NCBI GenBank assembly: GCA_030424715.1
Contig: JAUHWH010000004.1
Location: 158,437 to 222,436, forward strand
Origin: Bdellovibrionia bacterium
Lineage (GTDB): Bacteria > Bdellovibrionota > Bdellovibrionia > Bdellovibrionales > JAGQZY01
Direction of reading: 5' to 3'
Length of the DNA: 64,000 nucleotides
This document shows, one piece after another, positions 1 through 64,000 of this stretch. A program made the position numbers and the translations under genes. The first letter of the stretch is position 1, and the number at the start of each line of letters is the position of its first letter. Below the pieces are notes generated by a model that worked only from the letters and a program-made list of their open reading frames with translations, had not been told where the DNA came from and did no database searches.

Positions 1-1
1 C

Positions 2-100
2 TGGGATAGCGACGTCAGCAAACTCGGTTTTATCTACGAAATGGCCAAAGCCAAACTCACCGAAAGTCGCCCCGACGTCGGAGAAAATCAAAAGTTTTAA
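2..100 (+). CDS. C-terminal end of an unidentified protein (partial)
   Basis: An open frame enters from the left edge and ends with TAA at 98-100, giving 32 residues that end in GENQKF. The tail is hydrophilic and shows no recognisable motif. It is called coding because the frame is open from the edge and is followed 14 bases later by a strong GC-rich hairpin, as expected at the end of a transcription unit. The gene body lies outside the window and its function cannot be inferred. Confidence 0.5.
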   Translation, partial: WDSDVSKLGFIYEMAKAKLTESRPDVGENQKF

Positions 101-114
101 AAACATCTTCAAGC

Positions 115-153
115 CAGCGGGGTCTCGTCCCCCCCCTTACCGAGGCCCCGCTG
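115..153 (+). terminator. GC-rich hairpin after the left-edge gene
   Basis: A 13-bp stem (115-127 with 141-153) contains one G-T wobble and encloses a 13-base C-rich loop. It sits 14 bases after a stop codon. No clear T-run follows, so it is either a weak intrinsic terminator or an mRNA 3'-end stabiliser. Confidence 0.6.
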
Positions 154-353
154 ACAGTTTCTCAAGATCTCAATCCGAAAAGCATGCCTCTTTCTAAAGA
201 GCGAAATCTGCGCCCCAGGGGTTTGGTGGTCCTGTTTGAATATGAGACAGAGGGCTTTACCAGACCTTCGTTTTCAATGCTTTAGTCAATGGTGTGGGGT
301 TGAATTCAGTCACTTTTTCAATAGTTTCAAACATAAAACGCCGATACGGAGCT

Positions 354-2090
354 ATGGTCCGCTTTATTTCGACGATCCTTACTGTCTGCGCATGCTACGT
401 CCCTCTCGGGGCAGAGACCACTCTCCCTGTAGAGCCTGTAACATCTGTTCAGCAGTCGCCGGCGTCCTGTCCCGCCCGTCCCTCAGGCGATGAGGTGCAG
501 CGTATTCTTCAAACGGGCATGTTTTGTGTCCCCATGGTTCTGGCGGTCGGCGCAAAATATATTCCCGCCACCCAAGCTGCCACCTTTGCCGCTCTCACTC
601 GTGGAGTTGGCAAACTAGGAGGGCGAATCATCGCAGGGATGAACATTTCCGGAGGCGTCCTTGGCGCCATGGCAGTGGCCGCCGCTTTTGGGCGAGGGGC
701 TAATTCCATCGAGATGTGTCGAGTCGAGGGGATGGAGCTAAAACGTTACATCATTTCTGAAACAGAAAAAAGAGGCGAACAAATTCAGAAAAATTTAGAA
801 GCCGCCGGTTTCCAATTGTCTGAAGTGGAAAAGCGAAGGCTGAAATTTCGTCCCTCCTATCATGACCAAGCGTATCTCGAGCGACGTCTGTGTGGCGAGG
901 TGGTGTTGCATGCTGAATACATGAAAGAGAGACAAAACCGGGTTTATCTTGATCTCGTGAACGGGACCATGAAGAATGTACCCTTTCCATCGGAGCCGCC
1001 TGAAGGACTCTCTGATCAAGACAAGCAAGAAATCGCCGAGTATCTAAGATCTCTAAAGTGTGTGCCCGCCGAGAGATACGTGCAAGGGATCTGCGCGATA
1101 GGGAGCTTTGTTCTGTTTCGAAAATCCCTTCGTGACTCTAAGGCACAAAAATCTGTTGTTACGGCCGTTCGCTCTGATTTACAAACCACAAATAAAGCGA
1201 TGACTCCGGCGCGAGCCCCCGTACCAAAGACTTCTGTAGAATCACCAGCGACTCAAGGGGTGGCACCCCCATTAGTGAAAGGGCATGCATCGATGACCAG
1301 TCCTTCCCCAAATTTGAGAGTCAAGCCTTCGTCAGCAAGTCGTAAAAGTCGCCGGCAAGAGGTGAAGTCAAAAAGTCATGAAAAGCCATTGGCCTATTCG
1401 CAGCGAACCACAACTCCCTTAAAGCCGTTGTCGGACCGCGCGCGATCACCTCAAGAGCAAGTTTTAAAGTCGGCCGTCTTTCAATCACAGAAACCTCTCC
1501 CGGAGGGGCTGACGGACAGTCGCCTTGTTGTCTTGAGTAACGGTCAGAAGGCGGTTTGGAAGCCCCACCGAAAGAGTGTCGATTCCAACTATCGAGCCGA
1601 AGTCTTTGCCTACGAACTCGATCAGAAACTTCAACTGGGATTGGTGCCACCCACGGTCGAGTATCGGTCCGGGGGGCAGGTGGGGAGCCTACAACTGTTT
1701 GTAAAAGGAAAAGACGCCCTTGAGCGAAGGGTGAGTGATCCACAACAAGAATTCAAGCAGAGCTTTTTGGACTACTTGATTGATCATCGCGATCGCCATC
1801 GACATAATTTTTTGACGACTGATGAAGGGCGTTTTGTTTCGATTGACAACACGGACTCAATGACTGGACTCAACGGGCTGCGCGGTCGCAGCTTTGACGA
1901 TCGCCTCGTTGAATTGCATGTCTTTATGGAGTCCTCAGAGGGACGACAGGTGGTTCAAAGGTTACGAAAAACCAGAACCCCGCAGTTCCGCCAAGAGGTC
2001 GAGGGCTATTTTGGAAAGACCGACACCGATAAGTTTATGCAAAGGATTGACAAAGTGATCGAGCACTTCGATGCCATGATCGGTCAATGA
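354..2090 (+). CDS. Exported protein with C-terminal atypical (FAM20/PI3-4-kinase-like) kinase domain
   Basis: The frame is open from a GTG at 294. The ATG at 354 is preferred because it begins directly with a Sec-type signal peptide (MVRFISTILTV... to about residue 22) and has a GGAG just upstream, though only 2 bases away. A helical N-terminal half is followed by a Ser/Pro/Lys-rich linker encoded at about 1150-1480. The last 190 residues resemble atypical kinases: an AVWKP strand, a YRAEVFAYELDQ helix with an acidic residue, an LGLVPPT turn, then DHRDRHRHN and SIDNTD, which look like catalytic-loop and metal-binding segments. This pattern is known from FAM20/HipA/PI4-kinase-type folds. The assignment is by motif only and the substrate is unknown. 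An exported kinase would be unusual because ATP is scarce in the periplasm. Confidence 0.6.
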   Translation: MVRFISTILTVCACYVPLGAETTLPVEPVTSVQQSPASCPARPSGDEVQRILQTGMFCVPMVLAVGAKYIPATQAATFAALTRGVGKLGGRIIAGMNISGGVLGAMAVAAAFGRGANSIEMCRVEGMELKRYIISETEKRGEQIQKNLEAAGFQLSEVEKRRLKFRPSYHDQAYLERRLCGEVVLHAEYMKERQNRVYLDLVNGTMKNVPFPSEPPEGLSDQDKQEIAEYLRSLKCVPAERYVQGICAIGSFVLFRKSLRDSKAQKSVVTAVRSDLQTTNKAMTPARAPVPKTSVESPATQGVAPPLVKGHASMTSPSPNLRVKPSSASRKSRRQEVKSKSHEKPLAYSQRTTTPLKPLSDRARSPQEQVLKSAVFQSQKPLPEGLTDSRLVVLSNGQKAVWKPHRKSVDSNYRAEVFAYELDQKLQLGLVPPTVEYRSGGQVGSLQLFVKGKDALERRVSDPQQEFKQSFLDYLIDHRDRHRHNFLTTDEGRFVSIDNTDSMTGLNGLRGRSFDDRLVELHVFMESSEGRQVVQRLRKTRTPQFRQEVEGYFGKTDTDKFMQRIDKVIEHFDAMIGQ

Positions 2091-2472
2091 GCGAGGCCAC
2101 TCTTGGCCCTTTGAGGTCAGCTTTGGCGTTATCTCAATGGCTACTAAAATCGAGCACTGAGTAAGACGGGATGAGGGCATTGTAAAATGGTTTTTGGAGA
2201 ACTCACTCAAGTCGCCCGACAATGCAAGATCAATCATTGTTATAGCAAAACTTCTTTTGAACTTTAATATCAGCGGTTGTATTCGAGTCTTGTTCTAGGA
2301 AGAAGACAATAGGTTTTAGGAAAGTTTACTATTTTCGTCTTGGTTCTTTACGACTTTTTAAGTTGGTCAATTGTGCCTGAATAATTCTAATAATGAAGCA
2401 TCGAGGAGCAAGGTATTTAAGGTCTCGAGGCACAGTCCTTGCAATTACTTGTCTTCAGTAGGGGGGTATGCG
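2091..2472. other. Intergenic region without a convincing gene
   Basis: This 382-base stretch separates the kinase-like gene from the lipoprotein gene. A minus-strand frame (to 2237) overlaps the end of the kinase-like gene and has no ribosome binding site or recognisable protein. The frame of the downstream gene is open from 2371, but residues before 2473 do not look like a signal sequence. Probably it carries the promoter of the lipoprotein gene; no strong -35/-10 pair was identified. Confidence 0.4.
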
Positions 2473-3435
2473 ATGTTTTTATCAAAATGGTTCGGTCTTC
2501 GTTTTATAGTGCTTATGCTTTTTTTAGGCGTAGCGGCTTGTGGCAATGTGGAGGGGACTACCGAGTTGGATGAGACCAATGGTTTTGAGGTTATCAGTTC
2601 AACTCCTTCGGGGAACAACAACACGGAAGCCGACCCGTCGGGCACTCCAAACCTTGCTGATGACGATGTTCATGATTCCATTCAACCAACCGAGCCGGTG
2701 ACCTTGCCCGAGGGCAGTGCTTCATGGAACCCCATACTCCAACAAATTTTTCTTTTGTCCAACGGCAACTATAAGGTTTCGGATCGACAGATGGGAATGA
2801 TCGAAGCGGCCGAAGACCCAGAGCTGGTTGCCGAGCGTTTACCGGCGAGAGTTCTGGATTTTCGAGGAGATGTGTCGCGCGCTCTACAGGTCCCGATCTC
2901 GCTGATAACCGTCGCTGATGCTCTGGCAGAGTTTGATTATCGAAGGGCCGTCGTGGGGTACTCCTCAAACAATCCATACGGTCAGATCGACAGCATGAAA
3001 CTCGAAACGCTTTTTCTTCTTGGTCAACGCGTTCGAGCGGCGGGGTATGACAATCACTACTACGGTTTTAGTAAACCCCAATATATTGAGCTCAGTGAGG
3101 TCCAGAGAAACCATCCGGTGGTCAAAGAGGTGCTTCGGTTGACCTCGGGGAGATACCAATTCACCAGCAGTCAAATGACTCAAATCGAGAGGGCTGCAGA
3201 CCCTGAAAAGGTGGCCGATTGGCTTGCGGAAAGAACCTTAGATTTTCGAATGGATATTGCTAGAGGACTCGATGTACCTCTAAGGGTCATAAAACCTGAA
3301 GAGGTTATTGTTGAAATGGACCTCTCACGTGCCGTACGGGGCTACTCTTCAAACAACCCGCTCTCAAGAGCTCAGGCTCTCGATAAGACTGTAATATTCT
3401 CTATTGGGCATCGCGTGGGGCTGGATAGAAATTGA
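2473..3435 (+). CDS. Lipoprotein with two tandem ~100-residue repeats
   Basis: The start at 2473 is preferred over the upstream in-frame GTG because an AGGGGGG ribosome binding site lies 6 bases before it and a lipoprotein signal begins there, with lipobox VAAC and Cys23. A Thr/Asn/Pro-rich linker follows. Two homologous repeats come next, each with the order LSNGNYKVS/LTSGRYQFT, then Q.., IE.A.DPE.VA..L..R.LDFR.D..R.L.VP, then RAV.GYSSNNP and GQRV/GHRV. The protein is probably exposed on the outer or inner membrane face of the periplasm. No known family was recognised and no function is proposed. It appears monocistronic. Confidence 0.75.
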   Translation: MFLSKWFGLRFIVLMLFLGVAACGNVEGTTELDETNGFEVISSTPSGNNNTEADPSGTPNLADDDVHDSIQPTEPVTLPEGSASWNPILQQIFLLSNGNYKVSDRQMGMIEAAEDPELVAERLPARVLDFRGDVSRALQVPISLITVADALAEFDYRRAVVGYSSNNPYGQIDSMKLETLFLLGQRVRAAGYDNHYYGFSKPQYIELSEVQRNHPVVKEVLRLTSGRYQFTSSQMTQIERAADPEKVADWLAERTLDFRMDIARGLDVPLRVIKPEEVIVEMDLSRAVRGYSSNNPLSRAQALDKTVIFSIGHRVGLDRN

Positions 3436-3663
3436 GTTCCTTTTAGTTTCAGGCCGTCATGACACAGCGATGCATTCGCTGCTCTGTGCATGCTGGGCTC
3501 AAAGTTTCAGCATGAGGTGTTGGCTGATCTGTAGTCTTTGTCTCGGGATGAGGGTGAGACGTAAGATCTAGTCTTTACAGCATATTCTAGCATTCGAGCC
3601 ATTTCGTTTGAACGTTTTGTGGTGCTAGCAAACAAAGTCGCAGAGGACTTTCATAGTCGATGC

Positions 3664-4518
3664 TTAGAAAACGAAGTTGCGGTTCTTGATGCCCATGCGT
3701 TGGCAAACGATACGGGTCACCTCTGAGGCCGTCTCTTCGAGAGCACGGTCCGTGACGTTGAGCACAGGCCAGCGTTTGTACTTGTTAAAGATCTGTTTGG
3801 CGTATTCGATCTCGTCGTAAATGTTATCCAAGCGCGCGTATTCTCCGCCGGGGTCTTGTCCAAATTTCTCTAGACGATTTTTGCGAATTTTTTGCAGCGA
3901 GCTTGGTTCAATGGTTAGGCCCACGACTTTGCGTTGATCAATTTCAAAAAGTTGGTCGGGCAGGGGAGTGCCCTTAACAAGTGGTATATTCGCCACTTTC
4001 CAGCCTTTGTAACCCAGAAAGAGGCTTAGGGGGGTCTTGCTGGTACGACTGATTCCGACCAACACGATGTCTGCTTTGTCTAGATCTGCCGATATTTTGC
4101 CATCATCATGGCGAACTGTGAATTCGATGGCCTCGACTCTGCGAAAATAGGTTTCATCGACGGAACGTAGCTTGCCCGCTTCGCGGTCTTTGTTTTCAAC
4201 ATTTAGGAAAATATCGAGATTGCGTAGGAGAGGGCCGAGAAGATCCACTTGCAACAGGTTTTTTTCAGCAGCCTTCTCTTCTAGATATTCGCGGAGCGTG
4301 GGGGTAACAACCGTGTGGACGATCAGAGCCCCGCGCTTGAAGGCCTCGTTCACCACATTGTCGACCTGTGATTCGGAGCGAACATTTTTATTTCTAACAA
4401 TGTGAAAATCAAATTTGGAGTAGTGGACGACCGCCGCCCGGGTCATGATGGCTGCGGTTTCACCCGTGCCATCTGATATTATATAAACAAAAGCCTTCTC
4501 TTCTTCTTCGTCGGTCAT
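3664..4518 (-). CDS. ppsR: PEP synthase/PPDK regulatory protein (DUF299 bifunctional kinase/pyrophosphorylase)
   Basis: The 284-residue product has the family hallmarks: N-terminal YIISDGTGETA, the phosphate-binding loop VGISRTSKTPLS in the middle, and the VANIPLVKGTPLP and GLTIEP segments after it. The family inactivates phosphoenolpyruvate synthase or pyruvate-phosphate dikinase by ADP-dependent phosphorylation of a Thr next to the catalytic His, and reactivates it by phosphorolysis. It thereby sets the direction between pyruvate and PEP in the cytoplasm. The start overlaps the nusB stop by 4 bases, so it is probably translationally coupled as the last gene of nrdR-nusB-ppsR. The target enzyme is not in this window. 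Confidence 0.93.
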   Translation of the reverse strand: MTDEEEEKAFVYIISDGTGETAAIMTRAAVVHYSKFDFHIVRNKNVRSESQVDNVVNEAFKRGALIVHTVVTPTLREYLEEKAAEKNLLQVDLLGPLLRNLDIFLNVENKDREAGKLRSVDETYFRRVEAIEFTVRHDDGKISADLDKADIVLVGISRTSKTPLSLFLGYKGWKVANIPLVKGTPLPDQLFEIDQRKVVGLTIEPSSLQKIRKNRLEKFGQDPGGEYARLDNIYDEIEYAKQIFNKYKRWPVLNVTDRALEETASEVTRIVCQRMGIKNRNFVF

Positions 4519-4940
4519 GACTTTGAGAGGTTCTCCTGCTGGAAGACTTGATCGAGGATGCCGTTGATAAAGTTTTTGGAGTCTTGGGAGCTGTACTTTT
4601 TGGCCAAGTCGATAATGTCTGTAATAGTTAGTTTTGGAGCCGTGGGTGTCGCATCAGAAAAACAAAGTTCAAAGATAGCAATTTGCAGCAGGATTTTATC
4701 AATCACTGCAATTCGGTCGATTCGCCAGTTCTCGCTGTAGCGGTTTATGATTTCATTGATCTTCGCCTCTTCAGCAATCACATTTTCTGTTAAGAAGCGC
4801 GCGTAATCGCGGGTGGCATTGTCAAATGTGAAGTTGTCGGCGAAAGCATTAAAAAGTTCTTGAGCGCTGACACCCTCTTGAAAGCCTTGTTGAAATAAGA
4901 CTTGCATGGCGGCTTCGCGAGCTTTGCGGAGTGGTTTCAT
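4515..4940 (-). CDS. nusB: Transcription antitermination factor NusB
   Basis: A 141-residue all-helical protein with the NusB signature: R-x-x-A-x-Q-x-LFQ near the N terminus, the IDRIAVIDKILLQIAIFE helix, then the TITDIIDLAKKYSS and FINGILDQV segments. NusB binds boxA RNA together with S10 (NusE) in rRNA antitermination. It overlaps both neighbours by 4 bases (nrdR upstream, ppsR downstream). The nrdR-nusB arrangement is common in bacteria. Confidence 0.95.
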   Translation of the reverse strand: MKPLRKAREAAMQVLFQQGFQEGVSAQELFNAFADNFTFDNATRDYARFLTENVIAEEAKINEIINRYSENWRIDRIAVIDKILLQIAIFELCFSDATPTAPKLTITDIIDLAKKYSSQDSKNFINGILDQVFQQENLSKS

Positions 4941-5407
4941 AGAGTTTGGTCTTCTTGCGATGGGTTGCGGTTGGATAGATCTTCAAGAAATTCGGAAATG
5001 TCTTTAAATGTTTTGTACACACTGGCAAAGCGGACATAAGCCACTTCATCCACTTTTTTGAGTTCTTGCATCACAAAATGCCCGATCATGTCTGTGGTCA
5101 TTTCTTTATCGGCATGTTCCACGACCCAGCCAGTGACAGTTTCCACCATATGCTCAATTTTAGAAGAGCTAATCGGGCGCTTTTGGCAAGCGGCCTTGAT
5201 ACCACCTAAAAGCTTTTCAGGAGAAAAGGGCTCGCGACGTCCGTCTTTCTTAACCACCATGGGCAGGTTAATAACAATGGTTTCTAGGGTGGTGAAGCGG
5301 GCGGCGCACTTTTCGCACTCTCGGCGACGACGAGTTGATTCCCCATCTTTCTGAGTTCTAGTGTCAAGAACCTTGGTATCTAATGAGTGGCAGTGCGGAC
5401 ATTTCAT
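4937..5407 (-). CDS. nrdR: Transcriptional repressor NrdR
   Basis: The product is about 156 residues from the ATG at 5407, where the canonical NrdR start MKCPHC begins; the open frame extends 12 residues further upstream but those are not family-like. A four-Cys zinc ribbon (CPHC near the start, CEKC about 30 residues later) is followed by an ATP-cone domain with VVKKDGRREPFS. NrdR senses dATP/ATP and represses ribonucleotide reductase operons by binding paired NrdR boxes. No nrd gene is visible here. It is the first gene of the nrdR-nusB-ppsR operon. Confidence 0.94.
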   Translation of the reverse strand: MKCPHCHSLDTKVLDTRTQKDGESTRRRRECEKCAARFTTLETIVINLPMVVKKDGRREPFSPEKLLGGIKAACQKRPISSSKIEHMVETVTGWVVEHADKEMTTDMIGHFVMQELKKVDEVAYVRFASVYKTFKDISEFLEDLSNRNPSQEDQTL

Positions 5408-5509
5408 TACGACGAAAGTATGAAAAACCATGGGCTTGGTCAAGTCTATTAGGGTCTTGATTTCCCAAGAAGACTGTTAAATCAGAGTCGAGAGTTCTAG
5501 AATTAAATT

Positions 5510-6130
5510 ATGGAGATTTCTCTTAAATTCCTATTGCTATTCGGTCTTTTGGGCGCCTTACGCCCCGAGCAAGGTTTGGCGGCTGCGACGGGCAAGTCGG
5601 CGGCTATGAAGTATTTCTCAAAAAAGGCGAAACAGCCCCGCTTGTCGAGCCGAGCCCCCGCTTCGGCTGCCGTAACTGGGCAGGGTCTATTGGGGCTCGC
5701 CGTCGGGAGTCTGATCAATAGCAAGAGCTACGGTTGGGTTGATGAGGAGCTAACAGGCTGGAATATGGAAGTTTCTTATTTGAGGGCTGGTCGAGGGACC
5801 TTTGCTCAAGGGTTTCATCTGGAGTTGCAGAAGTTCGGGGCCCAAGGACAGGATTTAACGAAGTTGGCCTTTCTATTGAGCTTCAATTTTCCACGCAGGT
5901 TAAGCTTTCCGGTTTACATTGGGGTGTCAGCGGGACCGAGCTTTTTCTTGGAACAAAAAGATGAAGAATCGGAGTTTGCGTTGGATTATAAGGCCTATCT
6001 AGGGTTACGTCTCAATGAGGCCCACAGCCAGTATTTTATACAAAGTGGTGTGAAAAACCATGTCCATGTGTTAAGTGATGGACAGTTTGTTGGATGGTTT
6101 GTTTCCTCTGGAGTGGCGTACAAGTTTTGA
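5510..6130 (+). CDS. Putative outer-membrane beta-barrel protein
   Basis: A 206-residue protein starts with a Sec signal (MEISLKFLLLFGLLGAL..., likely cleavage near LAAA). From about residue 60 it consists of alternating polar/hydrophobic strands with Gly/aromatic pairs and ends in VAYKF, a typical C-terminal aromatic residue for Bam-dependent barrels. No family was recognised. It is transcribed away from nrdR, and its stop overlaps the probable TTG start of the rRNA methyltransferase gene. No clear ribosome binding site is visible before the ATG. Confidence 0.6.
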   Translation: MEISLKFLLLFGLLGALRPEQGLAAATGKSAAMKYFSKKAKQPRLSSRAPASAAVTGQGLLGLAVGSLINSKSYGWVDEELTGWNMEVSYLRAGRGTFAQGFHLELQKFGAQGQDLTKLAFLLSFNFPRRLSFPVYIGVSAGPSFFLEQKDEESEFALDYKAYLGLRLNEAHSQYFIQSGVKNHVHVLSDGQFVGWFVSSGVAYKF

Positions 6131-7317
6131 GATATCATAGACATTTATTGCAGGCCTGCATTGACGCCCTGACCGCAATTTTTATTGAGGGCCGCCACGC
6201 TGACAAATGCATCGAATATTATATGAGGAACAACAAAAAGTGGGGCGCCCGCGACCGCCGCTTCTTTGCGGAGACAGTGTATGATTGTGTTCGCTGGTGG
6301 CGTTTGGATCGTCATCTTCTTTTTCAAAAAGAAGAGACGGCTCCTGAGTTGAGCTTTCTGGCTCCATCACTCTGGCGCCGAGGGCTTCCTATGCCGGAGT
6401 TTGATGAGTTCTCAAAAATTGATTGTCTGCGTTTTCAGAGCCGCCTTGAAGAAATCCAGAGTCCCGCCGTGAAGCATGCTTTTCCGGACTGGTTGTATCA
6501 AATGCTCGGTGATCAGCTGGACTCTTGGGATGAAATGGTTCCCTATTTCAATAAGACCAACGAATTGGTGGTTCGAGCTAACACGTTGAAAAACAGTCCC
6601 GTCGAATTGCAAAAGTCACTGGCCGCAATGGGTATACAGACAAAACCTCTATTGGGCACAGAGACGGGCTTAATTTTTGACGAGCGCAGCAATATCTTTC
6701 GAATTGATTTGTTCAAAAAGGGACACTTTGAGGTTCAAGACGGAGCCAGTCAGCAAGTGGCATCGTTTTTAAATGTTGAGCCGGGTATGCGAGTGGTCGA
6801 TGCTTGCGCCGGCGCCGGAGGAAAAACTCTTCACATTGCCGATCAGTTAAAAAATAAAGGCAAAGTGGTGGCAATGGATATCCATCAGTGGAAACTCGAC
6901 CAGCTGAAGCTGAGGGCCCGCCGAAATTCCTATTCTAATATTGAAATGAAAGTGATCGACAGCAGTAAAGTTATAAAGCGAATGAAAAACACGGCAGATC
7001 GCCTTTTGCTCGATGTTCCTTGCTCCGGTCTCGGTGTGCTTCGCAGAAACCCGGACACCAAGTGGAAACTGTCCAGTGCTGGGATTCAAGAGGTCATGGA
7101 AATTCAAAAAAATATTTTGAATGACTACGCTGGTATCTTAAAAGTCGGTGGAAAGATGGTCTATTCTACCTGTAGCGTGTTGCCCCAAGAGAACGAAGAA
7201 CAGGTGAATCTCTTTTTATCCACTCACTCAAATTTTAAAATGGTCAAGCAACGAAATATCTATCCGACTCGTCCCGGCTTTGATGGTTTTTATATGGCCC
7301 TGCTTGAAAAGTCCTAG
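6127..7317 (+). CDS. rsmB: 16S rRNA (cytosine-C5)-methyltransferase, RsmB/NOL1-NOP2-Sun family
   Basis: An N-terminal NusB-like helical region (with RDRRFFAETVYDCVRWW) is followed by a SAM-dependent methyltransferase: motif I VVDACAGAGGKT, MDIHQWKLDQL, the active-site region DVPCSGLGVLRRNPD, and the second catalytic cysteine in YSTCSVLP. The family methylates C967 of 16S rRNA in E. coli. The start is uncertain. A TTG at 6127 overlaps the preceding stop and has GGAG about 11 bases upstream, whereas an ATG at 6094 would overlap the preceding gene by 37 bases. The stop codon shares a palindromic CTAG with the convergent tamA-like gene. Paralogues such as RsmF/YebU cannot be fully excluded. Confidence 0.85.
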   Translation: MRYHRHLLQACIDALTAIFIEGRHADKCIEYYMRNNKKWGARDRRFFAETVYDCVRWWRLDRHLLFQKEETAPELSFLAPSLWRRGLPMPEFDEFSKIDCLRFQSRLEEIQSPAVKHAFPDWLYQMLGDQLDSWDEMVPYFNKTNELVVRANTLKNSPVELQKSLAAMGIQTKPLLGTETGLIFDERSNIFRIDLFKKGHFEVQDGASQQVASFLNVEPGMRVVDACAGAGGKTLHIADQLKNKGKVVAMDIHQWKLDQLKLRARRNSYSNIEMKVIDSSKVIKRMKNTADRLLLDVPCSGLGVLRRNPDTKWKLSSAGIQEVMEIQKNILNDYAGILKVGGKMVYSTCSVLPQENEEQVNLFLSTHSNFKMVKQRNIYPTRPGFDGFYMALLEKS

Positions 7318-10205
7318 AATGTACCAATGGCCAAATGCAAGGCCACAGCACTCTCTTTGTCGTAGTAGAGGCTTTCTTGTTTACGATCGAGTTTATAGCC
7401 CAGCTCAAGCACGAAGGAGCCGACGGGTGTGTCGTAGCTAAAACCGAAGCCAATGGAGTCACGGTAGGGATCCTCGAGGTCAAAGTCACCAAGAATCACA
7501 CCACCGCCATCATAAAAGAGCAGGCCACCAAAGGCTCCCGATATGGGAAAGCGCAGTTCGGACTTCACTAAGAGGAAGGCCGAATCTTTCCTGACAAACA
7601 CATCATCCAGACGACATTCGTTGGTCGCCATCGAAGAGTCGATGAGGCCCTGTTTCAAGCAAAGCTCGCGAACGCCAGGCACTGTCTCGGTCGTACCAAA
7701 TGAGAAGCCTCGAATGGTGGAGCTGCCTCCCAAGAAAAAGGACCGAACCTGGGGAACCCCAGAATCATTTCGATTACTGAGGTTTTGCAGATAGCCACCA
7801 CGAAGTGAATTCGCCCACACCCAGCGTTTGCTTTTGGTAAGAGGGGTGTAATGTGTTGTCAAAAAAGACGCCCGGTAGTAGTTGATTTCGTTGTTTTCAT
7901 CGGTTCGTCGAAACACCGAGTTGCTACCGACCTGAGTCAGTCCCGTCACCCCAGGGTTGTCTCGTGAGCTTCCGATCAAGGGGTCAGAATACTCCAGCTC
8001 GAAACGAGAGTAGTTGCCGTCGGTGGGCACGAAGGGGTCGTTGCGATAGTCCCACTCGAGGATTGGACCGGTGGTGGCAATGTTCAGAATTTTTCGGTCT
8101 TCAACGCGTGTTCCAAATGTTTCTTGGTTCGAGAAACTCCAGACGTTGTAAGTGAACCTGAGGTGTTTTGAAAACTCCTTTTCCGACGAGAAACGAATTT
8201 CATTACGTGATTGAATAATATGGTTCCCCTTTTCACGATCTTCTGTGAGCAGTCTTTCTTCTCTAACGAGCGACAGTCGACCACGCACTCGGTTTTTAAA
8301 AATAAAGGGATCATAGTAAGCCAGCGCGAGGCGGTTCTCTGGGTAGTTGATGTTTTTCTGATAGGTGAGATCAAGTCGAGTACTGAAGCCTCGTGCTTTG
8401 CCGCCCAAGTTGTTATAGAGCGTACCCACTGAGCCTCGAATGATAGGGCGCCCTTCGACGAGAAGTCCAACTCCAGAGGAAAACAGCCCCGGCTTACGCT
8501 CTTCGACCTCCACAACAATGGTTCGATCGCCGTTGCTACTGCCTTGCTCTGCCGAGCGGATGTTCACTTTGCCAAATAGCCCTGTTTTTTCTAGACGGTC
8601 AATGGAGTTGGCAACCCGACTGTAGCGAAGAAGGTCCCCTTTTTCAAAGTCCAGTTCGCGGATAACAACATATTTTTTAGTTTTTTCGAGGCCATTAACA
8701 ACGATGTCTCTGACTACGATTTTCGGGCCCTCCTCCATTTCATAGACGATATCAGCATAGGGTTGCCCCTGTTTATATTGGATCACGGTGGCATTTCTGT
8801 TTTTTATGGAAAACTCGAGAAAGCCTTTCTCTTTGTAAAATCTCTCCAGTTTATCAAAGCTTTCTTCGATTTCTGTGATGTTAAGAGGCTTGTTGGCTTC
8901 AATGGCCACCTCTTCTTTAAGTTGGATATTACTAAAAGATTTTGACCCTCTAAATAGAATTTGTCGCACGTAGGTTAAAATGCCTTCGTCGACCTGAATA
9001 GTGACTAGGGCCTTCTCTTGGTCTGAGATTTCGTAGTTGACCGATAAAAGCTCCGCCAAGAGGTGCCCCTGTCTTTTTAAGTGGGTGACCATGGCTTCGG
9101 CTGCATGTTCGACGTCTTTTTCTACGAAATACACAGAGTGCGCTTCTTCTGCGAGATACTTGTTAAATAGAGCGACATAGAAAGACTTTTTTCTCGAGAG
9201 CTTACCAACGACTTCTACTTTTCCTATTCGAATCCGTGGCCCCTCATTGATTTCAAAAACGAAAATCCGCTTCTGACTCTCATCCAAATACCTTTCAGTG
9301 AGTTGCACTGACACCAAAGGGAAGCCGCTATTGACATACGCTTCCGAGACCGATTCTAAAATATCAGAGCTGGAGTCACTAACATAAAGAGTTTTGGTTC
9401 CAATTTGACTCTCATTTATCAGGTCGAAGTGAGAGAAAAAGTGATTTCCGTGAAAAACAAACTCATATTGAGTGCTGTCTGTAATGTTAAATTTGAGCTT
9501 CACTCGCGTTTTGCTTTCATTAAAAATGGTCGCCGTATTTTGAACCTTTGCGGTAAGAAATCGGTTTTCAAGCAAAAACTCATTGAGCGCTTTCTCAATA
9601 CGATTGGCTGTTTCCTTTTGATAGTTCATCTGAGTGAACTCATTGAGGACCTCTTGAACTCGACTTTTCAAAAAGTCATTTTTGGTGAAAACCGTAATGT
9701 CTTCGATGATACAAGAGTCTTTCTCATCGATCGTTATTGATAAAGTCATGCCGGAATCGTCGATCGTTTTGGAGTGCCTGATTTGGAAGTTGTAAAATCC
9801 AGAGTTTTGGTAAACATCTCTGATTCGTTCGACGGATTGAGCAATTTCAAGGTCACTGAGAGCCTTTCCCTCTTCGATGTCCATTATTTTAAGAAGCTCT
9901 TCTTCTTTGAAGGAGTTGTTCCCCGAAATCAAAATCTTATTGAGTTTGACCGATTGCTGGGCCCGAATCAATACGCGTCCTTCGGTTGTTTCCTCGGCGT
10001 AAACCACCTGAAAAAGACCATCTTGCGAGATTTCACGGATGATACGGTCGATTTCTGAAAGTGTGAGGCTTTTTCCGCGATAGTTTTGTGTCATCTTATC
10101 GATGATCGGTGATCCCGATTCGACAATAGTGTAATTCGCAACAGAAGTGATCGCTTGTGAGATAAGAAACATGGCTATGCAGCAAACCTTTAATCCGAAA
10201 CGCAT
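7314..10205 (-). CDS. tamA: Omp85-superfamily outer membrane assembly protein (TamA/BamA-like) with expanded POTRA region
   Basis: The 963-residue product has a signal peptide (about 1-23), a periplasmic region of about 570 residues made of POTRA-like repeats, and a C-terminal 16-strand-type barrel. The barrel carries the Omp85 lid-lock motif in STIRGFSF and ends in IGTF. POTRA starts can be read at LNKILISGNNSF, IIEDITVF, YEFVFHGNHFF, IGKVEVVGKL, VRQILFRGSKSF and VRDIVVNGLEKT, plus a divergent first unit. That makes six or seven, compared with three in classical TamA and five in BamA. It is called TamA because its start is fused by a 1-base TGATG overlap to tamB. The role would be insertion or transport of outer membrane proteins or lipids. 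Confidence 0.85.
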   Translation of the reverse strand: MRFGLKVCCIAMFLISQAITSVANYTIVESGSPIIDKMTQNYRGKSLTLSEIDRIIREISQDGLFQVVYAEETTEGRVLIRAQQSVKLNKILISGNNSFKEEELLKIMDIEEGKALSDLEIAQSVERIRDVYQNSGFYNFQIRHSKTIDDSGMTLSITIDEKDSCIIEDITVFTKNDFLKSRVQEVLNEFTQMNYQKETANRIEKALNEFLLENRFLTAKVQNTATIFNESKTRVKLKFNITDSTQYEFVFHGNHFFSHFDLINESQIGTKTLYVSDSSSDILESVSEAYVNSGFPLVSVQLTERYLDESQKRIFVFEINEGPRIRIGKVEVVGKLSRKKSFYVALFNKYLAEEAHSVYFVEKDVEHAAEAMVTHLKRQGHLLAELLSVNYEISDQEKALVTIQVDEGILTYVRQILFRGSKSFSNIQLKEEVAIEANKPLNITEIEESFDKLERFYKEKGFLEFSIKNRNATVIQYKQGQPYADIVYEMEEGPKIVVRDIVVNGLEKTKKYVVIRELDFEKGDLLRYSRVANSIDRLEKTGLFGKVNIRSAEQGSSNGDRTIVVEVEERKPGLFSSGVGLLVEGRPIIRGSVGTLYNNLGGKARGFSTRLDLTYQKNINYPENRLALAYYDPFIFKNRVRGRLSLVREERLLTEDREKGNHIIQSRNEIRFSSEKEFSKHLRFTYNVWSFSNQETFGTRVEDRKILNIATTGPILEWDYRNDPFVPTDGNYSRFELEYSDPLIGSSRDNPGVTGLTQVGSNSVFRRTDENNEINYYRASFLTTHYTPLTKSKRWVWANSLRGGYLQNLSNRNDSGVPQVRSFFLGGSSTIRGFSFGTTETVPGVRELCLKQGLIDSSMATNECRLDDVFVRKDSAFLLVKSELRFPISGAFGGLLFYDGGGVILGDFDLEDPYRDSIGFGFSYDTPVGSFVLELGYKLDRKQESLYYDKESAVALHLAIGTF

Positions 10206-13200
10206 CAGTCGTACTCCACTCGATATTCTAGATCGAGACCAAATATGTTGTTTTGGCGACTTCTGTTGTTTCCGTTGAGGTTACTGAGGTCATCAGGTTG
10301 GTTGGTGATCCTGAAAATAGCCGATAGATCGTTATTTAGTTCGTAAGTGGCTCGGCCTTCTTGCTGATTGGTGCTCCCTGTTGTCGCGGACACTGAGATT
10401 TGCAATTTCTTGGAGACCTTTTTACGGACCGTGACCTTTGGAGCGGCCGAGTTGTTTTGATCATCAAAGGATGAAGAAAACTGCACATCGACATCGTAGC
10501 GCTCTTTCAACTCTTTTCCCAAAGGGTTATTAGAGAGCATGGCCGTTCCCACCTCAAAGCCTTGGCCATTACCATTGTTTGCCCCATTGGTTCCATTGGG
10601 GTTGTTAGCGGCGTTGAGCGCCGATGAGTTGTCCTGATTAAACTGGTCCGGCAGGGTCCCCAGGGCGAGCATCGAGACAATTTGGGTTTCGGGCAGTGGA
10701 GGCTGGCTGGACCAAGTGAGTACGGGCTTGGTGGCTCGTCCTTGCAGAAAGAGGTTAATATCATATCCGTTCATTCGCGTCTGTGAACGCAACGATAGCT
10801 TTGGATTGATTGGGCTTTCACCTTCAAAAACAAAGCTCGATGAGGTCACATCAAACTCTTGATCGCGAAAACGGATGACCGCATTTTCAGAAAAATGAGC
10901 CTCACCACGTATGCGAGGGGCGTTGATTTTATCGAAAACTTTGATCTTGCCCAAGATGTAGCCCTCGACGAGCGTGTTACGCACCTCCACCGCATTTTTT
11001 GTGTCGATATCTAAATTTATAGTCAAAGGTGATGAAACTTCTTTTTTCAACAGTTCTTGCAAAAGATCCGTCGACTCACCACCACCGCCTGAGCTAAAAT
11101 TGCTGTCGATAAGGCCTTCATACACATCATAGTTCCCGGATAGGAGAAAGGGCGCTTTACTACCAGAGAGACTGATTGTGCCATTGCCTTTCGTGCGAAA
11201 GCCTTTCGGGAAGTCGATATTGACGTTCTCCATGTTTGTGTTGATGAGTAAATCAAAGCTGTTGTCCTCTTGTAATTGGACCTCTCCATTGCCGAGTACT
11301 TTTCCTCCGGCAAGCTCGCCCGTTATAGAATTAATTAAAACTTTTTTCTGATTAAAAAGAACATCGGCCGAGATATTTTCAAAAGCGTGGGGGAATCCAG
11401 GAAACTTCAAAAAACTGTCTGTAATGTAAGAGGAGCCAATAAGCTTTAAGTCTCTGTTGTCGATGCTCAGTTCTAGTCTTAGGGTGCTGTAGCCGTCGAT
11501 TTTTTCGATGAAGGGGGCAAACAGTTTAAAGAATGCGATGTTCATTCTCGAGTTGATAACAAACTTTGTACGGTATTTTTCGGTGAAGGGCTGAGTCACC
11601 TTAATATGCTGCTTCTTTCCGACGAAACTAATTTCATTCAGAAAAAGCTTGCCATTTTTTAGTTCAATATTAGTCGGTATTGTCGTTTCGATTTTATTAG
11701 CTTTGTAGTCAAGGCTGACCTTTTTTATGGTTGATGAAAACTCCGAGGCCCAAAAGTCAGAGGCTATGAATGTTCCAGAGAGCTCACCAGAAGTCTCGAT
11801 CTCATAGCTGCGAGTGGCGTCTTCAGACACCATATAGCTAACGAGGGGCGCTATATCAAAACTTTCGGCATTAACATTCACAAATACTGAACTAAAATTT
11901 GATTCCGGAAACAATAGGAGCATTTCGAGTTTTTCGGGAAGGTTGAATTGGAGATTGGTTTGCTTGTCGGAAGAGTCGTAGCTGAAGATGGCGCTGCCAT
12001 ATTTTTTCTTATTGAAAATAAGGTTTTCGACTTTAGCTGCCGTTTTGATCGCGGGATTGGCAAGTGGGCCACTGATCGTACCCTGGGCTGTGAACTCTCC
12101 AGACATCGGAATATTGTATGTCTTTAACTGCGAGGAGAGTTGCAAATAGCCGTCGTTGACCAGAAAAGACAATTGGCTTTGCAAATCGGTATCGATGGTT
12201 CCTTTGATCAAAAACTGAGTTTTTTCTTTCTGTAACTGACCTTCTTGAATAATAATAATTCCGTCGACCGCTTGAGCTTTAATTTTTGCCTCATTGTACT
12301 CTTCGCCGAAGACGACACCCTTAAAGAGTCGGGCGTCCAGATTGAAGTTTAATTGAGAAATTTGAAATGGAGTGTCTATTTGAAGGCGTCCGGAGCCGGA
12401 ACCGAGAAAACGCTTTTTAAGGTCAACCTTTTTTAGAATAGATTGCTGGACATCGGCCATTCTAAAAAAAGGCAGCTGGATATCAGCCAATATATTTTCG
12501 GTTAATAGGTTGACCTCTAGGTCTCCCTTGAAGCGTGTCGACTCAATGCTGCCAGAGAGATCTTTGAAGTAAAGGCTTCCAGATTTATAGTTCAATTGAG
12601 TTTCAAGATCCCCAAAGAAATAGTCTTCGAACTCAAAGTTTTTAGCGCTGATCGCCATAGCAAAGACGGCGGCTCGACTGTCCCCAGAAGTGGAGCCTTC
12701 TGCGGTACCCATTCCTAAAAACTTAAGTTCACCGATGGGCCCAACCTCAGAAAAATCCAGTTGGTCACTTTTGTAGTCAATGTTAAAGCCTTTGTCGAAG
12801 TCAATCGTTCCGACGGACTCACCCGTCGAATTTTTAAGTTTGGCCTTGGCCTTGTAGGAGATATTGGTTTCGGTGATCGTGAAGCTTCCGGCAACGTCGA
12901 CTTTTTGGGTGGCAACAATGACTTTACTTCGGCTTTTGTTTTTTATGCTAAGGTCATTAATCGTCGCGGCTCCGGGGCAGATCACGAGTAGGGTGTCTCG
13001 GTAGGCGCCTTGGCACTTAATATTACCCGACAGCCTTAGCCAAACGGGAATGTCGGCAATGGTCGACTGTTTTAGGAAGCTATGGAGTTGAGCATTTAGA
13101 ATCTCAACGTCGGCATTGATGTCAATATTTTCTCCCAACTGAATTTTGCCGGAAGTGAGCTTGATTTTGTTATCTCCGGGGAGTGTGGCCAGTATCGAGT

Positions 13201-14200
13201 CGATATTCACTTGCTTGAAGTTCGGTAGATTCGCTTTAGCCTTGATTTGACCGAGCTTCACTTTGCCAACCTGTAGGTTATTAAGCTCGGCATCGATCGT
13301 CGTTTCTATATTTTTGCTTTTTGCCTGTTTTTCGAAATCGATATCGGCCTTGAATGCTCCTTGGAGGTTATCGAAAAAACTGTTTTTGTAAACAGTGTTG
13401 CTCCAGATCTTGAGGTCGGCGAAGTTGGCGCTGGCGCGAGTCTTCAAATTCATGTCACTGATATTTCGTGGATCGTCTCTATAGATGATATTTCCGGAAG
13501 ACAAGAAAAACGAAGAGTCTTTTACAATTTTTATCTTCGACAACGAAATTGTGTTTTTCGTTACCATCACTTGAAGATCCGCTAAAAAGTGCAGGTACTG
13601 GCCGTTTTTTTGAGTCTTTATGCCGATATCAGGATCCTTTACGGTCATGATAAGGCTGCTCTTTTCGTTGTAGGCCTTCACATAGAGGTGGCTCGTCGTT
13701 ACAAAGTACTGATCGTTAACATTAACCTTGAGGCGAATATTTTGAATATTAATTTGGGAGACGGGTATCCACTTCAGATAGTCGTCCACTTTGATGTTGA
13801 GTTTGCGCTCAGGTGCCCCCGTCTCGTTCATTTTTTGCTTAATGCGAAGATGCAGGTCTGCATCCTCTATACTTGCTAGGCTGAGCCACGCTTTTCCAAC
13901 AAGAATGTCGAGGAGGCTTGGGCGAGCCGCGATTTTACCAATAGTAAATTTATCAAAAGTTTGGGCCAGTTTTTTTTGGGGGGCGACTTGCACTTGGTAG
14001 GCTTCAAGCTGTAGAGGAATAAATGAAAAGTTAATTCGATCGATGTCTACTTTCACGGCGTCGGTGTTTTTTCGTATCTGAGATTCCACCCATCTTTTTA
14101 CCATAGTCTCGAGACGCGGCTTCTCCCAAACATAGAGATACAGGAACCCGGCAGAGATGGTGGCGACAAGAATTGAGAGAAGCAGCTTTTTCTTATTCAA
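10205..14200 (-). CDS. tamB: TamB-like AsmA-superfamily envelope-spanning protein (DUF490)
   Basis: A 1331-residue protein with an N-terminal membrane anchor (about residues 5-25), a very long periplasmic region of repeating beta-strand pairs, and the conserved TamB C-terminal domain. The latter is visible as NPKLSLRSQTRMNGYDINL, then WSSQPPLPETQIVSMLALG and a final LDLEYRVEYD. TamB proteins form a hydrophobic groove bridging inner and outer membranes and work with TamA in outer membrane biogenesis or phospholipid transport. An Asn/Gly-rich insert (NAANNPNGTNGANNGNG) sits in the C-terminal domain and is not typical. It overlaps the upstream gene by 8 bases and the tamA-like gene by 1 base. 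Confidence 0.9.
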   Translation of the reverse strand: MNKKKLLLSILVATISAGFLYLYVWEKPRLETMVKRWVESQIRKNTDAVKVDIDRINFSFIPLQLEAYQVQVAPQKKLAQTFDKFTIGKIAARPSLLDILVGKAWLSLASIEDADLHLRIKQKMNETGAPERKLNIKVDDYLKWIPVSQINIQNIRLKVNVNDQYFVTTSHLYVKAYNEKSSLIMTVKDPDIGIKTQKNGQYLHFLADLQVMVTKNTISLSKIKIVKDSSFFLSSGNIIYRDDPRNISDMNLKTRASANFADLKIWSNTVYKNSFFDNLQGAFKADIDFEKQAKSKNIETTIDAELNNLQVGKVKLGQIKAKANLPNFKQVNIDSILATLPGDNKIKLTSGKIQLGENIDINADVEILNAQLHSFLKQSTIADIPVWLRLSGNIKCQGAYRDTLLVICPGAATINDLSIKNKSRSKVIVATQKVDVAGSFTITETNISYKAKAKLKNSTGESVGTIDFDKGFNIDYKSDQLDFSEVGPIGELKFLGMGTAEGSTSGDSRAAVFAMAISAKNFEFEDYFFGDLETQLNYKSGSLYFKDLSGSIESTRFKGDLEVNLLTENILADIQLPFFRMADVQQSILKKVDLKKRFLGSGSGRLQIDTPFQISQLNFNLDARLFKGVVFGEEYNEAKIKAQAVDGIIIIQEGQLQKEKTQFLIKGTIDTDLQSQLSFLVNDGYLQLSSQLKTYNIPMSGEFTAQGTISGPLANPAIKTAAKVENLIFNKKKYGSAIFSYDSSDKQTNLQFNLPEKLEMLLLFPESNFSSVFVNVNAESFDIAPLVSYMVSEDATRSYEIETSGELSGTFIASDFWASEFSSTIKKVSLDYKANKIETTIPTNIELKNGKLFLNEISFVGKKQHIKVTQPFTEKYRTKFVINSRMNIAFFKLFAPFIEKIDGYSTLRLELSIDNRDLKLIGSSYITDSFLKFPGFPHAFENISADVLFNQKKVLINSITGELAGGKVLGNGEVQLQEDNSFDLLINTNMENVNIDFPKGFRTKGNGTISLSGSKAPFLLSGNYDVYEGLIDSNFSSGGGGESTDLLQELLKKEVSSPLTINLDIDTKNAVEVRNTLVEGYILGKIKVFDKINAPRIRGEAHFSENAVIRFRDQEFDVTSSSFVFEGESPINPKLSLRSQTRMNGYDINLFLQGRATKPVLTWSSQPPLPETQIVSMLALGTLPDQFNQDNSSALNAANNPNGTNGANNGNGQGFEVGTAMLSNNPLGKELKERYDVDVQFSSSFDDQNNSAAPKVTVRKKVSKKLQISVSATTGSTNQQEGRATYELNNDLSAIFRITNQPDDLSNLNGNNRSRQNNIFGLDLEYRVEYD

Positions 14201-15254
14201 AGCTTTCTTCTTTCCATTGGGCCAAAATTTCGGTGGCGGATTTAAAGTTGGGACGCATTGTGGATATCTGAGTCATTAAGTCTACAGCTTTGTTTCGCTC
14301 TCCCAGTTCCCAATAGGCGACCGCTTCAGCATAGGCGATCGAAAACAACGAATCGGGGAACTCTGCATATTTTTTCTTTAAACCATGGCAATGGTCAAGA
14401 AGCGAGAGGTATTGTTTGCCAGAGAACAGGTATTCCAGTAGCTGCCAGTCGCGCTGCACCTCATTGCCATTTTTATAGGTAAACTCGATAGCCTGTTGGT
14501 GTAGACCGAAAGATCGAAACAGATAGGCAAGGTCCGAGGCGTTTGCTTTATTCTGAGCGAGAAAGGCTTGCGCCTGTTGGTCGATTCTCTGGGCGATCTC
14601 CCACTCCAGGGAGGAGAGGGCGACTTGCTCGTTCGGGAGCGGAGCTGTTCTATTTTTTAAACTTCGAGAGATAACTTTTTCGGCTCGTTCTTGTTCTCTT
14701 TTTGTGGTGAGAGTCTTCAAGTTGAAATCATTGGGAGCCATACTTTGAAGTTCGATCATGTATTTGTAGTGTTGGTCGAGAAGATCTTCGGCCTTTGCTA
14801 TTTTTGCCGACTCCAGGAGTTCCTGCTTGCGGGCTTCAAACCTTTCACGGTTTAGCTTTTCTCGCTGATCCTCGAGTCCCTGCAGCAAACTTTCCAAATC
14901 GTTGGTCTGTTGTCCGATAAGTCCCAGATGATACAAGTTGCTTGCCAGTTCTTGGAGAATAGGCTTACTGACCTTAACTTTTTGCGCGACGAAAATGTTG
15001 AGGGTCTCGAGCCAGGGGAGGTCGAATTCCTGGCTTTGAAAGTCGATAGCGAACAAGTACATGAAAATTTTGTGCTGTTTGGCAATGTAGAGGAAGTGAT
15101 AGATTTTTTGTTTATCTTCTGGATAGAGATCGCTCCAGTTTTTGCGAAGAGCGGCCCGCAGTTTTTTTTCGTTGTGATCACTCACAAACTCAGTAATTGA
15201 CTCTTTCCACATCGTTGACAAAAAATGCACCCCAAGTTGATCGCTGTTGCCCAT
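14193..15254 (-). CDS. Helical repeat protein of unknown function, upstream of tamB
   Basis: The 353-residue, soluble, helix-rich product lacks a signal peptide. A charged coiled-coil-like middle (LEDQREKLNRERFEARKQE) is followed by C-terminal TPR-like helices (AYAEAVAYWELGERNKAVDLM). The first Met gives 353 residues; a second at residue 15 (MWKESITEF) is equally plausible. It overlaps tamB by 8 bases, so it is probably co-translated and may be a cytoplasmic accessory of that operon. No recognised family. Confidence 0.7.
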   Translation of the reverse strand: MGNSDQLGVHFLSTMWKESITEFVSDHNEKKLRAALRKNWSDLYPEDKQKIYHFLYIAKQHKIFMYLFAIDFQSQEFDLPWLETLNIFVAQKVKVSKPILQELASNLYHLGLIGQQTNDLESLLQGLEDQREKLNRERFEARKQELLESAKIAKAEDLLDQHYKYMIELQSMAPNDFNLKTLTTKREQERAEKVISRSLKNRTAPLPNEQVALSSLEWEIAQRIDQQAQAFLAQNKANASDLAYLFRSFGLHQQAIEFTYKNGNEVQRDWQLLEYLFSGKQYLSLLDHCHGLKKKYAEFPDSLFSIAYAEAVAYWELGERNKAVDLMTQISTMRPNFKSATEILAQWKEESFE

Positions 15255-15344
15255 CTATATTATCCAATTAAAAGAACGGGCTGTCTGCTATTGCGCGTCA
15301 AAGTGGGCTTTGGTCAATACATTGAAGGTCTGGGGGACTTTGGT

Positions 15345-15908
15345 CTAAGAGTTAGAGCGCTCCATGTACTCTCCGGTCCGGGTGTCGATCTTTAGAGTGT
15401 CGCCCTCGTTGATGTGGAGGGGAACGTTGACGGTGAGTCCGGTTTCTAGGGTTGCCGGCTTCGAGCCTCCGGTCACGGTACTTCCCTTGAGTCCAGGGTC
15501 GGTCTGGGTGACCTTTAGCTTGACCGTGTTGGGGCAATCCACCCCGATCGCTCGAGAGTTAAAAAACATGAGAGTGACCTCGAGGTTTTCAGTGAGGTAG
15601 TTTTTTGCATCACCAATGTCATCTTCGTGCATGCTGTGTTGATCGTAGTTTTCTTTGTCCATAAAGTGGAAGCCATTTTCATCCTGGTAAAGAAACTGGC
15701 AATCTCGAGTCATCACATCGGGGACTTCAAACTTTTCACCAGACTTAAAAGTCTTTTCAAGGTTCGAACCCGTGAGCATATTCTTTAGTTTCGTTCGGGT
15801 GAACTGATTTCCTTTGCCAGGTTTGACATGTTGAAAATCAACAATCGCGTAAGGTTGGTCATCGATAAGAACCTTAAGGCCTTTTTTAAAGTCTGAAGTG
15901 GAATGCAT
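15345..15908 (-). CDS. efp: Translation elongation factor P
   Basis: The ATG at 15908 gives the canonical 187-residue protein starting MHSTSDFKKGLKVLID; 12 upstream in-frame residues are not family-like. The KOW-like domain I carries the loop KPGKGNQF, with Lys32 at the position of the modified residue, so the lysine-type EF-P (beta-lysylated in E. coli) is expected rather than the arginine/rhamnose type. The C-terminal OB domains end with NEGDTLKIDTRTGEYMER. EF-P relieves ribosome stalling at polyproline stretches. No epmA/epmB modification gene is in the window. It lies between two TPR-type genes on the same strand. Confidence 0.96.
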   Translation of the reverse strand: MHSTSDFKKGLKVLIDDQPYAIVDFQHVKPGKGNQFTRTKLKNMLTGSNLEKTFKSGEKFEVPDVMTRDCQFLYQDENGFHFMDKENYDQHSMHEDDIGDAKNYLTENLEVTLMFFNSRAIGVDCPNTVKLKVTQTDPGLKGSTVTGGSKPATLETGLTVNVPLHINEGDTLKIDTRTGEYMERSNS

Positions 15909-15940
15909 AATCGTCCTCTCGCAATTTGGCTCGCAGTCTG

Positions 15941-16705
15941 TCAATTTCCGTAGGAAGGGTCAATATTCTTAGCGCGTTCAATGCGATGCAGCCATCTCTG
16001 GTAAAACTCTTTTTTCAGCTGAAGGGTCTCCAGCAAGGGGGACGTCGAATTCTCGTCGGAGGATGACCCTTCGATGGCGTCGTTGATAAGAAGTTGCTCT
16101 CGCTGTTTCAATTCCTCTGATTGGGGCCAGTGATGAATGGCTGCGGAGGCGACTTCTCTGGCCGTTTCAGAATCATCGTTACTGATAAAGCTGTCTATGA
16201 TGTTGACAACGTGTTGCGCGCTCGGCAATTGCTGAATCCACTGCAGGTGGTCCTTGATGGCGATAGTTTGTGACTCAGCTTCAGGTTGCAAGCTGTCGAG
16301 AAACTCCCATTTTTTAATAAACTGAATGGCACTTTCGTCATTGGGGATAAGAATCAACAGTTGCTTGAAAGCTCTTAGGGCTTCTCTGTGTTGACGAAGT
16401 TTGATGTGACTATGTCCGAGAAGTCGCAGGGCCAGTATATTCTCGGGTTTTAAAAGTCGAACTTTTGACAGAATTTTTAAAGTTTGTCTGTAGTCTTTAA
16501 GCTCAAACAAAATTTTAGCATGGGCCACCAGTCCCGAGATATATTCCGGATTGTGTTTGATGCCTCGGGTGGTCACCTCGAGGGCCTCTTCAAGAAGTCC
16601 CATTTTTCTGTAGGCCTCTGATAAGCTCGCGAACACCGGCGATCGGGGGTTTTTCAGTAGAACAAGCTGGAGTTCTTCAATTTTCTTAGGATCGTACTGG
16701 TTCAT
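15941..16705 (-). CDS. Tetratricopeptide-repeat protein
   Basis: The 254-residue cytoplasmic protein has three to four TPR units in its first 150 residues, with typical A..Y...G...EA......P pattern (for example LSEAYRKMGLLEEALEV and RLLGHSHIKLRQHREALRAF). No signal peptide or catalytic motif is present. It is the first gene of the minus-strand unit running through efp towards tamB-tamA, and is divergent from ruvC with 60 bases between them. The function is probably protein-protein scaffolding, but the partner is unknown. Confidence 0.8.
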   Translation of the reverse strand: MNQYDPKKIEELQLVLLKNPRSPVFASLSEAYRKMGLLEEALEVTTRGIKHNPEYISGLVAHAKILFELKDYRQTLKILSKVRLLKPENILALRLLGHSHIKLRQHREALRAFKQLLILIPNDESAIQFIKKWEFLDSLQPEAESQTIAIKDHLQWIQQLPSAQHVVNIIDSFISNDDSETAREVASAAIHHWPQSEELKQREQLLINDAIEGSSSDENSTSPLLETLQLKKEFYQRWLHRIERAKNIDPSYGN

Positions 16706-16765
16706 TTTAGCAGTTTTTCACTAATTCAGCATGAATGCAATTTGGTTTTAGGGTAGGATAACAGC

Positions 16766-17272
16766 ATGAAAGTTCTTGGCATTGATCCGGGGACCCTCAA
16801 TCTTGGGTGGGGTTTCATTGAGATGGATCAGAAAAATAAATTTCATCGCATTGAACACGACACCCTTTACGCGCCGACGCGCTTGCCTTTCTTTGAGCGC
16901 CTCCACGTTTTGAATCAAGCATTGGCTGAGTTGGTGCAAACTTATCAGCCGGATGTTGCTGTTATTGAGAGCATATTTTTAGGGAAAAGCGTCGACAGTG
17001 CTTTTAAGCTTGGCCATATCCGTGGTGTTTGTGCGGCGCAATGTCAGGGCGTCGGTGCTGCGGTGGTGGAATACAGTCCCCGTACCGTCAAAAAGCAAAT
17101 TACAGGGTCTGGAAGCGCCGAAAAAATGGTGGTTCAGCAATTTCTTTACCAGCAACTGGGGCTGAAAGCCTCTCAAAAATCGTTGGATGCCACCGATGCG
17201 TTAGCTCTCGCTTTTTGCCACCTTTTGCAGGATAGTGTGAAAATCAAAAGTAGGGGAATGAGGGCGAGATGA
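16766..17272 (+). CDS. ruvC: Crossover junction endodeoxyribonuclease RuvC
   Basis: The 168-residue protein has the RNase H-like RuvC fold with catalytic residues Asp7 (GIDPGT), Glu68 (VIES), and Asp141/Asp144 (LDATDALALA). RuvC resolves Holliday junctions as a dimer together with RuvAB. It begins the ruvC-ruvA-ruvB-lpxC run; its TGA overlaps the ruvA ATG in an ATGA junction. Confidence 0.97.
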   Translation: MKVLGIDPGTLNLGWGFIEMDQKNKFHRIEHDTLYAPTRLPFFERLHVLNQALAELVQTYQPDVAVIESIFLGKSVDSAFKLGHIRGVCAAQCQGVGAAVVEYSPRTVKKQITGSGSAEKMVVQQFLYQQLGLKASQKSLDATDALALAFCHLLQDSVKIKSRGMRAR

Positions 17273-17841
17273 TTTCTTTTTTATCGGGGCAAGTGATTGA
17301 CGAATCAGACGGGGTCTTGACGATTCTTTGTCGAGGAGTCGGCTATGAGGTGATGAGCTCTAATAACACCATCGAAGACATCCAAGATCGTAAAGTGGTT
17401 CAACTTTGGATCCACACTCATGTTAGAGAAGATCAGCTGAGCCTTTTCGGTTTTTCCAGCAAGATCGAAAAAAAACTGTTTTTAAGTCTCATCAAAGTCA
17501 ACGGCGTCGGTCCGAAGTTGGCCATTCAAGTTTTGTCGGGTGCCTCACTTGATCAGATCATTGACGCCATTGAAAATAAAGATGTGAAGGCTTTGACGGC
17601 CTTACCTCGGGTTGGCAAGAAAACTGCTGAACAAATGATCTTGACCCTGAAGGGTGCGTTGGTTGTCGACAAGCAGGAGAGCCAAGCGCCGGAGCCAGTC
17701 AGACCTCACAAAGAAATTTTGTCGGCTCTAACTAACTTAGGCTTCCGCTCTGCTGAGGTTGAAGAAGTGGTTTTTGCCTTGCCGAAAGATATTGATTTTG
17801 AACAGGGTGTTCGCGACAGCTTGAGAACCTTGTCAAAGTAG
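17269..17841 (+). CDS. ruvA: Holliday junction DNA helicase subunit RuvA
   Basis: The 190-residue protein shows the N-terminal OB domain (MISFLSGQVIDESDG and GYEV), tandem helix-hairpin-helix motifs (VNGVGPKLAIQVLSG and LPRVGKKTAEQMILTLK) and a C-terminal three-helix domain that contacts RuvB. RuvA tetramers bind four-way junctions and load RuvB. It overlaps ruvC by 4 bases, and the ruvB ribosome binding site follows its stop immediately. Confidence 0.97.
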   Translation: MISFLSGQVIDESDGVLTILCRGVGYEVMSSNNTIEDIQDRKVVQLWIHTHVREDQLSLFGFSSKIEKKLFLSLIKVNGVGPKLAIQVLSGASLDQIIDAIENKDVKALTALPRVGKKTAEQMILTLKGALVVDKQESQAPEPVRPHKEILSALTNLGFRSAEVEEVVFALPKDIDFEQGVRDSLRTLSK

Positions 17842-17850
17842 GGGGAGTTG

Positions 17851-18855
17851 ATGGATTTGCAAAATCGCCAAAGTGATGTTTTGTCAGCCGAAGAAGCCAG
17901 TCACGAGGGGCCATGGGAAAACAGTTTGCGCCCCAGTTGTTTTGACGACTTTCCTGGGCAAACCAAAATTGTTGAGAAACTGAAAATTTATATTCAAGCT
18001 GCCAAACAAAGAAAAGAGCCCATCGACCATGTCCTACTCTCGGGGCCTCCCGGTTTGGGAAAAACCACTTTGGCTTTTCTGTTGGCCCAAGAAATGAACG
18101 TTGATATTAAGACTACCTCTGGGCCAGCCTTAGACAAAAAGGGAGATCTGGCCGCACTGTTAACCAGTTTGACCGACAACTCGATTCTTTTTATTGACGA
18201 GATCCACCGTTTGAATAGAACCGTTGAAGAGTATCTTTATAGCGCCATGGAAGATTACTATCTCGACATTATGGCGGGTGAGGGCTTAGGGGCCCGCTCC
18301 ATGAAATTTCAATTGGCTCCCTTCACTCTCATTGGAGCCACCACTCGTGCGGGCTTACTCAATGGCCCCTTTCGAGACCGCTTTGGAATCGTCGAGCGCC
18401 TGTCTTTTTATGAAAAAGAGGAATTGTTAAAAATATTACAAAGATCAGGCGCCCTGTTAAAAGTGGATTTGCACGACGAGGGGGCTACTGAGATCGCCCG
18501 TCGTTCAAGAGGCACTCCCAGGATTGCCAATCGGCTCCTGAAGCGAGTGCGAGATTTTGCCGAGGTTGAAAATCAGGGTGTTATTACCGCTGAGTTGGCC
18601 ATGCGTGCTCTCGATCGTATGGAGGTTGATCATCTTGGGCTTGACGATATGGACCGTAAAGTTCTAGGAATCATCTTAAATAAATTTGCTGGCGGACCGG
18701 TCGGAATTGAGACCTTGGCATCGGGACTCTCCGAGGATAAAGGCACCATCGAAGAGGTCTATGAACCTTACCTTATACAAGAGGGATTGATTCAGAAAAC
18801 CCCCCGTGGTCGAATTATTACAGAACTTGGAAAAACCCATTTTCGCTCAACTTAA
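17851..18855 (+). CDS. ruvB: Holliday junction branch-migration ATPase RuvB
   Basis: The product is about 334 residues and carries Walker A (GPPGLGKTT), Walker B (LFIDEIHRL), sensor 1 (LIGATTRAG), the arginine finger segment (GPFRDRFG), sensor 2 (RGTPRIANRLLKRVRDFA) and a C-terminal winged helix (GLIQKTPRGR). The ATG at 17851 is chosen; a TTG at 17848 directly before it is the other option. A GGGGAG follows the ruvA stop. Confidence 0.97.
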   Translation: MDLQNRQSDVLSAEEASHEGPWENSLRPSCFDDFPGQTKIVEKLKIYIQAAKQRKEPIDHVLLSGPPGLGKTTLAFLLAQEMNVDIKTTSGPALDKKGDLAALLTSLTDNSILFIDEIHRLNRTVEEYLYSAMEDYYLDIMAGEGLGARSMKFQLAPFTLIGATTRAGLLNGPFRDRFGIVERLSFYEKEELLKILQRSGALLKVDLHDEGATEIARRSRGTPRIANRLLKRVRDFAEVENQGVITAELAMRALDRMEVDHLGLDDMDRKVLGIILNKFAGGPVGIETLASGLSEDKGTIEEVYEPYLIQEGLIQKTPRGRIITELGKTHFRST

Positions 18856-18864
18856 GGTGGACCA

Positions 18865-19773
18865 TTGTTTTTACAAAAAACTCTAAAAAATAAAGCCGTG
18901 ATCAAGGGTGTGGGTCTACACAAGGGGATTGAAAATACTCTTTCTTTTTGCCCGGCGCCAGCGAATGCGGGGATCCATTTGGTTCGAACAGATCTGGAAG
19001 GTTGCCCATCGGTACCCGTTCATGTTGACCACGTGAAGGCGACATCCTTGGCGACAACTCTTGGCACCGATCGTTTTGTTGTGTCAACCGTCGAGCATTG
19101 TTTGTCGACATTGGCGGCCTTTCGAATCGATAACGTTTATCTTGAACTTCGCGGCAGTGAGATTCCCATCGGCGATGGAAGTGCCAAAGTTTTTATGGAT
19201 GAAATTCGGAAGGCCGGAACAATTGAACAGTCGGAGCCCCGAAAATATTTGTACATCACTAAACCGATTTACTGCGGCACTGAAGAGAAACATGCCTACG
19301 TGGTGCCCTATAATGGTTTAAGAGTCAGTTGCACGATCGACTTTGATCATAAGATGATCGGGCAGCAGTTTGTTGACGTTGATATCAACGAGCAGACCTT
19401 TGCCAGTGAGCTTGCTGGTGCACGAACCTTTGGTTTTGTGAAAGACATCGAGACAATGCGCGAGATGGGACTGGCCATGGGGGCTTCTCTTGATAACGCC
19501 ATTGCCATTTCCGACGATAAAATTATGAACCCTGGCGGCCTGCGTTTTGAGAATGAATTTGTTCGCCACAAAGCCATGGATGCTCTGGGTGACCTGATGA
19601 CCTTGGGACGGCCTCTTATGGGGCACGTGGTTCTATTTAAGGCGGGTCATGATCTTCTTAACCAATTGGTACAGAAAATTCTGGATTCACCAGAGTGTCA
19701 TCAGGAGCTTGAATTGGGGGCCGGTCTCCCGGTTTTTGAGAATTTTGATGTCCCTTTCAGCGGAAGAGCTTGA
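18865..19773 (+). CDS. lpxC: UDP-3-O-acyl-N-acetylglucosamine deacetylase LpxC
   Basis: The 302-residue protein has the two LpxC domains and the zinc/catalytic set: Glu77-His78 in STVEHCLS, His235 and Asp239 in RHKAMDALGD, and His262 in the KAGHDLLN helix. It catalyses the first committed step of lipid A synthesis, showing that the host makes LPS. The start is TTG at 18865 with AAGGTGG 4 bases upstream. It follows ruvB with a 9-base gap and is probably read through from ruvCAB, an unusual partner for an LPS gene. Confidence 0.96.
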   Translation: MFLQKTLKNKAVIKGVGLHKGIENTLSFCPAPANAGIHLVRTDLEGCPSVPVHVDHVKATSLATTLGTDRFVVSTVEHCLSTLAAFRIDNVYLELRGSEIPIGDGSAKVFMDEIRKAGTIEQSEPRKYLYITKPIYCGTEEKHAYVVPYNGLRVSCTIDFDHKMIGQQFVDVDINEQTFASELAGARTFGFVKDIETMREMGLAMGASLDNAIAISDDKIMNPGGLRFENEFVRHKAMDALGDLMTLGRPLMGHVVLFKAGHDLLNQLVQKILDSPECHQELELGAGLPVFENFDVPFSGRA

Positions 19774-19875
19774 CCCCTATACTCCTCGCAGGTAATCCCA
19801 AAGCTATCTATAAACAAGTGTTTTGATCGATCGATATCGGTCTATGACAGAGGGCTTAACTGGCGAGGAGATGTC

Positions 19876-20988
19876 ATGATTATCGGAGTTCCAAAAGAGA
19901 TAAAAATTAGTGAAAATCGCGTAGGATTAACTGAGGCTGGCGTCCGCCAGTTGGTTTTACAGGGACACAAGGTTGCCGTAGAAAAAGATGCCGGATTGGG
20001 CTGTTTCATTACCAATGAAGATTATATCGATGCTGGGGCGACCATCCTCGATACGGCCAAAGAGATCTACGAGTCCTCTGAGATGATTATCAAAGTGAAA
20101 GAGCCTTTGCCCGATGAGTATGACTTGTTGCAAGAGAAACAAATTTTATACACCTACCTCCATTTGGCGGCGGAGCCCCAGTTAACCAAAGTGCTATGTG
20201 ATCGAAAGGTCAAAGCGGTGGCCTACGAGACGATCGAGGATGCCCGTGGCGGCCTGCCTTTGTTGACTCCGATGTCGGAAGTCGCGGGGCGTATGGCGAC
20301 TCAAGTCGGCGCCTTTTACCTGCAAAGAGACAAGGGTGGTAAAGGAATCCTTTTGGGGGGCGTGACCGGAGTGAAAAGAGGACGAGTGACCATTCTCGGT
20401 GGCGGCGTGGTCGGGGTGAACGCAGCTCAAATGGCTGTCGGCCTGGGCGCTGAGGTTCGTATCATTGATGTTAATCATTCGCGCCTCGAGTATCTTGACC
20501 ATATTTTCAACGGCCAAGTGACCACGGTCTACTCCAACCAATTGAATATTGAAGAGTCGGTCTTAGAGTCTGACCTCGTGGTTGGTGCCGTTTTGTTGGC
20601 GGGCCGTAAAGCGCCCAAGTTGGTCACAAAAGAAATGATAGAAACCATGAGCCCAGGATCGGTCGTCGTCGACGTTGCTGTGGACCAAGGAGGCTGTATT
20701 GAGACCTGTCGTCCAACAAGCCATACCAATCCGACCTTTGAGATTAATGATGTGATTCACTACTGCGTACCAAATATGCCTGGAGTTGTAGCGCGAACGT
20801 CAACTTATGCATTGACGAACGTCACTTTCCAATACGCATCGATCATTGCCAAGTTGGGTCTCGAAGATGCTGTGAAAGCCAATCCATTGCTCGAAAAGGG
20901 CGTCAATGTTTATGGTGGCAGCGTGACTTACGAGGCTGTGGCTTCAGATTTGGGGATGGAATACACTCCTTACTCTAAAATGATTTAA
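19876..20988 (+). CDS. ald: Alanine dehydrogenase
   Basis: The 370-residue protein has the Ald/PNT N-terminal domain (MIIGVPKEIKISENRVGLT), the substrate segment KVKEPLP, YLHLA with the catalytic His, and the NAD-binding Rossmann loop VTILGGGVVGVNAA followed by Asp in IIDVN. It interconverts L-alanine and pyruvate plus ammonia with NAD. An AGGAG ribosome binding site precedes the ATG by about 7 bases. A GATCGATCGATATCG tract lies in the preceding 102-base intergenic region. Together with a glutamate dehydrogenase near 50 kb it suggests use of amino acids as carbon source. Confidence 0.95.
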   Translation: MIIGVPKEIKISENRVGLTEAGVRQLVLQGHKVAVEKDAGLGCFITNEDYIDAGATILDTAKEIYESSEMIIKVKEPLPDEYDLLQEKQILYTYLHLAAEPQLTKVLCDRKVKAVAYETIEDARGGLPLLTPMSEVAGRMATQVGAFYLQRDKGGKGILLGGVTGVKRGRVTILGGGVVGVNAAQMAVGLGAEVRIIDVNHSRLEYLDHIFNGQVTTVYSNQLNIEESVLESDLVVGAVLLAGRKAPKLVTKEMIETMSPGSVVVDVAVDQGGCIETCRPTSHTNPTFEINDVIHYCVPNMPGVVARTSTYALTNVTFQYASIIAKLGLEDAVKANPLLEKGVNVYGGSVTYEAVASDLGMEYTPYSKMI

Positions 20989-20989
20989 G

Positions 20990-21685
20990 CTATTTCAGTT
21001 TCATATAAATATTGCCATAGGTCTCTGTTTCTAAAACAGGGACCTTTTGTTTTTTGAGCTTTGCGACGACTTTTTTGTGAGGGTGACCATATTTGCTCTT
21101 TCTTGCGCTAGCGATAGCCAGCTTAGGGTGAGAGCGCTTGAGTAGGTCCACTGATGTGCTTGTGTGACTACCATGGTGCCCTAAGATAAGAAGTGAGAGT
21201 CTCTTGGGGATATTTTGCGTCCACTTTTTCTCTTCAGACATGGGAGCATCTCCCGTGATGAGAACCTTTTGCTTTATAAGGTACACATGGCTAGACGCAT
21301 TCGCGTCGCCTTGGGGGTTCCCTGTTGAGATAATGGTGATTTTTGAACTGAGCTCTTTACATCGTTTTAGGTGCCGAAGGGTGGCCCCTATTTTGTGTTG
21401 AAAAGGGAAAAAGCAAAAGTTTTTGACCTGGCTGGCGAATCTTTTTACGTAGCGAATGTGATCCCAATCTTGGTGAGTCAAAAGAAGTTGGTTTTTCCTA
21501 CGCCGACAAATGTTTAGAAGTGGCTTCCAACTGACCTTCTCTCCCCCCATGTCGAAATGATAGCAAGTCTGACTATCGATAAAAGTGCTCCAGGACCCTT
21601 GCCCAACATTCCACACAACAAAATTGTAATGCAGGGGAGTTCCGATAGCGCAGGGAAGAGTCGCGAAAAAGAATGCCGTGACCAT
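20990..21685 (-). CDS. ComEC-type metallo-beta-lactamase domain protein (separate gene)
   Basis: From the ATG at 21685 a 231-residue protein begins with one hydrophobic segment (MVTAFFFATLPCAIG), followed by VVWNVGQG, the ComEC-style metal motif LLTHQDWDHI, GDAP and LGHHGSH. This is the C-terminal hydrolase domain normally fused to the ComEC channel, where it degrades the non-transported DNA strand. Here it starts 4 bases after the stop of the channel gene and in another frame. The frame is open further upstream to 21922, but that part overlaps the channel gene and contains no domain. It could be a natural split, a programmed frameshift or a recent frameshift mutation. Confidence 0.8.
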   Translation of the reverse strand: MVTAFFFATLPCAIGTPLHYNFVVWNVGQGSWSTFIDSQTCYHFDMGGEKVSWKPLLNICRRRKNQLLLTHQDWDHIRYVKRFASQVKNFCFFPFQHKIGATLRHLKRCKELSSKITIISTGNPQGDANASSHVYLIKQKVLITGDAPMSEEKKWTQNIPKRLSLLILGHHGSHTSTSVDLLKRSHPKLAIASARKSKYGHPHKKVVAKLKKQKVPVLETETYGNIYMKLK

Positions 21686-21689
21686 GGCT

Positions 21690-22631
21690 TTACCCAATGA
21701 TCCCCCTGCGGCGCTGCCAAAGCAGTGTCCCGGTTTGCAATCCGAGAGCATACAGCCAAAGTGTGAGTTTAGAAGTTTGTATCGACATCTGTAGGGGGGG
21801 CAGACCGAGCCAACTGTATAGTTGGGCAAAACGAAACAGGCGATCCCACAGGGGATCTGTGATTTTAACAAAGCCTTCGTGTAAAAAACTAAGAATGGAA
21901 AGGGGGAACAGCAGCTGACCAATGATCGGAACCAGGAATGAGTTGATCACCACACTCCATGGCGACAGGGCGGCAAAACTCTGGGTCACCGGAAGGATGA
22001 GGAGAAAGACCAAGACGGATTGTGTAAACGCATTTCTCCCCAACCGAATGGCGAGGGCTGCGATCCAGCTGAGCACGAGGGAGTAAGAGTCTAGCTGTGT
22101 GGGCGCTAAACTAAGACAAAAGAGGACGCTAATAAAAATTGCAGAAGAAGAACTCAATTGCCATTTGAACCTCTCATTAAAAAATTGCACCACGATGGCG
22201 ACCCACGCTCGGAGGGCGGGCATCTGAAACTGACAAATCACAACGAATGCTAAAAGAACGAAAATTGATAAAAACGATTTTTCTCGTTTCGCTCCACTGA
22301 GGCCTGCGATCATTTTAGAGAGAAAAACCAAGTGAGCGCCAGAGACAACAAACAAGTGGATGATTCCCATTGTTTTCAAATCGAGGGTGCGACTGTCGTG
22401 GGGGAGGCGCTCGCCACAGACGAGGGCTTGGTATTGACTGCGGTAGAGTGATGAAGGCGCGATGTCGAGACAGCTTTGATGATATTCCCCACTTAAGTCA
22501 GTGAGTGTGAAAAAAAAATCTTGTAGAAAGTAGCCAGAAAAACACGCAACAATTAGGAGAAGAATCATCAAAGGGGAGAGTGCAAAATTGACTCGCTGTT
22601 GTAATTGCGAGCAGAAATAGTACAAACTCAC
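21690..22631 (-). CDS. comEC: ComEC/Rec2 competence channel domain protein
   Basis: The 313-residue, strongly hydrophobic protein carries the competence domain signature: the GIIHLFVVSGAHLVFLS segment, PALRAWVA, and WSVVINSFLVP. About seven to nine membrane helices are evident. The family imports single-stranded DNA across the inner membrane during natural transformation. It starts at GTG 22631. The usual N-terminal OB region is very short, and the hydrolase domain is encoded by the next gene. Another competence gene, dprA, lies 2 kb away. Confidence 0.85.
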   Translation of the reverse strand: MSLYYFCSQLQQRVNFALSPLMILLLIVACFSGYFLQDFFFTLTDLSGEYHQSCLDIAPSSLYRSQYQALVCGERLPHDSRTLDLKTMGIIHLFVVSGAHLVFLSKMIAGLSGAKREKSFLSIFVLLAFVVICQFQMPALRAWVAIVVQFFNERFKWQLSSSSAIFISVLFCLSLAPTQLDSYSLVLSWIAALAIRLGRNAFTQSVLVFLLILPVTQSFAALSPWSVVINSFLVPIIGQLLFPLSILSFLHEGFVKITDPLWDRLFRFAQLYSWLGLPPLQMSIQTSKLTLWLYALGLQTGTLLWQRRRGIIG

Positions 22632-22944
22632 TTGTCCGACAGGGTGAGACAGATTCTGAATTTTCCTAGAAAAAAAGGTGAAAAAATAAGTATTTTCAAT
22701 TGTTTATGTGTGTTCAATTCACGTGCAATTCGCTGAAATCCACGACTGGCTTTGGGTCTAAGGTCCAGTGACCTAGGCATTCCACATTCAGTGTGGATAA
22801 ATCTGGTATTGCCTTAATTTTGATCGACTCAAAGTCCTTTAATTTCGATCTCGCCACTTGTTGGCCTTTAGTAGTGACAACTAATTGTGCAGGCGTAAAA
22901 ACCCTGGCTTGCTCATTGAAGTTGTAACTCGTTACAATAATGTC
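22632..22944. other. Intergenic region with palindromes between comEC and a lipoprotein gene
   Basis: A divergent intergenic region of 313 bases. It is AT-rich next to comEC (a run of A/T at 22671-22705). It contains a TCCACA-TTCAG-TGTGGA hairpin near 22782-22798 and the palindrome annotated separately at 22922. A frame is open from 22885 but does not look coding before 22945. No confident promoter hexamers were assigned. Confidence 0.4.
22922..22937. promoter_or_regulatory. Perfect palindrome TTGTAAC-TC-GTTACAA at a start region
   Basis: Two perfect 7-base arms are separated by TC. The element ends 7 bases before the ATG at 22945, where a ribosome binding site would be expected; none is visible. 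It may be an operator or an RNA hairpin that controls translation of the lipoprotein-LysM pair. Confidence 0.45.
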
Positions 22945-23391
22945 ATGACAAATAAAAAATCAAACTCTCACCTAAATAGATATTGCCTTTTAATAGCCGC
23001 CGTCTTTATAGTTTCCGGTTGCGCTACAAAAGATAAGAAAGACCAAATCTTGAGCTTGCAAAAGATGCGTATTAATAAGCTCGAAAAACAACTGGCCCGC
23101 AAGAATCAGCAGATTCAAAAGATGAAGGTCAAGAAGTGGACGCGACCCGCACGAGCGGCTGAATCGGCGGCCTTTCGGTCATTAAATGAAAAAGTTGCGG
23201 CCAAGCAGTGGGTTGATGCTCTTGAAGAGAGTCGGCGACTGAAGAAGCTCTATCCAAAATCTTTACGCTTAACTAAAATGCGGGCGCAAATTTTTGCAAA
23301 AATGGGTTTAAGAAAGCAAGCGAAGCATGAGGTGAAGATTTTTCGCAACCTTAAAGCCAATCGAAATGGAAAAACGAAAACACGGCGATGA
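22945..23391 (+). CDS. Small lipoprotein with basic coiled coil
   Basis: The ATG at 22945 starts a lipoprotein signal of about 30 residues with lipobox VSGC. The remaining ~118 residues are very basic: a coiled-coil segment (MRINKLEKQLARKNQQIQK) followed by two TPR-like helices. The gene ends in an ATGA overlap with the LysM gene, so the two are probably made together and may act jointly at the cell wall. No recognised family. Confidence 0.75.
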   Translation: MTNKKSNSHLNRYCLLIAAVFIVSGCATKDKKDQILSLQKMRINKLEKQLARKNQQIQKMKVKKWTRPARAAESAAFRSLNEKVAAKQWVDALEESRRLKKLYPKSLRLTKMRAQIFAKMGLRKQAKHEVKIFRNLKANRNGKTKTRR

Positions 23392-24782
23392 AGAGTCTAA
23401 TCAAGCCCCTTGCGATTTTAATTTTCTGCCTACCGGTCTTGCATCCGTCTGGACTCCTGGCACAGACAACGGATGTTGATCGGCAGTTGTATGAAATCTA
23501 TCGGACTTCCTATAGCGAAGAATTGGCTGATGAGCAGTGGTTGCAGCAAATCAAAGGTTTATCCCAGCGTAGCTATGTGGTGACTGCTGGGGACACTCTG
23601 TGGGATTTGAGTCTGGTGTTCTTCGGCGATGGCTTTTTTTGGCCAAAAATTTGGTCGTTTAATGAAAATTTGACGAATCCCCATTTGTTGAGAGTGGGAC
23701 AGCAGATCGAGTTTTTTACTGGGTCCGTCGAACAAGCGCCCGGAGTTGTTGTGGCAGGAAAGAGCACCAATCCTAACGGCGCTGGCCTGACAGAAGTGAC
23801 TGCGAACGACCCCGCAGAAGCTAACGACACCCTGCCCAGTGATCCCTCAGCGCTAAACTCAGCGATCCCTGAATCACGCAAGCGTGTTCCTCCCGTGGTG
23901 ACAGAATTACCCAACACCTTTACTGATTCGAAAACCTACGATTCCTCCAGTTACGGAGAAACGGGTGTGAGCTATGATATTCGCCCACCGGTACAGGCCG
24001 ATTCTCCTTTTGTCGCCCAGTCCTTTCTTTATGGTCAGGGCTGGGACAAATACCCCAAGGTCGGGCGGATCGTTGAATCAGAGAACCACCTCAATCTGAT
24101 TGGCGTAAACCATCGTGTTTATATCAAAAGCTCCGAGAGTCTGAAGGTGGGCGAGAGATTGACCATCATGGGGCGTCAGTATCATTTCGACCGTAATGAC
24201 TACGTCGGAGATGTGATTCGATATCTGGGCACAGTTGAGATCTCCTCTGTTTTAGAAGATCAATTATTTATGGGTACGGTGATTAGCAGTCTGTCTGGTA
24301 TTCGCAATGGCGCCTGGGTCTCGAGAGAAGCGATCCCTGAATTAGCTGCGGATTATTCTGGCCGTCCCTTTGACAAGGTATTAAAAATTATCGGTGGTGG
24401 AATGGACAACGTTTCGAGAATCTACGGTCAAGGCAACGTGGTTTTTCTCGGCGGCGGTGCCAAGAGTGGGGTTCGGGCCGGAGATGTCTTTGGTGTTTAT
24501 CAGAGTCGGGACTTGCGCTATCAGGATTACAAGGTGCGACGCTCCCCTGAACCGATTGGTTATCTAAAAGTCTTTCGAGCCGATCCTGAAATATCGTCAG
24601 CCGTTATTGTTAGTTCTACTGACGTTATTGTGCCGGGTGATGAAACCGGAGCGCCTCAGTGGGGAGCTTCTGCCTCGAACCCTTCTGCCGTGCAGAACCT
24701 TGAATCTTTTGAATCTGAATTTGATTTAAGTGATGATGAGTTTTCGTCTGATCTGGACGAATTTGAATCCGAGATTCAGTAA
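23388..24782 (+). CDS. Exported LysM-domain protein
   Basis: The 464-residue protein has an N-terminal signal (about 1-25). One LysM domain follows at about residues 63-112 (SYVVTAGDTLWDLS ... NPHLLRVGQQI), which binds peptidoglycan. After a Ser/Pro/Thr-rich linker there is a beta-rich C-terminal region with repeated GDVFGVYQ- and RIYGQGNVVFL-like strands, and an acidic tail (DLSDDEFSSDLDEFESE). No catalytic domain was recognised. The arrangement resembles Bdellovibrio-type LysM proteins that attach envelope functions to the wall. Confidence 0.8.
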   Translation: MKSLIKPLAILIFCLPVLHPSGLLAQTTDVDRQLYEIYRTSYSEELADEQWLQQIKGLSQRSYVVTAGDTLWDLSLVFFGDGFFWPKIWSFNENLTNPHLLRVGQQIEFFTGSVEQAPGVVVAGKSTNPNGAGLTEVTANDPAEANDTLPSDPSALNSAIPESRKRVPPVVTELPNTFTDSKTYDSSSYGETGVSYDIRPPVQADSPFVAQSFLYGQGWDKYPKVGRIVESENHLNLIGVNHRVYIKSSESLKVGERLTIMGRQYHFDRNDYVGDVIRYLGTVEISSVLEDQLFMGTVISSLSGIRNGAWVSREAIPELAADYSGRPFDKVLKIIGGGMDNVSRIYGQGNVVFLGGGAKSGVRAGDVFGVYQSRDLRYQDYKVRRSPEPIGYLKVFRADPEISSAVIVSSTDVIVPGDETGAPQWGASASNPSAVQNLESFESEFDLSDDEFSSDLDEFESEIQ

Positions 24783-24858
24783 AATTTCCGTTTTTTTTTA
24801 ACTCAAGTGCCGAGGATCGTTCGTTCCTCTCTGCTCTCTTTTTGCATCTGATGGGAGC

Positions 24859-25509
24859 ATGACGCCTTCAATACTGAGTCCTTCCGAGCTGCCCCGTCTC
24901 TTTGTTCAATCTGAGGAGGCCCCTTCTCAACTCTATTTCTCAGGTGACCCCAGTTTGTTGCAGTGCCCTTTGGTATCCGTAGTCGGTGCCCGAGAGGTTA
25001 AATCGTGGGTGTTGGAGTGGATGGAGAATGAGCTGGGGCCGGCTTTGCACCAGTGTGGTGTTGGAGTCGTTAGCGGTGGTGCGAGGGGCCTTGATCAGTA
25101 TGCCCATGGCTTGGCGATTCGAGGAAACCTACCTACTGTCGTGGTGGTCCCCAGCGGGTTGCAGAACATCTATCCCAAAAAAATTGAGAATTGGCGAAAA
25201 ATTAGCAAGGTTCTGTTTGTATCAGAGTACCTTCCGGCAGTTATCATGAGAAAACATCACTTTCACAAGCGCAATCGGATCATTGCGGGCCTGAGCCCCT
25301 TAACACTTGTTGTGCAAGCCAGTGAAAAGAGCGGAACCATGATGACTGCCCGCAAGGCGTTGGACTATGGCAGGGCTCTGGCGACGTTACCAGGCTCACC
25401 TTTGGACAGTGCTTTCGCTGGCAACAATCAGCTTTTGTATGACGGCGCTTTTCTAATTCGTAACAAGAATGATCTGGTTCAGCTTTTCCAGCGTGAGCTT
25501 AAGGTTTAG
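24859..25509 (+). CDS. dprA: DNA-processing protein DprA (short form)
   Basis: The 216-residue protein contains the Rossmann-like DprA core: VSVVGAREV, VVSGGARGLDQYAH, VVVVPSGLQNIYP, HKRNRIIAGLSPLTLVVQA and KSGTMMTARKALDYGR. The N-terminal SAM-like and C-terminal winged-helix domains found in longer DprA proteins are absent. DprA loads RecA on incoming single-stranded DNA in natural transformation, which fits with comEC nearby. Its stop overlaps the convergent permease gene by 4 bases. The start spacing (GGGAG, 1 base, ATG) is unusually short. Confidence 0.9.
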   Translation: MTPSILSPSELPRLFVQSEEAPSQLYFSGDPSLLQCPLVSVVGAREVKSWVLEWMENELGPALHQCGVGVVSGGARGLDQYAHGLAIRGNLPTVVVVPSGLQNIYPKKIENWRKISKVLFVSEYLPAVIMRKHHFHKRNRIIAGLSPLTLVVQASEKSGTMMTARKALDYGRALATLPGSPLDSAFAGNNQLLYDGAFLIRNKNDLVQLFQRELKV

Positions 25510-26612
25510 TTCCAGTTCTTTTTCAGTAGGGCCAGTCCCGCTGGCAACAAGATGATAGAGGGGAGCCAGGCGGCGAACCAGACGGGCACTGCGGGGGACT
25601 TTAGCAGGCTATTACCGATAATAAAGAGAATCCAGTACACCACAATGACACCAACACTGATGACCCCGCCTCCTGATTTTCCGCTGCGGTTGTTGGTGCG
25701 ACACCCGAGACCGATGCCAACCATGACAAACAATAAGCAGGCAAAGGAGAGAGCGAACCTTTTGTGCCATTCGTATTGAAAGTTGCGCAGCTCTTTGGGA
25801 TCTTTTGTGGTTTTTCGTAAATGGATGAGATCGTCATAGGTCAGACTGTTGATCGATTTGTTCCGCGTTTTTTTATTGGTCGGTTCCACAATTTGTAGGT
25901 CATAGGTTTGGAAGTGGATTTTAGTATGCCCCTCGTCGGACATCTTATGAATATCGCCATTGATCAATCGGACAAAGGCTTTGTAAGAATTAAAACTCTT
26001 CTCGCTAACAATTTTGCCTTTCTCAGAAATGATCGTAGTGGGGCTCGATTCATCCCGCTCGTCGTAGATAAACACGCTCTCGAGCTCTTCAGTGTCTTCA
26101 TTAATTTTATTAGCGTAAACCACAAGATTGAAAAACCCCGAAAACGTGCCTTCACCAATTCGCGAAATAATTTTTGAATTTCCGATGTCAGTGATTAAGA
26201 CCTCAAATTGTCGATTGCCCCAAGGGCCGACTTTAAATGAAGTGTAGCCAGACACGACGGCGATCACCAGTCCTAAGGTCAGACCGGGAGCGATGATCGG
26301 CCACATACTCAAACCCAGGGATTTAAAAGCGATGATTTCGGAATCCCCGGAGAGTCGGTTGTAGGAAAGCACGATAGCAAAAATCAGGCTCATTGGTAAA
26401 ATAGCCGGCAAAAAACTAATGGAGAGGTAAGAGAGAAGGTGCACGAGGGTTCGAAAGCTCACATCGTGCTGCAGAAGAGTGTCGGTGAGCTTAAGGACTT
26501 GAAAGAGGAGGAGTATCGAGACAAAGCTAATGACACCCACGAAAAAGGTGGGGACCATCTCAGAAATAATGTAATAAAAGACGAGTTTAAAACGTTTTAT
26601 TCGGAGCCCCAT
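25506..26612 (-). CDS. LptF/LptG-family lipopolysaccharide export permease
   Basis: The 368-residue protein has the YjgP/YjgQ layout: three N-terminal membrane helices, with SFLPAILPMSLIFAIVLSYNRLSGDSEIIAFKSLGLS as the family signature region, a periplasmic beta-jellyroll-like middle, then three C-terminal helices. Family members form the inner membrane part of the LptB2FG LPS extractor. Only one of the two permeases is present here; whether it is LptF or LptG cannot be decided. It is downstream of kdsA on the same strand, another LPS gene. Confidence 0.9.
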   Translation of the reverse strand: MGLRIKRFKLVFYYIISEMVPTFFVGVISFVSILLLFQVLKLTDTLLQHDVSFRTLVHLLSYLSISFLPAILPMSLIFAIVLSYNRLSGDSEIIAFKSLGLSMWPIIAPGLTLGLVIAVVSGYTSFKVGPWGNRQFEVLITDIGNSKIISRIGEGTFSGFFNLVVYANKINEDTEELESVFIYDERDESSPTTIISEKGKIVSEKSFNSYKAFVRLINGDIHKMSDEGHTKIHFQTYDLQIVEPTNKKTRNKSINSLTYDDLIHLRKTTKDPKELRNFQYEWHKRFALSFACLLFVMVGIGLGCRTNNRSGKSGGGVISVGVIVVYWILFIIGNSLLKSPAVPVWFAAWLPSIILLPAGLALLKKNWN

Positions 26613-26653
26613 GTCTGTATACGGCCGAGGGAGAGTATCCCCCGATCCTTCAT

Positions 26654-27550
26654 TTATACAGTCATTGTACCGACATTTTCAGGTTTTTGAATAGCTTTAC
26701 GCACATTCATGGCTTGAGTGATCAATCTTTCGAAATGAGCGAGGCGCAATTGCGAGGCGGCATCACATTTCGCCGTCATAGGGTCTGGGTGAGTTTCTAT
26801 GAAAAGAGAGTCAGTTCCTGCAGCCACTGAGGCTAAGGTCAAGTGAGGCACAAAGCGAGGCTCTCCGCCAGCAGGGTCCGCGCTACTGATACCATAGAGC
26901 CGAATGATGTGAGTGGCGTCAAAGCAAACAGGAGCTCCTAGCTGCTGCATAATTGGGATTGAGCGCATATCAGCCACAAGGCGATTGTATCCAAAAGAGG
27001 CTCCTCTTTCAGTGAGCAAGATATTCTTGTTGCCGGTGGATTGAATTTTTCCCACCACTCCGGCCATGCCTTCGGGAGCAAGAAATTGGCCCTTTTTCAC
27101 ATTAATGGCTTTCCCTGTTTTGCCGCATTCAATGGCCATCGATGTTTGTTGGCACATATAAGCCGGGATTTGCAGGACATCGACGTATTCGGCGGTGCGT
27201 GCCACGTCTTCGGTGCGGTGAACATCGGTTAAAACCGGCATTTGAAACTCTTTACGGATGTCGGCAAGAACCTGCAGTCCGTCCTCCATAAGGGGGCCTT
27301 TCCAGTTGCCAACAGCACCACGATTGTCTTTTTCATAAGAGCTCTTAAAAATGATCCCTATACCAAGGCGCTGACTAATCTCCGACAAGGCTTTTGCCGT
27401 GTTGAAGGCCATCTCTCTATTATCAATAACGCAAGGTCCGGCAATCACGGCTAAATCTTCACCGGAACCAATGTTAATTTTGTTATCGCCAACGGCCACG
27501 CTGAATTTTCGCTCCGGGAGCTGAATCTCTTCGACTCTTTGCTTGTCCAT
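26654..27550 (-). CDS. kdsA: 3-deoxy-8-phosphooctulonate synthase KdsA
   Basis: The start at 27550 has a GGAGG 5 bases upstream; 19 further in-frame residues are less likely. The 298-residue TIM-barrel enzyme shows AGPCVID, FKSSYEKDNRG, TDVHRTED, QIPAYMCQQT, LLTERGASFGYN, FDATHIIR and FIETHPDP. It condenses PEP with arabinose-5-phosphate to make Kdo-8-phosphate for LPS. Cys in AGPCVID, where the E. coli type enzyme has Asn, suggests the metal-dependent class II form (His, Glu and Asp ligands are in the other motifs). Confidence 0.96.
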   Translation of the reverse strand: MDKQRVEEIQLPERKFSVAVGDNKINIGSGEDLAVIAGPCVIDNREMAFNTAKALSEISQRLGIGIIFKSSYEKDNRGAVGNWKGPLMEDGLQVLADIRKEFQMPVLTDVHRTEDVARTAEYVDVLQIPAYMCQQTSMAIECGKTGKAINVKKGQFLAPEGMAGVVGKIQSTGNKNILLTERGASFGYNRLVADMRSIPIMQQLGAPVCFDATHIIRLYGISSADPAGGEPRFVPHLTLASVAAGTDSLFIETHPDPMTAKCDAASQLRLAHFERLITQAMNVRKAIQKPENVGTMTV

Positions 27551-27648
27551 GGATCCTCCACTTTTCTGGTGCTTTTGATTATCACCCATGAAAATGTGCG
27601 TCAACATTCGTTCAGTGACCCGAGCCTAAAAACAGGTGAGAATTGGGC

Positions 27649-28689
27649 ATGTCAAAGATCATGCTTGTTATCGACAATCAGGATGACCAAGAGTTTCTAG
27701 AGAAGGTCCTCGAAAGACTCAGTTATACCGTCATTTCCATGAAAAAAGGCACTGATTTGTCTGAGCAGCTGATCGACCATTTTCCCGATGTGGTCTTTGC
27801 ATCGACTTTGGGGCGAAACGCTAAAATTTTGTCAGCTTTGGGTAAAATTAAGCAGGTTCGCGGTAAGCCGAAGTTGGTGTTTGTTCGCCAGGAGAAAGAG
27901 GGTGGCGGTCTCAGCGCCGAGCAAAAGCGAATTATCGATGGGGTCCTCTATTCTCCGGTGGACCCCTTCAAGCTGATTGATCTTTTGGCAACGACCACTG
28001 AGGTGGACATTGTTGAGCTGCGGCGTCGTTACAACGAGATGCTTGCATCTGATCGTGGGGGCGGCTCCGCGCCAGACTCCTCTGAAGAAGAGGAAGAGCT
28101 GGTGACCGTGCAGAGTCCTCCAGAAAAGGGCAGAAAGCCAGAGTCTGAGTACGGCGTCACCCAGGTGTTGGGCAAAAATAGAACAGCGGGCGCAACAACC
28201 ATTGAAAACGATCCAGACGTTAAATCAATTCAGACGCCTGTAGGGTCTGATGATGGGAGCCCGTCGTCAGAGTCAATCACCGTCTCCGGAGCTGAGAAAG
28301 CTTCTGGTTCGAAAACGTCCGGCCCCCTCGAAGCCATGAACCATGCTCCTGAAGCCCCAAAAACTTCTCGTGAGGGTGGGACCTACGAAAAACCCACCCC
28401 GAAACCTCCCAGAGAGGGGGAACCAGTCAGCACTCCTGTACCGCAAGGGAAGCCCAGGGGCGGTGTTAGCAGTCTCATCAGCGATGAAGCACGCAAGAAA
28501 AAGTATCAGGAATGGGTGGAGAAGCTCAAGGCCAATGGCCCGCCCCCGCAACCCCTAGACATCCAACAGCTGAGGCAAAAACAATCCATGCAATCGAAAG
28601 AAGTGCAAGAGAAGCCTGAGGCGAAGGAAAACCGTAAACACTTTTTAAAGACTTTGTTTGCAATGAATTTGTCAGACTCGAAGAGCTAA
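27649..28689 (+). CDS. Degenerate receiver-domain protein with long disordered tail
   Basis: The start at 27649 has AGGTGAG 8 bases upstream; an in-frame TTG 6 bases before is less likely. Residues 1-120 follow the response-regulator pattern (IMLVIDNQDDQ, FPDVVFAS, GVLYSPVDPFKLIDLL). The phospho-acceptor Asp position reads Ser/Ala and the conserved Lys of the KP motif is missing, so it is probably a pseudo-receiver. The rest is low-complexity, rich in Glu, Ser, Pro and Lys, with a basic conserved-looking end (ARKKKYQEWVEKLK). It is convergent with another receiver protein 5 bases away. Function unknown. Confidence 0.65.
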   Translation: MSKIMLVIDNQDDQEFLEKVLERLSYTVISMKKGTDLSEQLIDHFPDVVFASTLGRNAKILSALGKIKQVRGKPKLVFVRQEKEGGGLSAEQKRIIDGVLYSPVDPFKLIDLLATTTEVDIVELRRRYNEMLASDRGGGSAPDSSEEEEELVTVQSPPEKGRKPESEYGVTQVLGKNRTAGATTIENDPDVKSIQTPVGSDDGSPSSESITVSGAEKASGSKTSGPLEAMNHAPEAPKTSREGGTYEKPTPKPPREGEPVSTPVPQGKPRGGVSSLISDEARKKKYQEWVEKLKANGPPPQPLDIQQLRQKQSMQSKEVQEKPEAKENRKHFLKTLFAMNLSDSKS

Positions 28690-28694
28690 GACGA

Positions 28695-30623
28695 CTACTT
28701 TTTGAAGAGAGAGCCGACCACATCTCGCAGATCGGTTTGAAAAATACTGGTGGACTCTTTTTTTGTGCCCAGATTGCTGAGTTCCCGCCGAGCACTAATA
28801 AACTGACCATCAACGTTAAGAGCTGTGGCAAAGTACTTTCGCGCCCGCTCTTGGTCGCCGAGGAGACTGTAGTACAGCCCACGGCAGTGGTAGTAAGGGG
28901 CACTGTCTCTGGCCTCAATTTGAATCATATTCAGTCGCTTATCGATGTCGGTCATAAATGCTTCGCTGAGGTTTTTGACTAGTTTCATGTCGACCCAGCA
29001 GAGATGGGTTTTTATTTCAGGCGAATTGGGATTGAGTTTGGTCGCTTTTTGTAGAGAGTGTTTGGCCTGAGAGTATTGCCCTTGTGAAAGTAAGTTTTTG
29101 GCGACTTCAAAAATTTGATCTCCATGCATCAGCTTTTCAGACTGGCCCACCTCGAGGTCGTTTAGATACTTTTGCTTGCGCTCTTCTTTTTTCAAAGTGT
29201 CGTAGGCCACTTGGATTTTTTCAAACACCTTCTCTGAAAGTTCGACAATCTGGGGAGGGGTTCCTTGATTGAGTTTGTCGGGGTGGAGAACTTTCGCCAA
29301 ATCAAAGTAAGCTTTCTTAATGTCACCTTGTTTTGCACTTCGACTGACTCCTAGGCGTTCGAAATAGTTTTTGCCATCAAGCTCCACTTGTAGCTTCTGA
29401 AGGCGCTTTGTCTGGTGACTGAAGTTCAATGTCTTGTGAGTGTTATTCACCGAGATAAAGCCCATTAAGTTTAAATAGTGCAATAACTTTAAAACGTTGC
29501 CCTCAATGGTGGAGTTTTTTGAGAGTAGCTCTTCGATGGAGGTGCCTCTTTGCAGTTGCGCTTCAACCGAAGGAAGAGTTCGTGAAATGAATGGGTAGAG
29601 TCGTTGTTTGTTGAGCTCATTTTTTGAGTCTTCGTTTAACTCAATGAGGTTCTGGTTGAGGGGGAGGTAATGGGTCTTTAACCAGTCTTCTCGTATCGTT
29701 CCCTCTAGAGTGTCTAAAATAAACTGCGAAAAGTCAGTTTCGTCGATGTTTGCAATGATAGCGATTTCGTCGGATTTTACAAAATTCAACTCCATCTGAG
29801 AGTCGGCCATCAGTCTTTTTAAACGCCACATGAGCTGCTCTTTTAAGACAATACTGATCGCGTGAGGACTCACATAGTTGTTCTCAACCAAGAACTGTCC
29901 AATTTTTTTATTATTGTTGTTGTTTTCAAGAGCCTGATTCAGGTCTGTCCGGCTTAGATAGCCTTGTTCGACAAGGAGGAGCCCTAAAAGTGAGGCTTCA
30001 TTTTTAATATGCACCTGAACAATCGATCCTTTTGAAAAACCCACACCCGCGATATCGCCGTTGGTACAGGCTATATTGAGATGCCCTGTGGCTTTGTTGT
30101 CGACCAACAACTTAAGAACCCAAGGCAGGTCAAAGTTGTGCAGGCCTTCTGTGTTGTTCATCAGCTTTATGAGTTTGCGCGTCGAGATGTCACGATCGAG
30201 ATAAAGTCGAACCAGTGGATTAAAGCCGTCCTCGGCCTCGTCGACGCCGCTAAAAAGGCTCTCCAGTTCCGAGACCATCGACTTGAGATCAAAAGGTTTG
30301 CTGAAGAAATTGTGAGCTTCGGTCTTTTTTATAGCGGAACTGATAAACTGTTTGTCTTTGAAAATTCCGCTCATCAAAAAGAGATGGGGGGTGCTCGTGA
30401 GGCTCGACTGCAGCTTTTTTACCAGCTCAAGGCCATTCATTTTTGGAAGCATGCAGTCGATAACGAGAACATGAACATCTTGCAACTTTGTGTAATTCAG
30501 GGCCTCTTCTGGCGAATACACGCAATAGCAGCGAAAGCCGACCCGAGAAATGGCTTTTTTTAAGCTTTCCGCGAAAGACTTGTCGTCATCGACAATGAGG
30601 ACGTTGTATTCTTCATATCCCAT
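28695..30623 (-). CDS. Response receiver - DUF4388/PATAN-like - J-domain - TPR fusion protein
   Basis: The 642-residue protein has an intact receiver (DDD at 12-14, phospho-Asp56, Lys109 in SKPF). A DUF4388/PATAN-like region (about 140-270, with TGHLNIACTNGDIAGVGFSKGSIV) includes an Asn run. A winged-helix-like segment follows at about 340-400. A J-domain with HPD at 447-449 (about 419-485) comes next, then TPR helices to the end. A J-domain recruits Hsp70 (DnaK), so phosphorylation may control chaperone recruitment. No partner histidine kinase is adjacent. Such fusions resemble the large signalling proteins of delta-proteobacteria and Bdellovibrio. The assignments of the second and third regions are tentative. 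Confidence 0.8.
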   Translation of the reverse strand: MGYEEYNVLIVDDDKSFAESLKKAISRVGFRCYCVYSPEEALNYTKLQDVHVLVIDCMLPKMNGLELVKKLQSSLTSTPHLFLMSGIFKDKQFISSAIKKTEAHNFFSKPFDLKSMVSELESLFSGVDEAEDGFNPLVRLYLDRDISTRKLIKLMNNTEGLHNFDLPWVLKLLVDNKATGHLNIACTNGDIAGVGFSKGSIVQVHIKNEASLLGLLLVEQGYLSRTDLNQALENNNNNKKIGQFLVENNYVSPHAISIVLKEQLMWRLKRLMADSQMELNFVKSDEIAIIANIDETDFSQFILDTLEGTIREDWLKTHYLPLNQNLIELNEDSKNELNKQRLYPFISRTLPSVEAQLQRGTSIEELLSKNSTIEGNVLKLLHYLNLMGFISVNNTHKTLNFSHQTKRLQKLQVELDGKNYFERLGVSRSAKQGDIKKAYFDLAKVLHPDKLNQGTPPQIVELSEKVFEKIQVAYDTLKKEERKQKYLNDLEVGQSEKLMHGDQIFEVAKNLLSQGQYSQAKHSLQKATKLNPNSPEIKTHLCWVDMKLVKNLSEAFMTDIDKRLNMIQIEARDSAPYYHCRGLYYSLLGDQERARKYFATALNVDGQFISARRELSNLGTKKESTSIFQTDLRDVVGSLFKK

Positions 30624-30687
30624 AGCTTGACTATCGGCAATTTGACCGCAATTTTAAAGGGTAACAACTAGAAATAAAGGAGGTTTC

Positions 30688-31008
30688 ATGGAACCTATAC
30701 ATACGTCTGATGCAAATTTTGAAAAGGATGTTCTCAAGTCGGCCACGCCTGTTTTGGTGGATTTTTGGGCAGAATGGTGTGGCCCCTGTAAAGCTTTGGG
30801 TCCCAAACTCGATGAAATCGCCAAAGAATACGGTGGCAAGCTGACGGTCGCGAAAGTGGATATTGATCAGAACAAAGAAACCCCGACCACTTATGGTGTG
30901 AGAGGTGTTCCGACTTTGGCCTTGTTCAAAGACGGGCAGATTATTGATCAGATTGTTGGAAACCACCCAAAAGAGAACATCACGGCTTTACTCGACAAGC
31001 ATATGTAA
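30688..31008 (+). CDS. trxA: Thioredoxin
   Basis: The 106-residue thioredoxin has the active site WAEWCGPCK, the cis-Pro loop RGVPTLALF and GNHPKENI. A strong AAAGGAGG ribosome binding site lies 5 bases before the ATG. It is a cytoplasmic disulphide reductant, transcribed alone, divergent from the receiver-J-domain gene and convergent with rodA. Confidence 0.96.
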   Translation: MEPIHTSDANFEKDVLKSATPVLVDFWAEWCGPCKALGPKLDEIAKEYGGKLTVAKVDIDQNKETPTTYGVRGVPTLALFKDGQIIDQIVGNHPKENITALLDKHM

Positions 31009-31021
31009 AAACCGTTGTTGG

Positions 31022-31041
31022 GGCATTGCTTGTTCAATGCC
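31022..31041. terminator. Hairpin between convergent trxA and rodA
   Basis: Perfect 7-bp stem GGCATTG / CAATGCC with a 6-base loop, in the 56 bases between two convergent stops. There is no T-run, so it may serve both directions weakly. Confidence 0.5.
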
Positions 31042-31064
31042 TCGGCCTGACCAGTGCATGGCCT

Positions 31065-32186
31065 TTAGAACATAAACCGTCTATTTCCAACAGAAGCCAC
31101 AATCCCCAGGCTGGTCATAAAAGTGACCATACTCGAGCCGCCGTAAGACAGCAGTGGTAGGGGGACTCCCACAATGGGCATAAGACCTGCCACCATCCCG
31201 ATGTTGATAATCAGGTGCCAGAAAATAAAGGCTGCCACCCCCACGCATATCAACGCGCCCGCCCTATCGCCGCTGTTTCTGGCGATATTCAGAATAATGA
31301 TCAGTAAGACTAGAAAAGTCATAAGAGTGATAAAGCCACCGATGAACCCAAACTCTTCACTGAGAACGCAAAATATGAAATCGGAATGGCGTTCCGGTAA
31401 AAACTGCAATTGGTTTTGAGAGCCGTCTCGGTAACCTCGCCCCAGTATCTGGCCACTGCCGATGGCAATCTTGGCTTGAATACTGTTGTAGCCCGTTCCG
31501 CGTGGGTCTCTCTCTGGGTTGAGAAAGTTTCGCACACGGTTTTTTTGATAAGGCTTCAGAGCATAGTTCCATGCCGCGGGCAGAGAGATGGCCAGTATTG
31601 CCACCAAAGTAAAAAGAACCTTTCTTTTTACTTTGAGAAACAAAATCATTGAAGAGGGAATGGCGAGAAGTAACATAGCCGTGCCCAAGTCAGGTTGTTT
31701 GTAGGTTAATAAAAATGGGATCCCAAGAATGAGCCCCGGTTTAACCAAGTCTTTAAAATCAAAATTTTGCAGTTTATGGCGGGCCAAGAAACCCGCCATG
31801 AAGAGAATTAAAAAAAACTTCATGGATTCGGAGGGTTGATAGTTAAACACCATCAAATCAAGCCACCGTCGCGAGCCATAGATGCGCTTGCCGACCAAAA
31901 GAACCAGCACCAGAGCAATCAAGTTAGCCCAATAAAAGACGGGGGAGTATTTGATCAGGCTTTTGTAGTCAATTCTTGAGATGACAAGAAAGGCGCTCCA
32001 GCCGATGGCGATCCAAATCAGTTGCGAGCGAAAAACTCCGGTCAAGTGATCGGTTGAGTAGGCAGCGCTATAAAGGTTGATGATACCGATCACCTGCAGA
32101 AACAAGATGACGACGGCAAAGTCCCAGTTGAAGCGCTTCAGAGCAGACCGACTTTCTATTTTTAAATCAAGATTTTGGCTTATCAT
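31065..32186 (-). CDS. rodA: Rod shape-determining SEDS peptidoglycan polymerase RodA
   Basis: The 373-residue, ten-helix SEDS protein carries the family motifs GSRRWL, QPSESMKFF, KQPDLGTA, ER..DFIF..L.EEFGF and PIVGVPLPLLSYGGSS. RodA polymerises lipid II and pairs with the class B PBP2. It overlaps the upstream mrdA gene by 20 bases. It is the last gene of mreC-mreD-mrdA-rodA, the elongasome operon. Confidence 0.96.
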   Translation of the reverse strand: MISQNLDLKIESRSALKRFNWDFAVVILFLQVIGIINLYSAAYSTDHLTGVFRSQLIWIAIGWSAFLVISRIDYKSLIKYSPVFYWANLIALVLVLLVGKRIYGSRRWLDLMVFNYQPSESMKFFLILFMAGFLARHKLQNFDFKDLVKPGLILGIPFLLTYKQPDLGTAMLLLAIPSSMILFLKVKRKVLFTLVAILAISLPAAWNYALKPYQKNRVRNFLNPERDPRGTGYNSIQAKIAIGSGQILGRGYRDGSQNQLQFLPERHSDFIFCVLSEEFGFIGGFITLMTFLVLLIIILNIARNSGDRAGALICVGVAAFIFWHLIINIGMVAGLMPIVGVPLPLLSYGGSSMVTFMTSLGIVASVGNRRFMF

Positions 32187-34122
32187 CGTCGACCCTCAGG
32201 TTGTGATACTTTTTGAAAAAAGCCTCAAAGACTTCTTTTGCGATAGGCACCGCTGCCGCCGAGGTGCAGGAGTGTTCGGTCAAGACGGCAACAGTGATGC
32301 GAGGTTTGTCTTCAAAGGAGCCGTATCCCACAAACCATCCATTGTGTTTTTCTTTTTTAGCCCGTTTTGGACAAGGTTTGTAAATTTGATCGGCTGAAAA
32401 TCGCCTGACTTGGGCGGTTCCAGTTTTGCCAGCAACACTGAAGGGCTTTTTGAAGCGAGCTCTCCGGGCCGTGCCCTGGCGACCATTGACAACACGATCC
32501 AGGCCCTGCTTGACCACTTTGAAATGTTTTTTGTCGACAAAATAGTCCGCTTCGGTGTCGGCGGATAAATGCCGAACCATTGTGGGTTCAAATTCCTTTT
32601 CCTTGAATTCCCAATTGGAGATCTTTGCTGGTTCCATTTTTTTAATAATCTTGGGTTTGTACACAGCTCCGTCCATGGCAATGGCAGAGTAGGCCTGGGC
32701 TAATTGTAAGGTGGTCACAAGCACATGCCCTTGCCCAATGGCGGTGTTCAAGCTTTCGCCGTCTTGCCATGGCTCTCCCCAGCGTTTCTCTTTCCAGGCC
32801 CGGGTGGGAACATGTCCTTTGACCTCTCCGCGGATGGGGATTCCAGTGGTCGCTCCCAGGCCGAGGGCTGTTGCTACAGTGGCCATTTTGTCGGGCCCTA
32901 GCTCCAGTCCTAGTTTGTAAAAAAAGACGTTACTTGAGCGTTCAAGTGCTTCTCTCACTTCGATGTATCCCTGTCCCGTTTGGGTGTGGTCATGCCATAC
33001 CCGCCGCCCCAGTTTAAAACTTGAAGGGGCGTAAACATGCTGATTGGCTTTAATGGCCCCCGCTTGTAACCCCGCCAGAGCAACGATGGGTTTAAAGGTC
33101 GAGCCAGGGGCATAGTGATCTTGGATGGCCTTGTTACGAAGCGGACGATCGGAATTGTTGACCCACTTTCTCCAGACTTCGGGGCTGAGTCGTTTGGAGA
33201 ACTCGTTGGGATCAAAGCTGGGGTGACTGACCCAAGCAAGGATTTCTCCTTCTGGAGTCATTGCCACCAGTGAGCCGACGCGATCGTATTTTTCGAAGGC
33301 TTCAGAGGCCTTCTGCTGTAGCTCAATATCAAGAGTGGTGTATATGTCTGAACCAGGCTGTGAGGGAGTGTTTTTAAGGACTTCACCGATGGCATTCATA
33401 ATCCTTTGGGTGCGCTTTTGTCCTTTGGCATCAACGATCACAAAAGACTGCCCCTTGCGTCCTCGCAGACTGAGATCGAAAGCTTCTTCTAAGCCTTTCT
33501 TACCGACAATGTCTTTTTGTTTGAACTTCACTTTGTTGTCATACTGCTTGTTGAGTCGTGGGATTTCTTTTTTTGAAATCTCCCGAACATAGCCGAGGGT
33601 GTGGGCCACTTCTCCTGCATAGGGATAATGGCGGAGGATAAATTCCTCGGCGGCAAGCCCCGGATGATCGAGCTTTATGAGCTCCACCTTAAAAAGTTCG
33701 TCGCGGCTCAAATGTCTTTTAATATCCACGGGAAAGAAGGGGCCGTTTTGGCGCCGAGACCGTTTGACCTTTCGAATGACATCTTCAACGTCAATACCCA
33801 GAGCCGGAGCCAGGTCGGCGGCGAGCTTGTCCAGATCTTCGGTGTACTGAGGAGTGATGATAGCCTTATAAGCGGGTAGATTTTCAACCAACACTTTACC
33901 GTCGCGATCATAAATTCGCCCCCTCGGTGCGTAAACATCCGAAGACTTTAAAAGGTTTTGGTTGGAAAACTCGCGAAACTCTTCGCCGTGAATGATTTGT
34001 AAAAACCAGAGTCGGCTCACCAATATGAGAAAGAAAAAGACAATAAAAATCTTCGCCGCTTTAAAATTGAGGTCGAAAGTGAACTGATCTGAATTCTGTT
34101 GAGAAAAGAAAAGTTTGCCCAT
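32167..34122 (-). CDS. mrdA: Penicillin-binding protein 2 (peptidoglycan transpeptidase)
   Basis: The 651-residue class B PBP has one N-terminal membrane helix, the dimerisation region (RGRIYDRDGKVL), and the transpeptidase motifs SxxK in APGSTFKP, SxN in ERSSNVFFYKLG and KTG in AGKTGTAQ. It crosslinks side-wall peptidoglycan together with RodA. Its ATG overlaps the mreD stop by one base (TAATG), and its end overlaps rodA by 20 bases. Confidence 0.95.
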   Translation of the reverse strand: MGKLFFSQQNSDQFTFDLNFKAAKIFIVFFFLILVSRLWFLQIIHGEEFREFSNQNLLKSSDVYAPRGRIYDRDGKVLVENLPAYKAIITPQYTEDLDKLAADLAPALGIDVEDVIRKVKRSRRQNGPFFPVDIKRHLSRDELFKVELIKLDHPGLAAEEFILRHYPYAGEVAHTLGYVREISKKEIPRLNKQYDNKVKFKQKDIVGKKGLEEAFDLSLRGRKGQSFVIVDAKGQKRTQRIMNAIGEVLKNTPSQPGSDIYTTLDIELQQKASEAFEKYDRVGSLVAMTPEGEILAWVSHPSFDPNEFSKRLSPEVWRKWVNNSDRPLRNKAIQDHYAPGSTFKPIVALAGLQAGAIKANQHVYAPSSFKLGRRVWHDHTQTGQGYIEVREALERSSNVFFYKLGLELGPDKMATVATALGLGATTGIPIRGEVKGHVPTRAWKEKRWGEPWQDGESLNTAIGQGHVLVTTLQLAQAYSAIAMDGAVYKPKIIKKMEPAKISNWEFKEKEFEPTMVRHLSADTEADYFVDKKHFKVVKQGLDRVVNGRQGTARRARFKKPFSVAGKTGTAQVRRFSADQIYKPCPKRAKKEKHNGWFVGYGSFEDKPRITVAVLTEHSCTSAAAVPIAKEVFEAFFKKYHNLRVDDDKPKS

Positions 34123-34634
34123 TAAATCCTAAGGTTTTGTAACGTATCAATGCGTTCGTAAGCAATTTTTTGGTCTATTTTATCTAAAAGAAAAACAAAG
34201 GGGGGAGCGAAGACCAGGGTCGAAATGGAGAGGCTCACCCAGCTGATAATGGGGGGCGGGTTAAAGCCCAACTGAACAGCATCAATAAGCCAGTCGCTGA
34301 ACATAAAAACAAAGGACCCGCCTGCGCAGGCCAATGAGATATGCCAATGGTTGGTATGGAATCTTTCACGAATCAGGTAGAAAAAAAAGCTGAGCAGGTT
34401 GAGAAAAATCAGCAAGCGACTGATCGAAACTGAAGAAAAAGAAATGATGACAAAAGCATGGGCCAGATTCGTGAGCAGAGAGAAGCTCAAGCTTTTTCGA
34501 AACGAATAGAATGCGAAGATAATAAACCAAAAGGCTGGAAGCGGAATCGGAAAAAAATAGAAACTGCTTTGCAGACCAGACAGGATGAAGCTTAATCCGA
34601 GAGCGATACTGGCAAAAACAAGTGTCTTTTTCAT
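34122..34634 (-). CDS. mreD: Rod shape-determining protein MreD
   Basis: The 170-residue protein has about five hydrophobic helices and an FYFFPIPLPAFWFIIFAFY-type first loop. The identification rests on size, topology and position between mreC and mrdA, because MreD sequence is poorly conserved. It bridges MreC with the MreB/PBP2 elongation machinery in the inner membrane. The gap to mreC is 3 bases. Confidence 0.85.
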   Translation of the reverse strand: MKKTLVFASIALGLSFILSGLQSSFYFFPIPLPAFWFIIFAFYSFRKSLSFSLLTNLAHAFVIISFSSVSISRLLIFLNLLSFFFYLIRERFHTNHWHISLACAGGSFVFMFSDWLIDAVQLGFNPPPIISWVSLSISTLVFAPPFVFLLDKIDQKIAYERIDTLQNLRI

Positions 34635-34637
34635 AGC

Positions 34638-35474
34638 TTAGTTTTTCACTTTGGCTTCTGGGCTCTTTCTTTTCTCAACAATAATGAGGACATTTTCAAT
34701 GCGGTCCATTTTTACTGAGGGATTAATCTTTGCTTGAAAACTAACAGCCGTTGGACTCGGGTTGACCGACTCAATCTCTCCGATAATAAAGCCTTTTGGA
34801 AAGTACCCTCGGCTACCGCTGGTGATGACAATATCACCAGGTTGGGCATCCTCTTTTCTCATCATGTACTTGAGCTGGTAAGACTGGCGAGACGATCCTG
34901 AGACGATCCCTCTAGCTCGGGTGCGCTGCACGAGCGCATCAATACTTGCACTTCGGTTTGTTAAGGGGAGCACCCGAGAGCTGTGTTCTTCGACTTCAAT
35001 GGTGTAGCCGATCACTCCACCGGCGGTGATCACACCCTGTAGTCGCTCGACCCCGTCGGCCTGACCTTTATCGATGGTGAAAGACTTTGGGTTCGCCAAG
35101 ATGTCTTTGGCAATGACTCGAGCGGCGATGGTCTCTCGAGGGAACTCTTGTTGAAACTTAAACAAATCTCGCAAGCGAATGTTCTCTGAGCGATACTCTT
35201 CGAGGAGCTGCACTTTTGAGGCTAGTTTTGCATTTTGAATTTTAAGGTCTTTGTTTTCAATGTTGATGTCGATCAGATAGAAATAGGTATCCAGACTTTT
35301 TTGAATCTTGTGGGTGAACTGATCATAGCCCTGTTGCAGCCAATGGGCCGGGGCCTGCAATAAAGTGTCCTGAGTCACATCGAGAGCATTTTTTTGCAGC
35401 GCATAAAAAAAGAAGGCGGGAACAAACAAAAGAAAAAAAGCAAAGGTCTGTTTCCAATTTAAAGAATTCCCCAT
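34638..35474 (-). CDS. mreC: Rod shape-determining protein MreC
   Basis: From the ATG at 35474 (MGNSLNWKQ) the protein is 278 residues; 12 upstream residues in frame are not family-like. One membrane helix is followed by a coiled coil (about 60-110) and the MreC beta-barrel domain with AARVIAKD, FTIDKGQADGV, GVIGYT and LKYMMRKEDAQPGDIVITSG..G..PKG. MreC activates PBP2-RodA from the periplasm. The usual mreB is not upstream; a divergent foldase gene is there instead. Confidence 0.92.
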   Translation of the reverse strand: MGNSLNWKQTFAFFLLFVPAFFFYALQKNALDVTQDTLLQAPAHWLQQGYDQFTHKIQKSLDTYFYLIDINIENKDLKIQNAKLASKVQLLEEYRSENIRLRDLFKFQQEFPRETIAARVIAKDILANPKSFTIDKGQADGVERLQGVITAGGVIGYTIEVEEHSSRVLPLTNRSASIDALVQRTRARGIVSGSSRQSYQLKYMMRKEDAQPGDIVITSGSRGYFPKGFIIGEIESVNPSPTAVSFQAKINPSVKMDRIENVLIIVEKRKSPEAKVKN

Positions 35475-35561
35475 ATATTCAGAGGTATCAAATTGTAGTA
35501 GGAATTCCAATTGGAAAAAGCAGGACGCCGATGTATGTTGGCAGCTTGTCTGGAGGTTTAT

Positions 35562-37040
35562 GTGTTCGAGTCGGTGACCAAGCGTCGGAAAAATCCCTTA
35601 ATCAACATTTTTGGATGGACACTTTTAACAGTGGTGTGTGTGGTTTTTGTCTTTATCGGTTTTTCTCCGAACTCCAGCTTTCTCGGTCAGGGTGGCGCTG
35701 CAGCTGAAGTCAACGGTGACGCCATTAGCCTGAGAGAGTTCAAAGAGCTTTTGGACCGCCTCGATAGCAACAGTGGCCAGGCTCCCCAGGGCCAAGAAGG
35801 GCGTCGAAGGGTTCAAGAGAACGCTTTGAACATTCTGGTCAGTCGCTCTTTAATTGTTCAAGAAGCTGAAAAATTAAACATTCATGTGAGTGATGCTGAA
35901 GTCGGGCAAGAGTTATTAGATATCGAGCCCTTTTATGAAGACGGCAGTTTTAGTCGCTTGCGATATAAAACTTATCTGAGACAAGCTCGGCTCACTGAGT
36001 CTGAATTTGAGAATAAAATTCGTAAAGATTTGATTATCCAGAAAATGAGCAACTTGGTGGGCTTTGCTGCGAAAGATATAGGCATCATCGACGACTTCGA
36101 CGAAAAAATTGATCAAGCCCAAGTGAATGTTGGCTACGTAAAGCTCACGCCCCAGGCCTTTCAATCCAGAAGCAAGCAAACCCCTGAAGAGTTCATTGCT
36201 AAGAACGAGGCTAAGATTAAAGAGTACTACCAAAACCATAAATCCGAATACACAACGCCCGACCAAGTCAAGGCTCGCCATATTTTAATTAAAGCAGAAG
36301 ATCAAAAGCCTGAAAGTATGGAAAAAGCCCTAAAAAAAATGGTGGAAATTGCCTCTAAAACCAACGTCGAAAACTTCTCTGCAATGGCTGAAAAGCATTC
36401 CGATGATCCTGGTTCGAAAGCGAAGGGCGGAGACTTGGGCTTTTTTCCACGTGGAAGAATGGTTCCGGAGTTCGAAAAAGCCGCTTTTGGTTCGGAAAAA
36501 GGCAAAATCACCGAGCCTGTCAAAACCAAGTATGGCTACCATATTATCCTGGTGGATGACCGCAAAGAGGCCAGCGAAGAACCTTTGGAATCCGTCCAAG
36601 TTCAAATTGCTCAAAAATTGATGAGTGAGGGGGCTTACGAAGAAGGCCTCAGTGAAGTGAAAGAACTGATGAAGGCCAAAAAGTATTCTGAGCTCGAGTC
36701 TCTTTTGAGCGACAAGGGTCTCAAATGGACGAACACCGGTTTTTTTAGCATCACCAAAGAAAACATTCCCGGGGTGGGAACCAACAAGGAGTTTTTGGAC
36801 CTTGCGATTGGCCTGAGCCCTGAAAATGAGTATGGGAGCCGCTTAGTGTACCAAGGCGACAGCGCTTATCTTTTGAAATACAAGGGATCAAAGACCGACG
36901 GAGCTTTGGCTAAGAATGATCAGATGGATTTCTTCAAACAGCTGATGAAACAGCAAAAAATGAACATGATGATCCAGAGTTGGACAGATTCCTTAAAAGA
37001 GAGCGCCTCGATAAAAACCAACCCCGATCTCTTACGTTAG
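35562..37040 (+). CDS. PpiD/SurA-like membrane-anchored peptidyl-prolyl isomerase (parvulin)
   Basis: The GTG at 35562 has GGAGG 5 bases upstream and gives 492 residues starting MFESVTKRRKNPL, which suits a signal anchor (one helix at about 15-35). Upstream in-frame codons (from 35511) lack such a site. A SurA-N-like helical chaperone domain (about 55-200) is followed by a parvulin domain (about 235-335: ARHILIK, FSAMAEKHSDDPGSKAKGGDLGFFPRGRM, KTKYGYHIILVDD). It helps fold exported proteins at the periplasmic face. A C-terminal PpiD-like tail follows. Confidence 0.9.
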   Translation: MFESVTKRRKNPLINIFGWTLLTVVCVVFVFIGFSPNSSFLGQGGAAAEVNGDAISLREFKELLDRLDSNSGQAPQGQEGRRRVQENALNILVSRSLIVQEAEKLNIHVSDAEVGQELLDIEPFYEDGSFSRLRYKTYLRQARLTESEFENKIRKDLIIQKMSNLVGFAAKDIGIIDDFDEKIDQAQVNVGYVKLTPQAFQSRSKQTPEEFIAKNEAKIKEYYQNHKSEYTTPDQVKARHILIKAEDQKPESMEKALKKMVEIASKTNVENFSAMAEKHSDDPGSKAKGGDLGFFPRGRMVPEFEKAAFGSEKGKITEPVKTKYGYHIILVDDRKEASEEPLESVQVQIAQKLMSEGAYEEGLSEVKELMKAKKYSELESLLSDKGLKWTNTGFFSITKENIPGVGTNKEFLDLAIGLSPENEYGSRLVYQGDSAYLLKYKGSKTDGALAKNDQMDFFKQLMKQQKMNMMIQSWTDSLKESASIKTNPDLLR

Positions 37041-37062
37041 TAGTATAAGCCTTTTCTCTAAT

Positions 37063-37100
37063 GAGCTTCAGCTCCTCCATCTTGGAGGTTCCTGAGGCTC
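37063..37100 (+). terminator. Two-level hairpin after the PpiD-like gene
   Basis: Outer arms GAGCTTCAG / CTGAGGCTC (one G-T pair) enclose inner arms CCTCCA / TGGAGG with a TCT loop. It lies 22 bases after the stop. A weak T-rich stretch comes only later, so termination efficiency is uncertain. Confidence 0.55.
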
Positions 37101-37241
37101 TTATCGGTGGCATTTTTTGCCAAAAATTTCCAGTGGAATTTAACTCTTGTCTCAGTATGAGTCGCGTATTTTGGCGCTTATTTTTTTTATATTTTTACTC
37201 AATAACCCTTAATTTTTAGCACCAAAGTCCGATAGACTTTT

Positions 37242-39095
37242 GTGGGGTTACTACAGGTCAGTTTTCTTAGTGCTATCATTTGTTTTGCGGTTTCTGCGCA
37301 GGGGCAGTCTTATGTTCCTGGTGAAGTGATCGTAAAGATGAAAAGCCAATCGAGCAAAAGCTCGACTCATAAGTTCATTGGTAAGCTCTCCTTAAATAAT
37401 AAGATGGCGCTGAAGCGCTCCTGGAAGCGTTTCAAAATGCATCAGTTCAAAATTGGCAAAGATCAAAACGTCGACCAAGTGGTTAACGATCTTTTATTGG
37501 ATCCTGATGTTGAATACGCCGAGCCTAACTATATATTTAAAAAGCAAAGTGTCGGTATCGAAGGGGAACCAATGAGCTTCTCTGAAGTTGAAGAAGAGCT
37601 TTCGAGTATGAACAGTGGTTTTGCCGCTGGGTTTAACCAAACCGGAGCCGACATCAACGCTGATGAGGCTTGGAATATCATCAGTAATTTGTCGAATAAA
37701 CCAGTGGTCGCTGTTATCGATTCTGGAGTGGACTACAGTCACTACGTTTTTGCCGACAGTGGTGCCATTTGGACCAACACCGATGAAATCCCAGGTAACG
37801 GTATTGATGATGATGGCAACGGCTATGTGGATGATGTGCGCGGTTGGAACTTTGTCAATAATTCCAATGATCCCATGGATGACGATAACCATGGAACACA
37901 CGTTGCCGGAATTGTACTCGGCATGACCCAAAATATATTGAAGGCGACATTAGATCCCGCTGTTATCGAGATCATGCCTCTTAAGTTTCTTGATAGTCAG
38001 GGAGTGGGTACGACTTCAGATGCGCTCGAAGCATTAAATTACGCGATCAATAATGGTGCAAATGTTCTCAATAACTCTTGGGGAGGGGGCTCGTACAGCC
38101 AGGCTCTCCATGATGTGGTGTCGCAAGCCTATTCCAATGGAATCACTTTTATCGCGGCGGCCGGAAACTCGGCCAACAATAATGACACGCAACCCACTTA
38201 TCCGGCGGGTTATTCCGTCCCCAATGTTATCTCCATTGCTGCCACGAGCAGTTCCGATAATCTAGCGAGCTTTTCAAATTTTGGCGCCTCATCGGTGCAT
38301 GTCGGCAGTCCCGGTATTTCAATTTTAAGCACCTTGCCTAACGATAGTTTCGGTTACTCTTCTGGAACGAGTATGGCAGCTCCCTTCGCATCAGGTCTTG
38401 CGGCTCTTTTGATTCGTGAAAAGGGGAGTATCAATGGCTACCAGGTGAAAGGGGTGCTTTACGACTACTCCCAAGGGGTGTCTGGTCTTAGTGGCAAGGT
38501 GGCTAGTCAATCTCGGATCGACGCCTTTCAGGCCCTCGACTTTGTACAAAAGAACGATATTGATACCTATCAACCGGATTACACCGGAAGCACTCGAGGA
38601 CTGGCTAGTGCCGGTGGTGGTGGCGCTGCTGCAGCGGGTGGTTGTGGTCTTGTTCGTAGCCTCACAAGTGGTGGGCAGGGTGGACCCAAAGGTCCTACAG
38701 GAAAAACTCTGTTTTTTTTAGGCCTTCTGTTTGCGCCCGTTTTGTTGATGAATATTCTACGTATTAGAAAGAAAAAAGAAATTGAATCGCGAAGGCAGTT
38801 CCCGCGTTATAAAATGGATTCAGAGGTTCGAATCAGTGTGGGTGAAAAGCAGCTGGTGGGTCAGATGAGTTCGATCTCGTTGGGTGGAGCTCGTATTGAC
38901 ACTGACGCCCTGTTAGAGAAGGGCGGAATCGTGACCTTGAATATTGCTAGCCCCGAAGGCGATCAGCAGATCCAAGTCGAGGGCCGAGTGGTCTGGAGCG
39001 AAGAGAAGAAAGCCTACGGCGTGCAGTTCTGTGATGCCCGCGACGAGGCTGTGGCCGCTATTGGCGGCTGGACCCAAAAGCTCAGTAAGACCTAA
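37242..39095 (+). CDS. Exported subtilisin-like protease with C-terminal membrane helix and PilZ domain
   Basis: The 617-residue protein starts at GTG with a signal peptide (about 1-22) and an inhibitor-like propeptide (25-100, ending EYAEPNYIFK). The S8 catalytic domain carries Asp160 (AVIDSGVD), His217 (NHGTHVAG), oxyanion Asn309 (AAGN) and Ser377 (GTSMAAP). A Gly/Ala-rich stretch with a Cys (about 455-485) precedes a membrane helix (489-508) and a basic cluster (RIRKKK). Residues 517-610 form a PilZ-type domain: RxxxR at Arg518-Arg522, and SISLGG at 544-549, where Ser replaces the usual Asp/Asn. The PilZ domain would face the cytoplasm and could sense c-di-GMP. The Gly-Cys tract plus helix plus basic tail resembles C-terminal sorting tags, but here a domain follows it. 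Confidence 0.9.
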   Translation: MGLLQVSFLSAIICFAVSAQGQSYVPGEVIVKMKSQSSKSSTHKFIGKLSLNNKMALKRSWKRFKMHQFKIGKDQNVDQVVNDLLLDPDVEYAEPNYIFKKQSVGIEGEPMSFSEVEEELSSMNSGFAAGFNQTGADINADEAWNIISNLSNKPVVAVIDSGVDYSHYVFADSGAIWTNTDEIPGNGIDDDGNGYVDDVRGWNFVNNSNDPMDDDNHGTHVAGIVLGMTQNILKATLDPAVIEIMPLKFLDSQGVGTTSDALEALNYAINNGANVLNNSWGGGSYSQALHDVVSQAYSNGITFIAAAGNSANNNDTQPTYPAGYSVPNVISIAATSSSDNLASFSNFGASSVHVGSPGISILSTLPNDSFGYSSGTSMAAPFASGLAALLIREKGSINGYQVKGVLYDYSQGVSGLSGKVASQSRIDAFQALDFVQKNDIDTYQPDYTGSTRGLASAGGGGAAAAGGCGLVRSLTSGGQGGPKGPTGKTLFFLGLLFAPVLLMNILRIRKKKEIESRRQFPRYKMDSEVRISVGEKQLVGQMSSISLGGARIDTDALLEKGGIVTLNIASPEGDQQIQVEGRVVWSEEKKAYGVQFCDARDEAVAAIGGWTQKLSKT

Positions 39096-39164
39096 AATTT
39101 ATTGATCCTATCTGGACATTCCCGTCGGCCGTGGTATTCTGCGCCCTCTAGCCGGAGGGTTACC

Positions 39165-39752
39165 ATGAATTATCTCATTGCTCTTGTTTGTCTATTTACA
39201 TTCAATATGGCCCATGCCCAGCCCAGCTGCTCTTACACCTTCGATGTCGATAGCGCAAAAGTCGAAGGCACCGGTTTTAAATATACGGAGAAGGTGGGCG
39301 TGAAGGGACTCTTCCCGGGTTTCAAACTGAGCAAAAATGAAAAGGCGCCTTCGGTACAAAAACTGTTAGAAGGCCTGGTTGTGACTGTTGACCTAGTGAC
39401 CTTGGATTCTGGAAATGCTTTGCGCGATAAGAATATGCGGGAGACCTTGTTCTCTGGAATCGTGGGAGACTCCGTGGCCACGGTAGAGGTCTTGTCCGTC
39501 ACTGCTGATTCCATCGAGACCACTTTGAAAATCAATGAAAAGAGTGAAAAAGTCATTTTTAATTATCTAATTAAGAACAACGTAGTCGTTGCAAAAGGCC
39601 AGTTCGATGCCGTGAAGTTTGCTTTGGGTGATCAAATCGCGGCTTTGAAAAAACGCTGTGGCTCTTTACACACCGGATCCGATGGCAAGAGCGTCACCTG
39701 GACCGACTTTGACCTCATTGTAACGGCTCCCCTCAAAAAGGTTTGTCAGTAG
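39165..39752 (+). CDS. Secreted YceI-like protein
   Basis: The ATG at 39165 has GGAGG 7 bases before it and gives 195 residues with a signal peptide ending near AHAQ. The lipocalin-like pattern CSYTFDVDSAKVEGTGFKYTE, then VDLVTLDSGNALRDKNMRETLF and SVTADSIETTL, matches the YceI fold, which can bind polyisoprenoids or other lipids. It lacks the clear HGVTKPV-type segment of typical YceI. Its position between the PilZ protease and a MATE exporter gives no firm role. Confidence 0.75.
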   Translation: MNYLIALVCLFTFNMAHAQPSCSYTFDVDSAKVEGTGFKYTEKVGVKGLFPGFKLSKNEKAPSVQKLLEGLVVTVDLVTLDSGNALRDKNMRETLFSGIVGDSVATVEVLSVTADSIETTLKINEKSEKVIFNYLIKNNVVVAKGQFDAVKFALGDQIAALKKRCGSLHTGSDGKSVTWTDFDLIVTAPLKKVCQ

Positions 39753-39854
39753 AGCCCTGATGATTTTTTTTTATTTGTAGAAAATAGCAAAGCGACTTCT
39801 TCTTAAAATCGAGATTGGGGCGCTGTTTGTCGTTGAGTTTCTGAGGTGTTTCTT

Positions 39855-41219
39855 TTGTTTCCAGAAAAAATGAGATTAACAATGATGCAGGTTTGGACCA
39901 TCTCTTGGCCATTGATTGTTGCCAATAGTTTTTGGAATCTGCAAGTCACTATTGACCGGATGTTTTTAGGCTCCTACTCGACGGACACCCTTGGAGCGGC
40001 AATAGCTGCGGTGGGAATGTTTTGGGCCCCCATGGCTTTGGTTCAACAAACCGCGGCCTATGTCACCACTTTTGTGGCTCAGTATCTGGGCGCTAAAAAA
40101 CCACAATGGATCGGGCCCAGTGTTTGGCAATCCATCTACGTGAGCCTTGCCGGAGGCCTCCTCTTTCTGGCCCTTGTCCCTTTGGCACCTCTATTATTTT
40201 CTTTGATGGGTCATTCCGCTGCTATGCAAGAGTTGGAGGTGCATTATTTTCAAGCCTTAGCCTTCTCGGCTTTACCAACAGCACTTGTCGCTGCATGCAG
40301 CGGTTTTTTTACAGGTATTGGCAAGAGTAAGGCGATCATATTGATCAATGGTTTTGGATTGGTTTGTAACGTCTTTTTTGACTGGGTTTTGATTTTTGGT
40401 CGTTGGGATATTCCGAGCATGGGAATCTTCGGGGCCGGCGTCGCCACGGCGTTGGCCAACGTCTGCGCGGCTTTGTTGGGGTTCTATTTGGTGTTCACTG
40501 GTCCCAACGCCAAAGCTTTTCAAACACGGCAAGGCTGGCGCTTCAATTTTGATTTGATGTCACGGTTTCTTAGATTTGGAGTGCCTAGTGGTTTACAGTG
40601 GGCCTTAGAGGGATTGGCCTTTACTGCTTTTCTTACTTTCATTGGGCGTTTACCCAATGGTGATGCCGCTTTAGCCTCGAGCAGTATCACTGTCACGATT
40701 ATGATGTTAGCGATTTTACCTGTTTTAGGAGTCGCCCAGGGGGTGTCTGCCTTGGTCGGGCAATGCCTGGGTAACAACAAGCCATCGCAAGCCGTACGAG
40801 TCACTTGGCTGGGCGTCGGCATGGCTCTTGTTTACATCGTGGCGATGGCGGTTAGTTTTGTTTTCTCTCCCAGTTTTTATGTTGATCTATTTGCCGGAGG
40901 AGGGTCGTCAGATCTATGGTCTGAAGTTGAGCAGATCACCCCATTTCTCCTGTTGTTCGTCGCCTCGTTTGTTGTTTTCGATTCGTTAAACCTCATTTTC
41001 TCTTTCACTCTGAAAGGCGCTGGAGACACCCGATTTGTGAGTATCGTGGCGCTGTTGCTGCCGTGGCCATTAATGGTGTTACCGACCTGGTGGGTGAGTG
41101 ATTGGGAGCAGGGGGTTTATTGGGCCTGGTTCTTTGCCAGCCTTTTTATTTGCGTGCAAGGCGTGGTCTTTCTCTTGCGATTTCTCCAGGGACGCTGGAA
41201 GTCCATGCGAGTTATTTGA
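39855..41219 (+). CDS. MATE-family multidrug/Na+ antiporter
   Basis: The protein has about 454 residues and twelve predicted membrane helices. It shows the MATE pattern WPLIVANSFWNLQVTIDRMFLG, GAAIAAVGMF, a second-half repeat and FFTGIGKSK. It is a cation-coupled exporter of organic cations or other compounds. The start is uncertain: GTG 39846, TTG 39855 (with GAGGTG 6 bases upstream, preferred) or ATG 39870. Not tightly linked to neighbours. Confidence 0.88.
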   Translation: MFPEKMRLTMMQVWTISWPLIVANSFWNLQVTIDRMFLGSYSTDTLGAAIAAVGMFWAPMALVQQTAAYVTTFVAQYLGAKKPQWIGPSVWQSIYVSLAGGLLFLALVPLAPLLFSLMGHSAAMQELEVHYFQALAFSALPTALVAACSGFFTGIGKSKAIILINGFGLVCNVFFDWVLIFGRWDIPSMGIFGAGVATALANVCAALLGFYLVFTGPNAKAFQTRQGWRFNFDLMSRFLRFGVPSGLQWALEGLAFTAFLTFIGRLPNGDAALASSSITVTIMMLAILPVLGVAQGVSALVGQCLGNNKPSQAVRVTWLGVGMALVYIVAMAVSFVFSPSFYVDLFAGGGSSDLWSEVEQITPFLLLFVASFVVFDSLNLIFSFTLKGAGDTRFVSIVALLLPWPLMVLPTWWVSDWEQGVYWAWFFASLFICVQGVVFLLRFLQGRWKSMRVI

Positions 41220-41473
41220 TTTCTGGAGCTAGCAACAGGCTTTTCTGCCGTGCTGAATTTCTTTGGTTTTTCGTGCTCGTTTTTTATTGGAGGCTGTCTT
41301 TTTGGGCATCACCGAAAAGACCCAGGAATCAGGGGCTTAGAGTGGGGGAGGGCTCGTTTATCAGGGCTTAGCTCTAGAGTCTCCATGCCACCAGATAAAT
41401 CCACTGCGTCTACCAATTTGGGTCGATCTCACCTTATATTCAGGCTCAGAAAATTGTGGGGCGATAAGTTTAA
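41220..41473. other. Spacer upstream of the carotenoid operon with a tRNA-Leu-like fragment and two tiny minus-strand frames
   Basis: The region holds a 20/21 match to tRNA-Leu (annotated separately). On the minus strand, a 35-codon frame (41309-41416, TTG start, AAGGTGAG about 11 bases before) overlaps in TGATG with a 26-codon Lys-rich frame (41229-41309). No clear sigma-70 promoter for crtE was found; TATATT at 41435-41440 has no matching -35. Whether any of these small frames is expressed is unknown. Confidence 0.35.
41398..41418 (-). repeat. tRNA-Leu-like fragment (D-loop to anticodon stem)
   Basis: Twenty of 21 bases match 57868-57888 inside the tRNA-Leu gene in the same orientation, including a 15-base exact block. 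In the tRNA this is the D-loop to 5' anticodon stem. The rest of a tRNA cannot be folded here, so it is a remnant or att-like repeat rather than a functional tRNA. Confidence 0.5.
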
Positions 41474-42514
41474 ATGCAGGACAACGATCAGATTCAATTC
41501 AATCCTTTTTTACAGGTGATGAACCAGCAAATTTTGGACACAGTCCGTGCCCACGGCCATGGGCAGTTGCGAGAAATGGTTTTGACCCATTTTAACTGTT
41601 CCGGAAAGCAACTGCGCCCGAAAATGATCTCTGCCCTCGGCCAACTTTTAAAAGTGCAAGAGGAGCATTTGGTCTGTTGGGCGGCTTGTTGTGAGATCTT
41701 GCACAACGCCACCTTGATTCACGATGATTTACAGGACGGCGATTTGTATCGACGGGGGGAGCCCACGATTTGGTCTCGCTATGGTCAGTCTGAAGCAATC
41801 AATGTGGGGGACTTTTTACTACTGCTGGCTCCTCGCCCAATTTTAGAGAGCTCTTTGGATGACGATGTGGTTCGTGAGTTGTTGAACCTCTATTCGTTGA
41901 TGTCGGCTCAAATTGTGAACGGGCAAAATTTGGAATTTGAATTGAATCAGTTAAGTGATCTTGATTCTTTGGAGAGCACTTATCTTTCTTGTATCGCTCA
42001 AAAGACTTCGGCTTTGTTTGCCGGTGTTGCGACAGGGGTGGCGTATCTGGCAAGACTCGGTGCTGAAGAGCGAGAGCAAGTGCGCCAATTGTTTGAAAAG
42101 ATCGGCCATGTTTTTCAAATCCAGGATGATATCCTTGATCTTTGGGGCGACAAGCAGCGCCATGAAATGGGTTGCGACATCAAAGAGGGCAAGGTCAGCT
42201 TTTTGATTGTAAAGCACCTGCTTCGACACCCGGTTGATCGATCATTGTTTCGGTCGGTATTGCTGAAGCCCAGAGACCAGACTTCTATCGACGAGGTGGA
42301 GTCTCTCAAAGCTTTGATGTTCGAGCGGGGCACCCTCGACGAAGCCCTGATTGCCATGAACAGCATGATTTTAAACCTGCAACAGTCGCCGGTTCTGGAT
42401 CGAGCTGAAGGTTTAGCAGCTTATGTCCGTGACTTACTAACTGACATCTTGCGGCCTATTGAGCATCTGTCTTTGCAGCCGAAAGAAGCCTCTCAGGAAC
42501 GTGTGACTTTGTGA
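41474..42514 (+). CDS. crtE: Geranylgeranyl diphosphate synthase (trans-prenyltransferase)
   Basis: The 346-residue polyprenyl synthase has GKQLRPKM, first Asp-rich motif LIHDDLQDGDLYRRG, second Asp-rich motif FQIQDDILDLWGD and the KEGKVSFLIV segment. Given the crt genes downstream, it most probably makes C20 GGPP for phytoene synthesis. The chain length is not proven. It is the first gene of the carotenoid operon; GTGA joins it to the ABC ATPase gene. Confidence 0.9.
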   Translation: MQDNDQIQFNPFLQVMNQQILDTVRAHGHGQLREMVLTHFNCSGKQLRPKMISALGQLLKVQEEHLVCWAACCEILHNATLIHDDLQDGDLYRRGEPTIWSRYGQSEAINVGDFLLLLAPRPILESSLDDDVVRELLNLYSLMSAQIVNGQNLEFELNQLSDLDSLESTYLSCIAQKTSALFAGVATGVAYLARLGAEEREQVRQLFEKIGHVFQIQDDILDLWGDKQRHEMGCDIKEGKVSFLIVKHLLRHPVDRSLFRSVLLKPRDQTSIDEVESLKALMFERGTLDEALIAMNSMILNLQQSPVLDRAEGLAAYVRDLLTDILRPIEHLSLQPKEASQERVTL

Positions 42515-43401
42515 CGGGTTCCATGAAAGCTCTTGAATTTCAATCGGTTTGCAAAAGCTTTGGTTCCGTCGAGGCCATTAAAGAATTGAATTTTTCTATC
42601 GAAAAAGGCGAGTGTGTTGCTCTCCTCGGGAGTAACGGTGCCGGTAAATCCACTTTCATTAATTTAGCCGCAGGAATCCGCCGTCCCGATCGGGGGAAGA
42701 TTTCCATTTACGGCTCCAGTCCTGGGTCCCTAGAAAGCAAGCAGCATATGCGTATTCTCACCCAAGAGTTGAGCTTTCCCTCTCAGCTCAAAGTGAAAGA
42801 GGTTCTTGCCTTGGTTGCCGGTCACTACAATTCTTTTGATTTCTCCCGTTTTGTTGCCAGTTTGGATATCGAACATCTCCTTTCGCGAAATATTCAAGGA
42901 TTAAGTGGTGGAGAAAAGAAGCGGGTCGGTATCATATGCACTCTCATCGGAAGCCCCGAGCTGATTCTCCTAGATGAGCCCACTTCGAATATTGATTTGC
43001 GAGGCCGGCACCTGGTTTATGAAACCCTCAAAGAGTTTTTAAAGGAAAAAAAACGTTCTCTGATCTTCTCCTCCCATCAGATGCAAGAGGTGGAGTTTCT
43101 AGCCGACAAAATCTTTATTCTTAAAAGGGGAGAGATTGCGACTAGCGGAACCACAGCCGAGGTCAAAAGTCGGTTTGGCCTTAAAAAAGTCAGCTACCGG
43201 TCGCAACGCAGCGATATCTCTATTGCTGCGGCGAAAAAGAAAATAGCTGAGGGTGATCGTTTTTCTCTTCTGGGACGTAATAGTGATGAGATGTTAAAAG
43301 AATTGCTAGCAAAAGACTCTGGTGTTTTTGATGTGACCATTGCTGAGCCATCGTTGGACGAAATTTTTATGAAAATCTGGGACGAGGGTGAGGGACAATG
43401 A
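42511..43401 (+). CDS. ABC transporter ATP-binding protein in the carotenoid operon
   Basis: The 296-residue ATPase carries Walker A (LLGSNGAGKST), signature LSGGEKKRV, Walker B (LILLDEPTSN) and switch His (FSSHQMQEV). The C-terminal extension of about 80 residues is typical of type-A (ABC-2) exporters such as CcmA/NatA-like. It overlaps crtE (GTGA) and the permease (ATGA), so it is part of the operon. The start at GTG 42511 may instead be ATG 42523. Substrate unknown; a carotenoid or lipid is a reasonable guess. Confidence 0.88.
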   Translation: MTGSMKALEFQSVCKSFGSVEAIKELNFSIEKGECVALLGSNGAGKSTFINLAAGIRRPDRGKISIYGSSPGSLESKQHMRILTQELSFPSQLKVKEVLALVAGHYNSFDFSRFVASLDIEHLLSRNIQGLSGGEKKRVGIICTLIGSPELILLDEPTSNIDLRGRHLVYETLKEFLKEKKRSLIFSSHQMQEVEFLADKIFILKRGEIATSGTTAEVKSRFGLKKVSYRSQRSDISIAAAKKKIAEGDRFSLLGRNSDEMLKELLAKDSGVFDVTIAEPSLDEIFMKIWDEGEGQ

Positions 43402-44132
43402 GCTTGGTTTTTCTACACGCCCGCTGGATGATTCTTGAGCTGTTGCGCCAACCCAGCTATGTTGTTTCTACGGTGTCTTTTCCGGCCCTGTTTTATGTCA
43501 TCTTCGCATTGCCAGAGTCTAAAGATGTCGCGTCTTCGAACTTGCTGATGGCCTCTTTCAGTTGTTTTGCCGTTTTTGGAGTGATCTTTTTGCAGTTTGG
43601 GGTTGGAATCGCCCAGGAGAGAACTCGCACTTGGTATCACTATTTGCGCACTTTGCCCGTCGCCGGCGGGCACCTCATGGCGGCTCGCTTCTTGTCGGCG
43701 TTGTTTTTCTCCGTACTAGCGGCATTGAAGATTGTTATTTTGGCACTGATTTTTACAGAGGTGGAGTTGAGCGCCTTCGACTGGGTTCGTTTTTGTTTTT
43801 TTCTATTGATGGGGGGGCTATTGTTTTGTCCCATGGGCTTGTGCCTTGGGTATTGGGCCAGTGAAAAATCCTCTTTGCCATTGGGGAACTTGATCTATCT
43901 CCCCTTGTCCTTTGCTGGAGGACTTTGGAAGCCGCCAGCCGCTTTACCCTCTTTGCTGAAGGATGTGTCGGACTATCTGCCCACCCGTCACTACGGAGAA
44001 GTCATTTGGTCGGTTGTCGATGGCAAGCCGGTGCCGCTGCAGAGTGTTTACTTTTTGTTAGCCTTCGGCCTTCTCTTTGCTTTGGTGGCCTTTATGGGGT
44101 CTTTGCGGGACTACCGAGCGAGGTTTGTGTAA
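43398..44132 (+). CDS. ABC-2 type transporter permease
   Basis: The 244-residue protein has six hydrophobic segments in the ABC-2 arrangement and a conserved central loop (QERTRTWYHYLRTLPVAGGHLMAARFL), as in NodJ/DrrB-type permeases. It pairs with the ATPase gene that overlaps its start by 4 bases. The next gene begins immediately after its stop. Probably exports a hydrophobic product across the inner membrane. Confidence 0.85.
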   Translation: MSLVFLHARWMILELLRQPSYVVSTVSFPALFYVIFALPESKDVASSNLLMASFSCFAVFGVIFLQFGVGIAQERTRTWYHYLRTLPVAGGHLMAARFLSALFFSVLAALKIVILALIFTEVELSAFDWVRFCFFLLMGGLLFCPMGLCLGYWASEKSSLPLGNLIYLPLSFAGGLWKPPAALPSLLKDVSDYLPTRHYGEVIWSVVDGKPVPLQSVYFLLAFGLLFALVAFMGSLRDYRARFV

Positions 44133-44909
44133 ATGACTTTGAGTCACTTTGAACAAATGGAATCTTATATTCCCATCGACCTCTTGTCTTGGCAGGGGCT
44201 ATTGGCAGCCAATGCTGTCATCCTTGTTTTTATAGTGGCACGCTACTTTATGTTTGTCGGTATGTTCTATTTTTCATTTTGGAAGCAAAGATTTCTTGCT
44301 ACCCGTTTGGATTATCTTCACGACCAAAAAACACGGAAAGATCAAGTATGGGTTGAGATCCGCTGGTCGCTGATATCAAGTTTCATCTTTGGTTTTTCCG
44401 GGTATCTCATTGGTGTCCTGTGGCAGTTGGGGTGGACCCAGCTTTATTTGCCCTATGACCAATACACCCTTTTCTATTTGCCGTTAAGTTTTGTGATCTT
44501 CAGCCTTGTGCATGAAGTCTATTTCTATTTCACCCATGTTTGGATGCACCATCCCCGTGTTTATCGTAAAATTCATGCCGTTCACCATTTCTCGGTCAAG
44601 ACCAGCCCCTGGGCCTCCTTTTCTTTTCATCCTGGTGAGACCCTGGTGCACGCCCTGTTTCTACCGGTCATGGTTTGTTTGGTTCCGATTCATCCTGTGG
44701 TTTTAATTGCCTATTTAACTTTTATGACATTGACCGCGATATCGAATCACCTTGGTGTCGAACTGATTCCGTCGCGGGTTTTTCAAAAATACTTTATATC
44801 GGGCACACACCACTCGATTCACCACAGTCAATTTAACTATAACTACGGTTTGTACTATCGGTTCTTGGATCAGTGGATGAAGACAGAGAAAATGGAGAAG
44901 CATTTATGA
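44133..44909 (+). CDS. Fatty-acid/sterol hydroxylase superfamily membrane di-iron enzyme
   Basis: The 258-residue protein has four hydrophobic segments and the eight-His pattern: HEVYFYFTHVWMHH, HAVHHFS, and GTHHSIHHSQFNYNYG. This family includes sterol C4/C5 oxidases and other integral di-iron hydroxylases or desaturases. In the middle of a crt operon it may oxidise a carotenoid or its lipid partner, but crtZ already supplies the ring 3-hydroxylase, so the reaction is uncertain. It is joined to crtI by an ATGA overlap. Confidence 0.82.
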   Translation: MTLSHFEQMESYIPIDLLSWQGLLAANAVILVFIVARYFMFVGMFYFSFWKQRFLATRLDYLHDQKTRKDQVWVEIRWSLISSFIFGFSGYLIGVLWQLGWTQLYLPYDQYTLFYLPLSFVIFSLVHEVYFYFTHVWMHHPRVYRKIHAVHHFSVKTSPWASFSFHPGETLVHALFLPVMVCLVPIHPVVLIAYLTFMTLTAISNHLGVELIPSRVFQKYFISGTHHSIHHSQFNYNYGLYYRFLDQWMKTEKMEKHL

Positions 44910-46372
44910 AAGCGACAGTGATTGGATCTGGTTTTGGCGGCTTGGCGGCCGCGGTCCGACTGATAAAAAAAGGCTACGAAGTGACCATACTGGAGGCTCG
45001 TGATCAATTGGGCGGCCGGGCGGGCGTGTTTAAACAAGACGGCTTCACTTTCGATGCGGGGCCAACGGTGATCACGGCTCCTTATTTAATCAATGAGCTC
45101 TTCGAGTTGTTGGATGAAGACCCGAAAGACTATTTTAAACTTTTACCAATAGACCCCTTCTATCGCATCCGCTTTGATGACGGCTCGTCCTTTGATTATG
45201 TTGGGGATGAAGATCGTATTTTGGAGAATGTTGCCAAGCTCAGCCCACAAGATGTGGATGGCTATCGTAAGCTAGCAAAGCACGCCCAAGACATTTTCGA
45301 CGTTGGCTACACTCGGTTGGCTGACGAGCCCTTTGATAGCTTAAGCTCAATGTTTCGCGTGGCTCCGGACATGATTCGTCTACAGAATTATAAGAGTGTG
45401 TATTCTTTGGTGTCGAAATACATTAAGGATGAACGCCTTCGTCAGGTTTTCAGCTTTGAACCTCTATTGGTTGGCGGCAACCCCATGAAAATTACTTCGA
45501 TTTACCTGCTGATCCATTGGTTAGAGCGCAAATGGGGTGTCTTTTTTGTAGAAGGGGGCACCACGGCCTTGATCAGTGCCTTTGAGCGTTTGTTGCGCAA
45601 GAAGGGAGCTCATATTCATATGAACGCTTCGGTCGAAAGAATCGAAGTCGAGAACCACAGTGTTAAAAGAGCCATCACTGCCGATGGACGAATCTTTGAA
45701 TCCGATGTCATCGTTAGCAATGCCGATCCGGTGCGGGTGTATCGTGATATGATCGACAACAAACATCGCAGTAAGCACAGCGACCTGCGCTTGAAGATGA
45801 AGTCGCAATCCATGAGTCTGTTTGTTGCTTATTTCGGGACTAAGAAACTCTACCCAGATATTGCCCATCACACAGTTCTTATGGGGCCACGCTACAAGGG
45901 TCTTCTGTCTGATATTTTTGATCGTAAAGTCCTTGCCGATGATTTTAGCCTCTATCTCCATGCGCCAACCCGAACCGACGCCAGTTTGGCGCCCCCGGGC
46001 CATGAGTGCTTTTACGTCTTATCTCCCGTTCCTAACAATGATGGGAAGATTGATTGGGAGAAAGCACAACAAGAATACAAAGATCGCATTTATCACTGGC
46101 TCGACAAAAACTATTTGCCTGGTTTGGTGGACAATATGGTGACCGATGTGCATGTGACCCCGCAGTACTTCGAAAAAGAGTTACAAAGTGAGAAGGGGGC
46201 GGCTTTCGGAATCGAACCCTCTTTTCGACAGTCGGCTTATTTTCGTTTTCATAACGAGTCAGAAGATGTGGACAAATTGTATTTCGTTGGGGCGAACACC
46301 CATCCCGGAGCAGGCATCCCTGGAGTTCTCAACTCAGCAAAAGTTCTTGAAAAGGTGATTCCACGGTGCTAG
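44906..46372 (+). CDS. crtI: Phytoene desaturase CrtI
   Basis: The 488-residue FAD enzyme starts at the ATG overlapping the preceding stop (ATVIGSGFGGLAAAVRLI dinucleotide-binding loop, EARDQLGGRAG, FDAGPTVITAP). The C-terminal crt-family signature reads YFVGANTHPGAGIPGVLNSAKV. It introduces double bonds into phytoene, probably four to give lycopene. The last 7 bases overlap crtB. Confidence 0.95.
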   Translation: MKATVIGSGFGGLAAAVRLIKKGYEVTILEARDQLGGRAGVFKQDGFTFDAGPTVITAPYLINELFELLDEDPKDYFKLLPIDPFYRIRFDDGSSFDYVGDEDRILENVAKLSPQDVDGYRKLAKHAQDIFDVGYTRLADEPFDSLSSMFRVAPDMIRLQNYKSVYSLVSKYIKDERLRQVFSFEPLLVGGNPMKITSIYLLIHWLERKWGVFFVEGGTTALISAFERLLRKKGAHIHMNASVERIEVENHSVKRAITADGRIFESDVIVSNADPVRVYRDMIDNKHRSKHSDLRLKMKSQSMSLFVAYFGTKKLYPDIAHHTVLMGPRYKGLLSDIFDRKVLADDFSLYLHAPTRTDASLAPPGHECFYVLSPVPNNDGKIDWEKAQQEYKDRIYHWLDKNYLPGLVDNMVTDVHVTPQYFEKELQSEKGAAFGIEPSFRQSAYFRFHNESEDVDKLYFVGANTHPGAGIPGVLNSAKVLEKVIPRC

Positions 46373-47307
46373 CCACAGAGAGCATTCTCCGACAGTCCTC
46401 AGAAGAAGTTTTGGCCGAACACGGACAGTCTTTTTATTTTGCAAGCTTGGTGTTTAGTAAAGAGCAACGACAGCGGGTGGCAGAACTCTATAGTTTTTGT
46501 CGTTATGTGGACGATTGCGCGGACGAGCTCAAGCACGACGAATCGGTGCTAGCCTTGCAACAATTGCAAAAAGAATTGCAGGAGCCCCCGGGTTCTCAAA
46601 CGCGCTTGCAAAAAAGGATTTCAGACCTAGAGGCCAACGGGGTCACTCGAGAGCATATGAATGAGCTCCTAAAGGGGGCCCTTTTTGATGTGCAAAAAGA
46701 GCAAGTGCTCTATGACGGCGACCTGGCTTTGTACTGCTACCGAGTGGCCGGAGTTGTGGGTTTGATGATGTGTCCTTTGTTGGGGGTGCAAGACAAGCAG
46801 GCCTATCCCTACGCCATCGATCTCGGCTTGGCCATGCAACTGACCAATATATGCCGTGACGTTCAAGAGGACGCGCAAAACCAAAGGCGCTACCTGCCGC
46901 TGGAAGGTCTTGAGTTTTCAGACTTAGATACATTAGATTTTGTAGAAAAGAAGGCGGCTCCCGAGGCGCTCAAACACCGGGTGCGGCGCTACCTTAATAT
47001 TGCCGACTTGTTTTATGAGAGTGGCTACAAGGGGCTGGCCTACATCCCGTTGCGCCCTCGCCTTTGTATTTTGATCGCGGGCGAGGTGTATCGGAGTATC
47101 GGTCGCAAAATCCGTCAGAAAAATTATGAGGTTTTGCGAGGGAGAGTGTACTTAACCCGATGGGAGAAGGTGGCTGTGGTTTTTCGTTCTCTGCCTCGAT
47201 TGTTACGCAAGAGTTTTTGGGTAAAATGCGGGGACCATGAAAATGAATGGCATCAACACCTGGCTGGCTTGCCAGGGGTTGCCGAGGAGAGTCGTGTCGT
47301 ATCTTGA
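46366..47307 (+). CDS. crtB: Phytoene synthase CrtB
   Basis: The 313-residue squalene/phytoene synthase has AEHGQSFYFAS, first Asp motif YSFCRYVDDCADE, YCYRVAGVVG and second Asp motif TNICRDVQEDAQNQRRYLP. It condenses two GGPP to phytoene. The GTG start lies inside the end of crtI. Its last 14 bases overlap the cyclase gene. Confidence 0.96.
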   Translation: MLATESILRQSSEEVLAEHGQSFYFASLVFSKEQRQRVAELYSFCRYVDDCADELKHDESVLALQQLQKELQEPPGSQTRLQKRISDLEANGVTREHMNELLKGALFDVQKEQVLYDGDLALYCYRVAGVVGLMMCPLLGVQDKQAYPYAIDLGLAMQLTNICRDVQEDAQNQRRYLPLEGLEFSDLDTLDFVEKKAAPEALKHRVRRYLNIADLFYESGYKGLAYIPLRPRLCILIAGEVYRSIGRKIRQKNYEVLRGRVYLTRWEKVAVVFRSLPRLLRKSFWVKCGDHENEWHQHLAGLPGVAEESRVVS

Positions 47308-48019
47308 TTTTCTGTTAATTTTTCTGATTCCACCGATCTTACTGGGCAGTAGGAACTACCTTCGCACTCAGCACGAGCACAAGCGAATGATCGGCTTTGG
47401 TATTCTATTGCTTACGGTGTTGGCCGTTGTCTACACCACTCCCTGGGACAACTATTTGGTGAAAACAAAGGTTTGGTGGTACGGAGCGGACCGAGTGATC
47501 GGTGTGATTGGCTATGTTCCCATCGAGGAATATTGTTTTTTTGTTTTGCAAACTATCATGAGTGGATTTCTTTTTTTCTATCTGCAGCAAAAGATACCGA
47601 TTCGCAAGCAGCCCTCCGCACGGCACAGGCTCAACACCGCCGTTAGTGTTTTCTATATAGCCTTGTTGGGCTTTGGCGTTTATGGATTGTTTAACGAGTC
47701 GCTACGGTACATGGGGCTGATATTGAGTTGGGCCATGCCGGTGCTCCTTTTTCAATGGCTGATCGGCGGGCGTTATCTCTTGGCCAATGGCAAACTGTTT
47801 CTAGTTTCTCTGGTCACTCCAACGCTGTATTTATCATTGGCTGATAGCTATGCCATTGCCGATGGTATTTGGGCTCTTTCGGAGCAGCAGACCACGGGGC
47901 TGACTTTTGGAGTGCTCCCTATTGAGGAGGCGACCTTTTTTCTGGTGACCAACGCCATGCTGCTGCAAGGACTCTTGTTATTTGTGGCAATGGAAGATAA
48001 ATTTTTTAAAAGGACTTAG
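47294..48019 (+). CDS. Lycopene cyclase, CrtYcd/CarR-type fused
   Basis: GTG 47294 is chosen (GAGGAG 4 bases before); the open frame extends to 47237 without a better site. The 241-residue protein has six to seven helices and two lycopene cyclase domains, with VPIEEYCFF in the first and LPIEEATFF in the second (PxEE motifs), and WWYGADRVIG. This heterodimeric-type cyclase, also known from actinobacteria, myxobacteria and fungi, converts lycopene ends into rings, probably beta. It is unlike the CrtY/CrtL flavoprotein of proteobacteria. It lies 3 bases before crtZ. Confidence 0.9.
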   Translation: MSYLDFLLIFLIPPILLGSRNYLRTQHEHKRMIGFGILLLTVLAVVYTTPWDNYLVKTKVWWYGADRVIGVIGYVPIEEYCFFVLQTIMSGFLFFYLQQKIPIRKQPSARHRLNTAVSVFYIALLGFGVYGLFNESLRYMGLILSWAMPVLLFQWLIGGRYLLANGKLFLVSLVTPTLYLSLADSYAIADGIWALSEQQTTGLTFGVLPIEEATFFLVTNAMLLQGLLLFVAMEDKFFKRT

Positions 48020-48022
48020 CTG

Positions 48023-48475
48023 ATGTGGTGGATCGTTTTTTTAGGAACATTTGTGTGGATGGAGTGGGCGGCCTGGTTTCTCCATAAGTATGTGATGCAC
48101 GGTTTTCTGTGGATACTCCACAAGGACCATCATCAAAGAGTGAAAGGTCGCGTGTTCGAGTGGAACGATTTTTTTGCGGTGTTTTTCGCCGTTCCCAGTT
48201 TTCTTTGTATTCTGTTTGATAGCATTTACAACTGGCCTTTGTTGGGCGCCTTTGGCTTTGGCATCATGGCCTACGGATTCGTTTATTTTTTGGTGCATGA
48301 GGTGATTATCCATCGTCGGATCAAATCCCTGAAGTTCTCCAGCAACTGGTACTCCAAAGGCGTGAACGCCGCCCACAAGGTTCACCACTCCGTCCTTGAA
48401 AAAGAAGGCGCAGAGAATTTTGGAATGCTGGTGGTCCCTCTCAAATACTTTCGCCTGAAATCGTCAAAGTCATAA
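48023..48475 (+). CDS. crtZ: Beta-carotene 3-hydroxylase CrtZ
   Basis: The 150-residue membrane protein has the di-iron His motifs HKYVMHG, HKDHHQ, HEVIIHRR and HKVHH, spaced as in CrtZ (fatty-acid-hydroxylase superfamily), and matches the short length of that enzyme. It hydroxylates C3 of beta-rings, turning beta-carotene into zeaxanthin via cryptoxanthin. It is the last gene of the operon. Confidence 0.94.
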   Translation: MWWIVFLGTFVWMEWAAWFLHKYVMHGFLWILHKDHHQRVKGRVFEWNDFFAVFFAVPSFLCILFDSIYNWPLLGAFGFGIMAYGFVYFLVHEVIIHRRIKSLKFSSNWYSKGVNAAHKVHHSVLEKEGAENFGMLVVPLKYFRLKSSKS

Positions 48476-48813
48476 AAGAGACAATGCCACATTCTTCAGC
48501 TTTAGTGACTCTTGCACCTCAAGGCACAGTGGCACCCTGAAAAGGACGGAGAGCTGCGGTCGGGTTATTTGATTTTTTTAACAAACCCACTAAGAAGTGT
48601 GCTGTTGCAAGATGGAAGCTCTCATACCCATTTGCGGTGAAATTTCCTTTTCTCGAGCCTTGGCTGGGGGCTTCTGCTTCTAATTTCTGAAGAATTGTCG
48701 AAATAGTTTTCATAGCAGGACTTGTTTTTGAGGTGTTGTGGAGTTGTCTCCGTTCAGCTTTAGAGCCATCGAAAAATCGCCGATGAGGCATGCAAGGGGG
48801 GAGGATCTTTTTA
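48476..48813. other. Spacer after the carotenoid operon, no clear gene
   Basis: The 338 bases hold no frame with a ribosome binding site and recognisable product. A 155-codon minus-strand frame (48519-48986) runs into the next gene antisense and looks spurious. No strong terminator hairpin is visible. GGGGGGAGGA at about 48795-48804 is the ribosome binding site of the next gene. Confidence 0.4.
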
Positions 48814-49746
48814 ATGTCGAATCGTTTTATAAGTTCATTTGTCTCTGTGCGGGTTTTGGTTGGCCTCTTATTATGCGCGCTTGTTGTGAGCTGCGGAGGA
48901 GAGCGGAGTGGGCTATTATCTGACTCCAGCCTGACTACAGTTGTGGGACAGTCGGAGCCGGAGGGCGTGGCTTGTCCAAGCGACATGTCTATTACCTGTT
49001 TGCCGGGTGAAGAGGTAGAAATGGTCCGAAACGAAGACGGCTGTGAAGCCCAAATTTGTGTAACGGTTGATGATTCAAGCCAGGGTTCATGTCCTATTCC
49101 AGAAATAAAACAGTGTTCCCCAGGATATCAACAAGTTGAGGGCAAGGACCCTGAAAGTTGCGTAGTTCTTCAATGTGAGAAGGTCACTGGTTTCCCAGCG
49201 AGCCCTGTGCCTGAGGCACCCACTGAGAAAGAGCCACCGTTCGTGTGTAAAGATAAAATCGAGCAATACGAAGTTCCTTTGGGATACAAACGAATAAGGC
49301 ATGAGACGTCTTTGGGGTGCTTTAAGGATCGTCTGCAAGCGAACTTCTGTAACAAAGCAATGGAAGACGGAAGTTTGAGTTGCCTTCGGCAGGGGAAGTA
49401 CCCTTCACTTGCGTTCATGGTTCCTTGTATCAATGGTGTTAGACGGGACACTGTCACGGGAAAGGTTTTGTCTCACTGTGAGATTCAATCAGTGAATCAT
49501 GCAAGTGATGCCTACTTCGATGAGGCTTACCCCAATGAGACTAAGGGGTGCTTGTGGTTCGGCGGTCGCTGCTTTGATAATAAGCCCTCTGTCTCATTGT
49601 ACCACGGGCGCATAGTCGACTTTAAATGCCCCATTTCTCGCTATTTTATTGATGCTTTGAATGACCCTGACCATCCTAGGCGGCTTATTACATTTTACTC
49701 ATTGGGAGATCAGCAGTTCATCTGCCCACGGTTAATTCGCAAATAG
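48814..49746 (+). CDS. Cysteine-rich lipoprotein
   Basis: ATG 48814 (GGGGAGGA about 9 bases before) gives 310 residues. A lipoprotein signal ends in VVSC. Two similar Cys modules follow at about residues 45-120, each CP......C.PG...........C....C. A C-terminal region of about 170 residues contains four to six further Cys (CFKDRLQANFC, CLRQG, CINGV, CLWFGGRC, CP). Exported disulphide-rich protein of unknown function. No neighbour within 200 bases on either side. Confidence 0.75.
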   Translation: MSNRFISSFVSVRVLVGLLLCALVVSCGGERSGLLSDSSLTTVVGQSEPEGVACPSDMSITCLPGEEVEMVRNEDGCEAQICVTVDDSSQGSCPIPEIKQCSPGYQQVEGKDPESCVVLQCEKVTGFPASPVPEAPTEKEPPFVCKDKIEQYEVPLGYKRIRHETSLGCFKDRLQANFCNKAMEDGSLSCLRQGKYPSLAFMVPCINGVRRDTVTGKVLSHCEIQSVNHASDAYFDEAYPNETKGCLWFGGRCFDNKPSVSLYHGRIVDFKCPISRYFIDALNDPDHPRRLITFYSLGDQQFICPRLIRK

Positions 49747-49933
49747 ACAAACCGGGATGAACAATCTTCGGTCCGCTGTTTTTATACTTCATGAGTCTAT
49801 TGATTGCTTGTAGAACGAGAGTTTGAAAAAGCATTAACCCGTCGCTAAACCGGTTAGAGTCTTTCAGCCGATGGAAATTCACATTGGTGATGTTGACCCT
49901 CCGGTTATCAAGTCATCCCTCAATCCCTGTTGT

Positions 49934-49964
49934 TTGACAGAGGACTCGTCCATGAATGTGTAGA
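49934..49964 (+). promoter_or_regulatory. Possible promoter of the glutamate dehydrogenase gene
   Basis: A perfect -35 TTGACA (49934-49939) is followed 19 bases later by TGTAGA (49959-49964), a poor -10; a 17-base spacing gives TGTGTA. It lies about 60 bases before the gene start. The remainder of the 275-base spacer from 49747 holds no gene or clear structure. Confidence 0.3.
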
Positions 49965-50021
49965 CTTCTACAATTTTAATTTTCACCTTCGAATGTTATA
50001 GATAGTTAAAAAGGAGAGCGA

Positions 50022-51251
50022 ATGCCTCAAATATCCGCCCACTGTAAAGCCTTAAACAATACTCTCGAAAAGATGGACTGTTCCGGTGAGATGAAAGCTC
50101 TACTGAAAACACCCCAGCGTGAGCTAATAGTTGAACTGCCCTTAAAAAAAGATGACGGAAGTATCGCTATTTTTAAGGGCTATAGAGTCCAAGACAATAA
50201 CTCACGAGGCCCATACAAAGGCGGGCTCCGGTTTAATGAGAATGTGGACCTGGATCACTTTCGAGACCTTGCGTCCGTGATGACGTGGAAAACAGCTCTT
50301 GTCGACATCCCATTTGGTGGCGCTAAGGGTGGGATCAGCTGCAACCCGAAAGACTTAAGTGAAAATGAATTAGAGACTCTCACCAAGCGCTTCATTGAGA
50401 AAACTTCTATGCTCTTTGGCCCTTCTCTCGATATACCAGCGCCTGATATGGGGACCGGGCCACGAGAAATGACTTGGCTGATGAGTGCCTTTGAAAAACT
50501 TCATGGCTATTCTCCTGGAGCCGTAACCGGGAAGCCTGTTGAATTTGGAGGGATTGAAGGCCGAGTGGAGGCCACGGGCAAGGGGGTTGCTCTATTCACC
50601 AAGTGGGCCTGCGAAGAGGAAGACATTGACCTTTCGAGTCGCCGGGTGGCGATCCATGGGTTCGGAAACGTCGGTTCACATGCGGCGATGATTCTATCGG
50701 AAATGGGAGCTACAATTGTTGCTGCTAGCGATGCCTCAGGGGGCTGGTATAATCCCAAAGGTCTCGACATCACAGAACTAAGATCAGAGCAGGGGAAGGA
50801 GTTTGCCGACCGAGAGATCGAGGGGGAAAAGATCTCCTCAAGCGATGTTCTATCGATAGATTGTGATATTTTGATTCCTGCGGCAATTGAAAATACACTA
50901 ACAAAAGACAACGCGAACTCGGTGAAGGCTAGGCTTATTGTTGAAGCGGCCAATTTGCCGACGACAACAGAAGCCGAGGAAATTCTAGAAGAAAAAGGAG
51001 TCACAATCGTTCCCGATATTTTAGCTAATTCTGGTGGAGTGACGGTCTCATTTTTTGAGTGGGCTCAAAACAGTCAAAATTTCCCTTGGAAAAAAGAAAA
51101 AGTCGATCGCGAGCTCGAGAGTCTTTTAAAATCCGCTTGGAACAATCTGGTGCAAAGCCGAACAGAGGCAAAAGAGAGCTATCGTCAAACGGCCTACGAT
51201 ATTGCGATCAATCGGGTGAGGGTGGCTATGCTAAAAAAAGGTTTTAGATAA
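50022..51251 (+). CDS. gdhA: Glutamate dehydrogenase (NAD(P)-dependent, hexameric type)
   Basis: The 409-residue protein has the Glu/Leu/Phe/Val dehydrogenase layout: PYKGGLRFNENVD, catalytic Lys102 in FGGAKGG with Lys90 before it, DIPAPDMGT, and a Rossmann loop VAIHGFGNVGSHAA. Its length is typical of the GDH50 class. It interconverts glutamate with 2-oxoglutarate and ammonia. An AAGGAGAG lies 4 bases before the ATG. Cofactor choice cannot be decided by eye. Confidence 0.94.
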   Translation: MPQISAHCKALNNTLEKMDCSGEMKALLKTPQRELIVELPLKKDDGSIAIFKGYRVQDNNSRGPYKGGLRFNENVDLDHFRDLASVMTWKTALVDIPFGGAKGGISCNPKDLSENELETLTKRFIEKTSMLFGPSLDIPAPDMGTGPREMTWLMSAFEKLHGYSPGAVTGKPVEFGGIEGRVEATGKGVALFTKWACEEEDIDLSSRRVAIHGFGNVGSHAAMILSEMGATIVAASDASGGWYNPKGLDITELRSEQGKEFADREIEGEKISSSDVLSIDCDILIPAAIENTLTKDNANSVKARLIVEAANLPTTTEAEEILEEKGVTIVPDILANSGGVTVSFFEWAQNSQNFPWKKEKVDRELESLLKSAWNNLVQSRTEAKESYRQTAYDIAINRVRVAMLKKGFR

Positions 51252-51435
51252 GAATCAAAAATTAGTCAGTGGGCCATCTAGCGAAGTCTCTGGGCCGTTC
51301 TCCCGACACAATCCAAAGGTACCTCTGCCGGATGAAAAAAACGAGGAGGACTCGATAAAATTGATCTGAGCCCAGAAGAGCTTGGAATAGTAAAAACAAA
51401 AATAAATGAAATATTGCGGGGACAGTGAGAATTAT

Positions 51436-51621
51436 ATGAAAACCACTATAAATGATCTAATAGCTATAATTTTGACATCAGGTCTTGCCTATGGTTTGGG
51501 ATACGGCTTCAAACAAACTCATGATTTCGTAAAACAAGAAACCCTTGAGCAGATATCTCAAGGGCTGAGTTCTTCAGAAAAACTGGCTAATAGGCTCACT
51601 GGTGAGACTTTGGATTTTTGA
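51436..51621 (+). CDS. Small membrane protein, uncertain
   Basis: A 61-residue frame from ATG 51436 (or 71 from 51406) starts MKTTINDLIAIILTSGLAYGLGYGF, a single hydrophobic segment, then a polar helix with Gln/Glu/Ser. The ribosome binding site is weak (GTGAG). It could be a real single-pass peptide or chance. It is convergent with the next gene. Confidence 0.4.
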   Translation: MKTTINDLIAIILTSGLAYGLGYGFKQTHDFVKQETLEQISQGLSSSEKLANRLTGETLDF

Positions 51622-51626
51622 AATGA

Positions 51627-51956
51627 TTAAGAGCCAAATAGTCTATCGAGTATTGGCGTTTTAGACTCTCCAGCACAGTTATCCACAGCCTCTTGAAATT
51701 TGGCTCTAAAAGCCCTTGCTTCTTCAATTTTAGAACTGTCTGTAAGGTGTTCTATTTCTCTATCAATATCGCCAATAAGCTGTTTTACGAGGCGTTTACG
51801 TTCACAGCTGATTTTTCCGATAGGCTTATCTTTATTTGTGAAGCTGATGCACACGTAATAGTTAGGGTAGCTCCCATAGGATTCATAAGTTGCAGCACAG
51901 GCCGCCCACAATTGGTGTGATGAAAATAGCACTGCCGCCATCAAAAATACCTTCAT
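51627..51956 (-). CDS. Small secreted protein of unknown function
   Basis: The 109-residue protein has a Sec signal (MKVFLMAAVLFSSHQLWA), a short Cys-containing beta-like region with Tyr/Ser pairs, and a helical charged C-terminal half. Four Cys in the mature part may form two disulphides. AAGGAG lies 7 bases upstream of the ATG. It is AT-rich like its neighbours. Confidence 0.65.
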   Translation of the reverse strand: MKVFLMAAVLFSSHQLWAACAATYESYGSYPNYYVCISFTNKDKPIGKISCERKRLVKQLIGDIDREIEHLTDSSKIEEARAFRAKFQEAVDNCAGESKTPILDRLFGS

Positions 51957-52325
51957 TTTGTTCTCCTTTTTGACACTTTGCCGAAAATTGCCTTCTCAAA
52001 TACGGTAACTCTATGTATCGGCCAAAAAATTTTCAGATAACTACAAATAAAGCAATTTTTACGCCAAAAAATACGAGAGCGAGCGGCCTTGCATAAATGG
52101 CTGCCGCCTAGCGGTTGAATAGCATCAAGAGGCCCATAAAGATGAATAGAACCCCAGAAGCAAATCTGAGCTTGTCTGGGGCGGTGTATGGGCCAGGAAA
52201 ACTACCAGCAAGGATACTTATAGAGCTGTACCTGATGAAAAATTCAGTGAAGCTTTGGTTCAATAAAGTAACAAGCCTACTCAGAAATGGGGCGGCTTTT
52301 TTCATTTTAGGTTCTGACCCTATAT
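51957..52325. other. AT-rich spacer with a small overlapping frame and a short palindrome
   Basis: The 369 bases contain a 65-codon minus frame (52108-52305, ending in a hydrophobic segment LFIFMGLLMLF) overlapped by a 72-codon plus frame. Neither has a good ribosome binding site, so neither is called. At 52308-52322 the near-palindrome TAGGTTCTGACCCTA resembles short extragenic repeats seen in other bacteria. Confidence 0.35.
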
Positions 52326-52868
52326 TTATTTGAAATCGTAACTCAAAAAACCAGCGGGTTCACTTGAGCAGAAACTTCCTATGACATGAGTGAACTGAGT
52401 CACATCATGTGCTGACAATCCCATGGTTGATAGGTGAGACACCGCGTGACCTTGGCAGAGTCTTCCAATCCCAGCGTAAGCTTTTGGAATAACGAACTCG
52501 CTTAGCTTTTCCAGCCAAGACTGCTTTGGGTCTTCGTTGACTAGAATATTACAAGAAAAGGTGTCATCAATTGTCATACAGTGTGCTGTTAAAAGATCAC
52601 TTTTCCAACTGTTATCGGTGCCCTCGATGCGAGTAAATTCGATAAGCCTATTTTTTTCTCCAATGAGAACTTCTGGAAAGACGTAAGAGATTTTTTCTGT
52701 TTCAGGGCCTGTAAAGGCATCGACAATCTGCACGATAAACCGGGAGTGGCCAATCAGCTCAGGTTCTGAGGGGACTATGTAAACGGCCTCAGTCTCGGTC
52801 TCTCCTTTTTTAGCTTGAGAAGCCAGTGGTAAAAGCATCAATAAAATGGTTGTTAGAATAAGTTTCAT
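52326..52868 (-). CDS. Secreted protein of unknown function, end of the cytochrome gene run
   Basis: ATG 52868 (AGGGAG 5 bases before) starts a Sec signal MKLILTTILLMLLPLASQA. The mature part of about 160 residues is beta-rich with four or five Cys (AHC, SC, LCQGH, SFC). Upstream in-frame codons (to 52934) are unlikely. It follows the haem barrel gene after 86 bases on the same strand. No recognised family. Confidence 0.7.
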   Translation of the reverse strand: MKLILTTILLMLLPLASQAKKGETETEAVYIVPSEPELIGHSRFIVQIVDAFTGPETEKISYVFPEVLIGEKNRLIEFTRIEGTDNSWKSDLLTAHCMTIDDTFSCNILVNEDPKQSWLEKLSEFVIPKAYAGIGRLCQGHAVSHLSTMGLSAHDVTQFTHVIGSFCSSEPAGFLSYDFK

Positions 52869-52954
52869 TGTTATCTCCCTTGTTTTTAAGTTAGCAAAAT
52901 CTTTATAAAAAGTCATATGTTTTGGTGTTTTCAAACTCTAATGTTTTCAGCAGC

Positions 52955-54031
52955 TTACAAATAGAAATGCATCATAAGCCACGCATAGTCTCCCTCATCT
53001 GGCCCTCTGGCCAATTGCTTTCTTTTCATGAACACACCTTGAATTTCAAAATGAGGTCTTGGAAAAAGCGTCAGCCCAAGCCCATACATCGACTCAGTTG
53101 AGTTTTCTTGAGTGATATCCGTTTTTTTAATGTCTCCAAGTGCAATCAAGTGAATGCCTTTTTCGATTTCATATCCAAGCTTTGTAAAGTGAAAAAGTCC
53201 GCCTTGTTTTCTTCCTGGTATGGGCTCTGAATCTCTAAAGACGGTGTCAGTTATAAGATACAGTTTTTCAGTAAAGCCTAGCAGTCCATGCACACCAACT
53301 GAAAACTCCTTAGCTGCCTTGGTTTTCTTTTCAAAACTGAGACCAACTTTATCATGTGACCCAAAAGAGTAATTAAACTGTGAATAAAAGCCAGAGGCTT
53401 CAGATTCATCTCTCAATTTTCCTGAGGTCACAGCAAAGGAAAGGTCCCATTTGCTTTTTGTGTACTGAATCTCAGCAGTATTTCGTTCGGTTTGGAATCC
53501 AAACCCAAGGGGGCCTCGTGTTGATAGCACGTGTTCTGGCGTGTTGATACCAAACCTTGGAATAAACCGCCCAAGCCTAATGTTTAAAGACTCTGTTAAA
53601 GAGGTTAAAAAATAAAATTGAGAGATGTACCAGGGGCGACTTTCTTTTAAGGTGTTTGAACTTCCAGTGATATTAAGCCACGTGTTCTTGATTTTAGCCG
53701 CTAGCTCGACTTGCTCTTGCATTTCGATGAACCGACCAATGGTAGCTTGAGAAGTTTTGGAGTGAACTTGCACGGCTCTAAAGTCTCCACCAACCTTCAG
53801 CCATTCCGGTGTTTTCTTTAAGGCTCCGTAATGCCAGTTTTCCTCGCCTTCATAGCCCCAAGTACTTAACACCTCTTTACTTAAAGCCCTCCCATAATCC
53901 GTCATCATACCGCCTCCGCGAGGGCTTGCATGACAGGTCATACAATTATTATAGCCGTGCCGGATCATTTGAGGAAATGACCAGGCATTGAAGCTAAGAA
54001 ACGTTACTAATAGAGTTGGAAGAGTCTTCAC
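52955..54031 (-). CDS. Outer-membrane beta-barrel with N-terminal c-type haem motif
   Basis: The 358-residue protein has a signal peptide (about 1-18), then a single haem-binding motif CMTCH (Cys30, Cys33, His34) in the setting NNCMTCHASPRGGGMM.DYGR. A long porin-like series of amphipathic strands follows and ends WLMMHFYL. The same haem-SP-GGG-YGR start occurs in deltaproteobacterial cytochrome-like outer membrane proteins. A haem joined directly to a barrel suggests electron passage or haem sensing at the outer membrane. Gap of 7 bases to the YceI gene, so the same transcript is likely. Confidence 0.8.
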   Translation of the reverse strand: MKTLPTLLVTFLSFNAWSFPQMIRHGYNNCMTCHASPRGGGMMTDYGRALSKEVLSTWGYEGEENWHYGALKKTPEWLKVGGDFRAVQVHSKTSQATIGRFIEMQEQVELAAKIKNTWLNITGSSNTLKESRPWYISQFYFLTSLTESLNIRLGRFIPRFGINTPEHVLSTRGPLGFGFQTERNTAEIQYTKSKWDLSFAVTSGKLRDESEASGFYSQFNYSFGSHDKVGLSFEKKTKAAKEFSVGVHGLLGFTEKLYLITDTVFRDSEPIPGRKQGGLFHFTKLGYEIEKGIHLIALGDIKKTDITQENSTESMYGLGLTLFPRPHFEIQGVFMKRKQLARGPDEGDYAWLMMHFYL

Positions 54032-54038
54032 TAAAAAC

Positions 54039-54617
54039 CTACTTTGCCTTTTTTGCCAATGATTCTTTTGGCTTTTCAGAAATTTTAGATGAAACCTTTA
54101 CGGTCACTTTATCGGCGACTGTAACTCCCATAAACGATGGGATCTCAATTTTAAAGTCAGATATTTTGATTTCAAAAGAAGAATCGACTTGGCCATTATC
54201 ATCAATTTTTGCCTTTAGAGTGACTGGGCGACTTTGTCCATGAATTGTCAAAGTGGCAGGGATTTTTTTACCTGAAAACTTTGGTGAGCTGGGGGACCAT
54301 TTCTCAACTTTATAATCTTTTATCTCCAGTGTCGCTTTAGGGAATTCTTTTGTCTTAAGGTATTTCTCTTTCATGTGCTTATTTCTAAGAGACATTCCTG
54401 TGTCTAAAGAATTGAGATCAACAAAGATCTTTGCGTTCATTTTTCCACCGCTAACTGAGATCTCTCCTTCAGGCCCACTGCCTTTTCCATTGATTTTTAA
54501 AAACCCTGGATTTCCAACAGCTAAAAATTCAGTTTTACCGTTCTTTAGTTCTAAGTTCATACTTGAAAAAGCAAAGCTCGGTACAAATATTGTTAAATAT
54601 AATAATGCTCTCATCAT
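54039..54617 (-). CDS. YceI-family periplasmic protein
   Basis: The 192-residue protein has a Sec signal and a clear YceI lipocalin-like fold: VDLNSLDTGMSLRNKHMKEKYLKTKEFPKATL, ATLTIHGQSRPVTLKAKI and FKIEIPSFMGVTVADKVTVKV. YceI proteins bind long isoprenoid chains or quinones. It sits between a two-haem cytochrome lipoprotein (10-base gap) and a haem barrel (7-base gap), so it may carry a quinone- or lipid-type partner. Confidence 0.9.
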   Translation of the reverse strand: MMRALLYLTIFVPSFAFSSMNLELKNGKTEFLAVGNPGFLKINGKGSGPEGEISVSGGKMNAKIFVDLNSLDTGMSLRNKHMKEKYLKTKEFPKATLEIKDYKVEKWSPSSPKFSGKKIPATLTIHGQSRPVTLKAKIDDNGQVDSSFEIKISDFKIEIPSFMGVTVADKVTVKVSSKISEKPKESLAKKAK

Positions 54618-54627
54618 GATTTCTCCT

Positions 54628-55350
54628 TTATCTTGGGGCTCCGATGTCTATCCATCTTAAAAGTGTTGTTCTTTCTATTTGATTTAGAGGAGGGCGTGGT
54701 GGAAGGGGCATTCTCCCTTCAGAGACTTCCTCATAAATGTCGTCGATTTCATCGACTGTATTAAAATAAGTTTCTAGGTTGAGCCCATCGGCATTGCCGC
54801 CTGCTGTTGAATGACAGGCAAAACAGCGAAACTTAAAAATTTTATTTCTCACGAGCTCATAAGTGATTTCACTATCTGGCGGAACTTCAGTGAGTGGTTC
54901 TTCGATGGGGTCTAACGGATCTGTTGGTTCACCATTTCCAGGATTATCAGGGTCGCAGTTTCCTCCGCCAGCTCCAGTATTGGGTGCCCCGGCATCAACC
55001 CAGGCAATCACCAAGTCTTTTTCGGCTGGTGCAAGAGGAGGATTGGGTGACTTTGGCATTGTGTTATTGATGACTGCAAATTTGATCTGTGAGGCCCAAG
55101 TTCTTGCCGAGGCGAAGGTCGATAGGTTGACTCCTCCGGAACTTGCGCCGTTTCCATGACAACTGAAACATCTTGGCTGAAAGACCTGCGACTTCACTTG
55201 TTCAAATGTAATTCCAGGCCCTGCTCCGGTATCGCCAGGGGTGCAGGTGCCTTGACCTTGTTCAGCACCAGGGCCAGTGGGCAGGTCGTGATAAGCGGCG
55301 TAATCACATGAGATGGTTAGTAAAAAGAAAAACCCAATTAATTTCCTCAA
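54628..55350 (-). CDS. Two-haem c-type cytochrome lipoprotein
   Basis: The 240-residue protein begins with a short lipoprotein signal (lipobox TISC, Cys15). Two homologous cytochrome c units follow: CFSCH at 61-65 with MP.SPNPPLAP, and CFACH at 176-180 with MPLPPRPPL. Each is followed by a LLRWIDIGAPR / LVIAWVDAGAP end. An acidic Pro/Asp-rich linker separates them. The units resemble planctomycete-type cytochrome C domains with a Met ligand. It is probably an envelope electron carrier; partners are the haem barrel and YceI gene downstream. Confidence 0.88.
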   Translation of the reverse strand: MRKLIGFFFLLTISCDYAAYHDLPTGPGAEQGQGTCTPGDTGAGPGITFEQVKSQVFQPRCFSCHGNGASSGGVNLSTFASARTWASQIKFAVINNTMPKSPNPPLAPAEKDLVIAWVDAGAPNTGAGGGNCDPDNPGNGEPTDPLDPIEEPLTEVPPDSEITYELVRNKIFKFRCFACHSTAGGNADGLNLETYFNTVDEIDDIYEEVSEGRMPLPPRPPLNQIERTTLLRWIDIGAPR

Positions 55351-55417
55351 AAGTCCCCCTTTTGTTTTTGAAAAGTTTTAGAGGCTCAAATAAAGAGCCT
55401 CCAAATTTTTTCAGATT

Positions 55418-55744
55418 TTATTGAGCTCTACAGACAACCTCTTTCTTTAAGACTGTGCCGCCCTTTGACCAATCGTCAAAACGAACACAAGTGTAGGTAA
55501 TCGCAGAACCATCATCCATTGAGATCGTTACTACGGAGTCATCTGGAGTTTGTGAAACGACGGTGGCATTTTGAACCATGTCTTTCATCGCAGGATTTAC
55601 TCTTACGAAATGCTCGAGAGACTCTTCGAGAGACTCGGAAACAAATCCAGCCTGACTGTTCTTGAAAACTAGGTTTCCTCCACCTTTAGCGAATGCAAAT
55701 TGTGAAAGACTCATAATTGTTAAAGCTAATACTAGTTTTTTCAT
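55418..55744 (-). CDS. Small secreted protein, first gene of the cytochrome run
   Basis: The 108-residue protein has a clean Sec signal ending AFAK; an AAAGGAG ribosome binding site precedes the ATG by about 6 bases. The mature region is about 88 residues with two Cys and a beta-rich end (SAITYTCVRFDDW). No recognised family. It is divergent from the TPR/winged-helix regulator (115-base gap) and 67 bases ahead of the cytochrome gene. Confidence 0.7.
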   Translation of the reverse strand: MKKLVLALTIMSLSQFAFAKGGGNLVFKNSQAGFVSESLEESLEHFVRVNPAMKDMVQNATVVSQTPDDSVVTISMDDGSAITYTCVRFDDWSKGGTVLKKEVVCRAQ

Positions 55745-55799
55745 TTTTTTCTCCTTTGTTTAGTTATCAACTTGAATCCAAGATAGCCAAGCTCAGCCC

Positions 55800-55828
55800 T
55801 TGCTTCCACGAACACTAGTTGTTATAAA
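55800..55828 (+). promoter_or_regulatory. Putative promoter of the TPR/winged-helix regulator
   Basis: TTGCTT (55800-55805), 17-base spacer, TATAAA (55823-55828). The predicted start of transcription near 55835 falls within the tandem repeat at 55831-55850. On the other strand, TTGGCT with a 16-base spacer and GATAAC lies at about 55760-55790, for the divergent cytochrome run. Confidence 0.45.
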
Positions 55829-55830
55829 AT

Positions 55831-55850
55831 GTTGCGTATTGTTTCGTATT
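55831..55850 (+). repeat. Tandem 10-bp direct repeat at a regulator start
   Basis: GTTGCGTATT and GTTTCGTATT are contiguous and match at 9 of 10 positions, one DNA turn apart. They lie between the probable -10 and the ribosome binding site GAGGGG. This is the layout of OmpR/PhoB-type direct-repeat boxes, so autoregulation is plausible. Confidence 0.5.
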
Positions 55851-55859
55851 TGAGGGGTT

Positions 55860-57599
55860 ATGAATTCAAAATTAAGATACTTTGAGGGAGACTACGAGTC
55901 CGCCTCAAAGGGGAAAAATGATTTGGTTTCAATAGCTTATAAGATAGCTGGACTAATTTTCACCGGACAACACCAAGAAGCTAGGCTATTGGCTAAATCC
56001 TATGAGAGTAAGCTGAGTCAGGATTCACTGGCCGTCGCCTATTTTCATTTGGGCCTAAGTTACACGAGGACTTCGGACTATTCGAAGGCGCAAGAGTATT
56101 TTGTTAAAAATCTTAGTCTTGTGAGAAACGAAAAACTAAGTAACGAGTCCCAGTTTTTTGCTTACCAAGGGGCAAGCTTTTTTCGGTTCTTTTTCTCCCG
56201 TCATAAAAAAAGCCAAGAGCTTGCAGAAAAAGGCTATCGCGCTCTTTTAGAGCTAGAGAACCCTCCAAGTTTACTTCTTGGACTTTCACTAGATATTCAG
56301 GCTCATAATTTGATTCAGCTTGGGCATGTTAACCGGGGCATTAAGGTTTTTGAGAAAGCCTTGGATGTAACGAAGAAGTCAAAACTAACTGATTTATTCT
56401 CAGAGATTGAGATTTCACATCTGCTTTATCATAGTGAGTTTGATCCTGATTTAAATAAACATATTGATGTTCTTCTTAAGTATTTAAGAAAAAGTAAGAA
56501 TAAAAACGATTATTCTAGATCCGAAATCGTTTTACAAATATCAAAGCTGTACTTTCTAATGGGAAGGTTTCAAGATTCAAGTGAGTTTTTAAACCAGCAT
56601 TTTGATGTCGTCTATAAAAACCAAAACAAGCGAAAAATTGCCTTACTCAATACATTAATGGCTCAACTTGTTATACAAAAAGGACAGTATCTCGAAGCCC
56701 TATCTATTATTAGTGTTGCACTTTCACAACTTAACCCTAGTGTAGATAAAAGCCTCTACCTCCCTCTTCTTGGTCTAAAGATTAAAGCATTAAAATATTT
56801 AGGCAAACCAGCGCATGACGAAATTGAAGAGTCTAAGCTCGTGGCTCTTAAAGTGGATCGAACAATCAATAAAAACATTCAAGATCGACTTAATGGAGAA
56901 TTACAGTCTCGAAAAATTGGTGACGATAAAATAGCCGATATCATGGACAGGGTGAGAAAAGAAGACCTTACCGTGATAAAGGAGTTGCTAGGGTACCAAT
57001 TTCTTTATCCGGTCCTTGAGCTTTATAGGCTCACCCCAGGGAAACAGTATATCGTGTTTTTGGAAAAGACCGGTACGATATTGCTAGTAAGTAATTCAGC
57101 AATAAAAAATGTTGGCAAAGGGTTTACCAGAACTCAAGTTAAACTGCTTAACTGTCTTAGTGAGGGGTCTCAATCAAAAGAAAAACTAATTTCTAAAGTT
57201 TGGGGGTACGGCTACGATCCTCTTAGACACGACTCTCTTATTTACACCTCAATAGCGCGGCTGCGAAAAATATTATCCCCATTTGGACAATGGATTCATG
57301 CAGATGAAGACTCTTACAGTCTTGATTATAACGTCGAAATATCGATTCCGGAAGGTCTTGAAGAAAAGTTGGTTAAAAACTCTGAAACGCCATCAGTAAA
57401 AATTAAAACTCAGGACCTTAATCACCGGCAATTGAGTTTTTTGGCTGAAGGGGCTGATTTTCCTGTTAGTGTTAGCGAGTATGGGAAAGCGTGGAAAGTC
57501 ACAAGGATGACAGCCCTTAGAGACTTGAGAGAACTGAATGTTAAAAATCTTGTTGTAAAGATTGGACAAGGGAAGGCTACTAGATATTTACTTATTTAA
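55860..57599 (+). CDS. TPR-rich regulator with OmpR-type winged helix
   Basis: The 579-residue protein has no signal. Residues about 1-370 are TPR-like helical repeats (for example VAYFHLGLSYTRTSDYSKAQEYF). At about 425-500 an OmpR/PhoB-type DNA-binding domain occurs (FTRTQVKLLNCLSEGSQSKEKLISKVWG, then HDSLIYTSIARLRKIL). The last 60 residues resemble a second winged helix (VSVSEYGKAWKVTRMTALRDLRELNVKNLVVK). It is AT-rich like the divergent secreted/cytochrome genes, which it probably controls, as inferred from position. The signal it senses is unknown. Confidence 0.8.
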   Translation: MNSKLRYFEGDYESASKGKNDLVSIAYKIAGLIFTGQHQEARLLAKSYESKLSQDSLAVAYFHLGLSYTRTSDYSKAQEYFVKNLSLVRNEKLSNESQFFAYQGASFFRFFFSRHKKSQELAEKGYRALLELENPPSLLLGLSLDIQAHNLIQLGHVNRGIKVFEKALDVTKKSKLTDLFSEIEISHLLYHSEFDPDLNKHIDVLLKYLRKSKNKNDYSRSEIVLQISKLYFLMGRFQDSSEFLNQHFDVVYKNQNKRKIALLNTLMAQLVIQKGQYLEALSIISVALSQLNPSVDKSLYLPLLGLKIKALKYLGKPAHDEIEESKLVALKVDRTINKNIQDRLNGELQSRKIGDDKIADIMDRVRKEDLTVIKELLGYQFLYPVLELYRLTPGKQYIVFLEKTGTILLVSNSAIKNVGKGFTRTQVKLLNCLSEGSQSKEKLISKVWGYGYDPLRHDSLIYTSIARLRKILSPFGQWIHADEDSYSLDYNVEISIPEGLEEKLVKNSETPSVKIKTQDLNHRQLSFLAEGADFPVSVSEYGKAWKVTRMTALRDLRELNVKNLVVKIGQGKATRYLLI

Positions 57600-57704
57600 G
57601 TTAATACGGTGGTAGGCACGACAGATGCAAGATCCTATGTTCCTGGGCTTCCGCATTGGTTCAGTGGCTGCTCGCCCGTTTAGTTTGGAGGGGGAAACAA
57701 AATG

Positions 57705-57779
57705 GTAACAAGAATTGTGTTACTATTTTGTTACAAGGCGAGTTCTAAAAACTTGTTACAAAGCTTTTTTGTAACAAGT
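57705..57779. repeat. Cluster of GTAACA/TGTTAC inverted repeats next to tRNA-Leu
   Basis: GTAACA-N7-TGTTAC at 57705-57723, TTGTTACAA at 57728-57736 and again at 57753-57761. A perfect 12-bp hairpin lies at 57751-57762 / 57768-57779 with a 5-base loop. It lies between the 3' ends of the regulator gene and the tRNA. The hairpin may terminate both; the remaining copies are unexplained. Confidence 0.6.
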
Positions 57780-57814
57780 GATCTTTTAAACATTTAATTT
57801 TATTGGAATTATTC

Positions 57815-57901
57815 TGGTACCGACGGCGAGACTCGAACTCGCACAGTATTGCTACCGGGGGATTTTGAATCCCCTGCGTCTACCAATTCCGCCACGTCGG
57901 C
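57815..57901 (-). tRNA. tRNA-Leu (anticodon CAA)
   Basis: The 87-base cloverleaf has acceptor arms GCCGACG / CGTCGGT (G1-U72 wobble), D-loop AATTGGTAGAC, anticodon stem GGGGA / TCCCC with loop TTCAAAA (anticodon CAA), a long variable arm as in class II tRNAs, and T arm GCGAG TTCGAGT CTCGC. The gene encodes ACCA at the end. Its 3' end faces the AT-rich accessory block, the orientation expected for islands inserted at tRNA genes. Confidence 0.95.
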
Positions 57902-58161
57902 ACATGGGTTAAAAAATCGGAGTCAAAACAGCCAGATGGGTGGATCGGGCTCCGATAGGTAGAAACGGGAAACTATAAGAAGTTTCGGGCGTATACAACA
58001 AAAATTTCATGGTTCAGAGCCTTCTGATGGGCCTTCTGGCGCTTTTTGCAAAATCCCTTTGCAATTTGATGGGCGAAATGTAATGTATCGCATCATAAGT
58101 CCTTGATCCTCATCTTTTGAAACTCATCGCAAAGACATTTTGAAATATGGGAGTCCTAATA

Positions 58162-59151
58162 ATGTTGATTCGAATGATTCTATTTTCTGTTGTTTGCTCG
58201 GTAACGAGCCCTCTGACCCACGCGGCACCCAAAGCGGGAGAGGTTCAAGTGGCCCTGCCTGAAAAGGTGGTTGTTGAGAAAGTCGTCCCTAAAAAGGCCA
58301 TTAAAGTCCAGCAAGCCGAGGTGGTCAGCGCTGCGCCCTTAAATCAACCCGAGTCCAGTCGCATGCGTGAGCAGCGCCAAAAAATGGAGATGGAAACTGA
58401 AGAGCGCTTTATCCAGCGTTTAGAGACTGCCCGGATGGAAGACGAAAAAGTACGACAACAGCAGATTTTTGAACAGAAACTACGGACCTCTGCTCCAGCA
58501 GAAGAAACGGCCGAGACCTATATAATGGTGCCCCAAGCCGAGGTGGCGCCAGAAGCCACAACGATCGCTCCTAACGCTGTCGTTGCCAAGGCCACGGTCG
58601 AGCCCGCTCCCAGTCGTCAGTATTACCTTACTGTTGGTGGTGGAGGCGTGAGCTTTCCGCAAGCCGATGACTTGGCAACTCTGAACGGGGCGACCAATGT
58701 TTCGCTGGGAATGTCCCTTGGTGATCGCTTTTGGTTAGAAGCAGGCTTTTTGTACTCTTATCAAGAGGTCGACAGAGTTTTCATCAACAATGAAGACATT
58801 GATCAATTTTCATTTTCTGTGTCGCCTAAATATGACTTTGGGTTCGGCGACCAGTGGGTAACACCCATGGCCGGTTTGGTTCTTAGTTATACGAGACGTC
58901 AGTATGATGGTGGTGATGACAGCTCTCGGGCTTTTGATGCTGGTTTGTCCTTCGGTGTTGATTTTGCGATGAACAAATCGGTAAAGCTCGGGGTGGAAGG
59001 TCGTTACATGACGAACCTAAATTACGAGAGAGAACGAGGGATCAGCATTCTCGACAAAGCGATCGAGCAGTCGGTCACCGGTCGCTCTATAGAGCCGGTT
59101 GAAAACCTAGATTACACAGTTCTTATGGTCAACGCCAAGATGGTGTTTTAA
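58162..59151 (+). CDS. Outer-membrane beta-barrel protein with N-terminal coiled region
   Basis: ATG 58162 has GGGAG 9 bases before it; another ATG at 58147 lacks a site. The 329-residue product has a signal peptide to about ...THAAPK. A charged helical segment (ESSRMREQRQKMEMETEERFIQRLE) and a Pro/Ala/Glu-rich linker follow. From about residue 155 there is an eight-strand-type barrel (YYLTVGGGGVSF ... VLMVNAKMVF). It resembles OmpA/OmpW-like porin-family proteins. The charged section may extend to the peptidoglycan. Confidence 0.75.
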   Translation: MLIRMILFSVVCSVTSPLTHAAPKAGEVQVALPEKVVVEKVVPKKAIKVQQAEVVSAAPLNQPESSRMREQRQKMEMETEERFIQRLETARMEDEKVRQQQIFEQKLRTSAPAEETAETYIMVPQAEVAPEATTIAPNAVVAKATVEPAPSRQYYLTVGGGGVSFPQADDLATLNGATNVSLGMSLGDRFWLEAGFLYSYQEVDRVFINNEDIDQFSFSVSPKYDFGFGDQWVTPMAGLVLSYTRRQYDGGDDSSRAFDAGLSFGVDFAMNKSVKLGVEGRYMTNLNYERERGISILDKAIEQSVTGRSIEPVENLDYTVLMVNAKMVF

Positions 59152-59178
59152 GAGTCTCGTATTCGCGATTATTACTTT

Positions 59179-59205
59179 GGGAGGTTTTGCAGCCTCCCTT
59201 TTTTT
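59179..59205 (+). terminator. Intrinsic terminator after the outer membrane protein gene
   Basis: Stem GGGAGG / CCTCCC, 8-base loop, directly followed by seven T. It lies 28 bases after the stop. Confidence 0.85.
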
Positions 59206-59292
59206 ATGCTCAGGGCGAGCGATCGCTCCTCAAGCCTAACCTAAGGACTAGCTCATTATTGTAATCCCCTCTAACCCCCTTAGAATAATAGA

Positions 59293-59898
59293 ATGAGAAT
59301 CGTAGGCCTTGCCCTTATCTTGATGCTGACCCTGTCGACTTCGGCAAAAATATTAATCACAACTGTGGCCAAGGTGAAAAATCACGTGATCACCTCTCGC
59401 GAGGTGGGTATTCACAAAAACTTGGAGAAGGCTCTTGGGCCGTTGTTAGACCGATTTTCACGAGACAGTGTCGAAGAGCAAATTATTCAAGAGTGGTTGC
59501 TATTTTTTGAAGCCTCCACGTTTTACAATTCACAAGTAAAGAGCAGTAAAGTCACAAGCGTTTTAGCGCAGGCTCAAAAGCGATTGCGGCAAAGCAAGGA
59601 CTGGCAACGTCTGAAAGTGATGCCACACGAGTTAAGGGAGAAAGTTCAGCGTCGCCTCGAGGCCGAGCGTCTGTTTCGCTTTAAAAAGAAGGCCTCAGTC
59701 TTACCAGTGAGTCCGTCTGAAATCGAGACGGAGTACACCCAAAATCGCATCCGTTACGGCAGTCAAACTCTGGCGGAAGTGAAAGAGAAAATACGGCAAA
59801 ACAAAATTGAAGAAGACCTGCAAAGCCGCATGAGTCAGTGGTTCAAGATCTTAGAAGACAAGTATAAGGTCCAACGATTCACTAAGTTCGGAAGTTAA
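59293..59898 (+). CDS. SurA-N-like periplasmic chaperone without PPIase domain
   Basis: The 201-residue protein has a Sec signal of about 18 residues, then VAKVKNHVITSREVGIH, a typical SurA-N start. Long helices follow, with EIETEYTQNRIRYG and a C-terminal helix. The parvulin domain of SurA is absent. It probably escorts envelope proteins. It is followed after 3 bases by the GNAT gene. Confidence 0.72.
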   Translation: MRIVGLALILMLTLSTSAKILITTVAKVKNHVITSREVGIHKNLEKALGPLLDRFSRDSVEEQIIQEWLLFFEASTFYNSQVKSSKVTSVLAQAQKRLRQSKDWQRLKVMPHELREKVQRRLEAERLFRFKKKASVLPVSPSEIETEYTQNRIRYGSQTLAEVKEKIRQNKIEEDLQSRMSQWFKILEDKYKVQRFTKFGS

Positions 59899-59901
59899 GC
59901 G

Positions 59902-60351
59902 ATGAGGAATGTCGTTCTTGCCAGCACTGATGCTGAATTTCCGGTTGCTTTACTTGCCAGCATCAACGGGCGTGAAGTCGGCCCACGGGAGTGGTCCTCC
60001 CAGGCGATCCAGTCCCACATCAATAGCGAGCATCCATGGGTTGTACTGACTGATGAAGGGCGCTACACGGCGTTTATTTTGTACGTGCAGTTCGACGATG
60101 TTATCGAGGTCTGTTATCTGGAGACGCTCTCTCATTTTCGAGGGCAGGGTCAAATGAAGAGGCTTTTGGGACATCTGCTGGGCCTGCACCCTGGTGTGCG
60201 ATTTTGGCTCGACGTTCACGAAAGCAATCAGCCGGCAAGGCTGCTTTATGAAGAAATGGGCTTTAAAACCTCCGGACTGCGTAAAGGTTACTACCGAGAC
60301 GGCGGCGACTGTTTTCTTCTGGAGCGGCGGGAAATGCCAGTATCTGGCTAA
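59902..60351 (+). CDS. GNAT-family acetyltransferase
   Basis: The 149-residue protein shows the acetyl-CoA-binding GNAT pattern: YLETLSHFRGQGQMKRLLGHLL (motif A, R-G-x-G) and FWLDVHESNQPARLLYEEMGFKTSGLRKGYYRDGGDCF (motif B). It is RimI-like in the C-terminal part, so it may acetylate a protein N terminus, but the substrate is open. The N-terminal third is not typical. Confidence 0.85.
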   Translation: MRNVVLASTDAEFPVALLASINGREVGPREWSSQAIQSHINSEHPWVVLTDEGRYTAFILYVQFDDVIEVCYLETLSHFRGQGQMKRLLGHLLGLHPGVRFWLDVHESNQPARLLYEEMGFKTSGLRKGYYRDGGDCFLLERREMPVSG

Positions 60352-60401
60352 AAACTGAGTATTTCTAAGCATTTAGTTTTGTCCGTTCTCGACTATTTCC
60401 C

Positions 60402-60430
60402 TTGCCTTCTCAGCCCCCCTCTGCTAAATT
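60402..60430 (+). promoter_or_regulatory. Putative promoter of the rimP-nusA-infB operon
   Basis: -35 TTGCCT at 60402-60407, 17-base spacer, -10 TAAATT at 60425-60430. The expected start of transcription is about 60437, one base ahead of the hairpin at 60438. Confidence 0.5.
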
Positions 60431-60437
60431 GTCGAAC

Positions 60438-60465
60438 AAATAGGCCCAGTGGGCCTATTTTTTTT
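60438..60465 (+). terminator. Perfect terminator hairpin in the rimP leader
   Basis: The 10-bp perfect stem AAATAGGCCC / GGGCCTATTT has a 3-base loop, and the T-run continues for five more bases. It ends 15 bases before the rimP ATG and overlaps the region of its ribosome binding site. It could end the GNAT transcript, attenuate the operon, or both. Confidence 0.8.
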
Positions 60466-60480
60466 ATGCATAGGATTGGA

Positions 60481-61035
60481 ATGACTGAAGATTTTAAAAA
60501 ACTGAAAAGCCATGTTGAGCAAATTGCCCAACGAGAAAACTGTTTTTTATATGATCTGGAGTTGTCCGGAAAAGGCCAAGGGCGCACACTTCGAGTTTTC
60601 ATTGATAAAGAAGGGGCCGAGGGCGTGTCGATCGATGACTGCTCGCGAGTCTCGCGCGGTTTAGACCTGGTTCTTGATGTGGAAGACTTGGTGGATGGCG
60701 GCGCTTATCAGCTAGAGGTTTCTTCTCCCGGGCTAGAACGTCGTTTGAATGAGCCATGGCATTACAGCAAGGTGATTGGACAAACCATAAATATTCAGTT
60801 GAACGCCGGCCTTGGTGAAATCGTTGAGGGTCGGTCAGCCAAAGAAGAAAAGAGAAAGAAATTAGTCGCCAAACTAAAACAAGCCGGTGAAACAGAAATT
60901 GAAGTGGTGATGGACGGTAGTGATCCAGAGGGTGAAACCTTGAAAATCCCCTATCAATATATTCATAGGGCGAAGGTTGTTTTTGTTTTTGAAAATAATT
61001 TTAGTAATAAAAAACCAAAAGGTAAGAAGGGATAA
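60481..61035 (+). CDS. rimP: Ribosome maturation factor RimP
   Basis: ATG 60481 with AGGA 8 bases before gives 184 residues; the open frame reaches further upstream across the terminator hairpin, which is unlikely to be translated. N-terminal LYDLELSGKGQGRTLRVFID, VSIDDCSRVSRGLD, and YQLEVSSPGLERRLNEPWHY are the RimP signatures; the C-terminal SH3-like part carries a basic insert (KEEKRKKLVAKLKQ) and a basic tail. It assists 30S subunit maturation. It begins rimP-nusA-infB, an order conserved across bacteria. Confidence 0.94.
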   Translation: MTEDFKKLKSHVEQIAQRENCFLYDLELSGKGQGRTLRVFIDKEGAEGVSIDDCSRVSRGLDLVLDVEDLVDGGAYQLEVSSPGLERRLNEPWHYSKVIGQTINIQLNAGLGEIVEGRSAKEEKRKKLVAKLKQAGETEIEVVMDGSDPEGETLKIPYQYIHRAKVVFVFENNFSNKKPKGKKG

Positions 61036-61038
61036 GCT

Positions 61039-62655
61039 GTGGAAAATGTATTTTCGAATCTGAGTCGGATGATTGAGCAGGTTGGTAAAGACAAGGGGAT
61101 TGATCGTGACCTGATCATTGACGCTGTTAAACAGGGGATGTTGGTTGCGGCTCGAAAAGTCTACGGAACTTATCGAGACATCGAGGCTTCTTACAACGAA
61201 GACACCGGTGAAGTTGAGCTTTTTCAGTTCAACGAAGTGGTCTCTGATGACGTCTTTGAAGACGAAGAAATTGAAATCAAATTGGATGACGCCAGAGAAC
61301 TGGACCCCGATGCTCAGCTGCACGACTCGATCGGTATCAAACTCGACACTTCAGACCTCGGTCGAATCGCTGCGCAAACGGCCAAGCAGATTATCATGCA
61401 AAAAGTGCGTGATGCTGAACGCGATATTATTTTTAATGAGTTTGAAAGTCGTAAGGGTGAGATTGCCTCCGGCATCATTCGTCGCATTGAGCGCGGTACG
61501 ATTGTTGTCGATCTTGGTAGAACGGAATCCATTATTCCATATCGTGAGCAAATTCCCGGTGAGCATTTCAAACCAGGTGACCGGATTCAAGGGCACTTAC
61601 TCGATGTGCGGCAGACCACTCGTGGGCCTCAGATTGTTATGTCCCGAGCTCACGCGGACTATATGGTTAAGCTTTTTGAAATTGAAGTTCCAGAGATCTA
61701 CGACGGCATAGTTCAAATTATGGCTGCAGCCCGTGAGCCAGGTCAGCGGGCAAAAATTGCTGTGGACAGTAAAGACTCTGCCGTGGACGCCGTTGGTGCC
61801 TGCGTTGGTATGAAAGGCTCTCGCGTGCAAAATGTCGTGCAGGAGCTTAAAGGTGAGAAGATCGATATCGTGGAGTGGGATGAAGACATCACACGTTTTG
61901 CTTGCAATGCTTTGGCACCGGCGGAAATCTCGCGAGTGTTTTTAGATGAAGCCAATAAAGAAATGGAAATTGTTGTACCAGACAGTCAGTTGAGTTTGGC
62001 GATTGGTAAGCGTGGAGTGAACGTTCGCTTGGCTGCTAAGTTGACCGGATGGAAGATCGATATCATGTCAGAGGCCAATGCCTCGGCCCGAACGGCAGAA
62101 TCTATTTTCAACCTTATGTTGATGCCAAGCATGACCGACACCATGGCGCAAAGTATTTTCCAAAGTGGCTTTGGCTCGTTCCAGTCGCTCGCCGATGCCA
62201 GCGTTGAAGATATTATGCAAATTCCGGGTTACTCCGAAACAGAGCAAGCGGAGGCTTTGATTCAAGAAGCTAAAGATCTCTTGCAGAAGTTCATTGATGA
62301 AGGAACCGAGATTCCCAAAGCCCCGGTCATTGAAACGGCGCCAAATGTCGGCTCTGATGCCAAGAGCCAGGCCGATCAGATGTTAAAGGCTCAAATGGCC
62401 GAATTGGCTGTTAGCGAAGCCTCTGGTGACGGTGAGGCAACTGCTGAAGAGCCCCTCAATGCAGAAGCGGCGGAGGCTGGAGAGCCAGCGGCCACAGCTG
62501 AAGGATCGCCAGCTGAGGACACAGTCGCTGCGGCGGCGAGCGAGGGCGACAGTCCTGTGGTTGAGTCTGCGACCGAAGAGAAGGCTGAGGCTCCAGCCGT
62601 TGAAGCCACCGATGATAATGTAAAAACTGACGACGAAGAGAAAACAGAAGACTAA
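61039..62655 (+). CDS. nusA: Transcription termination/antitermination factor NusA
   Basis: The GTG start is 3 bases after the rimP stop. The N-terminal RNAP-binding domain is followed by S1 (about 135-200, IASGIIRRIERGTIVVDLGRTE), KH1 and KH2 (VGACVGMKGSRVQNVVQELKGEKIDIVEW; LAIGKRGVNVRLAAKLTGWKIDI), one helix-hairpin-helix-like region, and a long Glu/Ala-rich acidic tail (about 440-538). NusA modulates pausing, termination and rRNA antitermination with NusB, which is also encoded in this window. Confidence 0.96.
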   Translation: MENVFSNLSRMIEQVGKDKGIDRDLIIDAVKQGMLVAARKVYGTYRDIEASYNEDTGEVELFQFNEVVSDDVFEDEEIEIKLDDARELDPDAQLHDSIGIKLDTSDLGRIAAQTAKQIIMQKVRDAERDIIFNEFESRKGEIASGIIRRIERGTIVVDLGRTESIIPYREQIPGEHFKPGDRIQGHLLDVRQTTRGPQIVMSRAHADYMVKLFEIEVPEIYDGIVQIMAAAREPGQRAKIAVDSKDSAVDAVGACVGMKGSRVQNVVQELKGEKIDIVEWDEDITRFACNALAPAEISRVFLDEANKEMEIVVPDSQLSLAIGKRGVNVRLAAKLTGWKIDIMSEANASARTAESIFNLMLMPSMTDTMAQSIFQSGFGSFQSLADASVEDIMQIPGYSETEQAEALIQEAKDLLQKFIDEGTEIPKAPVIETAPNVGSDAKSQADQMLKAQMAELAVSEASGDGEATAEEPLNAEAAEAGEPAATAEGSPAEDTVAAAASEGDSPVVESATEEKAEAPAVEATDDNVKTDDEEKTED

Positions 62656-62669
62656 GTAGGGAGTAAGAA

Positions 62670-64000
62670 TTGGACCAACCTAAGGTTTATGAATTTGCCA
62701 AAGAGATTGGTATTGAGACATTGGTTCTCATGGATAAGATCCGTAAATGGGATCTACCCATCAAGAGCCATATGGCTGAATTGAGTCCAGAAGCGATCGA
62801 AGAGATTCGCAACAAGCTGGATGAAGAATCCAGTAAGGGCAAGAAAAAGGCGAAAAAGAAAAAGGCAAAAAAGAAAGCCACATCTAAAAAAGCCGCGACC
62901 AAAAAAACCGCCACCAAGAAAAAGGCGACGAAGAAAAAGGTCACTAAGAAAAAGACGACCACTAAAAAGGCGGCCGCTGCCGAAGCGGCGCCTTCGACAA
63001 AGACTGTGATTCGACGGAAAAAAGCTTCAGAAGAACCTGCCAAAAAAGAAGCCCCGGCGGCTAGCCCAGACGTGGTTGAAACACCGGCGGCAGCGGCGGT
63101 TGCAGCAGAGGCGGCAACTCCTCCGGCAGCGGCCGAAGTGAAGGCTCCCGCTGCGGCTGAGCAAACTCCGGCGGCGGAAGCCAAAACAGAGACTCCCGAG
63201 GCAGCTCCGGCAGCCGAAGATAAAACGCCAGCTCCATCAGCTCGCAAACGCGAAGTCAAAATGACTGAAGGTGGGCCTATCAGTGGTGTTAAATCCGAGC
63301 GGCCGCGACGAAACATTGTTGGTCGGATGGATCTCAGTAAAGTTGAAAATAAATCGAATCAGGGTGGCAACCGTCAGCAGAAGACCAGCACGCGAAACAT
63401 TCGCCCTGGATTTGTAGCGGCTAATCAGCCAGCCGAACCGGCTCCTGTTGAAAGCGATCGCTTTGGTAATCGAAAAGATAAAGATAAGCGAAAACGAGTG
63501 GTCACTGTACCTGGACCATCCAAAAAAGATCAGGAGCAAGCACCGCCATCCTTTGTTTCTTCAGATTTTAAGAAGAGAGAAGTGGTGTTTCAACCAAAGA
63601 AGAAAAAAATTGCAACGAATATCAGTGCGATGAAGCAAACAGAGATCACCATGCCAGCGGCTCACAAGCGAGTGGTTAAAGTTCATGGGTCCATGAAAGT
63701 GGCTGACCTTGCCGACGAACTAGGCGTGAAAACGCCGCAACTCGTAAAGGCCCTCATGAAAAATGGTGTGATGGGCAACGTCAACACAGAGCTTGATTTT
63801 GATACGATCTCGTTGATCGTTCCCGAGTTCAAATACGAAGCCCAGAACGTTTTGAAAACCGATGACGAGTTAGTCGAAATGGCAGCCCATGGTGATCTTG
63901 AGGCCGACCCTGTGCCAAGGGCTCCAATCGTTACGGTGATGGGCCACGTGGATCATGGTAAAACGACCTTGCTTGATAACATTCGAAAAGCCAGAGTGGC
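62670..64000 (+). CDS. infB: Translation initiation factor IF-2 (5' part, runs off the window)
   Basis: TTG 62670 with GGGAG 6-7 bases before it opens a frame that stays open to the edge: 443 codons plus two bases. The N-terminal IF2N-like unit (KVYEFAKEIGIETLVLMDKIRKW) is followed by a very long Lys/Ala/Thr-rich region (62820-63240). A second IF2N-like unit (MKVADLADELGVKTPQLVKALMKNG) and the start of the GTPase domain follow: PIVTVMGHVDHGKTTLL (P-loop) is reached near the edge. The G2-G5 motifs lie outside. It is the third gene of rimP-nusA-infB. Confidence 0.96.
   Translation, partial: MDQPKVYEFAKEIGIETLVLMDKIRKWDLPIKSHMAELSPEAIEEIRNKLDEESSKGKKKAKKKKAKKKATSKKAATKKTATKKKATKKKVTKKKTTTKKAAAAEAAPSTKTVIRRKKASEEPAKKEAPAASPDVVETPAAAAVAAEAATPPAAAEVKAPAAAEQTPAAEAKTETPEAAPAAEDKTPAPSARKREVKMTEGGPISGVKSERPRRNIVGRMDLSKVENKSNQGGNRQQKTSTRNIRPGFVAANQPAEPAPVESDRFGNRKDKDKRKRVVTVPGPSKKDQEQAPPSFVSSDFKKREVVFQPKKKKIATNISAMKQTEITMPAAHKRVVKVHGSMKVADLADELGVKTPQLVKALMKNGVMGNVNTELDFDTISLIVPEFKYEAQNVLKTDDELVEMAAHGDLEADPVPRAPIVTVMGHVDHGKTTLLDNIRKARV

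Follow-up and report, generated by a model that had tools for sequence, protein, structure and literature searches.

ComEC is encoded by two adjacent genes, one for the channel and one for a predicted nuclease, in the Bdellovibrio group

Introduction

ComEC is usually a single protein. In the canonical fused ComEC/Rec2 layout, an OB fold is followed by the Competence channel and then by a nuclease domain of the metallo-beta-lactamase (MBL) fold (9vc6, 9vc9, 30bt and Moorella glycerini 9IC4). According to the available part of PMC12455585, fused ComEC would import one DNA strand, with the MBL domain degrading its partner; by itself, this domain is reported to have poor DNA binding and to become more active with the OB fold on the same chain. 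The same part of that paper presents EndA of Streptococcus pneumoniae as a separate membrane-bound nuclease that degrades the strand and that is not a ComEC-derived MBL. Channel-only ComEC proteins, which have the Competence domain alone, are recorded as a 'C' profile in the accessible part of a domain survey (Pimentel and Zhang, 2018; PMC6299819). The words 'split', 'separate', 'fusion' and 'Bdellovibrio' are absent from the main text of that survey as far as it was available, and the open-licence literature that we searched yielded no paper on ComEC being split in Bdellovibrionota.

Here, we analysed a stretch of 64,000 nucleotides from Bdellovibrionia bacterium (contig JAUHWH010000004.1, positions 158,437 to 222,436 of the forward strand), called the window below, to which all coordinates refer. 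A preliminary description had proposed that ComEC is broken next to a G run at the junction of channel and hydrolase, by a true split, a programmed frameshift, or a sequencing or natural indel. That interpretation as a whole is partly supported, and we are nearly certain that the two-gene ComEC is real and ancestral, a trait long passed down within the Bdellovibrio group.

Results

The window carries a ComEC channel gene and a separate MBL gene

The channel gene lies on the minus strand at 21690..22631. Its open reading frame (ORF) starts with GTG, encodes 313 aa and ends with ...RRRGIIG and a TAA at 21690-21692. The protein matched PF03772 (Pfam Competence) above the cut-off (E 1.6e-19), NCBIfam ComEC models also matched this half, and a profile made from 53 relatives matched solved ComEC chains, e.g. 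residues 240-510 of 9vc6 (E 2e-15). The predicted structure (pLDDT 91.0) consists of helices only, with zero beta strands; since the model has no beta strand, the channel is predicted to lack an OB fold. A fold search with this model against the PDB (library to April 2026) gave no match at E 0.001. PF13567 (DUF4131) did not match the window's channel, and this Pfam model says little about the presence of an OB fold, since a fused relative and two relatives of family f13 were unmatched as well.

The only invariant columns of the channel alignment were two cysteines and one serine. Cys54 (22470..22472, minus strand) and Cys72 (22416..22418, minus strand) are each invariant in 53/53 and 55/55 rows, sit in a short loop at the position where the OB fold would be expected, and are predicted to form a disulfide. 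The pair was retained in all seven MBL-less channels checked, which favours a disulfide within the channel; a disulfide linking the two proteins was set aside on the same observation. A similar pair was seen by eye in a fused relative of family f12 (L108), and the pair is thus not specific to split proteins. In addition, the last 15 residues of the channel carry a net positive charge in 42/46 rows, as would suit an end in the cytoplasm; the break thus falls at a topologically neutral place.

The predicted nuclease gene occupies 20990..21697 on the minus strand. It may start at TTG 21695-21697 (235 aa) or at ATG 21683-21685 (231 aa), and it ends at 20990. Its product scored 22.5 bits against the Pfam Lactamase_B model, 0.2 bits short of the cut-off of 22.7, and matched positions 491-663, the C-terminal part, of the NCBIfam model ComEC_Rec2 TIGR00361 (E 1.6e-18), with a score below the full-length cut-off because only half of ComEC_Rec2 is present. 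The MBL profile matched ComEC chains, e.g. 9vc6 and 9ic4; six ComEC sequences and no other family were matched at E 0.01. The channel and MBL profiles matched the same solved ComEC chains in order (9vc6: 240-510, then 607-793). Furthermore, the top PDB fold match of the MBL model (pLDDT 93.6) was the MBL domain of ComEC in 9IC4 (E 1.5e-13, TM 0.75 by query).

The protein has the metal ligands of a ComEC-type MBL nuclease domain. The HxDxDH motif (H71, D73, D75 and H76, numbered from the ATG; 21458..21475, minus strand) was found in 46/46 and 53/53 rows, as was the invariant G145-D146 with the metal ligand Asp (21248..21253, minus strand), and the HHGS motif (residues 170-173; 21167..21178, minus strand) was found in at least 90% of 46 rows and was invariant in 53 rows. 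Q29, G30 and D45 are also invariant in the 46 rows, and GHPH is almost invariant. H598, D600, D602, H603 and D700, the residues required in 9IC4 according to the available part of PMC12455585, are all matched in the MBL protein.

The MBL protein begins with a hydrophobic segment (MGKAMVTAFFFATLPCAIG...; 21640..21697, end approximate, minus strand) that may be a signal peptide or a signal anchor. Across relatives, the hydrophobic core of the MBL N-termini is short and frequently preceded by Lys or Arg, and from position 13 the MBL profile aligned with fused ComEC 9vc9 from residue 531, which is likewise hydrophobic. Two pairs of cysteines follow. C41 and C60 were present in 53/53 split rows and in both rows of the sister order (f11), and the pair was complete in 0/14 rows from outside the class (8 fused and 6 unlinked). 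C91 and C109 were present in 51/53 split rows, were both missing in each of the three genomes in which one or the other is lacking, and as a pair were absent from the 14 outside-class rows and from f11. From this pattern of co-occurrence, we predict that the MBL protein resides in an oxidising compartment and forms the disulfides C41-C60 and C91-C109.

The junction resembles that of a translationally coupled gene pair

The layout of the junction was as first described: the channel ends with the residues given above, the MBL ORF lies in another frame, which we find to be +1 relative to the channel, and has its own hydrophobic segment, its ATG stands 4 bases past the channel stop, and the RNA of the overlap does read GCAGGGGGATC (C run at 21702-21706 on the plus strand); the TTG overlaps the channel stop. 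The preliminary description had also proposed that slipping by one base in the G run would join the halves. A +1 shift (one base fewer) does join the frames, but the G run is not special in this respect: ahead of the channel end, the MBL frame stays open over 232 nt (ORF start 21922 vs 21690), so a shift anywhere in this overlap would have the same effect. The run forms part of AGGGGG (21702..21707, minus strand), 4 nt upstream of the TTG. For the anti-Shine-Dalgarno sequence, a consensus was used rather than the sequence of the window's genome; the TTG reached a pairing energy of -9.4 kcal/mol and the ATG one of -5.5, and AGGGGG is most likely the Shine-Dalgarno sequence of the MBL gene.

We then compared the second starts of the split loci, chosen without regard to pairing, with out-of-frame start codons within channel genes; the rule yielded no start codon in G043, which was left out (n=45). 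Pairing at -5 kcal/mol or better was found at 25/45 second starts vs 67/995 control start codons (Mann-Whitney p 9e-12, a rough value because the rows are related), and 20/45 second starts had no strong Shine-Dalgarno sequence. Within -30..+10 of the channel stop lay 35/45 second starts, with clusters at -4 and -8; the most frequent position was -4, an ATGA-type overlap (12/45). With starts near the upstream stop and a ribosome site inside the upstream gene, channel and MBL are predicted to be a translationally coupled gene pair.

The split is shared across the order and the class

The survey of the order covered 55 loci, the window's own included, out of 59 genomes; the other four (G029, G032, G038 and G053) gave no channel match initially, and a class-wide search found the channel of G032. 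Forty-six loci had two ORFs, one was fused (G041), and eight had no MBL in the stretch, so that the split accounts for 46 of the 47 loci with both halves. In all 46, the halves lie on one strand with overlapping or adjacent ORFs. The frame offset at the junction was 2 in 28 loci, 1 in 17 and 0 in one. Seven of the split genomes consist of one contig (G011, G016, G027, G030, G033, G042 and G048). Of 58 named loci, most of them titled Bdellovibrionales, Bdellovibrio or Pseudobdellovibrio and with Bdellovibrio bacteriovorus strain kdesi among them, both halves were present in 56 and none was fused; this set is not independent of the 55 loci because many of its contigs are identical. Class-wide, PF03772 was matched in 126/143 genomes, and an open frame of more than 415 aa was found only in G041. 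In the sister order f11, both tested genomes with an MBL were also split.

ComEC in the window and in 45 relatives is thus carried by separate ORFs rather than one polypeptide, and of the three explanations first offered it was the true split that stood, being found at the same place and in differing frames in 45 other species of the order, with a Shine-Dalgarno signal above background. The preliminary description had further named relatives that all share the split, with an intact ribosome site, as refuting evidence. Taken as a test of the frameshift, this pattern is nearly found: the split is shared (46/47), and roughly every second start has a strong site.

If the G run of a normal comEC had been broken by misassembly or by the natural insertion of one base, this would explain why one base fewer joins the frames, and homopolymers are prone to error. 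However, the 45 other species are broken at the same domain junction, at both other offsets and with no G run, and seven one-contig genomes are among them; moreover, start signals and an export-type segment of its own mark the second half in nearly all. The relatives already refute such an indel, to which we assign practically no probability. Programmed frameshifting by ribosomes at the G run, yielding a joined ComEC plus a short channel, would be compatible with an MBL frame that is open throughout the overlap. It would call for a conserved slippery site and a single offset, and neither was found: a run of at least five G occurs at 1/46 split junctions, the window's own, and the +1 shift needed in the window is replaced by the other shift in 28/46 loci and by none in one. 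In addition, a Shine-Dalgarno sequence explains the G run better (see the TTG pairing above), and we consider the frameshift extremely improbable.

Loss and apparent re-fusion of the MBL gene

In 14 of the 15 MBL-less loci examined, the gene for alanine dehydrogenase lies at most 453 nt from the channel gene or overlaps its open frame. Since a gap of this size is too small for a 690-nt gene, the MBL gene is gone in place. The channel ORF was kept in 14 MBL-less loci (L190-L197, L066, L069, L075, L076, L077 and L079) from eight genera and three families. Within the order, the absence of MBL from 8/55 loci indicates that the nuclease is dispensable in some lineages; among the eight, the locus of G052 is interrupted by a contig end and shows the split on the genome's other contig (L171), and in G034 alanine dehydrogenase was not in view.

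The loss of MBL in some genomes could be read as a sign that the locus is decaying into a pseudogene, as could a channel that lies in two frames in one MAG (L134). Both ORFs of the window are intact, though, and the key residues are conserved class-wide, which makes decay very improbable. The two channel frames of that MAG (L134:2968-3969) reflect an indel or an assembly error.

The fused locus of G041 (L071) is the sole fused copy found in the class, a frame of 650 aa. G041 nests among the split rows of the tree and has all four class-type MBL cysteines, which gives it the appearance of a re-fusion, and it is apparently a re-fusion of channel and MBL. This genome is a MAG of 690 contigs with the locus on a contig of 3.9 kb, and an indel error at its junction is possible.

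Gene neighbourhood and other competence genes

The next gene downstream of MBL, encoding alanine dehydrogenase, converges on it and ends at 20988, and the unit therefore comprises two genes only, channel and MBL. The order LpxC - alanine dehydrogenase - MBL, channel - LysM protein - DprA was found in many of 90 loci; in the window it spans 17848-26612, with a LysM-region gene ahead of DprA. One locus with this gene order and a Bdellovibrionales ComEC region (L135) comes from a record titled Streptomyces griseus and is probably a misnamed MAG. DprA of the window (24859-25509) matched TIGR00732 below its cut-off (E 1.5e-47); it is just 216 aa long and is without the extra domains of longer DprA proteins.

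ComEA above cut-off was found in 0/59 genomes of the order; in the control for this search, a signal was found in 9/14, above cut-off in five. Sub-threshold ComEA matches mostly fell within open frames of about 740-890 aa, which we take to be Tex-like. ComF was likewise searched for in the window's own genome and not found at E 0.001. The order thus has ComEC and DprA yet no ComEA over the cut-off, and another periplasmic DNA receptor may serve.

MBL proteins of other classes

Fused ComEC is frequent in other classes. Of 26 other-class channel loci, 12 encode the channel and the MBL domain in a single ORF, whereas 14 had no nearby MBL; adjacent but separate channel and MBL ORFs were found in 0/26. 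Among the matches listed, 52/67 outside-class MBL domains lie in open frames of at least 500 aa, and in family f18, which has short channel ORFs, few members gave an MBL match. Families f13 and f24, from other classes of the same phylum, have a stand-alone ComEC-type MBL of ~300 aa on a different contig from the channel (L182-L187, from G144, G152, G178, G190, G166 and G193), maybe a second separation.

In the MBL tree, these unlinked proteins are placed among fused ones, and once G041 is removed, a single branch (support 100/98) sets the split rows apart. A single clade of split and unlinked MBLs gave p-AU 0.0003 when the nested G041 was counted as fused, and p-AU 0.27 when G041 was left out and 13 split rows were dropped for speed. 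A common origin of split and unlinked MBLs is therefore not rejected, and we do not regard an independent second separation of f13 and f24 as proven.

Discussion

The reading that we consider best, and probable, is a two-component ComEC made of a channel and a translationally coupled, exported nuclease, its function being inferred. One short two-gene unit would produce a membrane DNA channel without an OB fold and a separate nuclease of the MBL fold. The break would fall in a positively charged cytoplasmic stretch. In fused ComEC, a hydrophobic segment lies between this stretch and the nuclease domain; here, that segment would have become the export signal or anchor of the separate nuclease. 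MBL translation would be initiated from a ribosome site within the end of the channel gene (AGGGGG, then TTG or ATG); because this site is inside the first gene, we propose that translation is coupled. In the periplasm, two disulfides would stabilise the MBL nuclease, which would digest the strand that stays outside as the channel draws its partner inward. This division of labour between channel and MBL protein would be as in fused ComEC, and natural transformation in these bacteria is predicted as likely. Against this reading count the ComEA and ComF searches, which gave nothing over the cut-offs, the loci that have no MBL, the starts that have no strong Shine-Dalgarno sequence, the fused G041, the channel model's lack of a significant PDB fold match and the Lactamase_B score just short of the Pfam cut-off.

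The exported MBL could instead work apart from the channel, as an independent periplasmic or secreted nuclease that digests, e.g., prey DNA. It is a separate, export-type, cysteine-stabilised protein, the channel survives where the MBL gene is lost, and the OB fold, an aid to the nuclease in fused ComEC (PMC12455585, available part), is missing from the modelled channel. The genes are, however, adjacent and overlapping in the loci with both halves (46/47, the other being fused), the pair holds its place between alanine dehydrogenase and the LysM gene, and one lineage appears to have re-fused it. We therefore regard independent action as unlikely, and joint work of MBL and channel as the likelier mechanism by a good margin of confidence. 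More tentatively, and with somewhat less than even confidence, we suggest that ComEC is modular: within one phylum, the nuclease would have been separated from the channel perhaps twice at the same junction (staying adjacent in the window's class and becoming unlinked in f13 and f24), gained an export signal and disulfides, been lost from several lineages and been re-fused once, and it would act in trans without OB fold or ComEA.

A class with a two-protein ComEC and a channel predicted to lack the OB fold is a natural test of the OB-fold model in the available part of PMC12455585. If true, a nuclease acting in trans contradicts the view that the OB fold is needed on the same chain for efficient cutting. 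The split MBLs also offer soluble nucleases, predicted to be disulfide-stabilised, for biochemistry. In addition, single-protein domain surveys (e.g. PMC6299819, in its accessible part) will score these species as nuclease-lacking.

Like fused ComEC/Rec2, the halves in the window share the chain order, the MBL fold and the HxDxDH, GD and HHGS motifs; unlike it, they are two genes, with no OB fold in the channel model and with an export segment and two cysteine pairs in the MBL. The channel ORF has the Competence domain alone and would be scored 'C' by a single-protein survey, as in the accessible text of PMC6299819; in contrast to a channel-only ComEC, the window has its predicted nuclease as the next gene, and this is truly gone in 14 loci of the class. 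The window's MBL resembles the stand-alone MBLs of f13 and f24 in being its own protein with an N-terminal hydrophobic segment, whereas in those families the MBL is on another contig, the channel is longer (about 460 aa) and class-type cysteines are absent. Finally, as with EndA of Streptococcus pneumoniae, strand degradation is assigned to a separate nuclease, as we propose for the window; unlike EndA, the predicted nuclease of the window is a ComEC-derived MBL.

Follow-up and report, generated by a model that had tools for sequence, protein, structure and literature searches.

The question raised by this locus is whether a run of exported haem, YceI and beta-barrel genes facing a divergent regulator works as one envelope redox module under local control. 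The window that we analysed is a stretch of 64,000 nucleotides from a Bdellovibrionia bacterium, and positions are given in it unless another locus is named. The sequence-only reading had described five minus-strand genes for exported proteins and a regulator gene diverging from them, and all of these open reading frames were present (Table 1), the export signals of the five proteins being assigned by eye. The three middle genes, said to lie 7 to 10 bases apart, are separated by 10 bp (cytochrome and YceI) and 7 bp (YceI and barrel), with sec1 at 67 bp from the cytochrome gene and sec2 at 86 bp from the barrel gene; for sec2, the ATG at 52868 is a more likely start than the TTG at 52934. A 7-bp hairpin separates sec1 from the cytochrome gene, so that a single transcript spanning the five genes is not a given. 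Terminator-like sites at the cluster, taken overall, and sigma-70 promoters showed no excess over shuffled sequence. Searches of Pfam gave no match for the barrel, sec1 or sec2, and the YceI protein scored 83.9 bits with PF04264 against a curated cut-off of 23.7.

Table 1. Features of the haem-porin locus and of its divergent promoter, in window coordinates
Feature	Position	Strand	Basis
sec1, exported, 108 aa, function not assigned	55418-55744	minus	ORF
Di-haem cytochrome c lipoprotein (predicted lipidation), 240 aa, TTG start	54628-55350	minus	PF13442 E 4e-8; CFSCH, CFACH and lipobox LTISC in sequence
YceI-family periplasmic lipocalin, 192 aa	54039-54617	minus	PF04264 E 2e-23
Cytochrome-porin (barrel), 358 aa, GTG start: signal peptide, one CxxCH haem segment, predicted 16-strand barrel	52955-54031	minus	ORF, homologues, predicted structure
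CMTCH haem-attachment motif of barrel, residues 30-34	53930-53944	minus	invariant 109/109
Barrel His167, in the long loop joining strands 5 and 6 (L3 position of porins), candidate for the distal haem ligand	53531-53533	minus	kept 108/109; role inferred
sec2, small exported protein, 180 aa	52326-52868	minus	ORF; homologues in relatives
Hairpin between sec1 and cytochrome gene, possible terminator or attenuator	55381-55401		hairpin scan
20-bp tandem direct repeat TGTTGCGTAT-TGTTTCGTAT, candidate operator of regulator	55830-55849	plus	repeat comparison
Divergent TPR and winged-helix regulator, 579 aa	55860-57599	plus	ORF, Pfam; divergent homologue in 16/108 loci

Comparison with related loci reduced the conserved core from five genes to three (di-haem cytochrome lipoprotein, YceI and CxxCH porin), with the divergent TPR-winged-helix regulator present in some relatives. 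The exact five-gene order was not conserved in other Bdellovibrionota, sec1 and sec2 being lineage-specific. In 71 of 108 distinct barrel loci the gene immediately upstream of the barrel, and on its strand, encodes YceI, most commonly with a 4-base overlap, and a same-strand cytochrome was found within 2 kb of the barrel in 78 of the 108. A simple scan detected a lipobox in 51 of 69 partner cytochromes. The genome that contains the window carries a second cytochrome-YceI-barrel operon on contig 8, in which the cytochrome has three haem motifs, and in one relative (locus L055) the two partners are fused into a single protein that combines a YceI domain with a lipoprotein signal and one CxxCH cytochrome segment. 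In a second branch (genus g16) the barrel is kept and YceI and a cytochrome are often nearby, but in other orientations.

The flanking genes of the window were not shared with the compared relatives, so the cytochrome-YceI-barrel unit is kept in differing contexts. Together with the coming and going of sec1 and sec2 between lineages, this would agree with the view that the exported genes are unrelated and lie side by side by chance. We consider that view extremely improbable, since many genera have the core, in varying contexts, and this genome, with only five YceI genes, has it twice, and since two chance adjacencies would be expected at about 2e-6 for an assumed 3000 genes. A further YceI-family gene of the window, at 39168-39752, has neither a cytochrome nor a haem-porin beside it. 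The GC content of the cluster is 0.404, compared with 0.463 and 0.483 in its flanks, while the clusters of relatives have a GC content near that of their own flanks; AT-richness is thus not common to them. An integrative island at the tRNA-Leu gene (57815-57901) was considered and rejected, because no attachment-site repeat was found and the relatives' clusters are not AT-rich.

A protein search of 60 genomes recovered barrel homologues in 43, including the genome of the window, and a profile search (E 1e-10) found the family in 223 of 369 Bdellovibrionota genomes, corresponding to 154 of the 235 of good quality and to 102 of 182 genera. The best 80 barrel loci of a named genome collection mostly had Bdellovibrionota or Oligoflexia titles; some were titled only Deltaproteobacteria or Proteobacteria, and one was a short Vicinamibacteria contig. 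Searches of plasmids gave no match to the barrel or to a protein with the Cyc2 motif. The earlier claim that the barrel carries its own haem motif held, as CxxCH was present in 109 of 109 aligned homologues, which argues against a chance occurrence. Loci of the named collection had been found with patterns that include the motif, and conservation in that set is therefore biased; the unbiased set consists of the 41 sequences of the protein search, made without motif patterns, and all 41 have CxxCH. Residues Y27, G39, Y46 and G154 were also invariant in the alignment, and H167 and M104 were each kept in 108 of the 109 sequences.

An AlphaFold model of the barrel, built with 37 homologues (pLDDT 85.8, pTM 0.83), predicted 16 strands spanning residues 78-357 and a less certain N-terminal segment. 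The solved structure closest to this model was OprO (Z 24.0, rmsd 3.0, 286 aligned residues), followed by OprP (Z 23.6), with other 16-strand porins close behind. The only long loop of the model (residues 157-182, between strands 5 and 6) takes the L3 position of classical porins and contains H167, and we propose H167 or M104 as the distal haem ligand. A solute-selective porin fold, whose pore the haem segment may plug, also suits a different role, that of a gate or sensor haem in an uptake porin of the OprO/OprP type, outside any electron path. We regard this as very unlikely; it leaves unexplained why a multi-haem lipoprotein and YceI so constantly accompany the barrel.

A single N-terminal CxxCH haem segment on a predicted 16-strand, OprO/OprP-like porin is also the architecture of Cyc2, an iron oxidase that works inward, for which OprO and OprP are the reported structural templates (PMC8406198). 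Cyc2 is defined by AXPXFAR[Q/K][T/Y], CXXCH and PXL and by a length of at least 365 aa (PMC8406198). The barrel family has an A, a P and an R equally spaced before the first haem cysteine, but it has FPxMxRHGY, within AFPxMxRHGYxxCxxCHxSPxGGGxLTxYGR, in place of PXFAR[QK][TY], and no PXL after CXXCH (ASPRGGGMMTDYGR follows the CH in the window barrel). At 358 aa the window barrel is below the length cut-off, while some homologues are longer, and its partners, YceI and a di-haem lipoprotein, are a further difference. Searched as a DNA pattern, the Cyc2 motif was absent from this genome and present in 2 of the 369 genomes of the phylum. Alignment of the barrel with the two Cyc2-motif proteins of the phylum by hhalign gave 74 and 77%, carried by the N-terminal segment, and without signal peptides the probability fell to 17-21%, within the range of control cytochromes of the ordinary type (up to 26%). 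A bona fide Cyc2 was rejected, as motif and length fail and the profile similarity is at control level without signal peptides. The barrel appears to be Cyc2-like in architecture and not a Cyc2, with common ancestry unproven because of this drop to control level. A more distant CxxCH barrel, at positions 448-1704 of locus L164 and beside a two-haem cytochrome, has ARPEYAAREKNSCTSCH, looks nearer to the Cyc2 motif and may be an intermediate type.

The proposed use of an outer-membrane barrel and c-type haem for electron transfer is shared with MtrAB, PioAB and MtoAB; theirs, however, is a 26-strand barrel with a separate decahaem protein, whereas here 16 predicted strands and one haem motif are in the same chain. 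An MtrAB-type conduit was ruled out, as MtrB_PioB (PF11854) had no match in the genome and none in the barrel. Homologues of MtrA and MtrB, and not of the barrel family, have been described in magnetotactic Bdellovibrionota in a 2026 paper (PMC13200544).

Examination of the divergent promoter pointed to local control. Allowing up to 3 mismatches, the tandem repeat TGTTGCGTAT-TGTTTCGTAT had no second match in the window, and allowing up to 2 it had none in the genome; it stands 85 bp ahead of the first exported gene. The relatives G002 and G004 both have TGTTTCGTAT twice at the same place of the promoter. Across 17 distinct regulator promoters, 14 have a tandem repeat of period 10, the sequence of which differs between lineages, and none of the other periods from 7 to 25 was found in more than one. 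As a control, 118 upstream regions were scanned and 10 had a period-10 repeat, 8 of them being those same intergenic regions, approached from the gene on the opposite side. Four promoters (window, L033, L154 and L163) place the repeat 84-86 bp from the first exported gene. Three promoters (window 55745-55859, L033 and L163) have the sequence TTCGTGG shortly downstream of the repeat, at a similar distance in each; it is possibly a promoter element. From these sequence comparisons, the 10-bp tandem repeat is a strong candidate for the operator of the regulator.

The regulator resembles those of the OmpR/PhoB type by a possible Trans_reg_C-like domain and by the layout of its candidate site, since OmpR-like sites consist of two 10-bp tandem halves in 20 bp. 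The domain match was just below the cut-off in the window (E 1.9e-5, 25.1 bits against 26.2) and reached it in the L033 homologue (26.2 against 26.2). The regulator differs from that type in having a TPR region in place of the receiver domain and, in some members of the family, a second HTH-like match at the C-terminus.

Two relatives helped to place sec1 and sec2. Of the 60 genomes searched, only 3 others had a sec1 homologue; in two of these the gene follows a near copy of the repeat, and in the third it follows a period-10 repeat of a different sequence. Homologues of sec2 are neighbours of the module in L033, L034 and L038, and in L154/L155 they follow sec1. G002 and G004 each contain one further site, with 2 mismatches; that of G002 (L154) is located 86 bp before a separate sec1-sec2 operon, and that of G004 precedes the same gene pair. 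This second site led us to revise the view of sec1 as an arbitrary neighbour, and suggests that sec1 and sec2 are probably in the predicted regulon. The best PDB match of a fold search with sec2 had an E of 0.14, which does not by itself point to a new fold.

That the regulator is not restricted to redox genes is seen in genome G047, in which a member of the same family and a repeat precede sec1, then a PgaA-like barrel and a polysaccharide deacetylase-like gene, with no haem genes; the regulator-sec1 pair can thus head a non-haem envelope operon. In this locus (L163, 1719-6643) the regulator gene diverges from the sec1 homologue that heads the PgaA-like export operon, and sec1 may be a general companion of the regulator.

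Of the earlier proposal of an envelope redox module under local control, the recurrence of the cytochrome-YceI-barrel order in the phylum at large and once more in the window's genome, the invariant CxxCH of the barrel and a candidate operator in the divergent promoter were found; electron exchange itself we infer. There is, in our estimate, an even chance that the module works as an electron conduit of the envelope, with a small dissolved molecule as redox partner. The porin would be located in the outer membrane with one covalent haem on its N-terminal segment, either on the periplasmic side of the barrel or plugged into it, and H167 of loop L3 or Met104 may be the second haem ligand. A small dissolved partner would exchange electrons with this haem, the di-haem lipoprotein would relay them through the periplasm, and the YceI lipocalin would carry or present an isoprenoid, possibly a quinone, linking to the respiratory chain. 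The regulator would bind the tandem repeat and control the module and the sec1 and sec2 proteins. Flow inward, to terminal oxidases, would be the likelier direction by analogy with Cyc2.

We favour the conduit because the barrel is phylum-wide with an invariant CxxCH and recurring YceI and cytochrome neighbours, because of the second operon and the fusion in L055, because 16 strands are predicted with the Cyc2 templates as best matches, and because the genome encodes a cytochrome c assembly protein and two haem-copper oxidases. Its regulation by the divergent gene is argued for by a repeat that is unique in the genome, keeps its place in two relatives and has a period of 10 in most regulator promoters, and by the second site before sec1-sec2 and the similar gap in four promoters. 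Against it, one haem alone may be insufficient across the membrane, and, as regards its own regulator, a recognised divergent regulator is present in only 16 of the 108 loci, and the contig 8 operon has no period-10 repeat.

The same anatomy would serve for electron disposal, in which the lipoprotein and then the porin haem would pass electrons of the respiratory chain on to a soluble acceptor, and porin-cytochrome conduits are known in both directions. Outward flow is nevertheless unlikely, given the two haem-copper oxidases and the inward direction of Cyc2, the closest architecture (PMC8406198).

The main rival to a conduit is an antioxidant role in the envelope. YceI lipocalins with bound octaprenyl compounds or ubiquinone-8 have been reported, and a YceI-cytochrome b561 pair, BcnA-LcoA, guards against lipid peroxidation (PMC9113575). 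By this analogy, reduced quinone borne by YceI would quench lipid peroxyl radicals, the di-haem cytochrome would re-reduce the quinone, and the haem-porin would do the same chemistry at the outer membrane. A YceI lipocalin and a cytochrome are in one operon, and sometimes fused, in the barrel loci too. However, the cytochrome here is a c-type lipoprotein and not an adjacent b561 membrane protein, and the invariant partner, a haem-bearing porin, is absent from the BcnA system, so that we hold this role to be possible but doubtful.

A fuller version of the conduit, to which we give about the same limited credence as to the antioxidant role, would be a Bdellovibrionota-wide lineage of cytochrome-porins with an origin separate from that of Cyc2, in which haem would be ligated by loop-L3 His167 inside the barrel and coupled to respiration through a lipocalin-borne quinone and the di-haem lipoprotein, drawing electrons from soluble external donors that, in predators, would include prey.

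As the sequence-only reading had suggested, the module appears to be undescribed: no description of the gene set was found in the literature searched, which largely excluded subscription papers, and its novelty is provisional. The barrel family is present in about 60% of the sampled Bdellovibrionota genomes yet fails the published Cyc2 motif and length filters, which suggests that outer-membrane haem-porins are commoner than searches with markers indicate. Haem ligation and regulation can be approached directly through the L3-histidine proposal and the 10-bp repeat, respectively. Elsewhere in the window, a glutamate-dehydrogenase-like gene (50022-51251) shares about 41% identity with its nearest matches and contig 15 carries a second copy; being a divergent paralogue, the window gene failed as a measure of horizontal transfer. 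A plus-strand run at 41474-48475 resembles a carotenoid-synthesis cluster, with genes named by eye as polyprenyl synthetase, an ABC exporter pair, hydroxylases, phytoene desaturase, phytoene synthase and lycopene cyclase.
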